Below, in pieces: positions 1-35,363 of a stretch of DNA of 35,363 nt. The stretch is taken from positions 1 through 35,363 of the forward strand of contig PLGM01000364.1 in the NCBI GenBank assembly GCA_003139795.1, given 5' to 3'. The notes beneath the pieces are model-generated. The model worked only from the letters and a program-made list of their open reading frames with translations. It had not been told where the DNA came from and made no database searches. Made by a program: the position numbers and the translations under genes. Source of the DNA: Acidobacteriaceae bacterium (GTDB lineage Bacteria; Acidobacteriota; Terriglobia; Terriglobales; Acidobacteriaceae). Position 1 is the stretch's first letter; each line of letters begins with the position of its first letter.

Positions 1-305
1 CGGTGGTGGGCCGGCCGGACGAGATGAAAGGCCAGGCCATCTCAGCATTTGTGTCGCTGGAGCGCGGCAATTACCCCAGCGAGCAGTTGAAGGACGAGTT
101 GAGAAAGTGGGTTTCGAAAGAGATCGGCTCGCTGGCGCGGCCGGACGATATCCGCTTTACCGAGGCGCTGCCCAAGACGCGGTCGGGCAAGATCATGCGG
201 CGGCTGCTGAGGGAACTGGCCACGCATGGGGAGATCAAGGGAGACATTACTACGCTCGAAGACTTCACGGTGATCGCGAAGCTGAGAGAAGCGGAAGAGG
301 GGTAG
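1..305 (+). CDS. acs: acetyl-CoA synthetase, C-terminal fragment (5' end outside window)
   Basis: This is the last ~100 residues of an AMP-forming acetyl-CoA synthetase, which activates acetate to acetyl-AMP and then acetyl-CoA in the cytoplasm. The reading frame is open from the window edge (first full codon at base 3), so the gene starts outside. The segment is the mobile C-terminal subdomain. It contains the hallmark [14 protein letters not shown], whose Lys in SGK is the adenylation-step lysine controlled by acetylation in characterised Acs proteins. The tail [18 protein letters not shown] is typical of Acs rather than of other acyl-CoA ligases. The stop TAG is at 303-305, and a GC-rich hairpin follows. 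Identification is secure for the family; exact substrate (acetate or propionate) cannot be judged from this fragment. Confidence 0.9.
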
Positions 306-317
306 GGTCTGCGCAGG

Positions 318-366
318 CCCACCCCAGCCGCAAAAAGTCGCCGCGGCGACACGCGGCGAGGGTGGG
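318..366. repeat. GC-rich imperfect hairpin after acs
   Basis: CCCACCC at 318-324 pairs with GGGTGGG at 360-366, and inside it GCCGC at 327-331 pairs with GCGGC at 353-357. There is no T-run, so it is not a classical terminator. It may be a palindromic intergenic repeat or may stop transcription after acs. Confidence 0.4.
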
Positions 367-410
367 GCACCCGTCGGAAGAGGGGTAGGAGATCTCACGC
401 GGAGGCAATG

Positions 411-932
411 ATGCGGCGTTTGCGTTATGGCGTGGCGACAAGCCTGGATGGGTTTATCGCCGGACCCAACGGCGAGTACGACTGGATTGTGCACGATCCC
501 GCGATCGATTTCGTCGCCATGTTCGCCCAGTACGACACGCTGCTGATGGGGCGAAAGACGTATGAGGTCGCCAGTGAGAAGGGCAAGTCGTGGGACAGCT
601 TTGGCCAGCGCTGGATCGTCGTGTCGACCACACTGAAGCCGGAGGAGCACCCCGGAATCACGATTCTGAGCGGCGGCATTGCGGAGGCGGTGGCCGCAAT
701 GAAGGCGCAACCGGGCAAGGACATTTGGCTGATGGGCGGAGGAGTGCTGTTTCGCGCAATGCTCGATGCGGGACTGGTGGATGCTGTTGAGGTCGCGCTG
801 ATTCCGGTGATGCTGGGGAGCGGAGTTCCGCTGCTGCCGGAGGGACGGCGCCGGAGCCTTCATCTGGAGGAGAGCAGGGCGTTGCCGAGCGGCATTCTGA
901 TGCTGAAGTACTCGGTTGCGCCGGAATCGTGA
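411..932 (+). CDS. dihydrofolate reductase family protein (RibD C-terminal domain fold)
   Basis: A single-domain cytoplasmic reductase-fold protein of about 173 residues, the usual size for stand-alone RibD_C/DHFR-like proteins. The N-terminus shows the typical strand then SLDGFIAG, followed by TLLMGRKTYE and the NADP-binding-like segment WLMGGGVLF. The family relates to bacterial dihydrofolate reductase and to the RibD reductase domain, but most stand-alone members have no proven substrate, so no pathway is assigned. Two ATGs lie in tandem at 408 and 411. The GGAGG at 401-405 is only 2 nt from the first but 5 nt from the second, so 411 is preferred. It is monocistronic or read through from acs. 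Confidence 0.82.
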   Translation: MRRLRYGVATSLDGFIAGPNGEYDWIVHDPAIDFVAMFAQYDTLLMGRKTYEVASEKGKSWDSFGQRWIVVSTTLKPEEHPGITILSGGIAEAVAAMKAQPGKDIWLMGGGVLFRAMLDAGLVDAVEVALIPVMLGSGVPLLPEGRRRSLHLEESRALPSGILMLKYSVAPES

Positions 933-968
933 GCGCCTGAGAATTCGGCCCGGAACTTCGTTCGAGCG

Positions 969-974
969 TACAAT
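969..974 (+). promoter_or_regulatory. possible -10 element (TACAAT) of the Uma2 gene
   Basis: TACAAT lies 23 nt before the ATG at 998, with the ribosome-binding GGAGG (984-988) in between. No convincing -35 box is seen. The same hexamer occurs just before murE and at 13998-14003 upstream of dxs. Confidence 0.3.
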
Positions 975-997
975 CACTCACACGGAGGCCCTTTTGC

Positions 998-1510
998 ATG
1001 GCCGCGACCACTTCCCTGATTTCCGTAGAAGAGTATTTGAAGACCACCGCCGACCCCGATTGCGAGTATGTGGCCGGAGTTGTCGAGGAGCGTGCTATGG
1101 GCGAATTGGACCATGCAAGATGGCAGAAGGCGCTTTTGAGGTGGTTTGCATCCCACGAACCGGAGTGGGGAATCTGGGTGTACGCCGAGTTACGTGTGCA
1201 GACGGGTGCGGACAGTTTTCGCGTGCCGGATGTGACGCTGCTCAGCCGCAGCGCTCCGCGCGAGCAGATCGTTACCCATCCGCCGCTTGGGGTCTTTGAG
1301 ATTCTTTCGCCGGAAGACTCGATGACGCGGACGCTGGAAAAGCTGGCCGACTACGAGCGCATGGGCATTGGCGCCATTTGGGTGATCGAGCCGAAGAAAC
1401 AGCTCTACTACCGCTATCGCGATGGGCAGCTCGGGCCCGGAACTGTCTTCGAGCTGCCGGGCAGCACGTTCAGCGTTGCGCTGGCTGAGATTGCCGCGCT
1501 AGTGGATTGA
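998..1510 (+). CDS. Uma2 family endonuclease (DUF820, PD-(D/E)XK fold)
   Basis: A 170-residue protein of the Uma2/DUF820 family, small soluble proteins with a restriction-endonuclease-like fold that are often abundant in Acidobacteriota and Cyanobacteria. Visible family marks are the N-terminal ISVEEYL, the acidic position in RVPDVTLL (about residues 69-76), the E in FEILSPEDS (about 95-103), and the late AIWVIEPKKQ with a Lys following the hydrophobic strand. Those D...E...K positions fit the PD-(D/E)XK core, although nuclease activity is not proven for most members. The start at 998 has GGAGG at 984-988 with a 9-nt spacer. A perfect 32-bp palindrome terminates the gene. Biological role is unknown. 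Confidence 0.85.
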   Translation: MAATTSLISVEEYLKTTADPDCEYVAGVVEERAMGELDHARWQKALLRWFASHEPEWGIWVYAELRVQTGADSFRVPDVTLLSRSAPREQIVTHPPLGVFEILSPEDSMTRTLEKLADYERMGIGAIWVIEPKKQLYYRYRDGQLGPGTVFELPGSTFSVALAEIAALVD

Positions 1511-1529
1511 TTTCCCAGGAGCAAAGAAA

Positions 1530-1561
1530 GAAGAGGCGTCCGCCGCGGCGGACGCCTCTTC
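1530..1561. terminator. bidirectional terminator, 32-bp perfect palindrome
   Basis: Bases 1530-1545 are the exact reverse complement of 1546-1561 (half site GAAGAGGCGTCCGCCG). It lies between two convergent genes. The left flank AAGAAAG gives a T-rich tail on the minus strand, so it is best suited to stop the minus-strand gene ending at 1630; on the plus strand it is a strong stem without a T-run. Confidence 0.7.
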
Positions 1562-1629
1562 GCGTCAGTTGGCCTGGTCTGACTTGAATGGCTGGGCCGG
1601 CTTGGTGTGGCCGGCCGGGGTTGGTTCGC

Positions 1630-2250
1630 TCAGAACCTGTAAACGACGCCGAGCGAAGCGCGGGAATCGAAAGTTCTGTGCGGCGAATAGGCGAGTTGCG
1701 ACGAATTTCCGGTGAAGGAAAACGACGCGCCGATGTAGTCGCCGGAAGCGCGCATGGAAAGATGCGGACTCAGAGTGTACTCGAGGCCTCCGCCGGGTCC
1801 GCCGGCAAAGGAGATGTTGGGGGTCTGGCTTTCCCCGCCGGTGTGTTCGCCGCCCAGCAGCAAATGCGCGAACCCGCCGACTTTTCCATAGATATTGGCA
1901 TGAATCACGGGCCCGAGGAGGACGGATTCGACCGAGGGGGTTAACGTGCTGCCGGCTACGACAGGGCTGGAGATGGGGAACCTGAAATAGTCGCCCTCGG
2001 CGGTGACGCCAAAGTATCTGCCCCAATCGCGGGTCAGGGAGAGGTTGACGCCCTGCAAACCGTAGCGCGACAGGTTGACCTGGTTGAGGCTGGTGTAGGC
2101 GTACCCGGCGTAGACTTCGTAATGGTAGGAGGGTTCACCGCGCTCGGTGGAGCGGGTTCCAGCGTCTGGGGCAACCTGGCTGGTGGCCGCCAGGGGCAGG
2201 AGCGCGGCCGGAATCATGGCCAGAATCGAAAGCAAGAACGTCCTCTTCAA
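1630..2250 (-). CDS. outer membrane beta-barrel protein
   Basis: A 206-residue secreted protein with a signal peptide (KRTF then a hydrophobic stretch to about residue 24) and a small beta-barrel pattern: alternating aromatic/hydrophobic strands such as YHYEVYAGYAYTSL and a C-terminal strand ending in VVYRF, the terminal Phe typical of BamA-inserted outer-membrane proteins. It resembles the OmpA-like/OprF-type barrel proteins common in Acidobacteriota; no ligand or function can be named. The start is a TTG at 2250, supported by GAGGAG at 2260-2265 (9-nt spacer) and by the intact signal peptide; the first ATG (residue 12) would cut into it. It is monocistronic and converges on the Uma2 gene. 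Confidence 0.75.
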   Translation of the reverse strand: MKRTFLLSILAMIPAALLPLAATSQVAPDAGTRSTERGEPSYHYEVYAGYAYTSLNQVNLSRYGLQGVNLSLTRDWGRYFGVTAEGDYFRFPISSPVVAGSTLTPSVESVLLGPVIHANIYGKVGGFAHLLLGGEHTGGESQTPNISFAGGPGGGLEYTLSPHLSMRASGDYIGASFSFTGNSSQLAYSPHRTFDSRASLGVVYRF

Positions 2251-2432
2251 CTTGAAAATCTCCTCAACACCGTGCTGTGGCTTGCTTGCCGTTGGCAGGG
2301 GCTTGTCCTTGAGTCCCCTGGAAGCAGACGCCGTGACTGGAATGCGGTACCCTCTTAGACTATCCTCTCCACCCCGGTTCGATGAAGTGCGACCAAGGAG
2401 CCTCCGATCAAGTTGCGAGAAAACGCATCTGG

Positions 2433-2601
2433 CCGGAGGGAGGCAGTCCCTCGGGGGCTAAAGAGGCTGCGGAAAAAGGCCGAGCTTGAAGGGAAACGCC
2501 CGCAAACCGTCCCTCCGGGGCTAAAGCCCCCGTTGATTCTGTTGGCTTCATGCGGGGGTTGAAACCCCCGCCTCCCTCCGGATCGAGTTTTTCCGCAGCC
2601 T
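2433..2601. repeat. intergenic palindromic repeat element (REP/MITE-like)
   Basis: CCGGAGGGAGG at 2433-2443 is matched in inverse by 2571-2581, and AGGCTGCGGAAAAA at 2464-2477 by 2588-2601. Inside are two perfect small hairpins: GGGGCTAAAGCCCC (2517-2530) and CGGGGGTT-GA-AACCCCCG (2553-2570). The two outer pairings cross each other, so they cannot both form at once in a simple stem. No coding signal is seen. The style (GGAGGGAG termini, CTAAAGCCC cores) is shared with the element at 6434-6589. Confidence 0.65.
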
Positions 2602-2651
2602 GTAAAGCCCCCGCAGATGGGGGACTCGATGCGGCGCGTCTAAGGTTGCGC

Positions 2652-2705
2652 CCTTTCAAAACAGCGTGGAAGACGGCGGCTAAGACCGCGTCCTTTCAAA
2701 ACAGC
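2652..2705. repeat. 14-bp direct repeat pair
   Basis: CCTTTCAAAACAGC occurs at 2652-2665 and again at 2692-2705, 40 bp apart, just after the 3' end of the minus-strand gene that ends at 2738. Together with the element at 2433-2601 it fills the 487-bp gap between 2250 and 2738, which otherwise shows only the leader of the barrel gene. Confidence 0.55.
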
Positions 2706-2737
2706 CCAATTTGCGTTTCTTCGACTTGATTGAAGAT

Positions 2738-4444
2738 TCATTGACGGGTTTCGACCGGAACCGGCACGGCGAGGGTCAGGAGCTTGCCGGAACTGTCTGT
2801 TACTGTGACGGCGATTCCGCCGGGAAGATAGCGGCCGATGACCTCGGGCTGGGCCCAATCCAGCTCCCATGCGTCCTCGATGGCCACCAGGGTATATTGG
2901 CCGGGGACCACGTCGTGGAGGGAGAAGCTGCCGTCGGAGTCAGACTGGTCGCGGCGGACGAGTCCCTGAAAGGCCGCGGTGTCTTTGGGCGCCAGCACCA
3001 CCATGACGCCGGCCACGCCCTTGCCGTCTTTGCGGGCAAAGCCCTGGACGCGCGTGGCGGCCTCGCTGACGGCGACCACGACCGAGAGCGGGCGATCACG
3101 CACGGCGACCAGGTTTCCAGGGCGGGCGCGGTTGCCCACGGTGGTGGAGGCGATCGGCAACTGCCGGCCGGAGCTCTCGACCCACAGCTCCCAGTCGCCC
3201 GGCGGGACGGCGGGAAAGCTGAAAGCGCCGCGGATGCAGACCGTTTGAATGGGGTTCTGGGGGCGCGCGGCGTCGAGCGATTCGAGGGTCACGGACCCAT
3301 CCCCAGCCAGCGGCTGGCCCGAGGCGGACCGCAGAGAGCCGTGGACGGAGACGGTGGGCGTGCCCAGGGTGGGGTCCAAATGCTGGCTGACGCTGGCGTC
3401 CAGGTCCACGATTCTGGGCGGGTCGCCCTGCACCAGCTCATAGTGGCCGGGCGCCACGCCGGTGAATTCGTTGGTCTGAGACTGCATGGCGTCAAGGAAG
3501 CCGGCGGTTTCCGCGGAGACCACGGCGCCGAAGACGGTCTGGCGCAGCTCCGCGCGGGCAATGGAGCCGTCCTGCTTGCGGGGTGTGTCCACGGCGATAT
3601 GCAGTGCGGGAACGGGGTGCAGGTTGATGTTTGCCTCCTCGCGGCTGCCTCCGGCCAGGACGATGCGCGTGGCGGCAGCCTCTTCCGGCGTAGAGTCGTA
3701 GAACGTGACCGGGTAGACCACGTCGAGCGCCGCGGTTGGCTCATTGGCCGCGTTGTCGCTGTCCGCGGCGCCGGCGGGCTTGTGGCGGGAACGGCTGGAG
3801 GAGCTGTGCAGCGCGTACCAGGGCTCGGCCGCGACCGCGAGCAGGTATTCTCCCGCAGCCAGATCGTCGAACTCGTAGGCGCCGGTATCGTCGGTGACGG
3901 TGGAGTCGGACTGGGCGATGCGGCTGCCCGGTTTGCCGTCATGGGACTTGAGGAAGAGCATCGCCTTGGCGCCCTCCACAGGGTCGCCGCCGTCGGTGGT
4001 GACCACCCCGTACAGGACGGCGCCGGGCGTGAGACGGAAGATGAGGCTGGACGTCTCCTGGCCTGGGCCGGTGACGATGGCGGTGCTGAACTCGTCGTGC
4101 TCGTCGTAAAAGGCGGTGCGAAATCCGCGCTTGGAAGCGGTGAGCTGGTACTTGGCCGCGGGCAGCCGCTCCAGCGCGAAGCGTCCTTCGCTGTCGGATT
4201 CGGCGGAGGCGATGGTGTGGCTGTCTTCCTCAGCCAGCACGGCCACGGTGGCGTGCCGCACCGGCTCGCCTGTGGCGGCATTGACCACCCGCCCGGCGAT
4301 GCGGTAAAGGCCGTTGGTGGGAGATGAAGGGTGGATCGATGCCTGCGGGGCGGTTTGCGGCAGTGCAGGCAGAGCCGCCATGGCCAACAGCAGGGCAAGG
4401 CCTGGCAGGCGGCTGGAACCGGGTTGGGTGGCGGAGGCCGGCAT
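2738..4444 (-). CDS. secreted carboxypeptidase-regulatory-like domain protein (downstream member of pair)
   Basis: A 568-residue exported protein. After a proline/alanine-rich signal peptide (hydrophobic core LPGLALLLAMAALPALP, about residues 13-29) come several beta-sandwich repeats of the carboxypeptidase D regulatory-like (CarboxypepD_reg) type. The first is clear: RIAGRVVNAATGEPVRHATV followed by SDSEGRFALERLPAAKYQL. Others start near GVVTTDGGDPVEGA, VHGSLRSASGQPLAG and VQGFARKDGKGVAG. No TonB plug or barrel follows, so it is not a TonB-dependent transporter. Such domains are structural or binding modules; no enzymatic motif is visible. Its ATG (4444-4442) shares one base with the TGA of the upstream gene, which indicates translational coupling. 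Function unknown; likely periplasmic or cell-surface. Confidence 0.72.
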   Translation of the reverse strand: MPASATQPGSSRLPGLALLLAMAALPALPQTAPQASIHPSSPTNGLYRIAGRVVNAATGEPVRHATVAVLAEEDSHTIASAESDSEGRFALERLPAAKYQLTASKRGFRTAFYDEHDEFSTAIVTGPGQETSSLIFRLTPGAVLYGVVTTDGGDPVEGAKAMLFLKSHDGKPGSRIAQSDSTVTDDTGAYEFDDLAAGEYLLAVAAEPWYALHSSSSRSRHKPAGAADSDNAANEPTAALDVVYPVTFYDSTPEEAAATRIVLAGGSREEANINLHPVPALHIAVDTPRKQDGSIARAELRQTVFGAVVSAETAGFLDAMQSQTNEFTGVAPGHYELVQGDPPRIVDLDASVSQHLDPTLGTPTVSVHGSLRSASGQPLAGDGSVTLESLDAARPQNPIQTVCIRGAFSFPAVPPGDWELWVESSGRQLPIASTTVGNRARPGNLVAVRDRPLSVVVAVSEAATRVQGFARKDGKGVAGVMVVLAPKDTAAFQGLVRRDQSDSDGSFSLHDVVPGQYTLVAIEDAWELDWAQPEVIGRYLPGGIAVTVTDSSGKLLTLAVPVPVETRQ

Positions 4445-6234
4445 CAGTGTTCGGGGACCTCCAGCATAAGATTGCTTGTCCCGCCGGGAGAGAGCGTGAC
4501 TTGCTGGCCTGGGTTGGGCAGCGCGGCCAGGACGGCGGGGTTGCGGTATTCCAGGTGGACCGGCGCGTCGAAGGTGTAGACGTGGTAGCTGCCCGGCGTG
4601 AGGCCATCGAGCGTGAGGGTCGGACCGGAGGAGGGATGGACGGTCATGGGGGGAACGTCCTGGAAGGTGTCAAAGTCCGCAACCACGTAGACGGTATAGA
4701 ACGGCTCTTCGCCGGGCAGGAACGCGGCCAGCACCCCCGGCAAGGTGAGAGCCAGCGTTGCGCAGTCGTCGCGCAGGGTCAGATCAATGGGCGGCGGCGC
4801 GGTGGAGAGGCTCAGGGCCAGAGGATCGCGAGCCAGGTTGAGGCCCGCGGCAGTGATTGGGCCTGCGCAGAGGCTTCTGCGCGGCAGGAGGGCGCTGAGC
4901 CAGTAAGAGCCGGGCTGCGCGGTCATGGTGATGGTGTCCGGCCCGTTGTCCATGGACCAGATGCTCTCGAAGCTGTTTTGGGGGATGCCGTCGGCCGGGT
5001 CGATGTTGAGGTTGACGAACTCCGCGGCGCTATTGCCCGGGAAAGCGATGCCGTTGGGGTTGTCGGGGTTGTGCTCGTAGCGCATACGGATGGTGGCAAC
5101 TTGCGGCGGGGAGAGCTGGACGCGCAGGCCGTTGATGGCATGGCCTCCTACGGTGAACTGGGCCGATCCGGCCACGGCGTCGGTGCGGCGGAAATCTTTG
5201 CCACCAACGATGAAGGAATTGCCGGCGATTTGAGGACGCTGGAACCCGCGAACCACCAATTCGTAGGTTCCATCGGGGAGATTGGCCTGCAGGCTGTGGG
5301 TGCCTTCGTCGTATTGCGCGGTGTAGGGCAGCAGATGGCCTGAGGCGTCCATCACGATGGCTGTATAGCCACCTTGCTGGCTGGCCTTCCCGGCGCCGGA
5401 CGCATCAGAATGCGAGGAGGCAAGGACGGTGACCGGGTAAAAGGGTTCGAGGGTAAGCGAGAAGTTTGCCTCAGCCTGCTGGCCGGCGGAGAGCCGGATG
5501 CGCGCCGCGCCGGCAAAGTCGCGCGCGTCAGGATAAAACAGGCTGGGGTAGCCGCTGCGGGCAATGTTGGCCACGCTGCCGGCGGCCACCGCGCTGACCG
5601 CCGGTTCACTCTCCAGGGCGGGTTGCGTGTAGAGGGCGTAGACGCCGTCGGGAAGGCCGCCAAAGCGGTAGGCTCCGTCGCCGTTGGTCCTGGTTGTGGT
5701 GACTTGCGCCCACACGGCGCGGCCGGAGCGGACCACCTGTTTGAGCAGGTTCACGGTAATGCCGTCGGCGGGGTCGCCGGTTGATAGTGCGATGTGGCCG
5801 CGAATCGCGCAGTTGGGCGCCAGCGTGAAGGCCAGTTCCGGCATCTGCGCCGCCACCAGCACACTGTGCGCCGGGCCGTCGGCCTGCAAGCTGGGCTCTT
5901 CGGCGGCATACGGGCGATCGCGAAAGCCGGGTTTGACGACACGGAAGATCTGGGGGCCCGCGGGCACGCCGGGAATCTCAAAATGGCCTTCACCGTTGGT
6001 CAGCGCGCCGGTGTCGGCGTCGCCCTCAATCCGCACCAGGGCGCGGGCAAGCGGTTCGCCGGTGTCGGCGTTGCGGACCACGCCAAGCACGGTCACGCGC
6101 GCCGTGTCGGAGGCGGTTGCGGGTTGGTCCGGCGGTTGGGCTGTGTACAGGCCGCCCTGCACCTGGGCCGCAAGCAACGCGGGGGCGAACAGGAAGATGG
6201 CAGACCACAAGCCGGCAATGAAAAAGGGTCGCAT
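4444..6234 (-). CDS. secreted carboxypeptidase-regulatory-like domain protein (upstream member of pair)
   Basis: About 596 residues, with the same architecture as its downstream partner. A signal peptide (MRPFFIAGLWSAIFLFAP, cleavage near LLAAQ) is followed by a typical module, VLGVVRNADTGEPLARALV then TNGEGHFEIPGVPAG, and further repeats such as IRGHIALSTGDPADGITV with GAYRFGGLPDGVYAL. The reading frame is open up to a GTG at 6306, but the ATG at 6234 places the signal peptide at the true N-terminus and has GGAAGG upstream (complement of 6251-6256), so 6234 is preferred. The two proteins probably act together outside the cytoplasm, since their genes overlap. No catalytic motif was found, and the pair cannot be tied to a known system. 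Confidence 0.72.
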   Translation of the reverse strand: MRPFFIAGLWSAIFLFAPALLAAQVQGGLYTAQPPDQPATASDTARVTVLGVVRNADTGEPLARALVRIEGDADTGALTNGEGHFEIPGVPAGPQIFRVVKPGFRDRPYAAEEPSLQADGPAHSVLVAAQMPELAFTLAPNCAIRGHIALSTGDPADGITVNLLKQVVRSGRAVWAQVTTTRTNGDGAYRFGGLPDGVYALYTQPALESEPAVSAVAAGSVANIARSGYPSLFYPDARDFAGAARIRLSAGQQAEANFSLTLEPFYPVTVLASSHSDASGAGKASQQGGYTAIVMDASGHLLPYTAQYDEGTHSLQANLPDGTYELVVRGFQRPQIAGNSFIVGGKDFRRTDAVAGSAQFTVGGHAINGLRVQLSPPQVATIRMRYEHNPDNPNGIAFPGNSAAEFVNLNIDPADGIPQNSFESIWSMDNGPDTITMTAQPGSYWLSALLPRRSLCAGPITAAGLNLARDPLALSLSTAPPPIDLTLRDDCATLALTLPGVLAAFLPGEEPFYTVYVVADFDTFQDVPPMTVHPSSGPTLTLDGLTPGSYHVYTFDAPVHLEYRNPAVLAALPNPGQQVTLSPGGTSNLMLEVPEH

Positions 6235-6433
6235 CGCTCGCCGCGGACTGCCTTCCGGTGAGCTCTGTTTCCCGCCCGCGCGATTATGGGTTGTTCGAGG
6301 GTCCACTCACCATTTTGACCGTTCAGAGCCGGGAAGGGAATCCGAGCGGCGAAGAAAACAGGGCCGACGCATCTTAATTTTTTCAACAAACTCCCGGCAG
6401 AAAACGTGATTGCCTTTGTCGTTGTTTGTCCCG

Positions 6434-6589
6434 TCGGAGGGAGCAGGGGCATTCATGCCCCTGAAACCATGCACGAAGCGATAGGGCTTTAGCCCCGGGC
6501 CTTTTATTTACGGCCAAGGGATGCCCGGGCCTAAAGGCCAATCCATCAGCCGCTCTGTTCAGGGGCATGAATGCCCCTGCTCCCTCCGA
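6434..6589. repeat. intergenic element with 32-bp perfect terminal inverted repeats
   Basis: Bases 6434-6465 are the exact reverse complement of 6558-6589. Each arm contains a near-palindrome around AGGGGCAT/ATGCCCCT, and the 92-nt interior carries AGGGCTTTAGCCCC-like and GGGCCTAAAGGCC hairpins. It has no coding content and sits in the 480-bp gap between the KimA-like gene (3' end 6716) and the start of the secreted-protein pair (6234). It may act as a terminator for the former; its size and perfect ends suit a MITE or REP-type mobile repeat. Confidence 0.7.
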
Positions 6590-6715
6590 AAACAATCGCC
6601 CGCGTGAGAATCGCGGCACAAACTGCCGGCGCAGCGAAGTTTAGGTGCACTGGCCCTGGCGAAGAAAACTCGCGGGGTCCTGAAGCTTCCGTTCCTCCGG
6701 AACTGCGCCTGCGGC

Positions 6716-8593
6716 TCATTTGTCTTCGAGATACCAGGGGATGTTGATCACGATGATGCGGCGGTTGCCGCGCATCAAGAGGATCACTTTGAGCATGTCG
6801 GCGCGGCGGTTGTGGAGCAGGTTCTGCCACCAGTGGCGCACCACCAACTCCGGCACCAGAACGCAGATCTTGTGGAAGCTGGACTCGCGTTCCGCCTTGA
6901 GGACGTAATCGATCACGGGCGCGAGGACGTAGCGGAAGGGCGATTGCAGGATTTCGAGTTTGGGAACGCATCTTCCGGCGGCGCGCAGTGGAGCGGCCAC
7001 ATCCCTCTCCCAATCCCTGCAGATCTCGTCCGGCTCGTCGCTGGTCTGCACGTGCAGGCAGCGGATATCGTTGGACATGGAGAGCGCAAAGCTCAGCGCC
7101 TTCTCCGAGATGCGGCTCCAGCGGTCGATGGGCAGCACCACGATGGGCTCGGTGACGGCGGCGGGGACGATGGGGCGGTCGAGGTCGATTTCGCGGTCCA
7201 CGCGGACGTAGTGGCGCTTGACGGCGTGCATGACCATGATCATGATCAGGATCAGCAGAGCCGTCACCCAGGCGCCGTCCACAAACTTGGCAACCAGGAC
7301 CACCACGGTGGTGATGCCGGTGGCCACGGCGCCCAGGCCGTTGACGAACATGTGCACCGGAGCGTTGCCCCGGCGCTTCCAATGCATGACCATACCGGCC
7401 TGGGAGAGGGTGAAGGCCATGAATGCGCCGATGGCGAAAAGGGGAATGAGCCGGTCGGTGATGCCGCCGAAGACGATCAGCAGCAGGGCGGTGAGCGCCA
7501 CCAGGACATAGATGCCCCAGGAGTAGAGCAGGCGCCGTCCGCGCAGCAGAAAGACGCGGGGCATGTAGTCGTCGAGGGCGATGGCGCGGGTGAGGCGGGG
7601 AAAATCGGCGAAGGCGGTGTTGGCCGAGAGAGCCAGCACCAGCAGCACCGAGGCGATGGTGACGTAGTAGAACCAGCCGTGGCCCATGACCGCGCGGGTC
7701 AGCATGGAGAGCACGCTCTCATAGCCCCGACTGCCGGGGTCGGTGGCGGCGATGCCGTAGGCGCGGCACAGGAGCGCAATGCCGGCCAGCAGCGCGGCCA
7801 GCAGAACGATGATGATGGTGAGCGTGATCTTGGCGTTCCTGCGCGTGTCGTCGCGGAAGGCCATCACGCCGTTGCTGACTGCTTCCACGCCGGTCATGGC
7901 TGTGCAGCCGGAGGAAAAGACCTTGGCGATCAGCCACCAACTGACGAGGGCGATGGGCGCGGGGATGGCGGGCAGCGGGGTGACCGGATGAGGATGGCCG
8001 CCCGAGTGCAGCACCTGCCAGGCGCCGACGCCGATGACGATCAAAAGCGTCCCGGTGAACAGGTAGGTGGGAATCATGAACACCACGCCGGTGTCGTGGA
8101 CGCCGCGCATGTTCACGATGGTCAGAATGAGCAGCACCGCGAGGCACAGTTCGAGCGTGTAGGGCTGCAGGCCGGGGGCGGCGGAGATGAGCGCGCCGAC
8201 GCCGGCCGAGATGCCCACGGCGGCGGTGAGGATGTAGTCGATCATCAGTGCGGCCGCGGCCAGCAGACCCGCGCCCTCGCCCAGGTTCTGCGAGGCCACG
8301 GTGTAGGAGCCGCCGCCCTGGGGATAAGCGTCGATGGTCTGCCGGTAGCTGAAGTAGACGATGGTCAGCAGGGCCACGATGGCCGCGCTCACCGGGACGA
8401 TGTAGTGCACGCCCATCAGGCCCAAGGGGATGAGCAGCGTGAGCGCCGCCTCAGGGCCGTAGGCGGCGGAGCTGAGAGCGTCCAGGCCGAAGACGGGAAT
8501 GCCGGCGAGGGGGCCGATGTGCTCGGCGCGCTCCTCGCTGGTGGCGAGCGGGCGGCCGAAGAGGAGGGTCATTGCGCGTGAGGAGATTGCCAT
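6716..8593 (-). CDS. KimA-like K+ transporter (APC superfamily permease with cytoplasmic C-terminal domain)
   Basis: A polytopic inner-membrane protein of 625 residues: about 12 hydrophobic segments up to residue ~460, then a soluble domain of ~160 residues. It matches Bacillus KimA (YdaO), a K+/H+ symporter, through LFGRPL at the N-terminus, DALSSAAYG (D38, Y45), SYRQTIDAYPQGGGSY, DYILT (D119, Y120, T123), SSGCTAMTGVEAVSNG, IPLFAIGAFMAFTLSQ and, in the tail, a WWQNLLHNRRAD segment. From memory of KimA, the D/Y pairs line the K+ site; the KimA Ser four residues after the conserved Thr is Gly127 here. The C-terminal domain has a UspA-like look and in KimA is the c-di-AMP-responsive part. The ATG at 8593 gives the family-typical N-terminus; an in-frame ATG at 8653 would add 20 residues. 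A repeat-type operator lies upstream. Confidence 0.8.
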   Translation of the reverse strand: MAISSRAMTLLFGRPLATSEERAEHIGPLAGIPVFGLDALSSAAYGPEAALTLLIPLGLMGVHYIVPVSAAIVALLTIVYFSYRQTIDAYPQGGGSYTVASQNLGEGAGLLAAAALMIDYILTAAVGISAGVGALISAAPGLQPYTLELCLAVLLILTIVNMRGVHDTGVVFMIPTYLFTGTLLIVIGVGAWQVLHSGGHPHPVTPLPAIPAPIALVSWWLIAKVFSSGCTAMTGVEAVSNGVMAFRDDTRRNAKITLTIIIVLLAALLAGIALLCRAYGIAATDPGSRGYESVLSMLTRAVMGHGWFYYVTIASVLLVLALSANTAFADFPRLTRAIALDDYMPRVFLLRGRRLLYSWGIYVLVALTALLLIVFGGITDRLIPLFAIGAFMAFTLSQAGMVMHWKRRGNAPVHMFVNGLGAVATGITTVVVLVAKFVDGAWVTALLILIMIMVMHAVKRHYVRVDREIDLDRPIVPAAVTEPIVVLPIDRWSRISEKALSFALSMSNDIRCLHVQTSDEPDEICRDWERDVAAPLRAAGRCVPKLEILQSPFRYVLAPVIDYVLKAERESSFHKICVLVPELVVRHWWQNLLHNRRADMLKVILLMRGNRRIIVINIPWYLEDK

Positions 8594-8710
8594 GTGTGGT
8601 TTTCCGGCGGCCGTGAAGTGGGAAGGGAAAAGCCGACGAGGGAATTGTCTCATGGCTCGGCGGAAACCGTGTTAGCGTGCCGCAGCCAATCCGGGGCGCA
8701 CGGGGGCAGC

Positions 8711-8755
8711 ATTATCGGCATGATAACGGCAATATAGCGGCATTTTATCGGCATG
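8711..8755 (-). promoter_or_regulatory. four 11-bp direct repeats, OmpR/PhoB-type box upstream of the K+ transporter gene
   Basis: On the minus strand TGCCG occurs four times at exactly 11-bp steps (plus-strand CGGCA at 8716, 8727, 8738 and 8749), each followed by an AT-rich spacer such as ATAAAA or TTATCA. An 11-bp period of 7-bp sites with 4-bp spacers is the standard layout for tandem OmpR/PhoB-family response-regulator dimers. The last repeat runs into GATAAT (complement of 8711-8716), a possible -10 box with no -35, as in activator-dependent promoters. The box lies about 120 nt upstream of the transporter ATG. Confidence 0.5.
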
Positions 8756-8930
8756 GGAGGTTGGAGCGAAAGAGATCGGCGGTCTGTTCTGGCTCAAGCC
8801 GCGCAGTGCCGCATTTCTGTGCCGGCGTTGGGTCGAAGCGGGCTTTCTGGAGGTTGCGAATGCGTCCAGAAAATCGCGGCGCTACAAACTTGGCGATGCG
8901 TGCGAGGCGATGCTCGGCGCAATCAGTTGA
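8727..8930 (+). pseudogene. remnant of a winged-helix C-terminus (Fic-family-like)
   Basis: The frame is open for 67 codons and has no usable start codon. From about 8772 it reads as a clean small winged helix: GLFWLKPRSAAFLCRRWVEA, then GFLE, a basic wing with KSRRYKL, and a short helix to the TGA at 8928-8930. This arrangement (S/T-rich recognition helix, LVExGFLE, RRYKL) resembles the C-terminal DNA-binding domain of DUF4172/Fic-type proteins. It could instead be a fragment of another winged-helix regulator. The first codons overlap the 11-bp repeats, so only the part from about 8760 on is likely to be former coding sequence. Confidence 0.4.
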
Positions 8931-9011
8931 TTCATGAGAATGGGGCTTTAGGTCAAGTGAGCCATCCACCGGCGCTGCCGGCCCACGGGGGATGAAACCG
9001 GCAGCCTCGGT

Positions 9012-9134
9012 TGCGGCCGCGGCAACCACGTCGTCCAGTTCCGCGAGGAAAGCCTTTGTTCCACTATCGTGAAGCGAGATGTTGTTGATATCGACGCGAA
9101 CGCAGTTGAACCCAGCCGCGGCAATAGCTTTCAT
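9012..9134 (-). pseudogene. fragment of a duplicated GH5 cellulase gene
   Basis: The minus strand encodes about 41 residues, including GFNCVRVDINNISLHDSGTK, that align without gaps to residues ~86-126 of the intact cellulase upstream. At DNA level roughly 9015-9139 matches 10160-10284 (constant offset 1145 bp, many substitutions). Beyond the matching block the similarity ends abruptly on both sides, and there is no signal peptide or catalytic residue, so it is a decayed partial copy. It indicates a former tandem paralogue. Confidence 0.65.
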
Positions 9135-9169
9135 ATTGGTCTAATAACAATTGAGCGGCCAATACCCTT

Positions 9170-10531
9170 TTACTTAACTGGCTGTGTCGGCCGGGGGGAC
9201 GAGCCCATCCCTGTACTTGCTTTCGCAGATACCTTTCGCTTGGGGTAATAGAGTAGCGGATCGACGATGCTGAGCTGCGCCGAAATCCTCGACCCATCCG
9301 GGTTCAGAATGCCAAGATTGTCGTCGCCCTCCCCGGTATATTGCGTGTTCCACGACATCCAGGCGATGCCCATGCCTTGTTGATTGCCTGAAAATGTCGG
9401 CCCGCCCTCTGACCCGAGCTCCCCGTTCAGATATTTGTCCAACATGTTCGCCCAATCCTGATCGTCCGGATTGGTCCGAAACCCCGTTCCGCTCTCGCCG
9501 TCCCAAACCGGGGCGATGTTCCGGGATTCGAGAAATCCAAAGGAATCGTTCATTGCCTTGATCGCGCTCGCGCTGTTGCTGGAGCCGAATATGCGGGCAT
9601 AATCGTCGATGGAATTCGCGTAGAGATGGACATCGTAAACCACCTTATTCCTGATGGCGTTTCCGTCGACGGTGAACACCACCGGGAGAATCCCGACGCC
9701 AGTGCAATCTCCCCAGGGAGCGCTTCCATGCGTGACGCCGTCATAGAGCGTGGTCGGATCGTAAACAGCCAACGGACACTCGGCGAAGATCAGCTTGCTG
9801 GGATCTGTGGAAAGAATGGCCGATCCCACGGTTTCATACATGAGATGGATATCGCGGCCGCTTCCGCCTCCCCATAACGTGCGGCCGCGATTGGCAATCG
9901 GCTCGTTCCAGAGATCGTATCCGATGACGGTGTCATTACGGGCATAGCGGGCGGCGATCGATACCCAATCGCCTTGATACGACGTTTGCGTGGTGTGTCC
10001 GGGGTCGTCGCAGCCGTCAGTTCCATCCGATGCGCCGCCAAGGTCGTACCACATCCCGTTTGCTTGCTGGCCGGTACAGGAAACATTGGGATCGCGGCCA
10101 CTTCCGCGCTTCCCCTCGTTGCTATGATCGGCGATGATCACGCGGAGCCTTGCCCTCCCGGCCGCGGCAACCACGTCGTCCAATTTCTGGAGGAAAGCGG
10201 CTGTTCCGCTATCGTGAAGCGAGATGTTGTTGAAATCCACGCGAATGCAGTTGAACCCCGTGGCGGCAATCGCGTCCACATTTGCCTGAATGCCTTTGAA
10301 CGGCCCATCCAGGTTGGCTAGTTTGCCGTCCTGCGTGTTCATTCCCAGCCAGTAAACACAAGAGAGTCGAACCGGATTCTGGTTCCGGTCGATTATCTGA
10401 TTTCCCAGCGTGCTGAACATTCCGCCAGGAAGCTTCGATCCGCCCTGGCCAGATGGGTTTTCCGCCTGCATACTCACGGTCGCAGTCGCGGCTGCAAGCA
10501 TGGCTGCGCACAAAAGATGAAGCCCCTTCAT
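9170..10531 (-). CDS. secreted glycoside hydrolase family 5 protein (endoglucanase-like)
   Basis: A 453-residue exported beta-glycanase-type enzyme. The signal peptide spans about residues 1-23, and the (beta/alpha)8 GH5 domain about 35-430. Visible landmarks are FNCIRVDFNN (93-102), the acid/base in YDLWNEP (E210), the His-x-Tyr pair in YDVHLYA (H302, Y304), the nucleophile in WDGESGTG (E346) and the substrate-stacking WMSWNTQYTG. These fit a retaining cellulase-like enzyme; the actual polysaccharide cannot be read from sequence. No carbohydrate-binding module is present. The ATG at 10531 has AAAGAGG about 7 nt upstream and starts a good signal peptide; the same frame stays open far upstream into the histidine kinase gene, but that is antisense-style shadow. 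A degenerate duplicate lies just downstream. Confidence 0.85.
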   Translation of the reverse strand: MKGLHLLCAAMLAAATATVSMQAENPSGQGGSKLPGGMFSTLGNQIIDRNQNPVRLSCVYWLGMNTQDGKLANLDGPFKGIQANVDAIAATGFNCIRVDFNNISLHDSGTAAFLQKLDDVVAAAGRARLRVIIADHSNEGKRGSGRDPNVSCTGQQANGMWYDLGGASDGTDGCDDPGHTTQTSYQGDWVSIAARYARNDTVIGYDLWNEPIANRGRTLWGGGSGRDIHLMYETVGSAILSTDPSKLIFAECPLAVYDPTTLYDGVTHGSAPWGDCTGVGILPVVFTVDGNAIRNKVVYDVHLYANSIDDYARIFGSSNSASAIKAMNDSFGFLESRNIAPVWDGESGTGFRTNPDDQDWANMLDKYLNGELGSEGGPTFSGNQQGMGIAWMSWNTQYTGEGDDNLGILNPDGSRISAQLSIVDPLLYYPKRKVSAKASTGMGSSPRPTQPVK

Positions 10532-10564
10532 GGGGAAACCTCTTTCTGACAAAGTGAGAATTGC

Positions 10565-10580
10565 ATTCAATGGTTTGAAT
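10565..10580. promoter_or_regulatory. palindromic site upstream of the GH5 gene
   Basis: ATTCAA-TGGT-TTGAAT is a perfect 6+6 inverted repeat 34-49 nt before the GH5 start, in an AT-rich stretch unlike the flanks. It is a candidate operator overlapping the promoter; no regulator can be named. Confidence 0.35.
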
Positions 10581-10691
10581 ACAAACGAAAAATGATACTC
10601 CAAATCTCCGTCGATTTGCGAGCGGTGCTCTTGTCCCCCAGGGCAATCGCATGAACATGGGTCGTGCCCATTGCCTGGGTTCGTACCGCCG

Positions 10692-13091
10692 CTACGGGGC
10701 GGGGCTTTGGGGCTGGAACGTCTTCCCAGGGTTGGGCGCTGCGGCGGGCAGGGTGAAGAGGAAGCGGCTGCCTTTTCCGGGGGTGCTTTCGGCCCAGAGG
10801 CGGCCGCCGTGCTGCTCGACGATGCTGCGACAGAGCGCCAGGCCGAGGCCGGTGCCGCCGCGGGCGCGGGAGTCGGAGGCGTCGCCCTGCTGGAAGCGGT
10901 CGAAGATGTGTTCGAGCTTTTCGAGGGCGATGCCGCGGCCCTGGTCCTCGACGATGAAGCAGACCTGGAGCGCGCCGGAGGGGCCGGATGCGGAGGGACC
11001 TTCAGCAGAGGGCTGCGCGACCAGGCGAATAGTGGTCTCAGGGGGCGAGAACTTGATGGCGTTAGTGACCAGTTCGTTGAGCACTTGCAGGATGCGCTCT
11101 TCGTCGGCCAGGACCTGGACGGGCGGAGCTTCAACGCGCACCGCGATGTGCACCTGGCTGGCCGCGGAGTCGGCCACGCCGGCGGCGCGGCGCAGCAGGC
11201 CGATGGCCTCCACCGGCCGGAGATGGAGCGGCAGCTTTCCCTTTCCCACGCGGTCGAAGTCCAGAATGTCGTTGACCAGGCGAATAAGCCGGTCGGAGTT
11301 GCCGATGGCCATCTCCACCATCTGGCGCTGCTTGTCCGGCCGCATGTCGAGCGTGCCGGAGGAGATTAGCCCGAGGGAAGCGCGCAGAGCGGTGAGCGGG
11401 GTGCGCAGTTCGTGGCTCACCGTGGAGATGAACTCGTCTTTCATCTTCTCCAGGCGGCGGCGCTCCGAGACGTCCTGGAAGGCGACGACCATGCCGGAGA
11501 TACGGCCGTCTTCGAGGAGCGGGTTGGCGCTGTATTCGACCGGAAATGCGGAGCCGTCCTGGCGCCAGAAAACCTCATCTCTCATGCGGATGGACTCGCA
11601 GCGGCGCAGAGCCTGGAGGATGGGGCTGGTGGACCTGGAGTAGGGGGTGCCGTCGGCGTGGCTGTGGTGGATGACCTCATACAGGTCGTGGCCGGTCAAC
11701 TGATCGGGGGTGTAGCCCAGCGCGCGCGCGGCGGCCTGGTTGATGAAGGTGAGCCTGCCTTCCAGGTCGATGCCGTAGATACCGTCGCCCACCGACTCGA
11801 GGATCAGCTCGCGCTGGTGGGTGGCCATGTGCAGCGCCTGCTCGGCCTCGTGCTGCTCGGTGACGTCGATGCCGTGGTTGAGCACGAATGGACGCTCGCC
11901 GGGCAGCTCCAAGCGGCGGCTGCGGAAGGCGATGCGGCGATAGACTCCGTCGCTGCGGCGCAGCGGCAAGGCGCCCTGCCACTCGTCTTTGGTCTCCAGG
12001 GTGCGCAGGCAATCCTGGAAGGTGGCCTCGCCGGCGGGATCGAGGAACGAAGTCACGGAGCGCCCGGACAGGTCTTCGACCCGGTAACCGAGAGTCTCGG
12101 CAGTGTAGGCATTGAGCGAAGTGAGCCGGCCCTCCAAGGTGCAGGTGAAGAGGAAACCGAGGCTGTTCTCCACCACCTGCTTGTAACGCGTTTCGCTGAC
12201 CAGCAGGTTCAATTCCGCCTGGCGCTGGTCGGTTATGTCCTGGCCGCTGACGATCAGGTACTGGATGACGCCATCAGGTCCGGGCAACGGCCGCAGGGTC
12301 CAACTGACGCGCCGAGTCTCCCCGCTGCGCGTCCGCCAGGCTGTCTCGTGCGGGCCGGAGACCTGTCCGGCCGCGGCATCGCGCACCCTGGCCGAGGCCC
12401 AGGCCCGGTAATCGGCCTCCAGAACCAGGTCGACAAACTGATAGCCCATCGCGTCGGCCAGAGTCAGGCCGGTCAATTCCATGCAGGGGTAATTCAGCTG
12501 CACCATCCGCCCGGCTCTATCCAGGAGGGCAGCGAGGAAGGGAATCGAGTCCAGCGCGGCGGTCACGAAGAGTCGTTCATTGGACAGTGCGCGCTCGGCC
12601 TGTTGCTGAGCCCGCAGGGCCCGCTCCTGGGAGGCCACGCGGGTGTACAGTTCCAGCCGCGTTACCACCTGACGTCCCAGAACCTCAAGGAGGTCGATGT
12701 GCTCCTGGCTGAATCGGCCCTCCTCCCGCGCCAGGACCGCCAGCGTGCCGACGACATGCCGGCCGGGGGCCAGGAGCGGTACTCCTGCGTAGGAGCGGCA
12801 AGCACTTGCGCCGATCATCGGAATCCCTGTGGGAGGAAAGCGCGCATCCTGCCCAGCATCGTGGATCAGCAGAGGTTGACCCTTCTCCAGCATCCACTGG
12901 CAGGCGGTTGACGAACGCGGCTGCTCGGGCGCCGTGAATCCAAACTGCGATTTAAACCACAGGCGGTCCAAGTTCATCGAGGCGATGTAGGCGTAATCCG
13001 ATTTGCAAAACAGGGCCGAAAGCTCAGTCAACTCGTCCAGCGCCGGGTCCGGGTTGCGATCAAAGATATCGAATTCCGACCGGGAAGCCAT
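10692..13091 (-). CDS. soluble sensor histidine kinase, GAF-PAS-PAS-PAS-HisKA-HATPase
   Basis: A 799-residue cytoplasmic sensor kinase without membrane segments. Domains in order: GAF (about 20-150, with SYAGVPLLAPGR and VVGTLAVL), a linker helix, PAS (~172-290), PAS (~300-412), PAS (~425-545), HisKA with the phosphoacceptor His in STVSHELRTPL (H560), and HATPase_c (~660-782) with N box NELVTNAIKFS, G1 VEDQGRGI and G2 GGTGLGLAL. No receiver domain and no response-regulator gene are adjacent, so it is an orphan whose partner is elsewhere. The frame is open to a TTG at 13172. Of the internal ATGs, 13091 has GAGGA 9-10 nt upstream while 13133 has no ribosome-binding site, so 13091 is chosen. Ligand unknown. 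Confidence 0.85.
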   Translation of the reverse strand: MASRSEFDIFDRNPDPALDELTELSALFCKSDYAYIASMNLDRLWFKSQFGFTAPEQPRSSTACQWMLEKGQPLLIHDAGQDARFPPTGIPMIGASACRSYAGVPLLAPGRHVVGTLAVLAREEGRFSQEHIDLLEVLGRQVVTRLELYTRVASQERALRAQQQAERALSNERLFVTAALDSIPFLAALLDRAGRMVQLNYPCMELTGLTLADAMGYQFVDLVLEADYRAWASARVRDAAAGQVSGPHETAWRTRSGETRRVSWTLRPLPGPDGVIQYLIVSGQDITDQRQAELNLLVSETRYKQVVENSLGFLFTCTLEGRLTSLNAYTAETLGYRVEDLSGRSVTSFLDPAGEATFQDCLRTLETKDEWQGALPLRRSDGVYRRIAFRSRRLELPGERPFVLNHGIDVTEQHEAEQALHMATHQRELILESVGDGIYGIDLEGRLTFINQAAARALGYTPDQLTGHDLYEVIHHSHADGTPYSRSTSPILQALRRCESIRMRDEVFWRQDGSAFPVEYSANPLLEDGRISGMVVAFQDVSERRRLEKMKDEFISTVSHELRTPLTALRASLGLISSGTLDMRPDKQRQMVEMAIGNSDRLIRLVNDILDFDRVGKGKLPLHLRPVEAIGLLRRAAGVADSAASQVHIAVRVEAPPVQVLADEERILQVLNELVTNAIKFSPPETTIRLVAQPSAEGPSASGPSGALQVCFIVEDQGRGIALEKLEHIFDRFQQGDASDSRARGGTGLGLALCRSIVEQHGGRLWAESTPGKGSRFLFTLPAAAPNPGKTFQPQSPAP

Positions 13092-13403
13092 TCCCTGGTG
13101 TTCCTCTGGACGTTGGCCGTGGATTGCAAACATAGGATTAAGATACACAGACCCAGCATCAGTATCAGCCAAAATCGTGGAAATCGGCTCTGACTCAAAG
13201 AAGGTAGTTACGGCCCCAATGAATTACGACCTAAGTAATACGATCATCTGGCCGAAAATCCGCGCAAGTGTTACTGAGTATGGGGAATTGTCTCCTGTTT
13301 TTGCGTTACCAAAGATGATTACCACCGCGAGAGGCCTGGGAATCCAATGCGCAACGGGGTGGCGAGTTGCACGCGGAGAAAAGCGGGCGGTTGGCGCTTC
13401 TCC
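13092..13403. other. 312-bp intergenic region upstream of the histidine kinase gene
   Basis: This stretch is AT-richer than its flanks and holds the leader of the kinase gene (minus strand). No open frame with a coding look, hairpin or repeat was recognised. It also receives the 3' end of the SnoaL-like gene, for which no clear terminator was found. Confidence 0.5.
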
Positions 13404-13961
13404 TCAGTTGCCGGGAGGCAGTTTGCAGCAATCGCCCGCCGCGGCGGGCTCGTTGCTTCCGGCGTCCAGAATCACCTTCCAGGCGCCGTCCGGCTGCTTG
13501 CGCCAGATGGTGATGTAGCGGCCGCTGATGGTGACGGGATTGCCGTTGGCGTCCTTGCTGTGCCCTTCAAAGTGGCCCCAGGTGTAGCCGATGTCGCCGG
13601 AGGGTCCCATGGTGGCGTCGGTGGGGGTCCAGGTGAGCTGATAATCCGCGGGAGACCAGTTTGCGGATCTGGCGATGGCTACCCGGCCCACCATTGGCGC
13701 CGCGCCGTTGCCCAGGGCCACGCCGTCCTCGGCAAACCACTCCGCAAAGGCCTTGCCGCCGCGTTCGAGCACGTCCTTGGCAAAGCGCGCCTCGAGGTCG
13801 TAGAGCAGAATCTTGCCCGGCTTCACGGTGGGGTCGGAGAACGGGTTGGGTGCGGCTGAGGCCGCGCTGCCGGGCTCCGGCAACTGCCCGTGGACGAGGG
13901 TTGGCGTTCCCAGCCCCAGCGCCAATAATCCCATCAAAATCGCCTTTGCAATGCTGCGCAC
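13404..13961 (-). CDS. secreted SnoaL-like / NTF2-fold protein (DUF4440 type)
   Basis: A 185-residue protein with a signal peptide (VRSIAKAILMGLLALGLG, cleavage near VHGQ) and one NTF2-like cone domain. The domain begins with a helix carrying LEARFAKDVLERG, then AFAEWFAEDGVALGNG and PMVGRVAI, and closes with strands GHFEGHSKDANGN, RYITIWRKQPDGAWKVILD. This is the pattern of DUF4440/SnoaL-like proteins, many of which bind small molecules or have unknown function. The start is a GTG at 13961, decided by AGGAGG (complement of 13970-13975) 8 nt upstream; a GTG at 13982 in the same frame lacks such a site. Two cysteines near the C-terminus (DCC) could form a disulfide or bind metal. Function not assigned. 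Confidence 0.75.
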   Translation of the reverse strand: MRSIAKAILMGLLALGLGTPTLVHGQLPEPGSAASAAPNPFSDPTVKPGKILLYDLEARFAKDVLERGGKAFAEWFAEDGVALGNGAAPMVGRVAIARSANWSPADYQLTWTPTDATMGPSGDIGYTWGHFEGHSKDANGNPVTISGRYITIWRKQPDGAWKVILDAGSNEPAAAGDCCKLPPGN

Positions 13962-14119
13962 GTTCCCATCCTCCTGATGCACTCTTCATCGCCATCCTAC
14001 AATGCCGGCTCCCTGGCCGCGCGGGGTGGTGGGAGGTGGGGGCGAAATCCGGCTTCCGTGCCAGACGGGCGCGGTTCAATTGCGTCGAAAGATTCGGGCC
14101 CAGCGATGGTCCGGGTTGG

Positions 14120-14125
14120 TATACT
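14120..14125 (+). promoter_or_regulatory. possible -10 box of dxs
   Basis: TATACT lies 110 nt before the dxs ATG; no good -35 is seen. Another -10-like TACAAT is at 13998-14003. The leader between contains GGGGCT (14187-14192) and AGCCCC (14204-14209), which could pair around a T-rich loop. Confidence 0.25.
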
Positions 14126-14235
14126 TGAGCGGGTCCCGTTGGCGCTGCTTGCGGCCAACGGCGGTGAGGGCAGCCCGCCGTATGAGGGGGCTTTTTTTCT
14201 TGGAGCCCCGGCCCATTTCCGGGGGAAGGAAGAGC

Positions 14236-16125
14236 ATGGAAACACTGCTGGAATCGATCCACTCGCCCGCCGACCTGAAGCGCCTGAACTATGCGCAGAT
14301 GGCTGAGCTGGCGGAGGAGATCCGCGCATTCCTGATCCAGACGCTATCAAAGACCGGCGGCCACCTGGGCCCGAACCTGGGGGTGGTGGAGCTGACGCTG
14401 GCTCTGCACACGGTCTTCAACACTCCCGAGGACAAGCTGCTGTTCGACGTCAGCCACCAGGCTTACGTCCACAAGATTCTTACCGGGCGGCTGGACCGGA
14501 TGGAGACGATCCGCCAGCCGGGCGGGCTCAACGGCTTCATGCTGCGCACCGAGAGCGCGCACGATTGTTATGGAGCCGGTCACGCCGGGACCGCGCTTTC
14601 CGCGGCCCTTGGGATGGCCGTGGCCCGCGACCTGGCCGGCGGCACGGAGAACGTGATCGCCGTGGCCGGCGACGGGGCCTTCACCAATGGAATCTCGTTC
14701 GAGGCGCTGAACAACATCGCGGGGCAGACCCGGCGCATGATCATCGTGCTCAACGACAACGAGTGGTCGATCGACCGCAACGTGGGCGCCATTGCCCGCT
14801 ACTTCCACCGCATCGTGACCAACGAGCACTACAAGAACCTGCACGACTCGGCCCGCCGCATCGTGCAGAAGCTGGGCGGCAAGACCGCGTTGGAAGTGGT
14901 GCGCCGCGCCGAAGAGGCCGCCAAGAGCATGCTGTGGCCCTCGATCCTGTTCGAGGAGTTCGGCCTGGAGTATTTTGGGCCCATCGACGGGCACAATCTG
15001 CCCCTCCTGGTGGAATCGTTCAGGTTTCTCAAGGCCGCCGACCACCCGGTGCTGCTGCACGTGCTGACGCAGAAGGGACGCGGCTTTCAACCCGCGCTCG
15101 ACGGGCAAAAGAAGTTTCACGGCCTGGGGCCCTACGATCCCGAGACGGGCGAGACCAAGCCCGCCGGCCAGCTCACCTACGCCGAGGTCTTCGCCAATAC
15201 GCTGGTGGAGCTGGCCAACCACGACGAGCACATTGTGGCCATCACGGCCGCCATGCCCAACGGGACCGGGCTCGATCTGTTCCGGCCCCACCACCCCAAG
15301 CGCTATTTCGATGTGGGCATCGCCGAGGAACACGCGGTGGTGTTTGCCGCCGGCATGGCCACGCGCGGCTACCGGCCGTTCTGCGCTATCTACTCGACCT
15401 TCCTGCAGCGGGCCTTCGATCCCATCGTGCACGACGTCTGCCTGCAAAAGCTCCCCGTCGTTTTCTGCATGGACCGCGCCGGTCTGTCCGGCGACGACGG
15501 TCCCACGCATCACGGGGTGTTCGACATCAGCTACCTGCGCGGCATTCCGGAGATCGTGCTGATGGCTCCCAAGGACGAAGACGAGCTGGCCGACATGATG
15601 AAGACCGCCGTCGAGCTTCCCGGACCGAGCGCCATCCGCTATCCGCGCGGCGTGGGGACGGGCGTCGAGCGCAAGGCCGAGCCGCAGGCGATTCCCGTGG
15701 GCAAGGCCGAGGTGCTCGAGGACGGGTCCGACGTGGCCATTCTGGGACTGGGGCCGATGATCACCCTGGCGCGGGAGCTGGCCGAGCGCCTGGAGCGCGA
15801 CGGCTACTCGGCCGCGGTCATCAATCCCCGCTTCGTCAAGCCGCTGGACACGGAGATGCTCGGGGAGTATTCCCGGCGCGTGGCCGCCTTTGTCACCTTT
15901 GAGGATCACGTGAAGATGGGAGGGTTCGGCTTGGCGGTAATCGAGGCCCTTGAGGAGATGGGCAGCGCGGTCCCGGTGGTGCGCATCGGCTGGCCCGACC
16001 ATTTCATCGAGCACGGCAAGGTAAACGATCTGCGCGCCAAGTACGGCCTGACCGTGGAAGCGGCGCAGGCGCAGGTGCTGCCACTGCTGGCGCGCCGGCA
16101 GCGGGCCACACTGGTGGCCGACTAG
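14236..16125 (+). CDS. dxs: 1-deoxy-D-xylulose-5-phosphate synthase
   Basis: A 629-residue cytoplasmic thiamine-diphosphate enzyme that condenses pyruvate and glyceraldehyde 3-phosphate to DXP, the first step of the MEP isoprenoid pathway (and precursor of thiamine and pyridoxal). Domain I carries LFDVSHQAYVHKILTGR and the ThDP motif GDGAFTNG (145-152) ... NDNEWSID (173-180). Domain II carries FDVGIAEEHAV (catalytic Glu ~364) and the Dxs signature DRAGLSGDDGPTHHG (413-427). The C-terminal transketolase domain follows. Odd points: the usual GHQAYPHK is SHQAYVHK, and the usual GHSSTSIS stretch is GHAGTALS. The ATG at 14236 has AAGGA 5 nt upstream and gives the normal family length; the frame is open further upstream but without homology. 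A terminator follows. Confidence 0.92.
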   Translation: METLLESIHSPADLKRLNYAQMAELAEEIRAFLIQTLSKTGGHLGPNLGVVELTLALHTVFNTPEDKLLFDVSHQAYVHKILTGRLDRMETIRQPGGLNGFMLRTESAHDCYGAGHAGTALSAALGMAVARDLAGGTENVIAVAGDGAFTNGISFEALNNIAGQTRRMIIVLNDNEWSIDRNVGAIARYFHRIVTNEHYKNLHDSARRIVQKLGGKTALEVVRRAEEAAKSMLWPSILFEEFGLEYFGPIDGHNLPLLVESFRFLKAADHPVLLHVLTQKGRGFQPALDGQKKFHGLGPYDPETGETKPAGQLTYAEVFANTLVELANHDEHIVAITAAMPNGTGLDLFRPHHPKRYFDVGIAEEHAVVFAAGMATRGYRPFCAIYSTFLQRAFDPIVHDVCLQKLPVVFCMDRAGLSGDDGPTHHGVFDISYLRGIPEIVLMAPKDEDELADMMKTAVELPGPSAIRYPRGVGTGVERKAEPQAIPVGKAEVLEDGSDVAILGLGPMITLARELAERLERDGYSAAVINPRFVKPLDTEMLGEYSRRVAAFVTFEDHVKMGGFGLAVIEALEEMGSAVPVVRIGWPDHFIEHGKVNDLRAKYGLTVEAAQAQVLPLLARRQRATLVAD

Positions 16126-16139
16126 AAGAGGCTTACACT

Positions 16140-16174
16140 CCGGCGGCAGATGCGGAGGGAGCCGGTTTTTTATT
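16140..16174 (+). terminator. rho-independent terminator of dxs
   Basis: CCGGC (16140-16144) can pair with GCCGG (16161-16165), directly followed by TTTTTT and ATT. An alternative inner stem CTCCG/CGGAG also exists. It lies 15 nt after the dxs stop. Confidence 0.6.
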
Positions 16175-16210
16175 GTTGTTCACCTGGACGAGCCGCGAAC
16201 GCGGGTTACT

Positions 16211-16226
16211 TTTTCCCGTGGGAAAA
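16211..16226. promoter_or_regulatory. 16-bp palindrome upstream of the amidohydrolase-like gene
   Basis: TTTTCCC-GT-GGGAAAA is a perfect inverted repeat 129-144 nt before the ATG at 16355. It is short and not followed by a T-run, so an operator is more likely than a terminator. No cognate regulator is suggested by the context. Confidence 0.3.
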
Positions 16227-16354
16227 GCAGACCCGCACGGCGCCTGCATTGAAGAAACGGGCCGGCCAGTCAGCTCCGGTTGTTCCGCGGAGTAATTCGT
16301 TTGATCGATTTTCCCAAGCCGCTGTGCGACAATCCACAAAAGACCAGTATATCT

Positions 16355-17833
16355 ATGCGATGGTTTCGAATCCTCGCGGCGGGTTTGTGGGCAGCGGCTC
16401 TGGCCGGTGCGCCGGCCTGGCCGCAGACACAGCCCGCAGCCGCTCCCGGGGTCCCTGGCTCGACGCCGCTGGTGCTTGCCGGCGGCACGGTTGTGGACGT
16501 CAGCGACTGGGGCCACTCGGCACGAGACCTGCCGGATGCGATCGTGGTGGTGCGCGACGGGCGCATCGCCGACGTGGGCGCCCGCGGGGCCGTTTCCATC
16601 CCCAAAGGGGCGCGGGTGATCGACTGCACGGGCAAGTACCTGATCCCAGGACTGGTGGACGGCTTTGCCGGCACGAACTCGCAGGGCCAGGCCAATGCCA
16701 ATCTCTACATGGGCGTGACCACGGTGGTGGCGGCGAGCGACTACCGGCGCGGGTTGATCGATTTTGCCGCCAGTCCCGGCCCGCATCTTTACCTTGTTGA
16801 CTCGATCGGCACGACCGACAACTGGAGCCTTCTGGCCAAGCATACGGAGTGGGTCCTCAAGCTCAGGGAGGGCGCGCATCCGACCGAGTTGAGCCCCGAC
16901 GATACAGTTTTGCAGCTTACCGCCACCGCCCGGCTGGGGACGCGCGTGCTCCTGCTGCGCCGTAACCTGACCGCGGCCAACACGCAGTGGATCATTGCCC
17001 GCGCCCACCAGATGGGGCTGGTCACCTATGGGGAGTTCGTTTCCACGCCCTACGAAGTAGGCATCGATGCGGGTGTGGATGTGCTGCTGCACATGGGCCG
17101 CTATGAGCTGGGCGTGATCCCCGATGAGCTGCAGCGGCCGCTGGTGGACAGCTTTGAGGGTTCGGCCGCATACACGGCCTACGACTATGCGGAACGGCTG
17201 CCGCCCACCGATCAGCACCTGCGCGCCTACGCCAAGTTCCTGGCCACGCACCGGGCCGCGCTGATGCCCACTTTCAGCACCTATTTTCTGCAACTGCCGG
17301 GGCATCGGAACCTGTGGAAGGAGCCGGCCGCCGCGCTGCTTGATCCGGCCCACCTGTTCGATCCGCCGGATCGCGCCACCGGTGAACTGGTGTACCCGCT
17401 ATCGCCCTGGACCCGCCACTTGCCCGCGGTTGGGCAGCGCTACATGGAAGAAGGCCAGCGCAAGAAGGCCGAACAGTCCGCGCTGCGGCTGTGGCGCATC
17501 AACGAAACCATCTTTTCCGCCTTTCCGCACTACCTGGCGGCCTCGGGCGCGCCGGTTCAGGGTTCGATGCCCGGCATCGGCCTGCACACCGAGCTGGAGA
17601 TGCTGGTGCGGCTGGGGCTTTCCGCGCGCGAGGCGCTGGCCGCAGCCACCAACAACTACGCCATCCAGCTTGGCTGGAACGAACTGGGGCAGATTGCCCC
17701 CGGCCGCCGCGCCGATATCCTGGTGGTAGATGGCGATCCCACGACCAATATCTGGAACGCGCGCCGCATCTCCGGGCTGATCATGGACGGCAATGTGCTG
17801 GACCGGGAGGGGCTGCTGAACCTCAGGAAATGA
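16355..17833 (+). CDS. secreted amidohydrolase-family protein lacking the metal-binding motifs
   Basis: A 492-residue protein with a signal peptide (MRWFRILAAGLWAAALAG, cleavage near AWPQT). The fold is that of imidazolonepropionase-like amidohydrolases: LAGGTVVDVSD, VVVRDGRIADVG, KGARVIDCTGKYLIPGLVD, and at the C-terminus GIGLHTELEMLVRLGLSARE, ALAAATNNYAIQLGW and GQIAPGRRADILVVDGDP. However, the metal-binding His-x-His that should follow PGLVD is replaced by GFAGTN (residues 103-108), and the Asp normally found in the GTDA-type strand before the late GLH is absent (QGSMPGIG). It is therefore probably not a standard metallohydrolase. The ATG at 16355 is chosen because it starts the signal peptide; its ribosome-binding site is weak. 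Role unknown. Confidence 0.8.
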   Translation: MRWFRILAAGLWAAALAGAPAWPQTQPAAAPGVPGSTPLVLAGGTVVDVSDWGHSARDLPDAIVVVRDGRIADVGARGAVSIPKGARVIDCTGKYLIPGLVDGFAGTNSQGQANANLYMGVTTVVAASDYRRGLIDFAASPGPHLYLVDSIGTTDNWSLLAKHTEWVLKLREGAHPTELSPDDTVLQLTATARLGTRVLLLRRNLTAANTQWIIARAHQMGLVTYGEFVSTPYEVGIDAGVDVLLHMGRYELGVIPDELQRPLVDSFEGSAAYTAYDYAERLPPTDQHLRAYAKFLATHRAALMPTFSTYFLQLPGHRNLWKEPAAALLDPAHLFDPPDRATGELVYPLSPWTRHLPAVGQRYMEEGQRKKAEQSALRLWRINETIFSAFPHYLAASGAPVQGSMPGIGLHTELEMLVRLGLSAREALAAATNNYAIQLGWNELGQIAPGRRADILVVDGDPTTNIWNARRISGLIMDGNVLDREGLLNLRK

Positions 17834-17843
17834 TTGCTCGGCA

Positions 17844-18092
17844 TCACGCTCGTTTGGCTGCCTGCCGGGCCGCGACGGCAAGAATCTCCGGCAAGCGCTG
17901 TTGCCGGTGGGCGAAGGATTGGGCCAGCTTGCGCCGCACCAGCTGCGGCGGCCACTGTTGCGGGAGCCGCGATTGGGAGAACCAGCCGGCATCGTTTAAC
18001 GTATCGATAGGAGCCCGCTTGTGATTGGGCGCCGCAAGGCAGAGGAAATCATCGACTCCGAATCGAAAAGCTCGAACCCGGATCCTGGTCCG
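17844..18092 (-). pseudogene. start-less open frame antisense to the DUF2127 gene start
   Basis: On the minus strand 82 codons are open, ending at TGA (complement of 17844-17846). They read like real protein in the lower half: DAGWFSQSRLPQQWPPQLVR, KLAQSFAHRQQRLPEIL, AARQAAKRA. There is no ATG, GTG or TTG start and no recognised family. It may be the tail of a lost gene overrun by the DUF2127 gene. Low confidence. Confidence 0.2.
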
Positions 18093-18581
18093 CTAACGGG
18101 TCCGCGCCAGGGCCACAACCGGTGGCTGGTTCTCATTGCGGTGTTCAAGCTGGCCCAGGCACTGCTATTCATCGCCATCGGCGTGGGAGCGCTGCGCCTG
18201 GTGCACAAGGACATCGGCGATATGCTGGCGCGACTGGCCCACCACCTGCGCTTCAGCCCGGAGTCGCGCTTCGTCGACTTCGTCCTGGGCAGGGCCTCGA
18301 TCGTCAATGACCGGCTGCTGCGCAGGATCAGCGCGGCCGTCTTCTCGTATGCCGCGCTCGGAATGGTGGAGGGAATCGGCCTGTATCTGGAGAAGGCCTG
18401 GGCCGAGTACCTGACGCTGGGAATTACCGCTTCCTTCCTGCCCTGGGAGATCTTCGAGGTAATCCGCAGACATACGCCGATCCGGGCGGGCCTGCTGGTA
18501 GTCAACGCGCTGGTTTTTCTTTACCTGCTGAAGCTGGTGGTAGAGCGCGGGAGACAGGTGCAGAAACCCGAAATTGTGTAA
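18021..18581 (+). CDS. DUF2127 domain-containing membrane protein
   Basis: A 186-residue inner-membrane protein. After a polar N-terminal tail (1-33) come about four hydrophobic segments: WLVLIAVFKLAQALLFIAIG (~35-55), a segment around ISAAVFSYAALGMVEGIGLY, one around YLTLGITASFLPWEIFEVI, and LLVVNALVFLYLLKLVV. The patterns FKLAQALLFIAIGVGALRL, SRFVDFVLGR, EKAWAEYLT, PWEIFEVIRR and TPIRAGLLVVNALVFLYL are characteristic of DUF2127. The function of this family is not established. The start is a GTG at 18021 with AGGAG (18009-18013) 7 nt upstream. It lies between the amidohydrolase-like gene and the long mraZ upstream region and is probably expressed separately from dcw. Confidence 0.82.
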   Translation: MIGRRKAEEIIDSESKSSNPDPGPLTGPRQGHNRWLVLIAVFKLAQALLFIAIGVGALRLVHKDIGDMLARLAHHLRFSPESRFVDFVLGRASIVNDRLLRRISAAVFSYAALGMVEGIGLYLEKAWAEYLTLGITASFLPWEIFEVIRRHTPIRAGLLVVNALVFLYLLKLVVERGRQVQKPEIV

Positions 18582-18809
18582 GCTGCACGGGTGGAATTGG
18601 TCACAGCGCAATCAGGGTTCCCGGCGAGCGATCAGGCGGAAGGCGCCTGTTTTCGCTTTTTGTTCACCTATCATGTCCCGCCGGTCCTGTCCAGTAGTGG
18701 AACCAAAGCGGTAAACACTACATCTTGTGGTGGTCGAAGTTTTTTAGTCTATTAGACGAATTTCCCACACTTACCCTCAAACTCCCCTGCTTCAGCGCGT
18801 TTTTTTTCT

Positions 18810-18837
18810 TTGCGTGGGTCAGAAACGGCTGTAGTAT
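18810..18837 (+). promoter_or_regulatory. probable mraZ (dcw) promoter
   Basis: TTGCGT (18810-18815) and TAGTAT (18832-18837) are separated by 16 nt, immediately upstream of the MraZ repeats. A run of eight T (18801 onward) precedes the -35. The rest of the 510-bp gap 18582-19091 shows no gene; it is a long 5' leader (~240 nt) for mraZ. Confidence 0.45.
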
Positions 18838-18844
18838 CGCTCTT

Positions 18845-18879
18845 GTGGGGCAAAGTGGAGCCAAGTGGTACAAAGTGGG
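18845..18879 (+). promoter_or_regulatory. MraZ operator: four 10-bp direct repeats
   Basis: GTGG(G/A/T) occurs at 18845, 18855, 18865 and 18875, exactly 10 bp apart, with spacers such as GCAAA and GCCAA. Known MraZ-binding regions are 3-4 direct repeats of a GTGGG-type pentamer at 10-bp spacing upstream of mraZ, so this is the autoregulatory site. It lies just downstream of the predicted -10, which suits repression of transcription start or escape. Confidence 0.82.
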
Positions 18880-19091
18880 ATCAGGAGAAGTTCAGCAAAA
18901 TCCAAGTCCACCAGAGCCGCTGAACCGATCCGAAGCAATTCTACTCCCATTTCAATCTCTCCACGGGGCTTCCGGGGCGCCAAAAACGGCCGGGGAATCA
19001 GCCTGGCTAACGGGGACAGGGAAGTTCAGGGCAGGGAACCAGCCGTGGCACGAGATCTGGAATCAGCCGCGGGCAGGCAAGGGGCAAGACG

Positions 19092-19541
19092 GTGTTTCGC
19101 GGAAACCATCCGGCGAAGGTCGATGAGAAGGGGAGACTGAAGGTCCCGTCTGCGTTCAAGCAGTTGCTGGATGCGGCCAACGTCACCCAGTTCTACATCA
19201 CCTCGACGGATGGAAAGAGCGCCCAGGTGTGGCCGTTGCCGGAGTGGGAGAGGCAGGAAAAGCTGCTGGCGGACTACAGCACCATGGACGACGCGGTGGA
19301 AAAGTACCTGAACCTGACCAGCTACTACGGCCAGCAAGTGGAGATTGACAGCCAGGCGCGGGTGTTGCTGCCCCAGATTCTGCGCGAAAAGGCCAGGCTG
19401 AACGCAGAAGTTTCGGTATTCGGGAAGCTGATCTATCTGGAAGTTCAAAACGAGCAGGAATTCGAACAGCGTTTGCCGGCCTTCGAAATGACGCCGGAGG
19501 AGCGCAAGTCGGTGGCGGCGATTACCCGCCGGAATGGTTGA
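19092..19541 (+). CDS. mraZ: transcriptional regulator MraZ
   Basis: A 149-residue DNA-binding protein, the conserved first gene of dcw clusters, which forms a ring oligomer and regulates its own operon. It has two SpoVT/AbrB-like swapped-hairpin domains, each with the DxxxR mark: KVDEKGRLKVP (about residues 9-19) and EIDSQARVLLP (about 86-96). Length is normal. The start is a GTG at 19092, giving the standard N-terminus MFRGNHPAKVDEKG; an AGGGGC-like site lies upstream. The stop TGA (19539-19541) is 26 nt before rsmH. The matching repeat operator is at 18845-18879. Confidence 0.93.
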   Translation: MFRGNHPAKVDEKGRLKVPSAFKQLLDAANVTQFYITSTDGKSAQVWPLPEWERQEKLLADYSTMDDAVEKYLNLTSYYGQQVEIDSQARVLLPQILREKARLNAEVSVFGKLIYLEVQNEQEFEQRLPAFEMTPEERKSVAAITRRNG

Positions 19542-19567
19542 ACCGCAAGACCCCCCAGGGGGAGCGC

Positions 19568-20479
19568 ATGACGAAGCCGACTGAACGCCATGTGCCAGTT
19601 CTTTTCGAAGAAGCGATTGGTTTTCTCAGGGTGCGCGCAGGCGGAACGTATGTGGACTGCACGCTGGGGTTGGCAGGGCACGCCGCGGAGATAGTGAGGC
19701 TGCTGGGGCCTGCGGGTCGCCTGATCGGATTTGACCGGGACCCCGAGGCGTTCGCTCTTGCCAAGGCCAGGCTGGACCGGGTTTGCGAAGAGCTGGGCAG
19801 CCAGGCGCCGCAAGCGACGCTGGTGGGCGAGGCCTTCAGTTCCATTGAGCAGCACGTAAAGCCGGCATCGGTGGATGGTTTGCTGGCCGACTTTGGGGTC
19901 AGCAGCCTGCAGTTCGACGAGGCGCACAGGGGATTCAGTTTTCAGGCGGATGGGCCGCTGGATATGCGCATGGATACGCGCTCCGGGCCAACCGCCGCAC
20001 AGGTGGTAAACGAGGCGAGCGAGCGCGAGCTGGCAAACCTCATTTACGAATACGGAGAGGATAGGAGGTCGCGGAGAATCGCCAGAGCCATTGTTCGCGG
20101 GCGGCCGTTGACGACGACCGGGGAACTTGCCCGAATCGTCGCCGCAACCGCCCCGACAATGAAAAGCGAGCGCATTCATCCGGCGACCAGAACCTTTCAA
20201 GCTCTCCGTATCTACGTAAATCGCGAGCTGGACGAGATTCGGGCGTTGCTGGAGGCCGCACCCAGGTTGCTCAAGCCCTCCGCAAGGCTGGCCGTCATCA
20301 GCTTTCATTCGCTGGAAGATCGGATCGCAAAGGACAGTCTGCGGGAAGGCGCGCAGAAGGGAATCTGGGAGATTCTGACCAGGAAGCCGGTCACGGCCGG
20401 CGAAGAAGAGATGGAGCGCAACCCCCGTTCGCGGAGCGCGAAGCTGAGGGCGGCGGAGAGGACAGCTTCTCGCTTCTAG
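19568..20479 (+). CDS. rsmH: 16S rRNA (cytosine(1402)-N(4))-methyltransferase RsmH
   Basis: A 303-residue SAM-dependent methyltransferase that modifies C1402 in the ribosomal P site (old name mraW). Family marks are RHVPVLFEEAI, the SAM loop YVDCTLGLAGHA (residues ~28-39), DGLLADFGVSSLQFD, RGFSF, HPATRTFQALRIYVNRELDE and VISFHSLEDRIAK, with the C-terminal NPRSRSAKLRAAER. The frame extends to a TTG at 19538, but the ATG at 19568 has a strong AGGGGGAG just upstream and gives the normal N-terminus. The last four codons and the stop TAG are made of 7-bp repeat units of the downstream element, so the extreme C-terminus (TASRF) is repeat-encoded. Confidence 0.93.
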   Translation: MTKPTERHVPVLFEEAIGFLRVRAGGTYVDCTLGLAGHAAEIVRLLGPAGRLIGFDRDPEAFALAKARLDRVCEELGSQAPQATLVGEAFSSIEQHVKPASVDGLLADFGVSSLQFDEAHRGFSFQADGPLDMRMDTRSGPTAAQVVNEASERELANLIYEYGEDRRSRRIARAIVRGRPLTTTGELARIVAATAPTMKSERIHPATRTFQALRIYVNRELDEIRALLEAAPRLLKPSARLAVISFHSLEDRIAKDSLREGAQKGIWEILTRKPVTAGEEEMERNPRSRSAKLRAAERTASRF

Positions 20480-20626
20480 CTACTAGCTTTGAAGCGGGGT
20501 GACGAGGTTTTTGGCGAACGGCTGGCAGTTAAATCGGGAAGGTGAAAAGAGCAAGCTTCAGGCGGGCTGAGCTAGAAGCTAGTAGCTAGAAGCTAGAAGC
20601 TAGAAGCTAGAAGCTAGAAGCTAGCA
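20465..20626. repeat. heptad-repeat hairpin element I (rsmH-ftsL)
   Basis: Left arm: units GCTTCTC, GCTTCTA, GCTACTA, GCTTTGA (20465-20492). Right arm: eight units at 20571-20626, GCTAGAA six times plus GCTAGTA and GCTAGCA. The right-arm unit is the reverse complement, in rotated phase, of the left-arm unit; for instance 20474-20488 is the exact reverse complement of 20577-20591 (15 bp). The core between arms is 78 nt (20493-20570). The left arm overlaps the 3' end of rsmH. The right arm ends 4 nt before the ftsL ribosome-binding GGGAGG. Confidence 0.85.
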
Positions 20627-20642
20627 GCTCGGGAGGTTAACC

Positions 20643-21149
20643 ATGGCGGCATGCGCGACAACATATTTTGAAGCCGGCCGCGGGCTGGGCGCTCGGGACC
20701 GGGAGCGGAACGCGGAGCTGATGGCTCAGCAGCCACGGCGCAGGCGGGGCGTGCGCACGCCGGAGTTCTACTTTGCCAGGCACTTTGACAATTCGCGGCT
20801 GGTGAAGGCGCCGGACCCGGTGCGGGTGCGCGAGATGCGCGTGTTTACCGCGGCGATCGCGGTGCTGTTCACGCTGGTGATGATCTATGGCTTGCAGCAC
20901 TTCTATGCCATCGAGGGCGGTTACCGTGTGGAGTCGGAGAAGCAGGCGGTGGACCAATTGCGCGAAGAGAACCGCCAGTTGCGGCTGACCGAGGCACAGC
21001 TTACGCAGCCGGGCCGGATCGACCAAATGGCCCGCCAACTGGGTCTTGCGGAACCGCAGCCGGGCCAGGTGATTCATCCCAGTGCCCGTCCCGACGCCGC
21101 GACTCCAGCCATTGCCCAGGTGACACCGCCGGCGCAGGCCGCGCAATAG
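20643..21149 (+). CDS. ftsL: cell division protein FtsL-like
   Basis: A 168-residue bitopic membrane protein in the position of ftsL. A basic cytoplasmic N-terminus (1-66, with RRRR near 32-35) is followed by one membrane span (about 67-89, VFTAAIAVLFTLVMIYGL), a leucine-zipper-like periplasmic coiled coil (about 95-122, QLREENRQLRLTEAQL) and the typical IDQMARQLGLAEPQPGQVI segment. In other bacteria FtsL with FtsB and FtsQ activates FtsW-FtsI at the septum. Sequence conservation is always weak in this family, so the call rests on topology, the RIDQxARQLGL motif and location. The Pro/Ala-rich C-terminus is longer than usual. The start at 20643 has GGGAGG with a 6-nt spacer. The gene is flanked on both sides by heptad-repeat elements. 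Confidence 0.82.
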   Translation: MAACATTYFEAGRGLGARDRERNAELMAQQPRRRRGVRTPEFYFARHFDNSRLVKAPDPVRVREMRVFTAAIAVLFTLVMIYGLQHFYAIEGGYRVESEKQAVDQLREENRQLRLTEAQLTQPGRIDQMARQLGLAEPQPGQVIHPSARPDAATPAIAQVTPPAQAAQ

Positions 21150-21160
21150 GCAGAAGGACG

Positions 21161-21350
21161 GCTGCCAGCCGCCAGCTTCCAGCTATCAGCTTTGTAGCGC
21201 GAGCAATGAGAGTCAGGGCTCCCATCGGCAGTTTTATAAGTCAGGACAGAAGGCGATTAGCAAGCTGGATGCGGCTGGGAGTTAGGAGTTAGGAGCCAGA
21301 AGTTATGAGTTAGAAGTTATAAGCTGGAAGCTAGCATCTAGCATCCAGCA
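21161..21350. repeat. heptad-repeat hairpin element II (ftsL-ftsI)
   Basis: Left arm: GCTGCCA, GCCGCCA, GCTTCCA, GCTATCA, GCTTTGT (21161-21195). Right arm: eleven degenerate 7-bp units from 21274 to 21350, including GTTAGGA twice, GTTAGAA, GCTGGAA and GCTAGCA. The core is 78 nt (21196-21273), the same length as in element I, and carries GGCAGTT at the same core position (32-38). The element begins 12 nt after the ftsL stop and ends 40 nt before ftsI. Confidence 0.8.
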
Positions 21351-21389
21351 AGTGGACGCGGAGCAATTCAAGTCTCGGAGCAATTCCCC

Positions 21390-23705
21390 ATGCAGGCAGC
21401 CCTTCAAGCCAACCGGAACCGCACCAAGGCGGCGCGGGCCATCCCTCCTCTGAAGCGGGCGCGCTTCTGGCTGATCTGCCTGTTCTTTCTGGTGTGGGCG
21501 GTGGCGATTGGCGGCCGCCTGTTCTGGCTGCAGGTGGTGCGCCACCAGGAGTTCGTGGAGCGCGCCCAAAGGCAGCAGCAGCGAACTTTTGAGGTAGCTC
21601 CCCGCCGCGGCGTGCTCTACGACCGCAACCTGCACGAGCTGGCCATGACGGTGCAGGCGGACTCCTTCTACGCCGTGCCCACCGAGATCGACGACAAGCA
21701 GACGGCGGCGCACGCGCTGGCCGCGCTGGTGCACACCGACCCCGACGATGCACTGACCACCGAGGAGCAGATTGCCGAACGGCTGGCCAACGGTCATGCC
21801 TTTGCGTGGGTGGCACGGAGGGTCACGTCCGAGGTTGCCTCGCGCGTCAAGGGGCTTCCGATCAAGGGAATCTACTCCCAGAAGGAGTTTCAGCGCTTTT
21901 ATCCGGACAACGAGATCGCGGCGCAGGTGCTGGGCTATGTGGGCGCGGACGATAACGGGCTGGGCGGCCTGGAGCAGAAATACGAGCCGCAATTGCACGG
22001 CGCTCCGGGCCGCATGTACACGGCCATGGATGCGCGGCGCAAGGTATTGGGATCCAGCGAGGCCGAGCCGGAGCCGGGCCAGAACCTGGTGCTGACCGTC
22101 GACGAGAACATCCAGTTCCTGGCCGAGCGGGCGCTGGACCACGCCATGGAGCGGACCCAGGCGGCCAACGGCACGGTGGTGGTGCAGGACGTGCATACGG
22201 GCCAGATTCTGGCGTTGGCCATCCGCCCCACGTTCAATCCCAACCTGGCCCGCAAGACCACGCCGGGGCTGTTGCGCAACCACGCCGTGAGCGACGTCTA
22301 CGAGCCGGGTTCGGTGTTCAAGCTGGTCACCTATTCGGCGGCGCTGGAGCAGAAGGTTGCTTCGCCGGACGACAAGATCGACTGCCAGGGCGGGCAGATC
22401 ACGCTGGCCGGGCGCGTGATCCACGACGATAAGTCGGACCACTATGGGGTCATCACGGTGCATGAGGCGCTGGAGCATTCGAGCGACGTGGCCGCCGTCA
22501 AACTGGCGCTGAAAGTCGGCCCGGAGCACTTTTACCAATTCATACGCGATTTCGGCTTTGGCAGCCGCACCGGCACGGAACTGCCCGGCGAGACGCGCGG
22601 TCTGCTGCAGCCGGTAAAGAAGTGGGGTGCAACGTCGATCGGGTCGATTGCCATCGGGCAGGAGGTAGGCGTGACGCCGCTGCAACTTGTGTCGATGGTT
22701 TCCACCATCGCCAACGGAGGCATTTACCTGCCGCCGCACGTGCTGATGCCGGGCCAGGTGGGCGCCGGCGCCAACGGCCAGCACGGAGCAAGCCCGTTGC
22801 AACCGGAGCCGTTCAAGCCGGGCGGCGATTTGCCCAATCCGCTGCCGGCGGGCGCGCACCGCGTTCTCTCCACGCTGACCGCGGCCGAGATGCGCAAGAT
22901 GATGGAGGGCGTGGTGCTCTACGGCACCGGCAGGCAGGCGCAGCTCAACGGCTACTCCTCGGGCGGCAAGACCGGCACCGCGCAGAAGATCGATCCGGTC
23001 ACGCGCACCTACTCGAAGACCATGCACGTGGCCTCGTTTGCCGGCATCGCGCCGGTGAACAATCCGGTTATCGCGGTGGCCGTGGTGATGGACAACCCCA
23101 AGGGAGCCTACTACGGCGCCAGCGTCTCGGCGCCGGTGTTTGCCGAGGTGGCGCAGCAGGTGCTTGAGTATCTGGGCGTGCCGCACGATATCGAAGTCCA
23201 CGCGCCGCGCGTCAAGTCCCAGGCCGATGCGCTGGTTGCGGAAGACGACGCGCACGCGCAGGGCGAGGACATCAATACTCTGTTTGCCGCGATCAACGAT
23301 CTGCCCAGCGACGATCCGTTGCGCGCGGGGTCAGACCAGGCTGGGAGCGCAGGCCAGGCGGCCACGCAGCCCGCGCAGCAATCTCAGGCGCAGGCCACCG
23401 GTCTGGCCGCGGACGCCAAAGCCAGTCAGGGCGGCGCGCAGGCCGTTTCCGCGGCGGCGCAACCCTCCCCGCAGCCGGCAAAGGCCTTCGAGCAAAAGAC
23501 ATCGCTGGCGGTCATGGTTCCCGATGCCAGGCAACTGCGCGTTCCTACGCTGGTCGGACTGCCGCTGCGCAAGGTCATCGAGCAGGCAGCCGCGGCGGGC
23601 CTTGAGGTGCGCATCGCCGGCAACGGCACAGTGCGGGAACAGGCTCCCGCCGCGGGCACGATGGTTGCGTCCGGAACGCAGATCGTGGTGCGCTGCGGGC
23701 GGTGA
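21390..23705 (+). CDS. ftsI: penicillin-binding protein 3 / FtsI transpeptidase with PASTA domain
   Basis: A 771-residue septal peptidoglycan D,D-transpeptidase (class B PBP). Short cytoplasmic tail, one membrane anchor (~25-45), PBP dimerisation domain (~70-220), transpeptidase domain (~230-595), Ala/Gln-rich linker (~640-700) and a single C-terminal PASTA domain (~710-770). Active-site motifs: SVFK with nucleophile S308 (in YEPGSVFKLV), SSD at 364-366 in place of the usual S-x-N, and KTG at 527-529 (GGKTGTAQK). The Asp in the second motif is unusual but occurs in a conserved setting (HSSDVAAVKLA). The ATG at 21390 follows GGAG with a 9-nt spacer. The last ~113 bp of the gene are duplicated 1158 bp downstream, flanking a toxin-antitoxin-like pair. 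Confidence 0.92.
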   Translation: MQAALQANRNRTKAARAIPPLKRARFWLICLFFLVWAVAIGGRLFWLQVVRHQEFVERAQRQQQRTFEVAPRRGVLYDRNLHELAMTVQADSFYAVPTEIDDKQTAAHALAALVHTDPDDALTTEEQIAERLANGHAFAWVARRVTSEVASRVKGLPIKGIYSQKEFQRFYPDNEIAAQVLGYVGADDNGLGGLEQKYEPQLHGAPGRMYTAMDARRKVLGSSEAEPEPGQNLVLTVDENIQFLAERALDHAMERTQAANGTVVVQDVHTGQILALAIRPTFNPNLARKTTPGLLRNHAVSDVYEPGSVFKLVTYSAALEQKVASPDDKIDCQGGQITLAGRVIHDDKSDHYGVITVHEALEHSSDVAAVKLALKVGPEHFYQFIRDFGFGSRTGTELPGETRGLLQPVKKWGATSIGSIAIGQEVGVTPLQLVSMVSTIANGGIYLPPHVLMPGQVGAGANGQHGASPLQPEPFKPGGDLPNPLPAGAHRVLSTLTAAEMRKMMEGVVLYGTGRQAQLNGYSSGGKTGTAQKIDPVTRTYSKTMHVASFAGIAPVNNPVIAVAVVMDNPKGAYYGASVSAPVFAEVAQQVLEYLGVPHDIEVHAPRVKSQADALVAEDDAHAQGEDINTLFAAINDLPSDDPLRAGSDQAGSAGQAATQPAQQSQAQATGLAADAKASQGGAQAVSAAAQPSPQPAKAFEQKTSLAVMVPDARQLRVPTLVGLPLRKVIEQAAAAGLEVRIAGNGTVREQAPAAGTMVASGTQIVVRCGR

Positions 23706-23709
23706 GGCA
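23589..23709 (+). repeat. 121-bp direct repeat, copy 1 (inside ftsI 3' end)
   Basis: This block, covering the last 39 codons of ftsI including the stop plus 4 nt, recurs at 24747-24867 with five substitutions and no gaps (offset 1158). It is the functional copy because it is continuous with ftsI. Confidence 0.9.
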
Positions 23710-23830
23710 GACTTACCATCGAATAACCTCATGAAAGAACGTCAAAACCGCAATATCACGACTTTCCGTTTGTGATAAGTTTTGTGTGATTGTCAACGTG
23801 CGCAACAGGCATTTTTGGGAAGGGTGAACC

Positions 23831-24061
23831 ATGTTGCATCGGCACCTGAATGACGGGGTGGGATATATCCTGCCCGCAATCGACGATGTGATCGACCGCG
23901 GCAAGCGGAAGGATTGGGCTCAGTTGCGTTCCGCTGCCCTTGAAGACCGCGCCATCATGGAGAAAATCCTTCGCGTCGCTCTGGCACACGCTCAGGATCC
24001 CTATGCGCAGCGGTATCACTTCTGGAGGCACTATGCCGAACAGCACCTCAGACTTACCTGA
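23831..24061 (+). CDS. small protein, putative antitoxin/partner of the AbiEii-like toxin
   Basis: A 76-residue hypothetical protein, not matched to a named family. It is mostly helical by inspection and amphipathic, with DDVIDRGKRKDWAQLRSAAL and RVALAHAQDPYAQRYHFWRH. It contains no recognised DNA-binding helix-turn-helix. It overlaps the nucleotidyltransferase gene by 29 nt and precedes it, the usual order for antitoxin then toxin, hence the suggested role. The ATG at 23831 has an AAGGG site about 6 nt upstream. The 125 bp before it (after ftsI) are AT-rich and could hold a private promoter. It may instead be an auxiliary subunit; the assignment is inference from context. Confidence 0.6.
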   Translation: MLHRHLNDGVGYILPAIDDVIDRGKRKDWAQLRSAALEDRAIMEKILRVALAHAQDPYAQRYHFWRHYAEQHLRLT

Positions 24062-24740
24062 ATGGGAGCAGGTTCTTTCTTCGGCTGCCCATCTGCAACA
24101 CATTTTGCCGGATGCGGTTCTTGTGGGAGGCACGGCCGCGGCGATCTATACCGGGCACCGGATGTCTACGGATGCGGACCATGTTCTCACAAATCTGCGG
24201 CAGCTCTTCGATCAGGTGTTGGCCGAGTTGGAATCGGTGGCAGGCTGGAAGACGGCGCGAGTTCGCCCGCCGGTACAGATATTGGGCAGTCTGGATGGCA
24301 TCGAGACCGGTATTCGGCAATTGATTCGGGATCGGCCGTTGGATACCACTGAAATCGAACGCTTCGGCCAGCGGCTTACCGTTGCAACCCTGGCCGAGAA
24401 GCTGCGCATCAAGGCGGTGTTGATCCTCAAGCGCAACGCGACGCGCGATTACCTCGATTTTGCCGCTCTCGCCGATCGCATGGGGGATGAAGATGCGACG
24501 TCGGCCCTGTGTTCGTTCGATAGCATCTACCCGCAGCCGAATGGGGAATCGGCTTTGCAGCAACTCCAGATTCAGCTTGCAAGCCCGTTGCCGTACGACC
24601 TGGATGAGGTCAACCTTTCCGAGTATAAGGGGCTGTCGTCCAGGTGGCACGATTGGAGCGCCGTTCAATCGGCCTGCGCGGCCTGCGCCACTCTGATCTT
24701 CGACCGGATCGTCGGGTGCGAAGACACAGAGAAAAACTGA
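24033..24740 (+). CDS. AbiEii/AbiGii-type nucleotidyltransferase toxin family protein
   Basis: A 235-residue protein with the minimal nucleotidyltransferase core of the AbiEii/DUF1814 family. AVLVGGTAAAIYTGHRMSTDADH (residues 28-50) gives the GG motif and the metal-binding D-x-D (D47, D49). Further on, ATLAEKLRIKAVLILKRNAT followed by RDYLDFAAL is the family's K...RD.xD segment. Known AbiEii-type proteins are type IV or tRNA-targeting toxins that block growth, often as phage defence; the target here cannot be read from sequence. The ATG at 24033 is chosen because GGAGG (24024-24028) precedes it and the upstream frame lies inside the partner gene. The gene sits between copies of the ftsI tail, so the whole unit looks like an insertion. 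Confidence 0.78.
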   Translation: MPNSTSDLPEWEQVLSSAAHLQHILPDAVLVGGTAAAIYTGHRMSTDADHVLTNLRQLFDQVLAELESVAGWKTARVRPPVQILGSLDGIETGIRQLIRDRPLDTTEIERFGQRLTVATLAEKLRIKAVLILKRNATRDYLDFAALADRMGDEDATSALCSFDSIYPQPNGESALQQLQIQLASPLPYDLDEVNLSEYKGLSSRWHDWSAVQSACAACATLIFDRIVGCEDTEKN

Positions 24741-24746
24741 AGGCGC

Positions 24747-24867
24747 GCCGCGGCGGACCTTGAGGTGCGCATCGCCGGCAACGGTACGGTGCGGGAACAG
24801 GCGCCCGCCGCGGGCACGATGGTTGCGTCCGGGACGCAGATCGTGGTGCGCTGCGGGCGGTGAGGCA
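24747..24867 (+). repeat. 121-bp direct repeat, copy 2 (duplicated ftsI tail)
   Basis: A near-exact copy of 23589-23709: it still encodes a peptide ending in TQIVVRCGR and a TGA in the same arrangement, but it has no upstream gene and begins 6 nt after the toxin stop. It marks the right boundary of a 1158-bp unit that contains the toxin and its partner. Confidence 0.9.
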
Positions 24868-24892
24868 TTCCTCGCTTGCGGAGTGAGACCGA

Positions 24893-25354
24893 TTACATCC
24901 CCTCCGGCCAGCGGCGGGTTGCTTCGAGCGATTCGCCTGTTTCGAGAAGGCTCTTGAGGCTGGCAATGATCATCGGCCATCCGCCCGAAACTGCCTTGAT
25001 GAATTTCGAGTCGGGCTTGTCCATCTCATGCAGGATGGTGAGTTTGACCGAATCGCCTTTCTCTTCGAGAGTGTAGGTCAGGCGCGAGAAGCCCTCCGCG
25101 GTCATCTCGGGGAACATGTGATTCTGCCACTTCAGGACCAGCCGCCGGTGCGGCTCGATCTCGATCACTTCGCCGCTGTCGGCTGTGGCCCCATTTGGTT
25201 TCGCAATCCGCCAGGAAGCGCCGGGTTTCCATTCGGACTCCTGCGTTGTTCCCATCCAGAATTGGCGCGTGAATTCGGGTTCCGTCAGAGCCCGCCACAG
25301 TTTCTCCGGCGTGGTGCGAATAAACGTCACATAAACAAATTGCGATTCAGCCAT
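24893..25354 (-). CDS. SRPBCC / AHSA1-family (START-like) protein
   Basis: A 153-residue soluble protein with the Bet v 1/START-like fold of the AHSA1 (Aha1-homology) group. Seen: VTFIRTTPEKLWRALTEPEF near the N-terminus, the WxxG-type turn ESEWKPGASW, a strand GEVIEIEPHRRLVLKWQ, YTLEEKGDSVKLTILHE, and the C-terminal helix GGWPMIIASLKSLLETGE. These proteins bind hydrophobic ligands; members next to an ArsR-type repressor are common, and their substrate is usually unknown. The ATG at 25354 has GGAGGGAG about 9 nt upstream and overlaps the ArsR gene end by 8 nt, giving a two-gene operon. It is transcribed against the dcw direction. Confidence 0.85.
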   Translation of the reverse strand: MAESQFVYVTFIRTTPEKLWRALTEPEFTRQFWMGTTQESEWKPGASWRIAKPNGATADSGEVIEIEPHRRLVLKWQNHMFPEMTAEGFSRLTYTLEEKGDSVKLTILHEMDKPDSKFIKAVSGGWPMIIASLKSLLETGESLEATRRWPEGM

Positions 25355-25676
25355 CGGTTTCTCCCTCCAGTTTTTCCTTAAGTTCGGCGAGAACGCGCAG
25401 ACGTCCCCGCTCGTATTTGCCGATCCAGCGCTCGGCAATCTCGTGGATCGGCATCGGATTCAGATAGTGCAGCTTCTCGCGGCCCCGCCAGATGCATACC
25501 ACAAGCGTGGCTTCTTCCAGCAGCTTGAGATGGCGCGTCACTGCCTGGCGGGACATCTCCATGTGCTGGCAAAGCTGTCCCAGCGTTTGCCCGTTGTCCG
25601 CCCGCAGGCGGTCCAGCAAGAGCCGGCGTTCGGGAGCAGCGAGCGCCTTGAACACTTTGTCCAGGTCCGCGCCCAT
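25347..25676 (-). CDS. ArsR-family HTH transcriptional regulator
   Basis: A 109-residue winged-helix repressor (or 115 from a TTG at 25694). It shows the ArsR fold: FKALAAPERRLLLDRLRADN, GQLCQHMEMSRQAVTRHLKL (recognition helix SRQAVTRHL), LEEATLVVCIWRGREKLHYL wing. No CxC metal site is visible, as is usual for the subgroup paired with SRPBCC proteins; the C-terminal helices contain IAERWIGKYE typical of that subgroup. It probably represses this operon through the palindrome at 25689-25708. The ATG at 25676 has no good ribosome-binding site and a -10-like CATAAT close upstream, so leaderless expression is possible. Confidence 0.85.
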   Translation of the reverse strand: MGADLDKVFKALAAPERRLLLDRLRADNGQTLGQLCQHMEMSRQAVTRHLKLLEEATLVVCIWRGREKLHYLNPMPIHEIAERWIGKYERGRLRVLAELKEKLEGETDG

Positions 25677-25688
25677 TGGCGGTATATT

Positions 25689-25708
25689 ATGCAACCTTTC
25701 GGTTGCAT
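25689..25708. promoter_or_regulatory. ArsR operator
   Basis: ATGCAACC-TTTC-GGTTGCAT, a perfect 8+8 inverted repeat 12 nt before the arsR-type ATG. Its TGCAACC-N4-GGTTGCA core is the kind of site found in front of ArsR-SRPBCC operons. It overlaps the probable promoter, consistent with autorepression. Confidence 0.7.
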
Positions 25709-25739
25709 GTCAAGAGCAAAGATAGGTTCTGCCTGGCTT

Positions 25740-25863
25740 GGAGTGTGTCGGAAATAGGAGATTCAAGTACTCTAACTCATTTAGAATCAACTGCTTACGC
25801 AAAAATGTAGAATTCGTAAGTTATTGATTCTAAAGGATGAAAAATCTATTTCCGACAGACTCC
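25740..25863. repeat. MITE-like element with nested inverted repeats
   Basis: Ends GGAGTGTGTCGGAAATAG (25740-25757) and 25846-25863 are inverted copies with one mismatch. Nested within are TTAGAATCAA (25781-25790) with TTGATTCTAA (25824-25833) and CTTACG (25794-25799) with CGTAAG (25815-25820), so the centre forms a stem around a 15-nt loop. The 124-bp unit is AT-rich unlike its neighbours and encodes nothing. It could be a miniature inverted-repeat element or a structured RNA. Confidence 0.6.
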
Positions 25864-25948
25864 TAGGAAGCCAAATCGCAGAATGTACACTTATCGAGGC
25901 GCGCGGCGAGAGTCATGCTCGAACGGGCATAGGGGAAGGGAAGTACCG

Positions 25949-26647
25949 ATGTTGTTGCCAACCTTGCGCAAGGCGTTGAAGCAGGCGGGTGATCCAGTCA
26001 GGGCACCGGCAATGCAGGCGTACATGAAATCTGCAATGCCATACCATGGCGTGGCGGCGCCATTGCTCCGCCAGGTATGCAAGGCGGCGTTTGCTGACAT
26101 GCAGTTTGCGACGGCGTCGGATTGGCAGGAGCAGGTGCTGGAAATATGGCGTGGCGCGCAATTCCGCGAAGAGCGTTACGCGGCGCTGTATCTGGCAGGC
26201 GACAAACGTGCGCGGCCTTTTCAGACGCCGCCTGCAATGAAGATGTATGAGGAGTTAATCGTTACCGGCGCGTGGTGGGACTACGTGGACGACATTGCAT
26301 CGCACGGCATTGGACCAATCTTGAGGGACTATCCTGCGCCCATGCGGCGCAAGATGCTGTCCTGGAGCAAGTCGGAAAATCTGTGGAAGCGGCGCACGTC
26401 AATCCTGTGCCAGCTCGGGTTCAAGGCGGAAACAGATCTGGGTTTGCTGTATGCCTGCATTGAACCCTCGCTTGGCTCGCGGGAATTCTTTCTGCAGAAG
26501 GCGATTGGCTGGGCGCTGCGCCAATACGCCTGGACTGATGGCGCTGAGATCGAGAGATTTGTGCGGCTCAACCGCGCCCGGCTGAGTGCGCTGAGCTGCC
26601 GGGAGGCGCTGAAGAACATCGAGACCATCAAAACGCGTGAACCCTGA
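25949..26647 (+). CDS. AlkD-like DNA alkylation repair protein (HEAT-repeat glycosylase)
   Basis: A 232-residue protein of the AlkD/AlkC DNA glycosylase family, which excises N3- and N7-alkylated purines using an all-helical HEAT-like fold. Conserved residues are visible: FREERYAALYLA (76-83 region), GAWWDYVDDIASHGIGPIL with the Trp pair (W109-W110) and catalytic-type Asp114, LWKRRTSIL with the DNA-contacting Arg (~R149), and FLQKAIGWALRQYAW with W188. Length matches AlkD. The ATG at 25949 has GGGGAAGGGAAG upstream; an earlier in-frame ATG at 25883 would add 22 residues with no homology. It lies in the accessory segment between ftsI and murE, same strand as dcw. Repair specificity is inferred from family only. 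Confidence 0.85.
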   Translation: MLLPTLRKALKQAGDPVRAPAMQAYMKSAMPYHGVAAPLLRQVCKAAFADMQFATASDWQEQVLEIWRGAQFREERYAALYLAGDKRARPFQTPPAMKMYEELIVTGAWWDYVDDIASHGIGPILRDYPAPMRRKMLSWSKSENLWKRRTSILCQLGFKAETDLGLLYACIEPSLGSREFFLQKAIGWALRQYAWTDGAEIERFVRLNRARLSALSCREALKNIETIKTREP

Positions 26648-26679
26648 ATCCTTCCGAAAACAAATGCCGTCCTGCGATC

Positions 26680-26685
26680 TACAAT
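26680..26685 (+). promoter_or_regulatory. possible -10 element of a murE promoter
   Basis: TACAAT ends 10 nt before the murE ATG (26696). There is no Shine-Dalgarno sequence between them, so a transcript starting here would be nearly leaderless. A separate promoter is needed if the opposite-strand ArsR-SRPBCC operon interrupts dcw transcription. Confidence 0.3.
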
Positions 26686-26695
26686 CGACCACGAG

Positions 26696-28216
26696 ATGAA
26701 TTGGAAAGAACTGATCGAAGAAGTAACGGCCGTCGGAGCTGGCGGCGGCTCGGAGCAGCCGGTGACGGGCGTGGAGTACGACTCGCGACGGGTGAGGCCG
26801 GGCGCGGTGTTTGTGGCCATGAAAGGCGGCTCGACGGACGGCAATCGCTACGTGGAGAAAGCCATCGCCGCGGGGGCGCTGGGCATCATCACCGACTCGG
26901 CGCAAAAGTTCGATCATGTGCTGGTTTTTGAAGCCGGACTGCCGGTGCTGGAGGTGGAACACGGGCGGCGCGCGCTGGCCCAGGCTGCGGCGGCCTTCTT
27001 CGGCCATCCCGAGCGCAGGCTTGCGGCCACGGGGATCACTGGGACCAATGGAAAGACCACCACGGCGTTTCTCGCCGAGGCGCTGCTCAACGCGGCTGCC
27101 CGCACCACCGTGCTGGTGGGGACGATTGAATATCACGTGGCCGGCGATGTGAGGCCAAGCATGCACACCACGCCCGAATCGAGAGATTTGTTCGAGCTGA
27201 TGGCCGAGGGCGCGGGCCGGGGCGCCACGGAACTGGTGACCGAGGTCTCAAGCCACGCACTCGACCAGGGCCGCGCCATCGGTTTGGGTTTTGATGTGGC
27301 CGTCTTTACTAACCTGACCCGCGACCATCTCGATTATCACCACACGATGGAGCAGTACTTCGCGGCCAAGCGGCTGCTGTTCGACGGCACGGTCTATCCG
27401 GCTCCGCGGGTTGCAGTGATCAATGCGCACGATCCGCGCGCGGAAGATCTTGCCCAGGTGGCGCGCAAGGCAGGCGCGGAGGTGCGGACCTATGGAATCG
27501 GACAAAGAGATCGCTGCGACTGGCGCGCGGCAAGCTACTCGCTCACTCCCGGCGGAGCGGTGCTGGAGCTGGAAACGCCGGCGGGCGCGGCCAGGGTGAT
27601 TTCGCGGCTGGCCGGCGAGGTGAACATACTCAACCTGCTGGCCGCGCTTACGGCTGCCCACGCGCGGGGCGTTCCGTTCGCCGATCTGGTCGAATTTGTT
27701 GCGCAGCTCAAGCCGGTTCCCGGCCGCTTCCAGCCGGTCGATGCGGGGCAGCCGTTCACGGTGATCGTGGACTACGCGCACACCGACGACGCGCTGCGCA
27801 ACCTGACGGCGCTGGCGCGGCAGATGACGGCGCAATCCGGCGGACGCGTGATTACGCTGTTCGGCTGCGGCGGCGACCGGGACCGCACCAAGCGGCCGAA
27901 GATGGGCCAGGCTGCCGGAGCGGGGAGCGACTTTGTGGTGGCCACCAGCGACAATCCCCGCTCCGAGGATCCGGCGGCGATTCTGGCCGAGATCGAGCCC
28001 GGATTGAAGGCCAGCGGCGTCCAATACACCGTCGAGCCGGATCGCGCCGCGGCTATTCGCCTGGCGCTTCAGGCGGCCAAAGCCGGAGACGTGGTTCTGA
28101 TCGCCGGCAAGGGCCACGAGAAAGAGCAGATTCTGGCCGGGCGCACCATTCCATTCGACGATGCGGCGATGGCGCTTTCGGCGCTGGCTGAATTGGACTA
28201 TCGTGGAGAGCAATGA
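26696..28216 (+). CDS. murE: UDP-MurNAc-tripeptide synthetase MurE (meso-DAP adding)
   Basis: A 506-residue cytoplasmic ligase adding the third stem-peptide residue to UDP-MurNAc-L-Ala-D-Glu with ATP. Domains: N-terminal UDP-binding (1-~95, GVEYDSRRVRPGAVFVAMKG), central ATPase with GITGTNGKTTT (113-123), HTTPES, TEVSSHALDQGR and NLTRDHLDYH, the Lys expected to be carbamylated in YFAAKRLLF (K225), and the C-terminal domain with DYAHTDDAL, FGCGGDRDRTKRPKM and KGHEKEQ. The motif DNPR at 419-422 (TSDNPRSEDP) is the mark of meso-diaminopimelate-specific enzymes, so the wall is of the DAP type. It overlaps murF by 4 nt (ATGA). No ribosome-binding site precedes the start. Confidence 0.95.
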   Translation: MNWKELIEEVTAVGAGGGSEQPVTGVEYDSRRVRPGAVFVAMKGGSTDGNRYVEKAIAAGALGIITDSAQKFDHVLVFEAGLPVLEVEHGRRALAQAAAAFFGHPERRLAATGITGTNGKTTTAFLAEALLNAAARTTVLVGTIEYHVAGDVRPSMHTTPESRDLFELMAEGAGRGATELVTEVSSHALDQGRAIGLGFDVAVFTNLTRDHLDYHHTMEQYFAAKRLLFDGTVYPAPRVAVINAHDPRAEDLAQVARKAGAEVRTYGIGQRDRCDWRAASYSLTPGGAVLELETPAGAARVISRLAGEVNILNLLAALTAAHARGVPFADLVEFVAQLKPVPGRFQPVDAGQPFTVIVDYAHTDDALRNLTALARQMTAQSGGRVITLFGCGGDRDRTKRPKMGQAAGAGSDFVVATSDNPRSEDPAAILAEIEPGLKASGVQYTVEPDRAAAIRLALQAAKAGDVVLIAGKGHEKEQILAGRTIPFDDAAMALSALAELDYRGEQ

Positions 28217-29625
28217 AACTCACATTGGCAGAGGCGGCGATCGGCGCGTGCGCGGTGCTGGAGGCTCCGGCCAGTGTGGTGAACCCCGGAGCGCTGGTGG
28301 TGAGCGGCTACTCCATCGACTCGCGCACCGTGGCCGCCGGCGAGCTGTTCTTTGCCGTGCGCGGGGAGCGGCTGGACGGGCACGACTTTGTGCTTGCGGC
28401 GCTGGAGCGCGGGGCGGTTGCGGCGGTGGTGTCGCGCGCGCTGGTGGCCAGCTTGCCCGACGCGGTGCTGGCCGCGCCGCTGCTGATTGCCGAAGACCCG
28501 CTGGTTGCGTTGCAGGCTTTGGCCGCGCATGTGCGGCGGCGGTGGGGCCGGCGCGTGGTGGCCATTGCCGGCTCGGCGGGCAAGACCACCACCAAGGAAG
28601 CGGTGGCCGCGGCGCTGGGCGCAAAGTTCAACGTGCTCAAGTCGCAGGGCAATCTGAACAACGGATTCGGCCTGCCCTTGCAACTGCTGCGCCTGGAGCC
28701 GGAGCACGAGATCGCGGTGGTCGAGATGGGGATGAACCACGCGGGCGAGATCGCCGCGCTGGCGCGCATCGCCAGCCCCGACTGGGGCGTGGTGACCAAC
28801 GTGGGCACGGCGCACATCAAAAACTTTGCCGACGGGCAGGCGGGGATCGCGCGCGCCAAGTTGGAGCTGGTGGACGCGCTGCCGGCCAATGGCGTGGCCT
28901 TCCTCAACTGCGACGATCCCTACGTCTCGCAGTTTGGCCGCGACTTTCTTGGCCGCGTCGTCTATTTCGGCACCGGCCCCTGCGCCAATCCGCAGGTACT
29001 TGCAGCCGGCGAAGACCTGGCGGGATTGCATTTGAGATTTCGCGCCGGGGCGCGCGAGGGCGAGTTCACACTGCGCATGCTGGGCGCGCACAACGCATTG
29101 AATGCACTGGCCGGACTCGCCGTTGCTTTGGAGGCGGCCGTCGACGTGGATGCGGCGGTTGCGGCGCTCGAGTCGCTCACCGCCGGCGACAAGCGCGGCC
29201 AGGTGATGGAGATCGATGGCGCGACGATTCTGAACGACAGCTATAACTCGAATCCCGAGGCGCTCGGTTCGATGATCCGCACGCTGGCTACGCGCCCGGC
29301 CCGCCGCCGCATTCTGGTGGCCGGGGAGATGCTTGAGCTGGGCGAGCAGGGTCCCGCTTTGCACGCGGCCTGCGGACGCGCCGCCGCCGAGGCCGGCCTG
29401 GACCTGGTTGCCGGCGTGCAGGGCAACGCCGAACACTTGGCCGCGGCGGCCTGCACCGGCGGAGTCGCATCGCTGTTCCTGCGCGATGCCGAAGCCGCCG
29501 GGCGCTGGCTTAAGGAGACGTTGCAGCCGGGCGATGTGGTGCTGGTGAAGGGTTCGCGCGGGGTGCACCTGGAACGGGCGATCGAGATCGTCAAGGAAAG
29601 ATTCGGGGCAGTGGAGGGGCAATGA
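28213..29625 (+). CDS. murF: UDP-MurNAc-tripeptide:D-Ala-D-Ala ligase MurF
   Basis: A 470-residue cytoplasmic Mur ligase that adds D-Ala-D-Ala to UDP-MurNAc-tripeptide, completing the pentapeptide. Visible: N-terminal SIDSRTVAAGELFFAVRGER LDGHDF pattern, P-loop IAGSAGKTTTKEAV (118-131), KSQGNLNNGFGLPL, VVEMGMNHAGEIAALA, NVGTAHIKNFADGQAGIARAK split between the ATPase core and its Lys, and the C-terminal ILNDSYNSNPEALGSM and VKGSRGVHLER. The start overlaps the murE stop by 4 nt and the stop overlaps the next start by 4 nt, so murE-murF-metallo-beta-lactamase are translationally coupled. Very GC-rich and of normal length. Confidence 0.95.
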   Translation: MKLTLAEAAIGACAVLEAPASVVNPGALVVSGYSIDSRTVAAGELFFAVRGERLDGHDFVLAALERGAVAAVVSRALVASLPDAVLAAPLLIAEDPLVALQALAAHVRRRWGRRVVAIAGSAGKTTTKEAVAAALGAKFNVLKSQGNLNNGFGLPLQLLRLEPEHEIAVVEMGMNHAGEIAALARIASPDWGVVTNVGTAHIKNFADGQAGIARAKLELVDALPANGVAFLNCDDPYVSQFGRDFLGRVVYFGTGPCANPQVLAAGEDLAGLHLRFRAGAREGEFTLRMLGAHNALNALAGLAVALEAAVDVDAAVAALESLTAGDKRGQVMEIDGATILNDSYNSNPEALGSMIRTLATRPARRRILVAGEMLELGEQGPALHAACGRAAAEAGLDLVAGVQGNAEHLAAAACTGGVASLFLRDAEAAGRWLKETLQPGDVVLVKGSRGVHLERAIEIVKERFGAVEGQ

Positions 29626-30500
29626 CGTTTCGGAAATTGCCCGGCAGGGCGATGCTGTTCGCCGTTGGGCTTGCATTTGCGGCGCGGCTGACTGTGCAGG
29701 CTGACCCGGCGTGGACCAGGCCGTTTCCTCCCTTTCGCATTGCCGGCAATCTCTATTACGTCGGGAGCGAAGACCTCGCTTCCTACCTGATCGTCACGCC
29801 CCAAGGGCTCATCCTCATCAACAGCAGCCTTGAGGCTTCAGTGCAGTTGATCAGGAAAAGTGTCGAGGCTTTGGGTTTCCGCTTCAGCGACATCAAGATC
29901 CTGCTCATCAGCCATGCGCATTACGACCATTGCGCGGGCAGTGCAAGGGTGAAGCAACTCACCGGCGCCAGGTATTTCGTGATGGATGCGGATGTGGCGG
30001 CGGTGGAGTCGGGCGGCAAGGCGGACTTTCAATACGGCGCGGACGAGACCATGCGGTTTCCAGCGACAAAGGTGGACCGCGTGCTGCACGACGGCGACAC
30101 GGTGAAGCTGGGAGACGCGGTTCTGACGGCGCACCTGACGGCCGGCCATACCAGGGGTACGACCACCTGGACCATGGACGAGACGGAGAGCGGAAGAACG
30201 CTGCACGTGGTCATCGTCGGGAGTCCGAATGTGAATCCAGGCTACAAGCTGGTGAGAAACAAGACCTATCCGCAAATCGCCGCGGACTATCAGCATGGCT
30301 TTGACGTGCTCAATGCTTTGCCTTGTGACGTTTTTCTGGGCGCTCACGGCAGCTACTACGGGCTGAAGGAGAAATATGAGCGTTGGAAGGGTGGAGACCG
30401 CAACGCCTTCATCGATCCGGCAGGCTACAAGAGCTATATCACCGAGCGTGAACAGGCATTCAAGGCGGAGTTGAAGCGGCAGTCGGCAGGAAACCAGTAG
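29622..30500 (+). CDS. subclass B3 metallo-beta-lactamase
   Basis: A 292-residue secreted zinc hydrolase of the B3 beta-lactamase type. Signal peptide ~1-27 (cleavage near VQADPAW). The zinc ligands of B3 enzymes are all present: H98, H100, D102, H103 in SHAHYDHC, H176 in TAGHTRG, and H242 in LGAHGSYYGL. Other B3 traits are IAGNLYYVGSEDLASYLI and the NPGYKLVRNKTYPQIAADYQ stretch with a Tyr/Pro-rich loop. It should hydrolyse beta-lactams including carbapenems in the periplasm, though a wall-related hydrolase role is possible. ATG at 29622 shares ATGA with the murF stop and has GGAGGGG before it. An unrelated enzyme inside dcw is unusual; base composition is slightly lower in GC than murF. Confidence 0.85.
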   Translation: MTFRKLPGRAMLFAVGLAFAARLTVQADPAWTRPFPPFRIAGNLYYVGSEDLASYLIVTPQGLILINSSLEASVQLIRKSVEALGFRFSDIKILLISHAHYDHCAGSARVKQLTGARYFVMDADVAAVESGGKADFQYGADETMRFPATKVDRVLHDGDTVKLGDAVLTAHLTAGHTRGTTTWTMDETESGRTLHVVIVGSPNVNPGYKLVRNKTYPQIAADYQHGFDVLNALPCDVFLGAHGSYYGLKEKYERWKGGDRNAFIDPAGYKSYITEREQAFKAELKRQSAGNQ

Positions 30501-30579
30501 GGCGTCCTTCCACAGCCCGGCAGCCCCCGGCCCTGTAAAATCAACCTGAACCCCGCCTCATGCCGGCTCTGGAGGCCAC

Positions 30580-31719
30580 TTGCTTTACTGGCTGCTCTAC
30601 GAAAAGCTGTACCCGTTCTTTCACCCGTTCCGGGTCTTTCGCTACCTCACCTTCCGCACCGCCTTTGCCTCGGGCACGGCACTGCTGATCGCGCTGTTTA
30701 TCGGCCCCTGGGTGATCCAGAAGCTGCGCGAGTTCCAGATCGGCCAGTTCATTCGCGAGGACGGGCCGCAGTCGCACCTGAAGAAGTCCGGCACCCCCAC
30801 CATGGGCGGGGTGCTGATTGTGATTGCGATTCTGCTGCCCACGGTGTTGTGGTCCGATCCCTCGAACCCGTTTATCTGGATCGCGGTCTTTTCGACCCTG
30901 GCCTACGGGGCGATCGGCTTTGCCGACGACTACATCAAGGTGGTGCAGCGGCGCAACCTGGGCCTGACGGTGCGCGCCAAGCTGCTTTGGCAGGGGCTGG
31001 CCGCAGCCCTGGTGGCAATTGCGCTGGTGGTCATGCAGCAGTTCAAGATGTTCTCCACGCAGTTGACGGTGCCGTTCATCAAGCAATGGCACCCCGACCT
31101 GCTGTGGCACCGGTGGCCCGCGACCGTCCCGCACCTGGGATTTCTGGTCTTTTTGCCGTTCATTCTGTGGGTGATCGTCGTGCTGATCGGATCAACCAAT
31201 GCCGTGAACCTGACCGACGGACTTGACGGGCTGGCCATCGGCTGCACCACCATCACCGCCGCGGCGCTGGCCGTGCTCACCTACGTCAGCGGGCACGTGG
31301 TCTTTGCCGACTACCTGGAGCTGCAGCACATGCCGATGGTGGGCGAACTGACCGTGTTTTGCGGATCCATGGTGGGCGCTTCCATCGGTTTTCTCTGGTA
31401 TAACGCTCACCCCGCCGAGATCTTCATGGGCGATGTGGGTTCGCTGGCCCTGGGCGGCGCCATCGGCACGGTCGCCATCATCATTCGCCAGGAACTTCTG
31501 CTACCGCTGATCGGCGGCATCTTCGTTCTGGAAGCGGTTTCGGTGATCCTGCAGGTGGGCAGCTACAAGCTGCGCAACAAGAAGCGTATCTTCAAAATGG
31601 CGCCCTTGCACCACCACTTTGAACAACTGGGCTGGAGTGAATCCAAGGTCATTGTTCGCTTCTGGATCGGCGCCCTGGTGTTTGCATTGTTTGCACTCAC
31701 CACCCTGAAACTCCGTTAG
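30580..31719 (+). CDS. mraY: phospho-MurNAc-pentapeptide translocase MraY
   Basis: A 379-residue inner-membrane enzyme with about ten spans that transfers phospho-MurNAc-pentapeptide from UDP to undecaprenyl phosphate, giving lipid I. Motifs: SHLKKSGTPTMGGVLI, the acidic pair in GFADDYIKV, GSTNAVNLTDGLDGLA, GDVGSLALGG and, near the end, FKMAPLHHHFEQLGWSE with the HHH loop. Length is normal. The start is a TTG at 30580 with GGAGG (30571-30575) 4 nt upstream; it yields the typical N-terminus MLYWLLYEKLYPF, and no ATG fits. The gene follows the beta-lactamase after 79 nt and is followed by murD after 68 nt. Confidence 0.95.
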   Translation: MLYWLLYEKLYPFFHPFRVFRYLTFRTAFASGTALLIALFIGPWVIQKLREFQIGQFIREDGPQSHLKKSGTPTMGGVLIVIAILLPTVLWSDPSNPFIWIAVFSTLAYGAIGFADDYIKVVQRRNLGLTVRAKLLWQGLAAALVAIALVVMQQFKMFSTQLTVPFIKQWHPDLLWHRWPATVPHLGFLVFLPFILWVIVVLIGSTNAVNLTDGLDGLAIGCTTITAAALAVLTYVSGHVVFADYLELQHMPMVGELTVFCGSMVGASIGFLWYNAHPAEIFMGDVGSLALGGAIGTVAIIIRQELLLPLIGGIFVLEAVSVILQVGSYKLRNKKRIFKMAPLHHHFEQLGWSESKVIVRFWIGALVFALFALTTLKLR

Positions 31720-31787
31720 ACACGGCCCGCGCGGTGCACCTCGCGGTGCACAATAAAGAGGTCGCGAGAGCCTGAGGATCGGTCGAA

Positions 31788-33170
31788 ATGTTGGAACTTA
31801 AAGGCAAAAAGGTCCTGGTTGTGGGACTGGGGAAATCCGGGCTGGCGGCGGCGTTGTTTCTGCGCCGGCGCGGCGCCCATGTGACGGTCTCCGACGTGCG
31901 CAGCGCCGAGGCCTTGGCCAAGGACATTCCCGCCCTGCTCGACGAGGGCATCATGGTGGAGACCGGCGGCCACGGCTTGCTTACGTTCCGCCGCCAGGAC
32001 CTGATTGTGGTGAGCCCCGGCGTGCCGCTGAACACGCCGGAGCTGGCGCAGGTGAAGAGCTTCGGCCTGCCGGTGATTGGGGAGTTGGAACTGGCAGCGC
32101 GCTTCCTGAAGGGCAGGACGCTGGCCATTACCGGCTCCAACGGCAAGACCACGACCACCGCGCTGGTGGGCGAAATCCTCGGGAAGGCAGGCATTCCCAC
32201 GCTGGTGGGCGGCAACATCGGCGTCCCGGTCGTAGGGCTGATCGACCAGAGCACGGACGAAACCTGGTCGGTGCTGGAGGTTTCAAGCTTCCAACTTGAA
32301 ACCACGGAGCGGTTTCACCCCAGCATTGCCGTGATTCTGAACATTACGCCCGACCACCTGGACCGCCACGGCAGCTTCGAGAACTATGCGCGGGCCAAGG
32401 AGCGCATCTTTGCCGCGCAGGACGAACACGACTGCGTGGTGCTGAACGCCGACAATGCGCGCGCCGCCGAGGCCGCTGCCCGCTCGGCAGCCAAGGTCTA
32501 TTGGTTTTCCATCGAGCATCCGGTCGAACAGGGCGCCTGGGTGGAGGATGGTTTCGTGGTCTACCGGCCGGCCAGCGACGCGTCGGTGAAAAGCATAATG
32601 CCACTGCGCGGAATTCCGCTGAAGGGCGCGCACAATGTGGAGAATGTGCTGGCCGCGGTGTGCGCAGCCCGCCTGGCCGACGTCCCGGCGGAGGTGATTC
32701 GCCAGGCAATCGAGGGCTTCCAGGCGGTGGAGCACCGGCTGGAATATGTGGCCACCATCAACGGAGTGGAGTACTACAACGACTCCAAGGCCACCAACGT
32801 GGACGCGACGGCCAAGGCCGTAGCCTCTTTCTTGTCGGGCATTCACCTCATCCTGGGCGGCAAGGACAAAGGCTCAGACTATACGCAGTTGGCGCAACTG
32901 CTGCGGGCGCGGGTGCGCGCGGTCTACACCATCGGTTCGGCGGCAGCCAAGATCGAGTCGCAACTGCGTGGAATCGTCTCCATCCTCTCCTGCGAGACGC
33001 TGGAGAATGCGGTCAGCGCGGCGGCCTCCGCGGCGCGGCCGGGCGAAGTGGTGCTGCTGGCGCCGGCCTGTTCCAGCTTCGACCAGTTTGAAAACTACGA
33101 GCAGCGCGGCCGCGTGTTCAAGGAACTCGTCAGTGAACGGCGGGGGTGGAAGGTATGGCAAAACGGGTAG
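31788..33170 (+). CDS. murD: UDP-MurNAc-L-alanine:D-glutamate ligase MurD
   Basis: A 460-residue cytoplasmic ligase that adds D-Glu to UDP-MurNAc-L-Ala. N-terminal Rossmann-type domain (VLVVGLGKSGLAAALFL, residues ~8-24, then SDVR), ATPase core with ITGSNGKTTTTALVG, GGNIGVP, EVSSFQLETTERFHP, NITPDHLDRHGSFENYARAK, and C-terminal domain with VEHRLEYVATINGVEYYNDSK split over two strands, ATNVDAT, GGKDKGSDY and LAPACSSFDQFENYEQRG. All expected MurD marks are present and the length is typical. The ATG at 31788 follows a GAGGA-type site. The 3' end overlaps the ftsW start by 16 nt or more, so the two are coupled. Confidence 0.95.
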   Translation: MLELKGKKVLVVGLGKSGLAAALFLRRRGAHVTVSDVRSAEALAKDIPALLDEGIMVETGGHGLLTFRRQDLIVVSPGVPLNTPELAQVKSFGLPVIGELELAARFLKGRTLAITGSNGKTTTTALVGEILGKAGIPTLVGGNIGVPVVGLIDQSTDETWSVLEVSSFQLETTERFHPSIAVILNITPDHLDRHGSFENYARAKERIFAAQDEHDCVVLNADNARAAEAAARSAAKVYWFSIEHPVEQGAWVEDGFVVYRPASDASVKSIMPLRGIPLKGAHNVENVLAAVCAARLADVPAEVIRQAIEGFQAVEHRLEYVATINGVEYYNDSKATNVDATAKAVASFLSGIHLILGGKDKGSDYTQLAQLLRARVRAVYTIGSAAAKIESQLRGIVSILSCETLENAVSAAASAARPGEVVLLAPACSSFDQFENYEQRGRVFKELVSERRGWKVWQNG

Positions 33171-34258
33171 GGGCGGACAAGTGGATGTTCTTCACCACCC
33201 TGCTGCTGATCGTGGTGGGACTGGCGATGGTCTTCTCCGCCTCGGCCGTGGTGGCGCAGGAGCGCTATCACTCAGAGTTTGCCTTTGTGGGCCGGCAGGC
33301 CGGATGGGCGCTGGCCGGCCTGCTGACCCTGGTTGCCCTCATGAACGTGGACTATCGCGTCTACAACTCGCCCCGGTTCATCTATCCCGCCCTGTGCGTC
33401 ACCACGCTGCTGCTGGTGGCTGTCTTCTTCTTTCCGGGTTCGCACAACGTGCATCGCTGGATGCGGTTTGGCGCCTTCTTCAGCTTTCAGCCCTCAGAGA
33501 TCGCGAAGCCGGTGGTGGTGCTGTTTCTGGCCTGGTTTCTGCACACCCGGCTGGACGCCATGCGCGACTGGAAGCACACCCTGCTGCGCGCGGCCATGAT
33601 GCCGGTGGTCTTTATTCTGCTCATCGTAAAGCAGCCCGACCTGGGGACGGCTCTGGTGCTGGCCGGCGTGACCGCGATGATGCTGATGCTGGCGGGGATG
33701 GAGTGGAAGTATCTGCTGGGCAGCCTGTGCGTGGCGCTGCCCGGCCTGGCCGCGCTGCTGTTCATGGTGGCCTTCCGCCGCCAGCGCATGCTGGTGTTCC
33801 TCAATCCGAACTGCGATGCCAAGGAGGCCGGGGGCGCCGGCTACCACATCTGCCAGTCGCTGATCGCCGTGGGCACCGGCGGCGTTGCCGGACGCGGCTA
33901 CATGGAGGGCATGCAGAAGCTCTTTTACCTGCCCGAGGCCTCCACGGACTTTATTTTTGCCAACATCGCCGAGGAGCTTGGGTTCATCGGCGCCATTGTG
34001 ATTGTGCTGCTGTTCGTGGTCTTCGGCTGGCGCGGGTTGCGCGCGGCCTTCCGTTCCCAGGATCCCTTTGCCCGGCTGGCGGCCTTCGGCATCACCACCG
34101 CCCTGCTGCTGCAGGCCTTTTTCAACATCAGCGTGGTGCTGTCGCTGGTGCCCACCAAAGGGATTCCACTGCCATTGATCTCCTCCGGCGGCACCTCGCT
34201 GTTCTGCACCCTGGCCAGCATCGGAATACTGCTGAACATTACCAGGACGGCCGACTAG
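33155..34258 (+). CDS. ftsW: septal peptidoglycan glycosyltransferase FtsW
   Basis: A 367-residue SEDS-family polymerase with about ten membrane spans that polymerises lipid II at the septum with FtsI. Motifs: DKWMFFTTLLLIVVGLAMVF at the first span, GSHNVHRWMRFGAFFSFQPS then EIAK, VKQPDLGTALVL, GYMEGMQKLFYLPEASTDFI, FANIAEELGFIGA and, at the end, KGIPLPLISSGGTSLFCTLA, which are all typical. The ATG at 33155 (MAKRVG) is preferred; a GTG at 33146 would add three residues. Both lie inside the murD 3' end. In many dcw clusters murG follows, but here no murG is present in the 1.1 kb left in the window. Confidence 0.93.
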   Translation: MAKRVGADKWMFFTTLLLIVVGLAMVFSASAVVAQERYHSEFAFVGRQAGWALAGLLTLVALMNVDYRVYNSPRFIYPALCVTTLLLVAVFFFPGSHNVHRWMRFGAFFSFQPSEIAKPVVVLFLAWFLHTRLDAMRDWKHTLLRAAMMPVVFILLIVKQPDLGTALVLAGVTAMMLMLAGMEWKYLLGSLCVALPGLAALLFMVAFRRQRMLVFLNPNCDAKEAGGAGYHICQSLIAVGTGGVAGRGYMEGMQKLFYLPEASTDFIFANIAEELGFIGAIVIVLLFVVFGWRGLRAAFRSQDPFARLAAFGITTALLLQAFFNISVVLSLVPTKGIPLPLISSGGTSLFCTLASIGILLNITRTAD

Positions 34259-34544
34259 GGGCGAGCGGGTGGTGGGCCAGTTTCCGCATCGCCAGCCACT
34301 CAGGATTTCCGGCGATTTCGGGCCACAAGGGCGTTTTTCGGGATTGATTTATGGAGGCCGGCTCTCGAAACGTGCATTGGGCTGTTGATATCGGTATTCC
34401 AGGGCGACCCGCCGGCGATTGCGTCGTCGATGGCCGCCGATGGACGGCTTCTCCGTGATCTAATGTAGGCACCACGCCCCTCTGGCATTCACGGGACCGG
34501 TGTTCCCAGGTCTGAAGCGGAGAGTGGGCGTACCGGAGAGCTCC
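34259..34544. other. 286-bp region between ftsW and the last gene
   Basis: No gene with good support. A 36-codon frame from an ATG at 34351 exists but has no family likeness. On the minus strand the stretch next to ftsW reads PEIAGNPEWLAMRKLAHHP, which looks protein-like but has no start, so it may be a remnant. No T-run terminator was found after ftsW. Confidence 0.35.
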
Positions 34545-35261
34545 ATGCAGAAGAAGACGCTCAGGCTGCTCGCTCTGGCATTCCTTGTGCAGGTCGTCTT
34601 TCCAAGCGCGACGTGGCAGGCACGAGCGCAGGCGGAGAAGTCCCCTTATACGGCCGCGGCTCCTCTCGATCAGTACCTGATGCCGGACAAGGATTCCGAA
34701 GTCGCGCTGGCTCGCAGTGCCGCTCCGGCATCCGTTTCGGACGAAGCGGAAGTGCTGGTGCTGGGACGGAACGGATATGCGACCGTAGCGAAGGGCAGGA
34801 ATGGCTTTGTCTGCCTCGTGGAACGATCCTTTGGTGCCGCCACGGATTTCCCGGAATTCTGGAATGCGAAGATCATCAGCCCCATTTGCGTGAATCCACC
34901 CGCCGCAAGAACCTATCTGCCGACCGTTCTGATGAAGGCGAAGCTGGTGCTGGCAGGGAAATCGAAGACGGAAATCGCACAGACGATTCAATCCGGAATG
35001 GACAGCAAACAACTGCCGGCGCTTGAGCCCGGCGGGATGTGCTACATGATGTCGAAGCATCAGTACTTAAGCGACCAGGACAAAGGCTGGCATCCACACC
35101 TGATGTGGTTTGTACCGGGCGACGCGGCGAAAAGCTGGGGAGCGAATCTGCCGGGCTCGCCGGTTCTCGCGGCGAATGACCCCGAAGACCGAATGACCAT
35201 CTTTCTCGTTTGGGTTGGCCACTGGTCCGACGGGACGCCGGCTCCGCCTGCTGCTCCCTGA
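34545..35261 (+). CDS. secreted protein of unknown function
   Basis: A 238-residue exported protein. Signal peptide about residues 1-29 (KKTLRLLALAFLVQVVF, cleavage near ARAQA). The mature part has no family that I recognise. Features: acidic segment APLDQYLMPDKDSEVALARS, then VLVLGRNGYATVAKGRNGFV, conserved-looking Cys in FVCLVER, ISPICVN and GGMCYMMSK, then HQYLSDQDKGWHPHLMWFVP and a C-terminal VWVGHWSDGTPAPPAAP. A metal or haem site with several His/Cys is possible but unproven. ATG at 34545 has GGAGAG 5 nt upstream. It sits where murG normally would be, with a 286-bp gap from ftsW, and is probably its own transcription unit. Confidence 0.7.
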   Translation: MQKKTLRLLALAFLVQVVFPSATWQARAQAEKSPYTAAAPLDQYLMPDKDSEVALARSAAPASVSDEAEVLVLGRNGYATVAKGRNGFVCLVERSFGAATDFPEFWNAKIISPICVNPPAARTYLPTVLMKAKLVLAGKSKTEIAQTIQSGMDSKQLPALEPGGMCYMMSKHQYLSDQDKGWHPHLMWFVPGDAAKSWGANLPGSPVLAANDPEDRMTIFLVWVGHWSDGTPAPPAAP

Positions 35262-35363
35262 CCCGTAGTTCGAGGGTTGAGCGAACGCGCACTCGACAAG
35301 CGCCAAATCGCCAACGCACTCATCGACAGCAGATCGGTACCCAGAAGTCTTAGTGCTGTATCT

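Follow-up and report, generated by a model that had tools for sequence, protein, structure and literature searches.

The window (the whole 35,363-nt stretch of DNA analysed here), from an Acidobacteriaceae-like genome, contains the rsmH-ftsL-ftsI segment of the dcw cluster, as identified by Pfam. rsmH (mraW) lies at 19538..20479 on the plus strand (Methyltransf_5, E 7.6e-98). The ftsL-like gene follows at 20643..21149 (+), between rsmH and ftsI, with two DivIC/FtsL matches (E 1.6e-4 and 4e-4) that both score below the curated cut-off, and its 3' neighbour at 21390..23705 (+) encodes an ftsI-like PBP transpeptidase with a PASTA domain (Pfam). The rsmH-ftsL and ftsL-ftsI gaps are each occupied by convergent heptad arrays around a core of 77-78 nt, referred to here as elements I and II.

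Element I has a left array of four units (GCTTCTC GCTTCTA GCTACTA GCTTTGA; 20465..20492, +), which are of the YAG type on the sense strand and enclose the TAG stop codon of rsmH (20477-20479). A 78-nt core (20493..20570) separates it from a right array of eight GCTAGAA-type units (20571..20626, +), and the GGGAGG ribosome-binding site of ftsL lies directly 3' of the right array. Element II is composed of a left array of five units (GGCTGCC AGCCGCC AGCTTCC AGCTATC AGCTTTG; 21160..21194, +), a 77-nt core (21196..21272) and a right array of 11 degenerate units (21273..21349, +). The unit of both elements is of the GCTTCTA type, without G-runs. A sequence-only reading of this DNA had described a left array, a core and a reverse-complement right array in both ftsL gaps, and re-measurement confirmed this arrangement, the numbers of units in all four arrays, the AGCG with which both cores begin and the GGCAGTT at position 32 of each. 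The core length of 78 nt given by that reading was right for element I; the core of element II reaches it only when the single base 21195 is included. A period-7 detector blind to the unit found five arrays in the 35-kb window, the only inverted pairs being elements I and II, and the same detector found no array in one Markov shuffle of the window.

We examined whether the two elements are diverged copies of one element, as had been proposed. Besides AGCG and GGCAGTT, they have in common the inner left border AGCTTTGWAGCG. The local alignment score of core I with core II was equalled in 72 of 3000 shuffles, and ortholog pairs of I with II (n = 8) gave z values of 1.5-5.9, on a scale where 99% of the values among 28 other genomic cores were below 3.85. 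A co-linear block test of the two cores was not significant, being equalled by 737 of 5000 shuffles and by 8 of 132 unrelated core pairs. Together, these comparisons weakly support the idea that elements I and II could be diverged copies of one element.

Dispersal, placement and polarity of the elements

To find further copies, the window's own genome was searched with a pattern of three units, allowing at most three mismatches. Matches were found at 31 + 31 places on 17 contigs, against one control match; wherever both arms were detected, the left array came first, followed by the core and then the right array. Contig C74 carried 11 elements within 20 kb, and a scan of ten of its proteins, nine of which gave a match, identified ribosomal proteins L2, S3, L24, L5, L18, S11 and S4 and RNA polymerase alpha as neighbours of the elements. 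At least one AGCTNNT array was present in 140 of 200 genomes of the family. In a phylum-wide draw, such arrays were found in 50 of 297 genomes and many genomes had none, in a search where the reversed control pattern matched too, often in some genomes (G474: 32 and 52). The convergent architecture of 7-bp arrays flanking a core is dispersed in both the host and its relatives. Since the genome carries many more such elements, those at ftsL are not exceptional.

The elements are placed preferentially. In a broad sample, 21 of 23 lay between co-directional genes, compared with 338 of 548 gaps of 60-500 nt, and 55 of 70 bacterial elements started within 15 nt of a stop codon. The flanking genes (ribosomal, division) are functionally unrelated. 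The G000 match stretches were picked for AGCTTCT-type arrays, and part of the G000 sample consists of contigs that also have matches; the near-unbiased samples are the co-directional-gap count and the pairing count in 1.25 Mb of seven genomes described below.

Over-long arms and identical elements were removed before the count of neighbouring array pairs, the phasing of left-arm units and the analyses of duplex energy, mismatches and arm matching. Among 60 pairs of neighbouring arrays found independently within 300 bp of each other, 47 were inverted, 6 direct and 7 neither, while random re-pairing predicted 15.8 inverted pairs. The inverted pairs comprised 37 in which a YAG array precedes a CTR array, 6 consistent with this order but with an arm that could not be typed, 4 whose two arms were of one type and none in the reversed order. 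The same polarity was seen in a set of 78 elements, which retains duplicate ftsL loci (later analyses used 67 and 69 distinct elements): 61 had YAG on the left and CTR on the right, none the reverse, 5 had both arms of one type and 12 were undecidable. In 1.25 Mb of seven genomes, YAG arrays had their inverted partner on the right in 15 cases and on the left in one, which is element II's own degenerate right array, and CTR arrays had theirs on the left in 14 cases and on the right in none, so that 29 of 30 partnered typed arrays obeyed one polarity. Another 12 YAG and 9 CTR arrays were partnerless; among 44 untyped arrays, 6 were partnered.

Unsupervised phasing of 69 left-arm units recovered a conserved Y-A-G followed by four looser positions, with a total information of 5.77 bits compared with at most 3.20 bits in 20 letter-shuffled sets. 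Several unit families occur within one genome, the AGCTTCT, CAGTGAT, CAGGGGT and TAGGGAA types among others, and both arms of an element belong to the same family. G-runs occur in the CAGGGGT and TAGGGAA families. Stop codons in all frames were rejected as a general reason for the YAG tag, the sense left arms of CAGTTAT and CAGGGGT being free of stops. Primase starts at CTG/CTA sites, and primase start sites or a telomerase-like enzyme were considered as possible causes of the polar tag.

Orientation at gene ends and occurrence in phages

We next compared the orientation of the arrays with that of the adjoining genes, which were called by a simple custom script; ambiguous AGCT arrays were excluded from these counts. 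Read on the sense strand, an array beside a stop codon is YAG and an array beside a start codon is CTR. The rule was followed also by strictly unpaired arrays, defined as those for which not even a two-unit inverted partner was present, of which 101 of 139 fell into stop-side, start-side or gap-filling classes and 38 into none. Unpaired arrays were YAG in 41 of 41 cases on the stop side only and CTR in 23 of 25 on the start side only (two broke the rule), and lone arrays filling the whole gap between co-directional genes were YAG in 32 of 35 (three broke it), the lone-array junctions being partly homologous and the effective numbers smaller. The gap-filling lone arrays cannot be explained by pairing or by the nearer edge, which links their orientation to the stop codon or to the direction in which the genes are expressed. 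Their orientation would fit a cause linked to translation or to mRNA. In a viral set of CAGTTAT arrays, whose unit contains no stop codon, 23 of 39 cases had the gene stop at heptad offset 0 or 3; in the families containing TAG or TGA the stop-codon phase is partly forced, because the array itself provides the stop.

Arrays of related units are also found in viral contigs. A scan with three CAGTGAT units yielded 34 stretches. Protein content was examined in five viral stretches and revealed hallmark phage genes in three: terminase and portal in L209, tape measure and tail in L227, and Mu-like transposition proteins and endolysin in L213. The other two, L215 and L238, matched phage families whose function is unknown. 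YAG and CTR arrays, in that order, were present in 62 of 131 distinct viral gaps of 55-450 nt, a set selected for containing the CAGTGAT unit, and 126 of 138 partnered typed arrays in the viral CAGTGAT set kept the polarity. A 33-nt core was identical at two L208 junctions and, reversed, at one L213 junction, which looks like movement of whole elements. At orthologous junctions of related phages, differing inserts were found, including GTAG-type palindromes among the matches listed.

By unit, viral stretches numbered at least 80 for CAGTTAT, 34 for CAGTGAT, 20 for GAGTGAT, 8 for CAGTGAA, 6 for CGGTGAT and 5 for TAGGGAA, and the scan found none for CAATGAT. The occurrence of GAGTGAT and CGGTGAT arrays demonstrates that the YAG tag is not absolute. 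Distinct arrays of these units were paired to the right in 4 of 19 (GAGTGAT) and 3 of 6 (CGGTGAT) cases and to the left in 1 of 19 (GAGTGAT), and viral CAGTTAT arrays were mostly lone (44 of 51 unpaired), as were, taken together, the arrays from viral scans other than that for CAGTGAT. The window's unit, AGCTTCT, was found in two viral stretches that represent one distinct, unpaired array. The phage evidence therefore applies to related units.

Turnover, cores and pairing between the arms

To follow the elements at orthologous positions, we collected 73 ftsL loci, 14 of which were removed as duplicates. The relatives named through FtsL are MAGs from peat, soil and similar sources. The rsmH-ftsL gap was scored in 54 loci including that of the window, three loci that lack a resolved first gap being unscored. 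It was short (25-66 nt) in 15 loci, longer and arrayless in 8 and arrayed in 31; these states were assigned with a loose array threshold, some of the short gaps hold sub-threshold heptads, and a few heptads are visible by eye in the "none" gaps of L062, L077 and L080. The arrays in this gap were of the AGCT, TAGGGA/CAGGGG or CAGTGAT type or mixed. The ftsL-ftsI gap contained an array in 22 of 57 loci. On a quick tree of the 54 loci (without L105 and L207; 17 of 54 inner branches well supported), the rsmH-ftsL gap required 33 state changes and, scored for presence, 13 changes.

Close comparisons revealed the nature of these changes. Two near relatives had one element each: L056 carried element II and lacked I, and L057 carried element I and lacked II. 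L058 contained a CAGGGGT-type element in the first gap, and the sisters L192 and L194 had different unit families at the rsmH-ftsL gap. In L202, a TAGGGAA-type pair was inserted in the left side of an AGCT element, the core of which is common to L203 and L204. These gap comparisons show gain, loss and replacement of whole cassettes. The right array at the first gap comprised eight units in the window and about two in L057, as counted in draft MAG assemblies, which may misstate unit numbers.

The sequence-only reading had assumed a conserved core, which these data do not support. The 28 genomic cores were mostly unrelated, with z > 5 in 4 of 756 comparisons, and DNA searches of 59 genus genomes including the window's own (E <= 0.01) matched core I to itself alone and core II to itself and to one partial stretch of 24 nt in another genome. 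A search with the C74 core in the 59 genus genomes found itself and short stretches in two others, and none of the three cores had a second full-length match. Such searches exclude near copies only: they also passed over orthologous cores that have diverged but can still be recognized in alignments (L057 for core I; L056, L059 and L061 for core II). MITEs are marked by target-site duplications together with a conserved internal sequence; among the cores compared here, the internal sequence was not conserved.

We then examined the pairing between the arms. Pooled over all genomes, arms matched their own partner better than other arms of the same genome, to a degree reached by none of 2000 permutations, and this preference arises mainly in genomes with more than one family. 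Likewise, none of 1000 permutations reached the own-arm match observed for a cross-species set of 33 AGCT elements. A fine mirror-order of units between the arms was rejected: for the G000 AGCT elements, the observed duplex energy was reached by 18 of 1000 permutations, and among the four phage contigs with at least five elements each, own and cross arm matches differed little in two (0.624 versus 0.608 in L213; 0.696 versus 0.693 in L223) and more in the others (0.690 versus 0.609 in L227; 0.598 versus 0.487 in L209). The G000 permutations and the small phage effect argue that the arms are not exact inverted copies, and arm pairing looks like a property of the family more than a base-by-base constraint.

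These results bear on the proposal that the elements are RNA insulators, that is, intergenic mRNA hairpins that shield ribosome-binding sites, couple or uncouple translation or protect transcript ends. The elements sit between the stop and start codons of co-directional genes, mostly close to the stop, they are located in a ribosomal-protein operon, and lone arrays are aligned with gene direction. The long hairpins expected by the sequence-only reading are also reproduced on paper, with predicted folds of -70.1 kcal/mol for element I and -69.3 kcal/mol for element II. But lone arrays cannot form a hairpin, close species gain and lose elements, and the arm match has a small effect in two of the four phage contigs, although a larger one in L227 and L209. 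In 124 oriented elements, the arms showed no excess of RNA-tolerated G-U pairs, with 238 mismatches of the GU type and 286 of the AC type (P = 0.04 toward AC), which argues against an mRNA hairpin maintained by selection. An Rfam scan of 18500-23000 produced four matches (E 1.7-7), all far below gathering scores. Insulation of ftsL in particular finds no backing in L056 and L057, each of which dispenses with one element, or in the G-U counts. We regard RNA insulation as unlikely, though deserving of consideration.

Origin of the elements and relation to known heptamer repeats

Beside the architecture and its polarity, the tie to gene boundaries, the family match of the arms, the rapid turnover, the non-conserved cores and the likeness to phage elements with other units, all of which were observed directly, we place the following scheme, which in our judgment stands an even chance of being correct: elements I and II would be DNA-level junction repeats at gene ends, grown by slippage and replaced as cassettes, and not a conserved device for ftsL control. 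They are members of a dispersed class of heptad cassettes in short co-directional gaps, with a stop-side array reading (YAGNNNN)n on the sense strand, an inverse array (NNNNCTR)n on the side of the ribosome-binding site and a mostly unrelated core between them. Arrays may begin at gene ends, anchored on the heptad of the stop codon, and would lengthen and shorten through slippage in steps of 7 nt. At the opposite edge, an inverse array belonging to that family would then presumably arise, and the cassettes would be gained, lost or swapped for another family. Their persistence would be near-neutral, the stretch from stop codon to Shine-Dalgarno sequence tolerating such arrays.

A purely DNA-level process does not by itself explain the gene-directed orientation of lone arrays, the AC excess (P = 0.04) or the YAG tag, and the pooled own-partner arm match and the 33-nt core shared between phages count against it as well. 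A single process, operating in several bacterial phyla and in phages, could lay down polar heptads by telling stop codons from start codons, a proposal we consider improbable as it stands. Such a process would place sense-strand YAG units after stops and inverse units before starts, and the exchangeable four-letter remainder would define the families. If it exists, repeat growth would depend on translation or on DNA synthesis directed by mRNA, and not on replication alone.

The elements also resemble REPINs and GTAG REPs, in which an inverted doublet around a spacer is extragenic, forms hairpins and ends in a terminal tag (PMC3116915, PMC3733652). They could accordingly be non-autonomous mobile hairpins that depend on a Y1 (HUH) tyrosine transposase, YAG...CTR being the counterpart of the GTAG...CTAC tag of REPs. 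Tag polarity matches, with TAG on the outer left and CTA on the outer right, the CAGTGAT phage set contains 76 GTAGGGGCG motifs, and some phage cores repeat at non-orthologous junctions. In 177 of the 200 family genomes Y1_Tnp exceeded the cut-off, and its counts showed a weak rank correlation with those of AGCTNNT arrays in 83 genomes at least about 99% complete (rho = 0.31, P = 0.004, uncorrected for ancestry). Yet paired arrays flanked none of 10 Y1_Tnp loci (L172 has two unpaired arrays), and 5 of the 83 genomes had no Y1_Tnp match but 2-14 array matches. REPINs have no tandem heptads, the doublet plus spacer is their replicating unit, and they are linked to RAYTs (PMC3116915, PMC3733652), a link not seen here. 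The three host cores showed no near copies in the 59 genomes, and phage cores recur at few junctions, unlike a multicopy element that includes its spacer. A lack of obvious correlation between transposase genes and REP or TIR families is indicated in PMC3733652. Y1_Tnp/RAYT is disfavoured as the agent, being near-universal in the family, not flanking arrays and weakly correlated with them, and we find mobilization of this kind rather doubtful. Binding of the arrays by a protein (S1, Csp, CsrA or another post-transcriptional regulator, for example), with YAG as the contact, would agree with the fixed YAG and four freer positions, the boundary-specific orientation and the multiple families per genome, but is very improbable given the different units in the same gap between species and the functionally unrelated neighbour genes.

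The idea that such paired arrays had not been described is not supported, since convergent heptamer pairs are reported in Xanthomonas (PMC4692102) and heptamer hairpins in cyanobacteria (PMC2670836, PMC3488679). In Xanthomonas, GGGAATC heptamers are mostly intergenic, form 70 convergent pairs in one species and 75 in another, differ in unit number between species and lie mostly on the coding strand near stops and on the non-coding strand near starts (PMC4692102). Tandem intergenic 7-nt units, close convergent arrays and stop/start-dependent orientation are all found here as well. Elements I and II differ from the Xanthomonas type in their unit, which is not GGGAATC with its capacity for G-quadruplexes, and the Xanthomonas unit has no YAG tag. 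The accessible portion of PMC4692102 deals with one unit family and does not mention phages, whereas several YAG families replace each other at one gap here. The GGGGA(C/T)T repeats of Nostoc are partly similar and seldom paired (PMC4692102).

Cyanobacterial STRR heptamers form hairpins between genes, in the hupS-hupL and hoxW gaps (PMC2670836), and a heptamer hairpin lies in P6b of the Nostoc tRNA-Leu intron (PMC3488679). They share hairpin-capable 7-bp units between genes with the present elements, but the units appear to differ, and the portions of these two papers at hand state no polarity or gene-boundary rule for STRR. TAACTGA direct repeats occur in Beggiatoaceae, cyanobacteria and Bacteroidetes, also in ribosomal-protein operons, and binding of a translational regulator such as S1, Csp or CsrA has been proposed for them (PMC4679880). 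Most sets in the BOGUAY genome lie just 5' of start codons, with one indirect repeat, Flexibacter has one reverse set after a stop codon, and the Microcystis sets are more mixed in position (PMC4679880). TAACTGA is of the CTR type before starts, and the reverse Flexibacter set is of the YAG type after a stop, as in our rule; unlike the paired elements here, the TAACTGA arrays are mostly lone (PMC4679880). RNA roles akin to insulation have been proposed for the cyanobacterial STRR hairpins and the Beggiatoa TAACTGA repeats, and tandem heptanucleotide elements are listed for Geobacter (PMC2700814).

Convergent heptamers with boundary-dependent orientation are already in print for Xanthomonas, and the elements described here are therefore a variant of known, poorly understood intergenic heptamer repeats. 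What would be new is their occurrence in Acidobacteriota, the swapping of families and their carriage by phages; in the literature covered, which includes few subscription journals, no account was found of Acidobacteriota elements, of one family replacing another at a single gap or of phage carriage at many junctions.

Reports of heptamer repeats come from several unrelated bacteria, and a separate role has been proposed in each case. The architecture in Acidobacteriota, the family swapping at an orthologous gap and the dense related units in some phages suggest one general process, which the agreement of gap-filling lone arrays with gene direction makes testable. Of these results, the link between array orientation and gene direction most merits further work. 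If the arrays are a by-product of translation or transcription, they would represent a mutational force that shapes operon gaps, those between ribosomal-protein genes included.

Heptad arrays at the rsmH-ftsL junction

The heptad array in the rsmH-ftsL gap itself supplies the rsmH stop codon (window 20465-20479). In several relatives, rsmH terminates in CAGTAA or CAGTGA, and this ending doubles as the first heptad. In L202, a related ftsL locus, the gap is composite, consisting of an AGCT element with a TAGGGAA-type pair inside and a core common to the related loci L203 and L204. Two FtsL matches in other genomes, G230:C36:13385-13882 and G241:C223:2094-2591, contained a TAA within the aligned stretch, possibly because the alignment extends beyond the gene end.

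Heptad elements elsewhere in the own genome and in distant genomes of the phylum

The ribosomal-protein operon of the window's own genome (G000:C74, stretch L009, 1496-19032) contained 11 paired heptad elements, whose units belong to several families. RNA polymerase alpha in this stretch (L009 1615-2716, minus strand) appeared as two overlapping reading frames, one for the N-terminal part and one for the C-terminal domain, perhaps reflecting an assembly frameshift. Within the phylum, arrays of AGCTGAT units recurred in a distant family, in genomes of another genus (G348, G380, G425, G469 and others).

Heptad pairs, palindromes and arm modules in viral stretches

Heptad pairs were found at numerous gene junctions in the IMG/VR viral stretches L213, L215, L227, L209 and L238, where they alternate with GTAGGGGCG...CGCCCCTAC palindromes. 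This palindrome motif occurred in 76 copies in 332 kb of the viral set, near-duplicate contigs counted in, versus 2-3 copies in each of three acidobacterial samples. Short-period arrays of the AGTTCAA, AACTTCN and CTGAAAN types, which lack a clear YAG tag, were also present at viral gene junctions (L210, junctions 13 and 14; L216; L241). At junctions of L238 and L215, tandem copies of left-arm modules, each terminating in CAGTAAAGGCAAA, precede a single right arm, as though the arms were independent modules.
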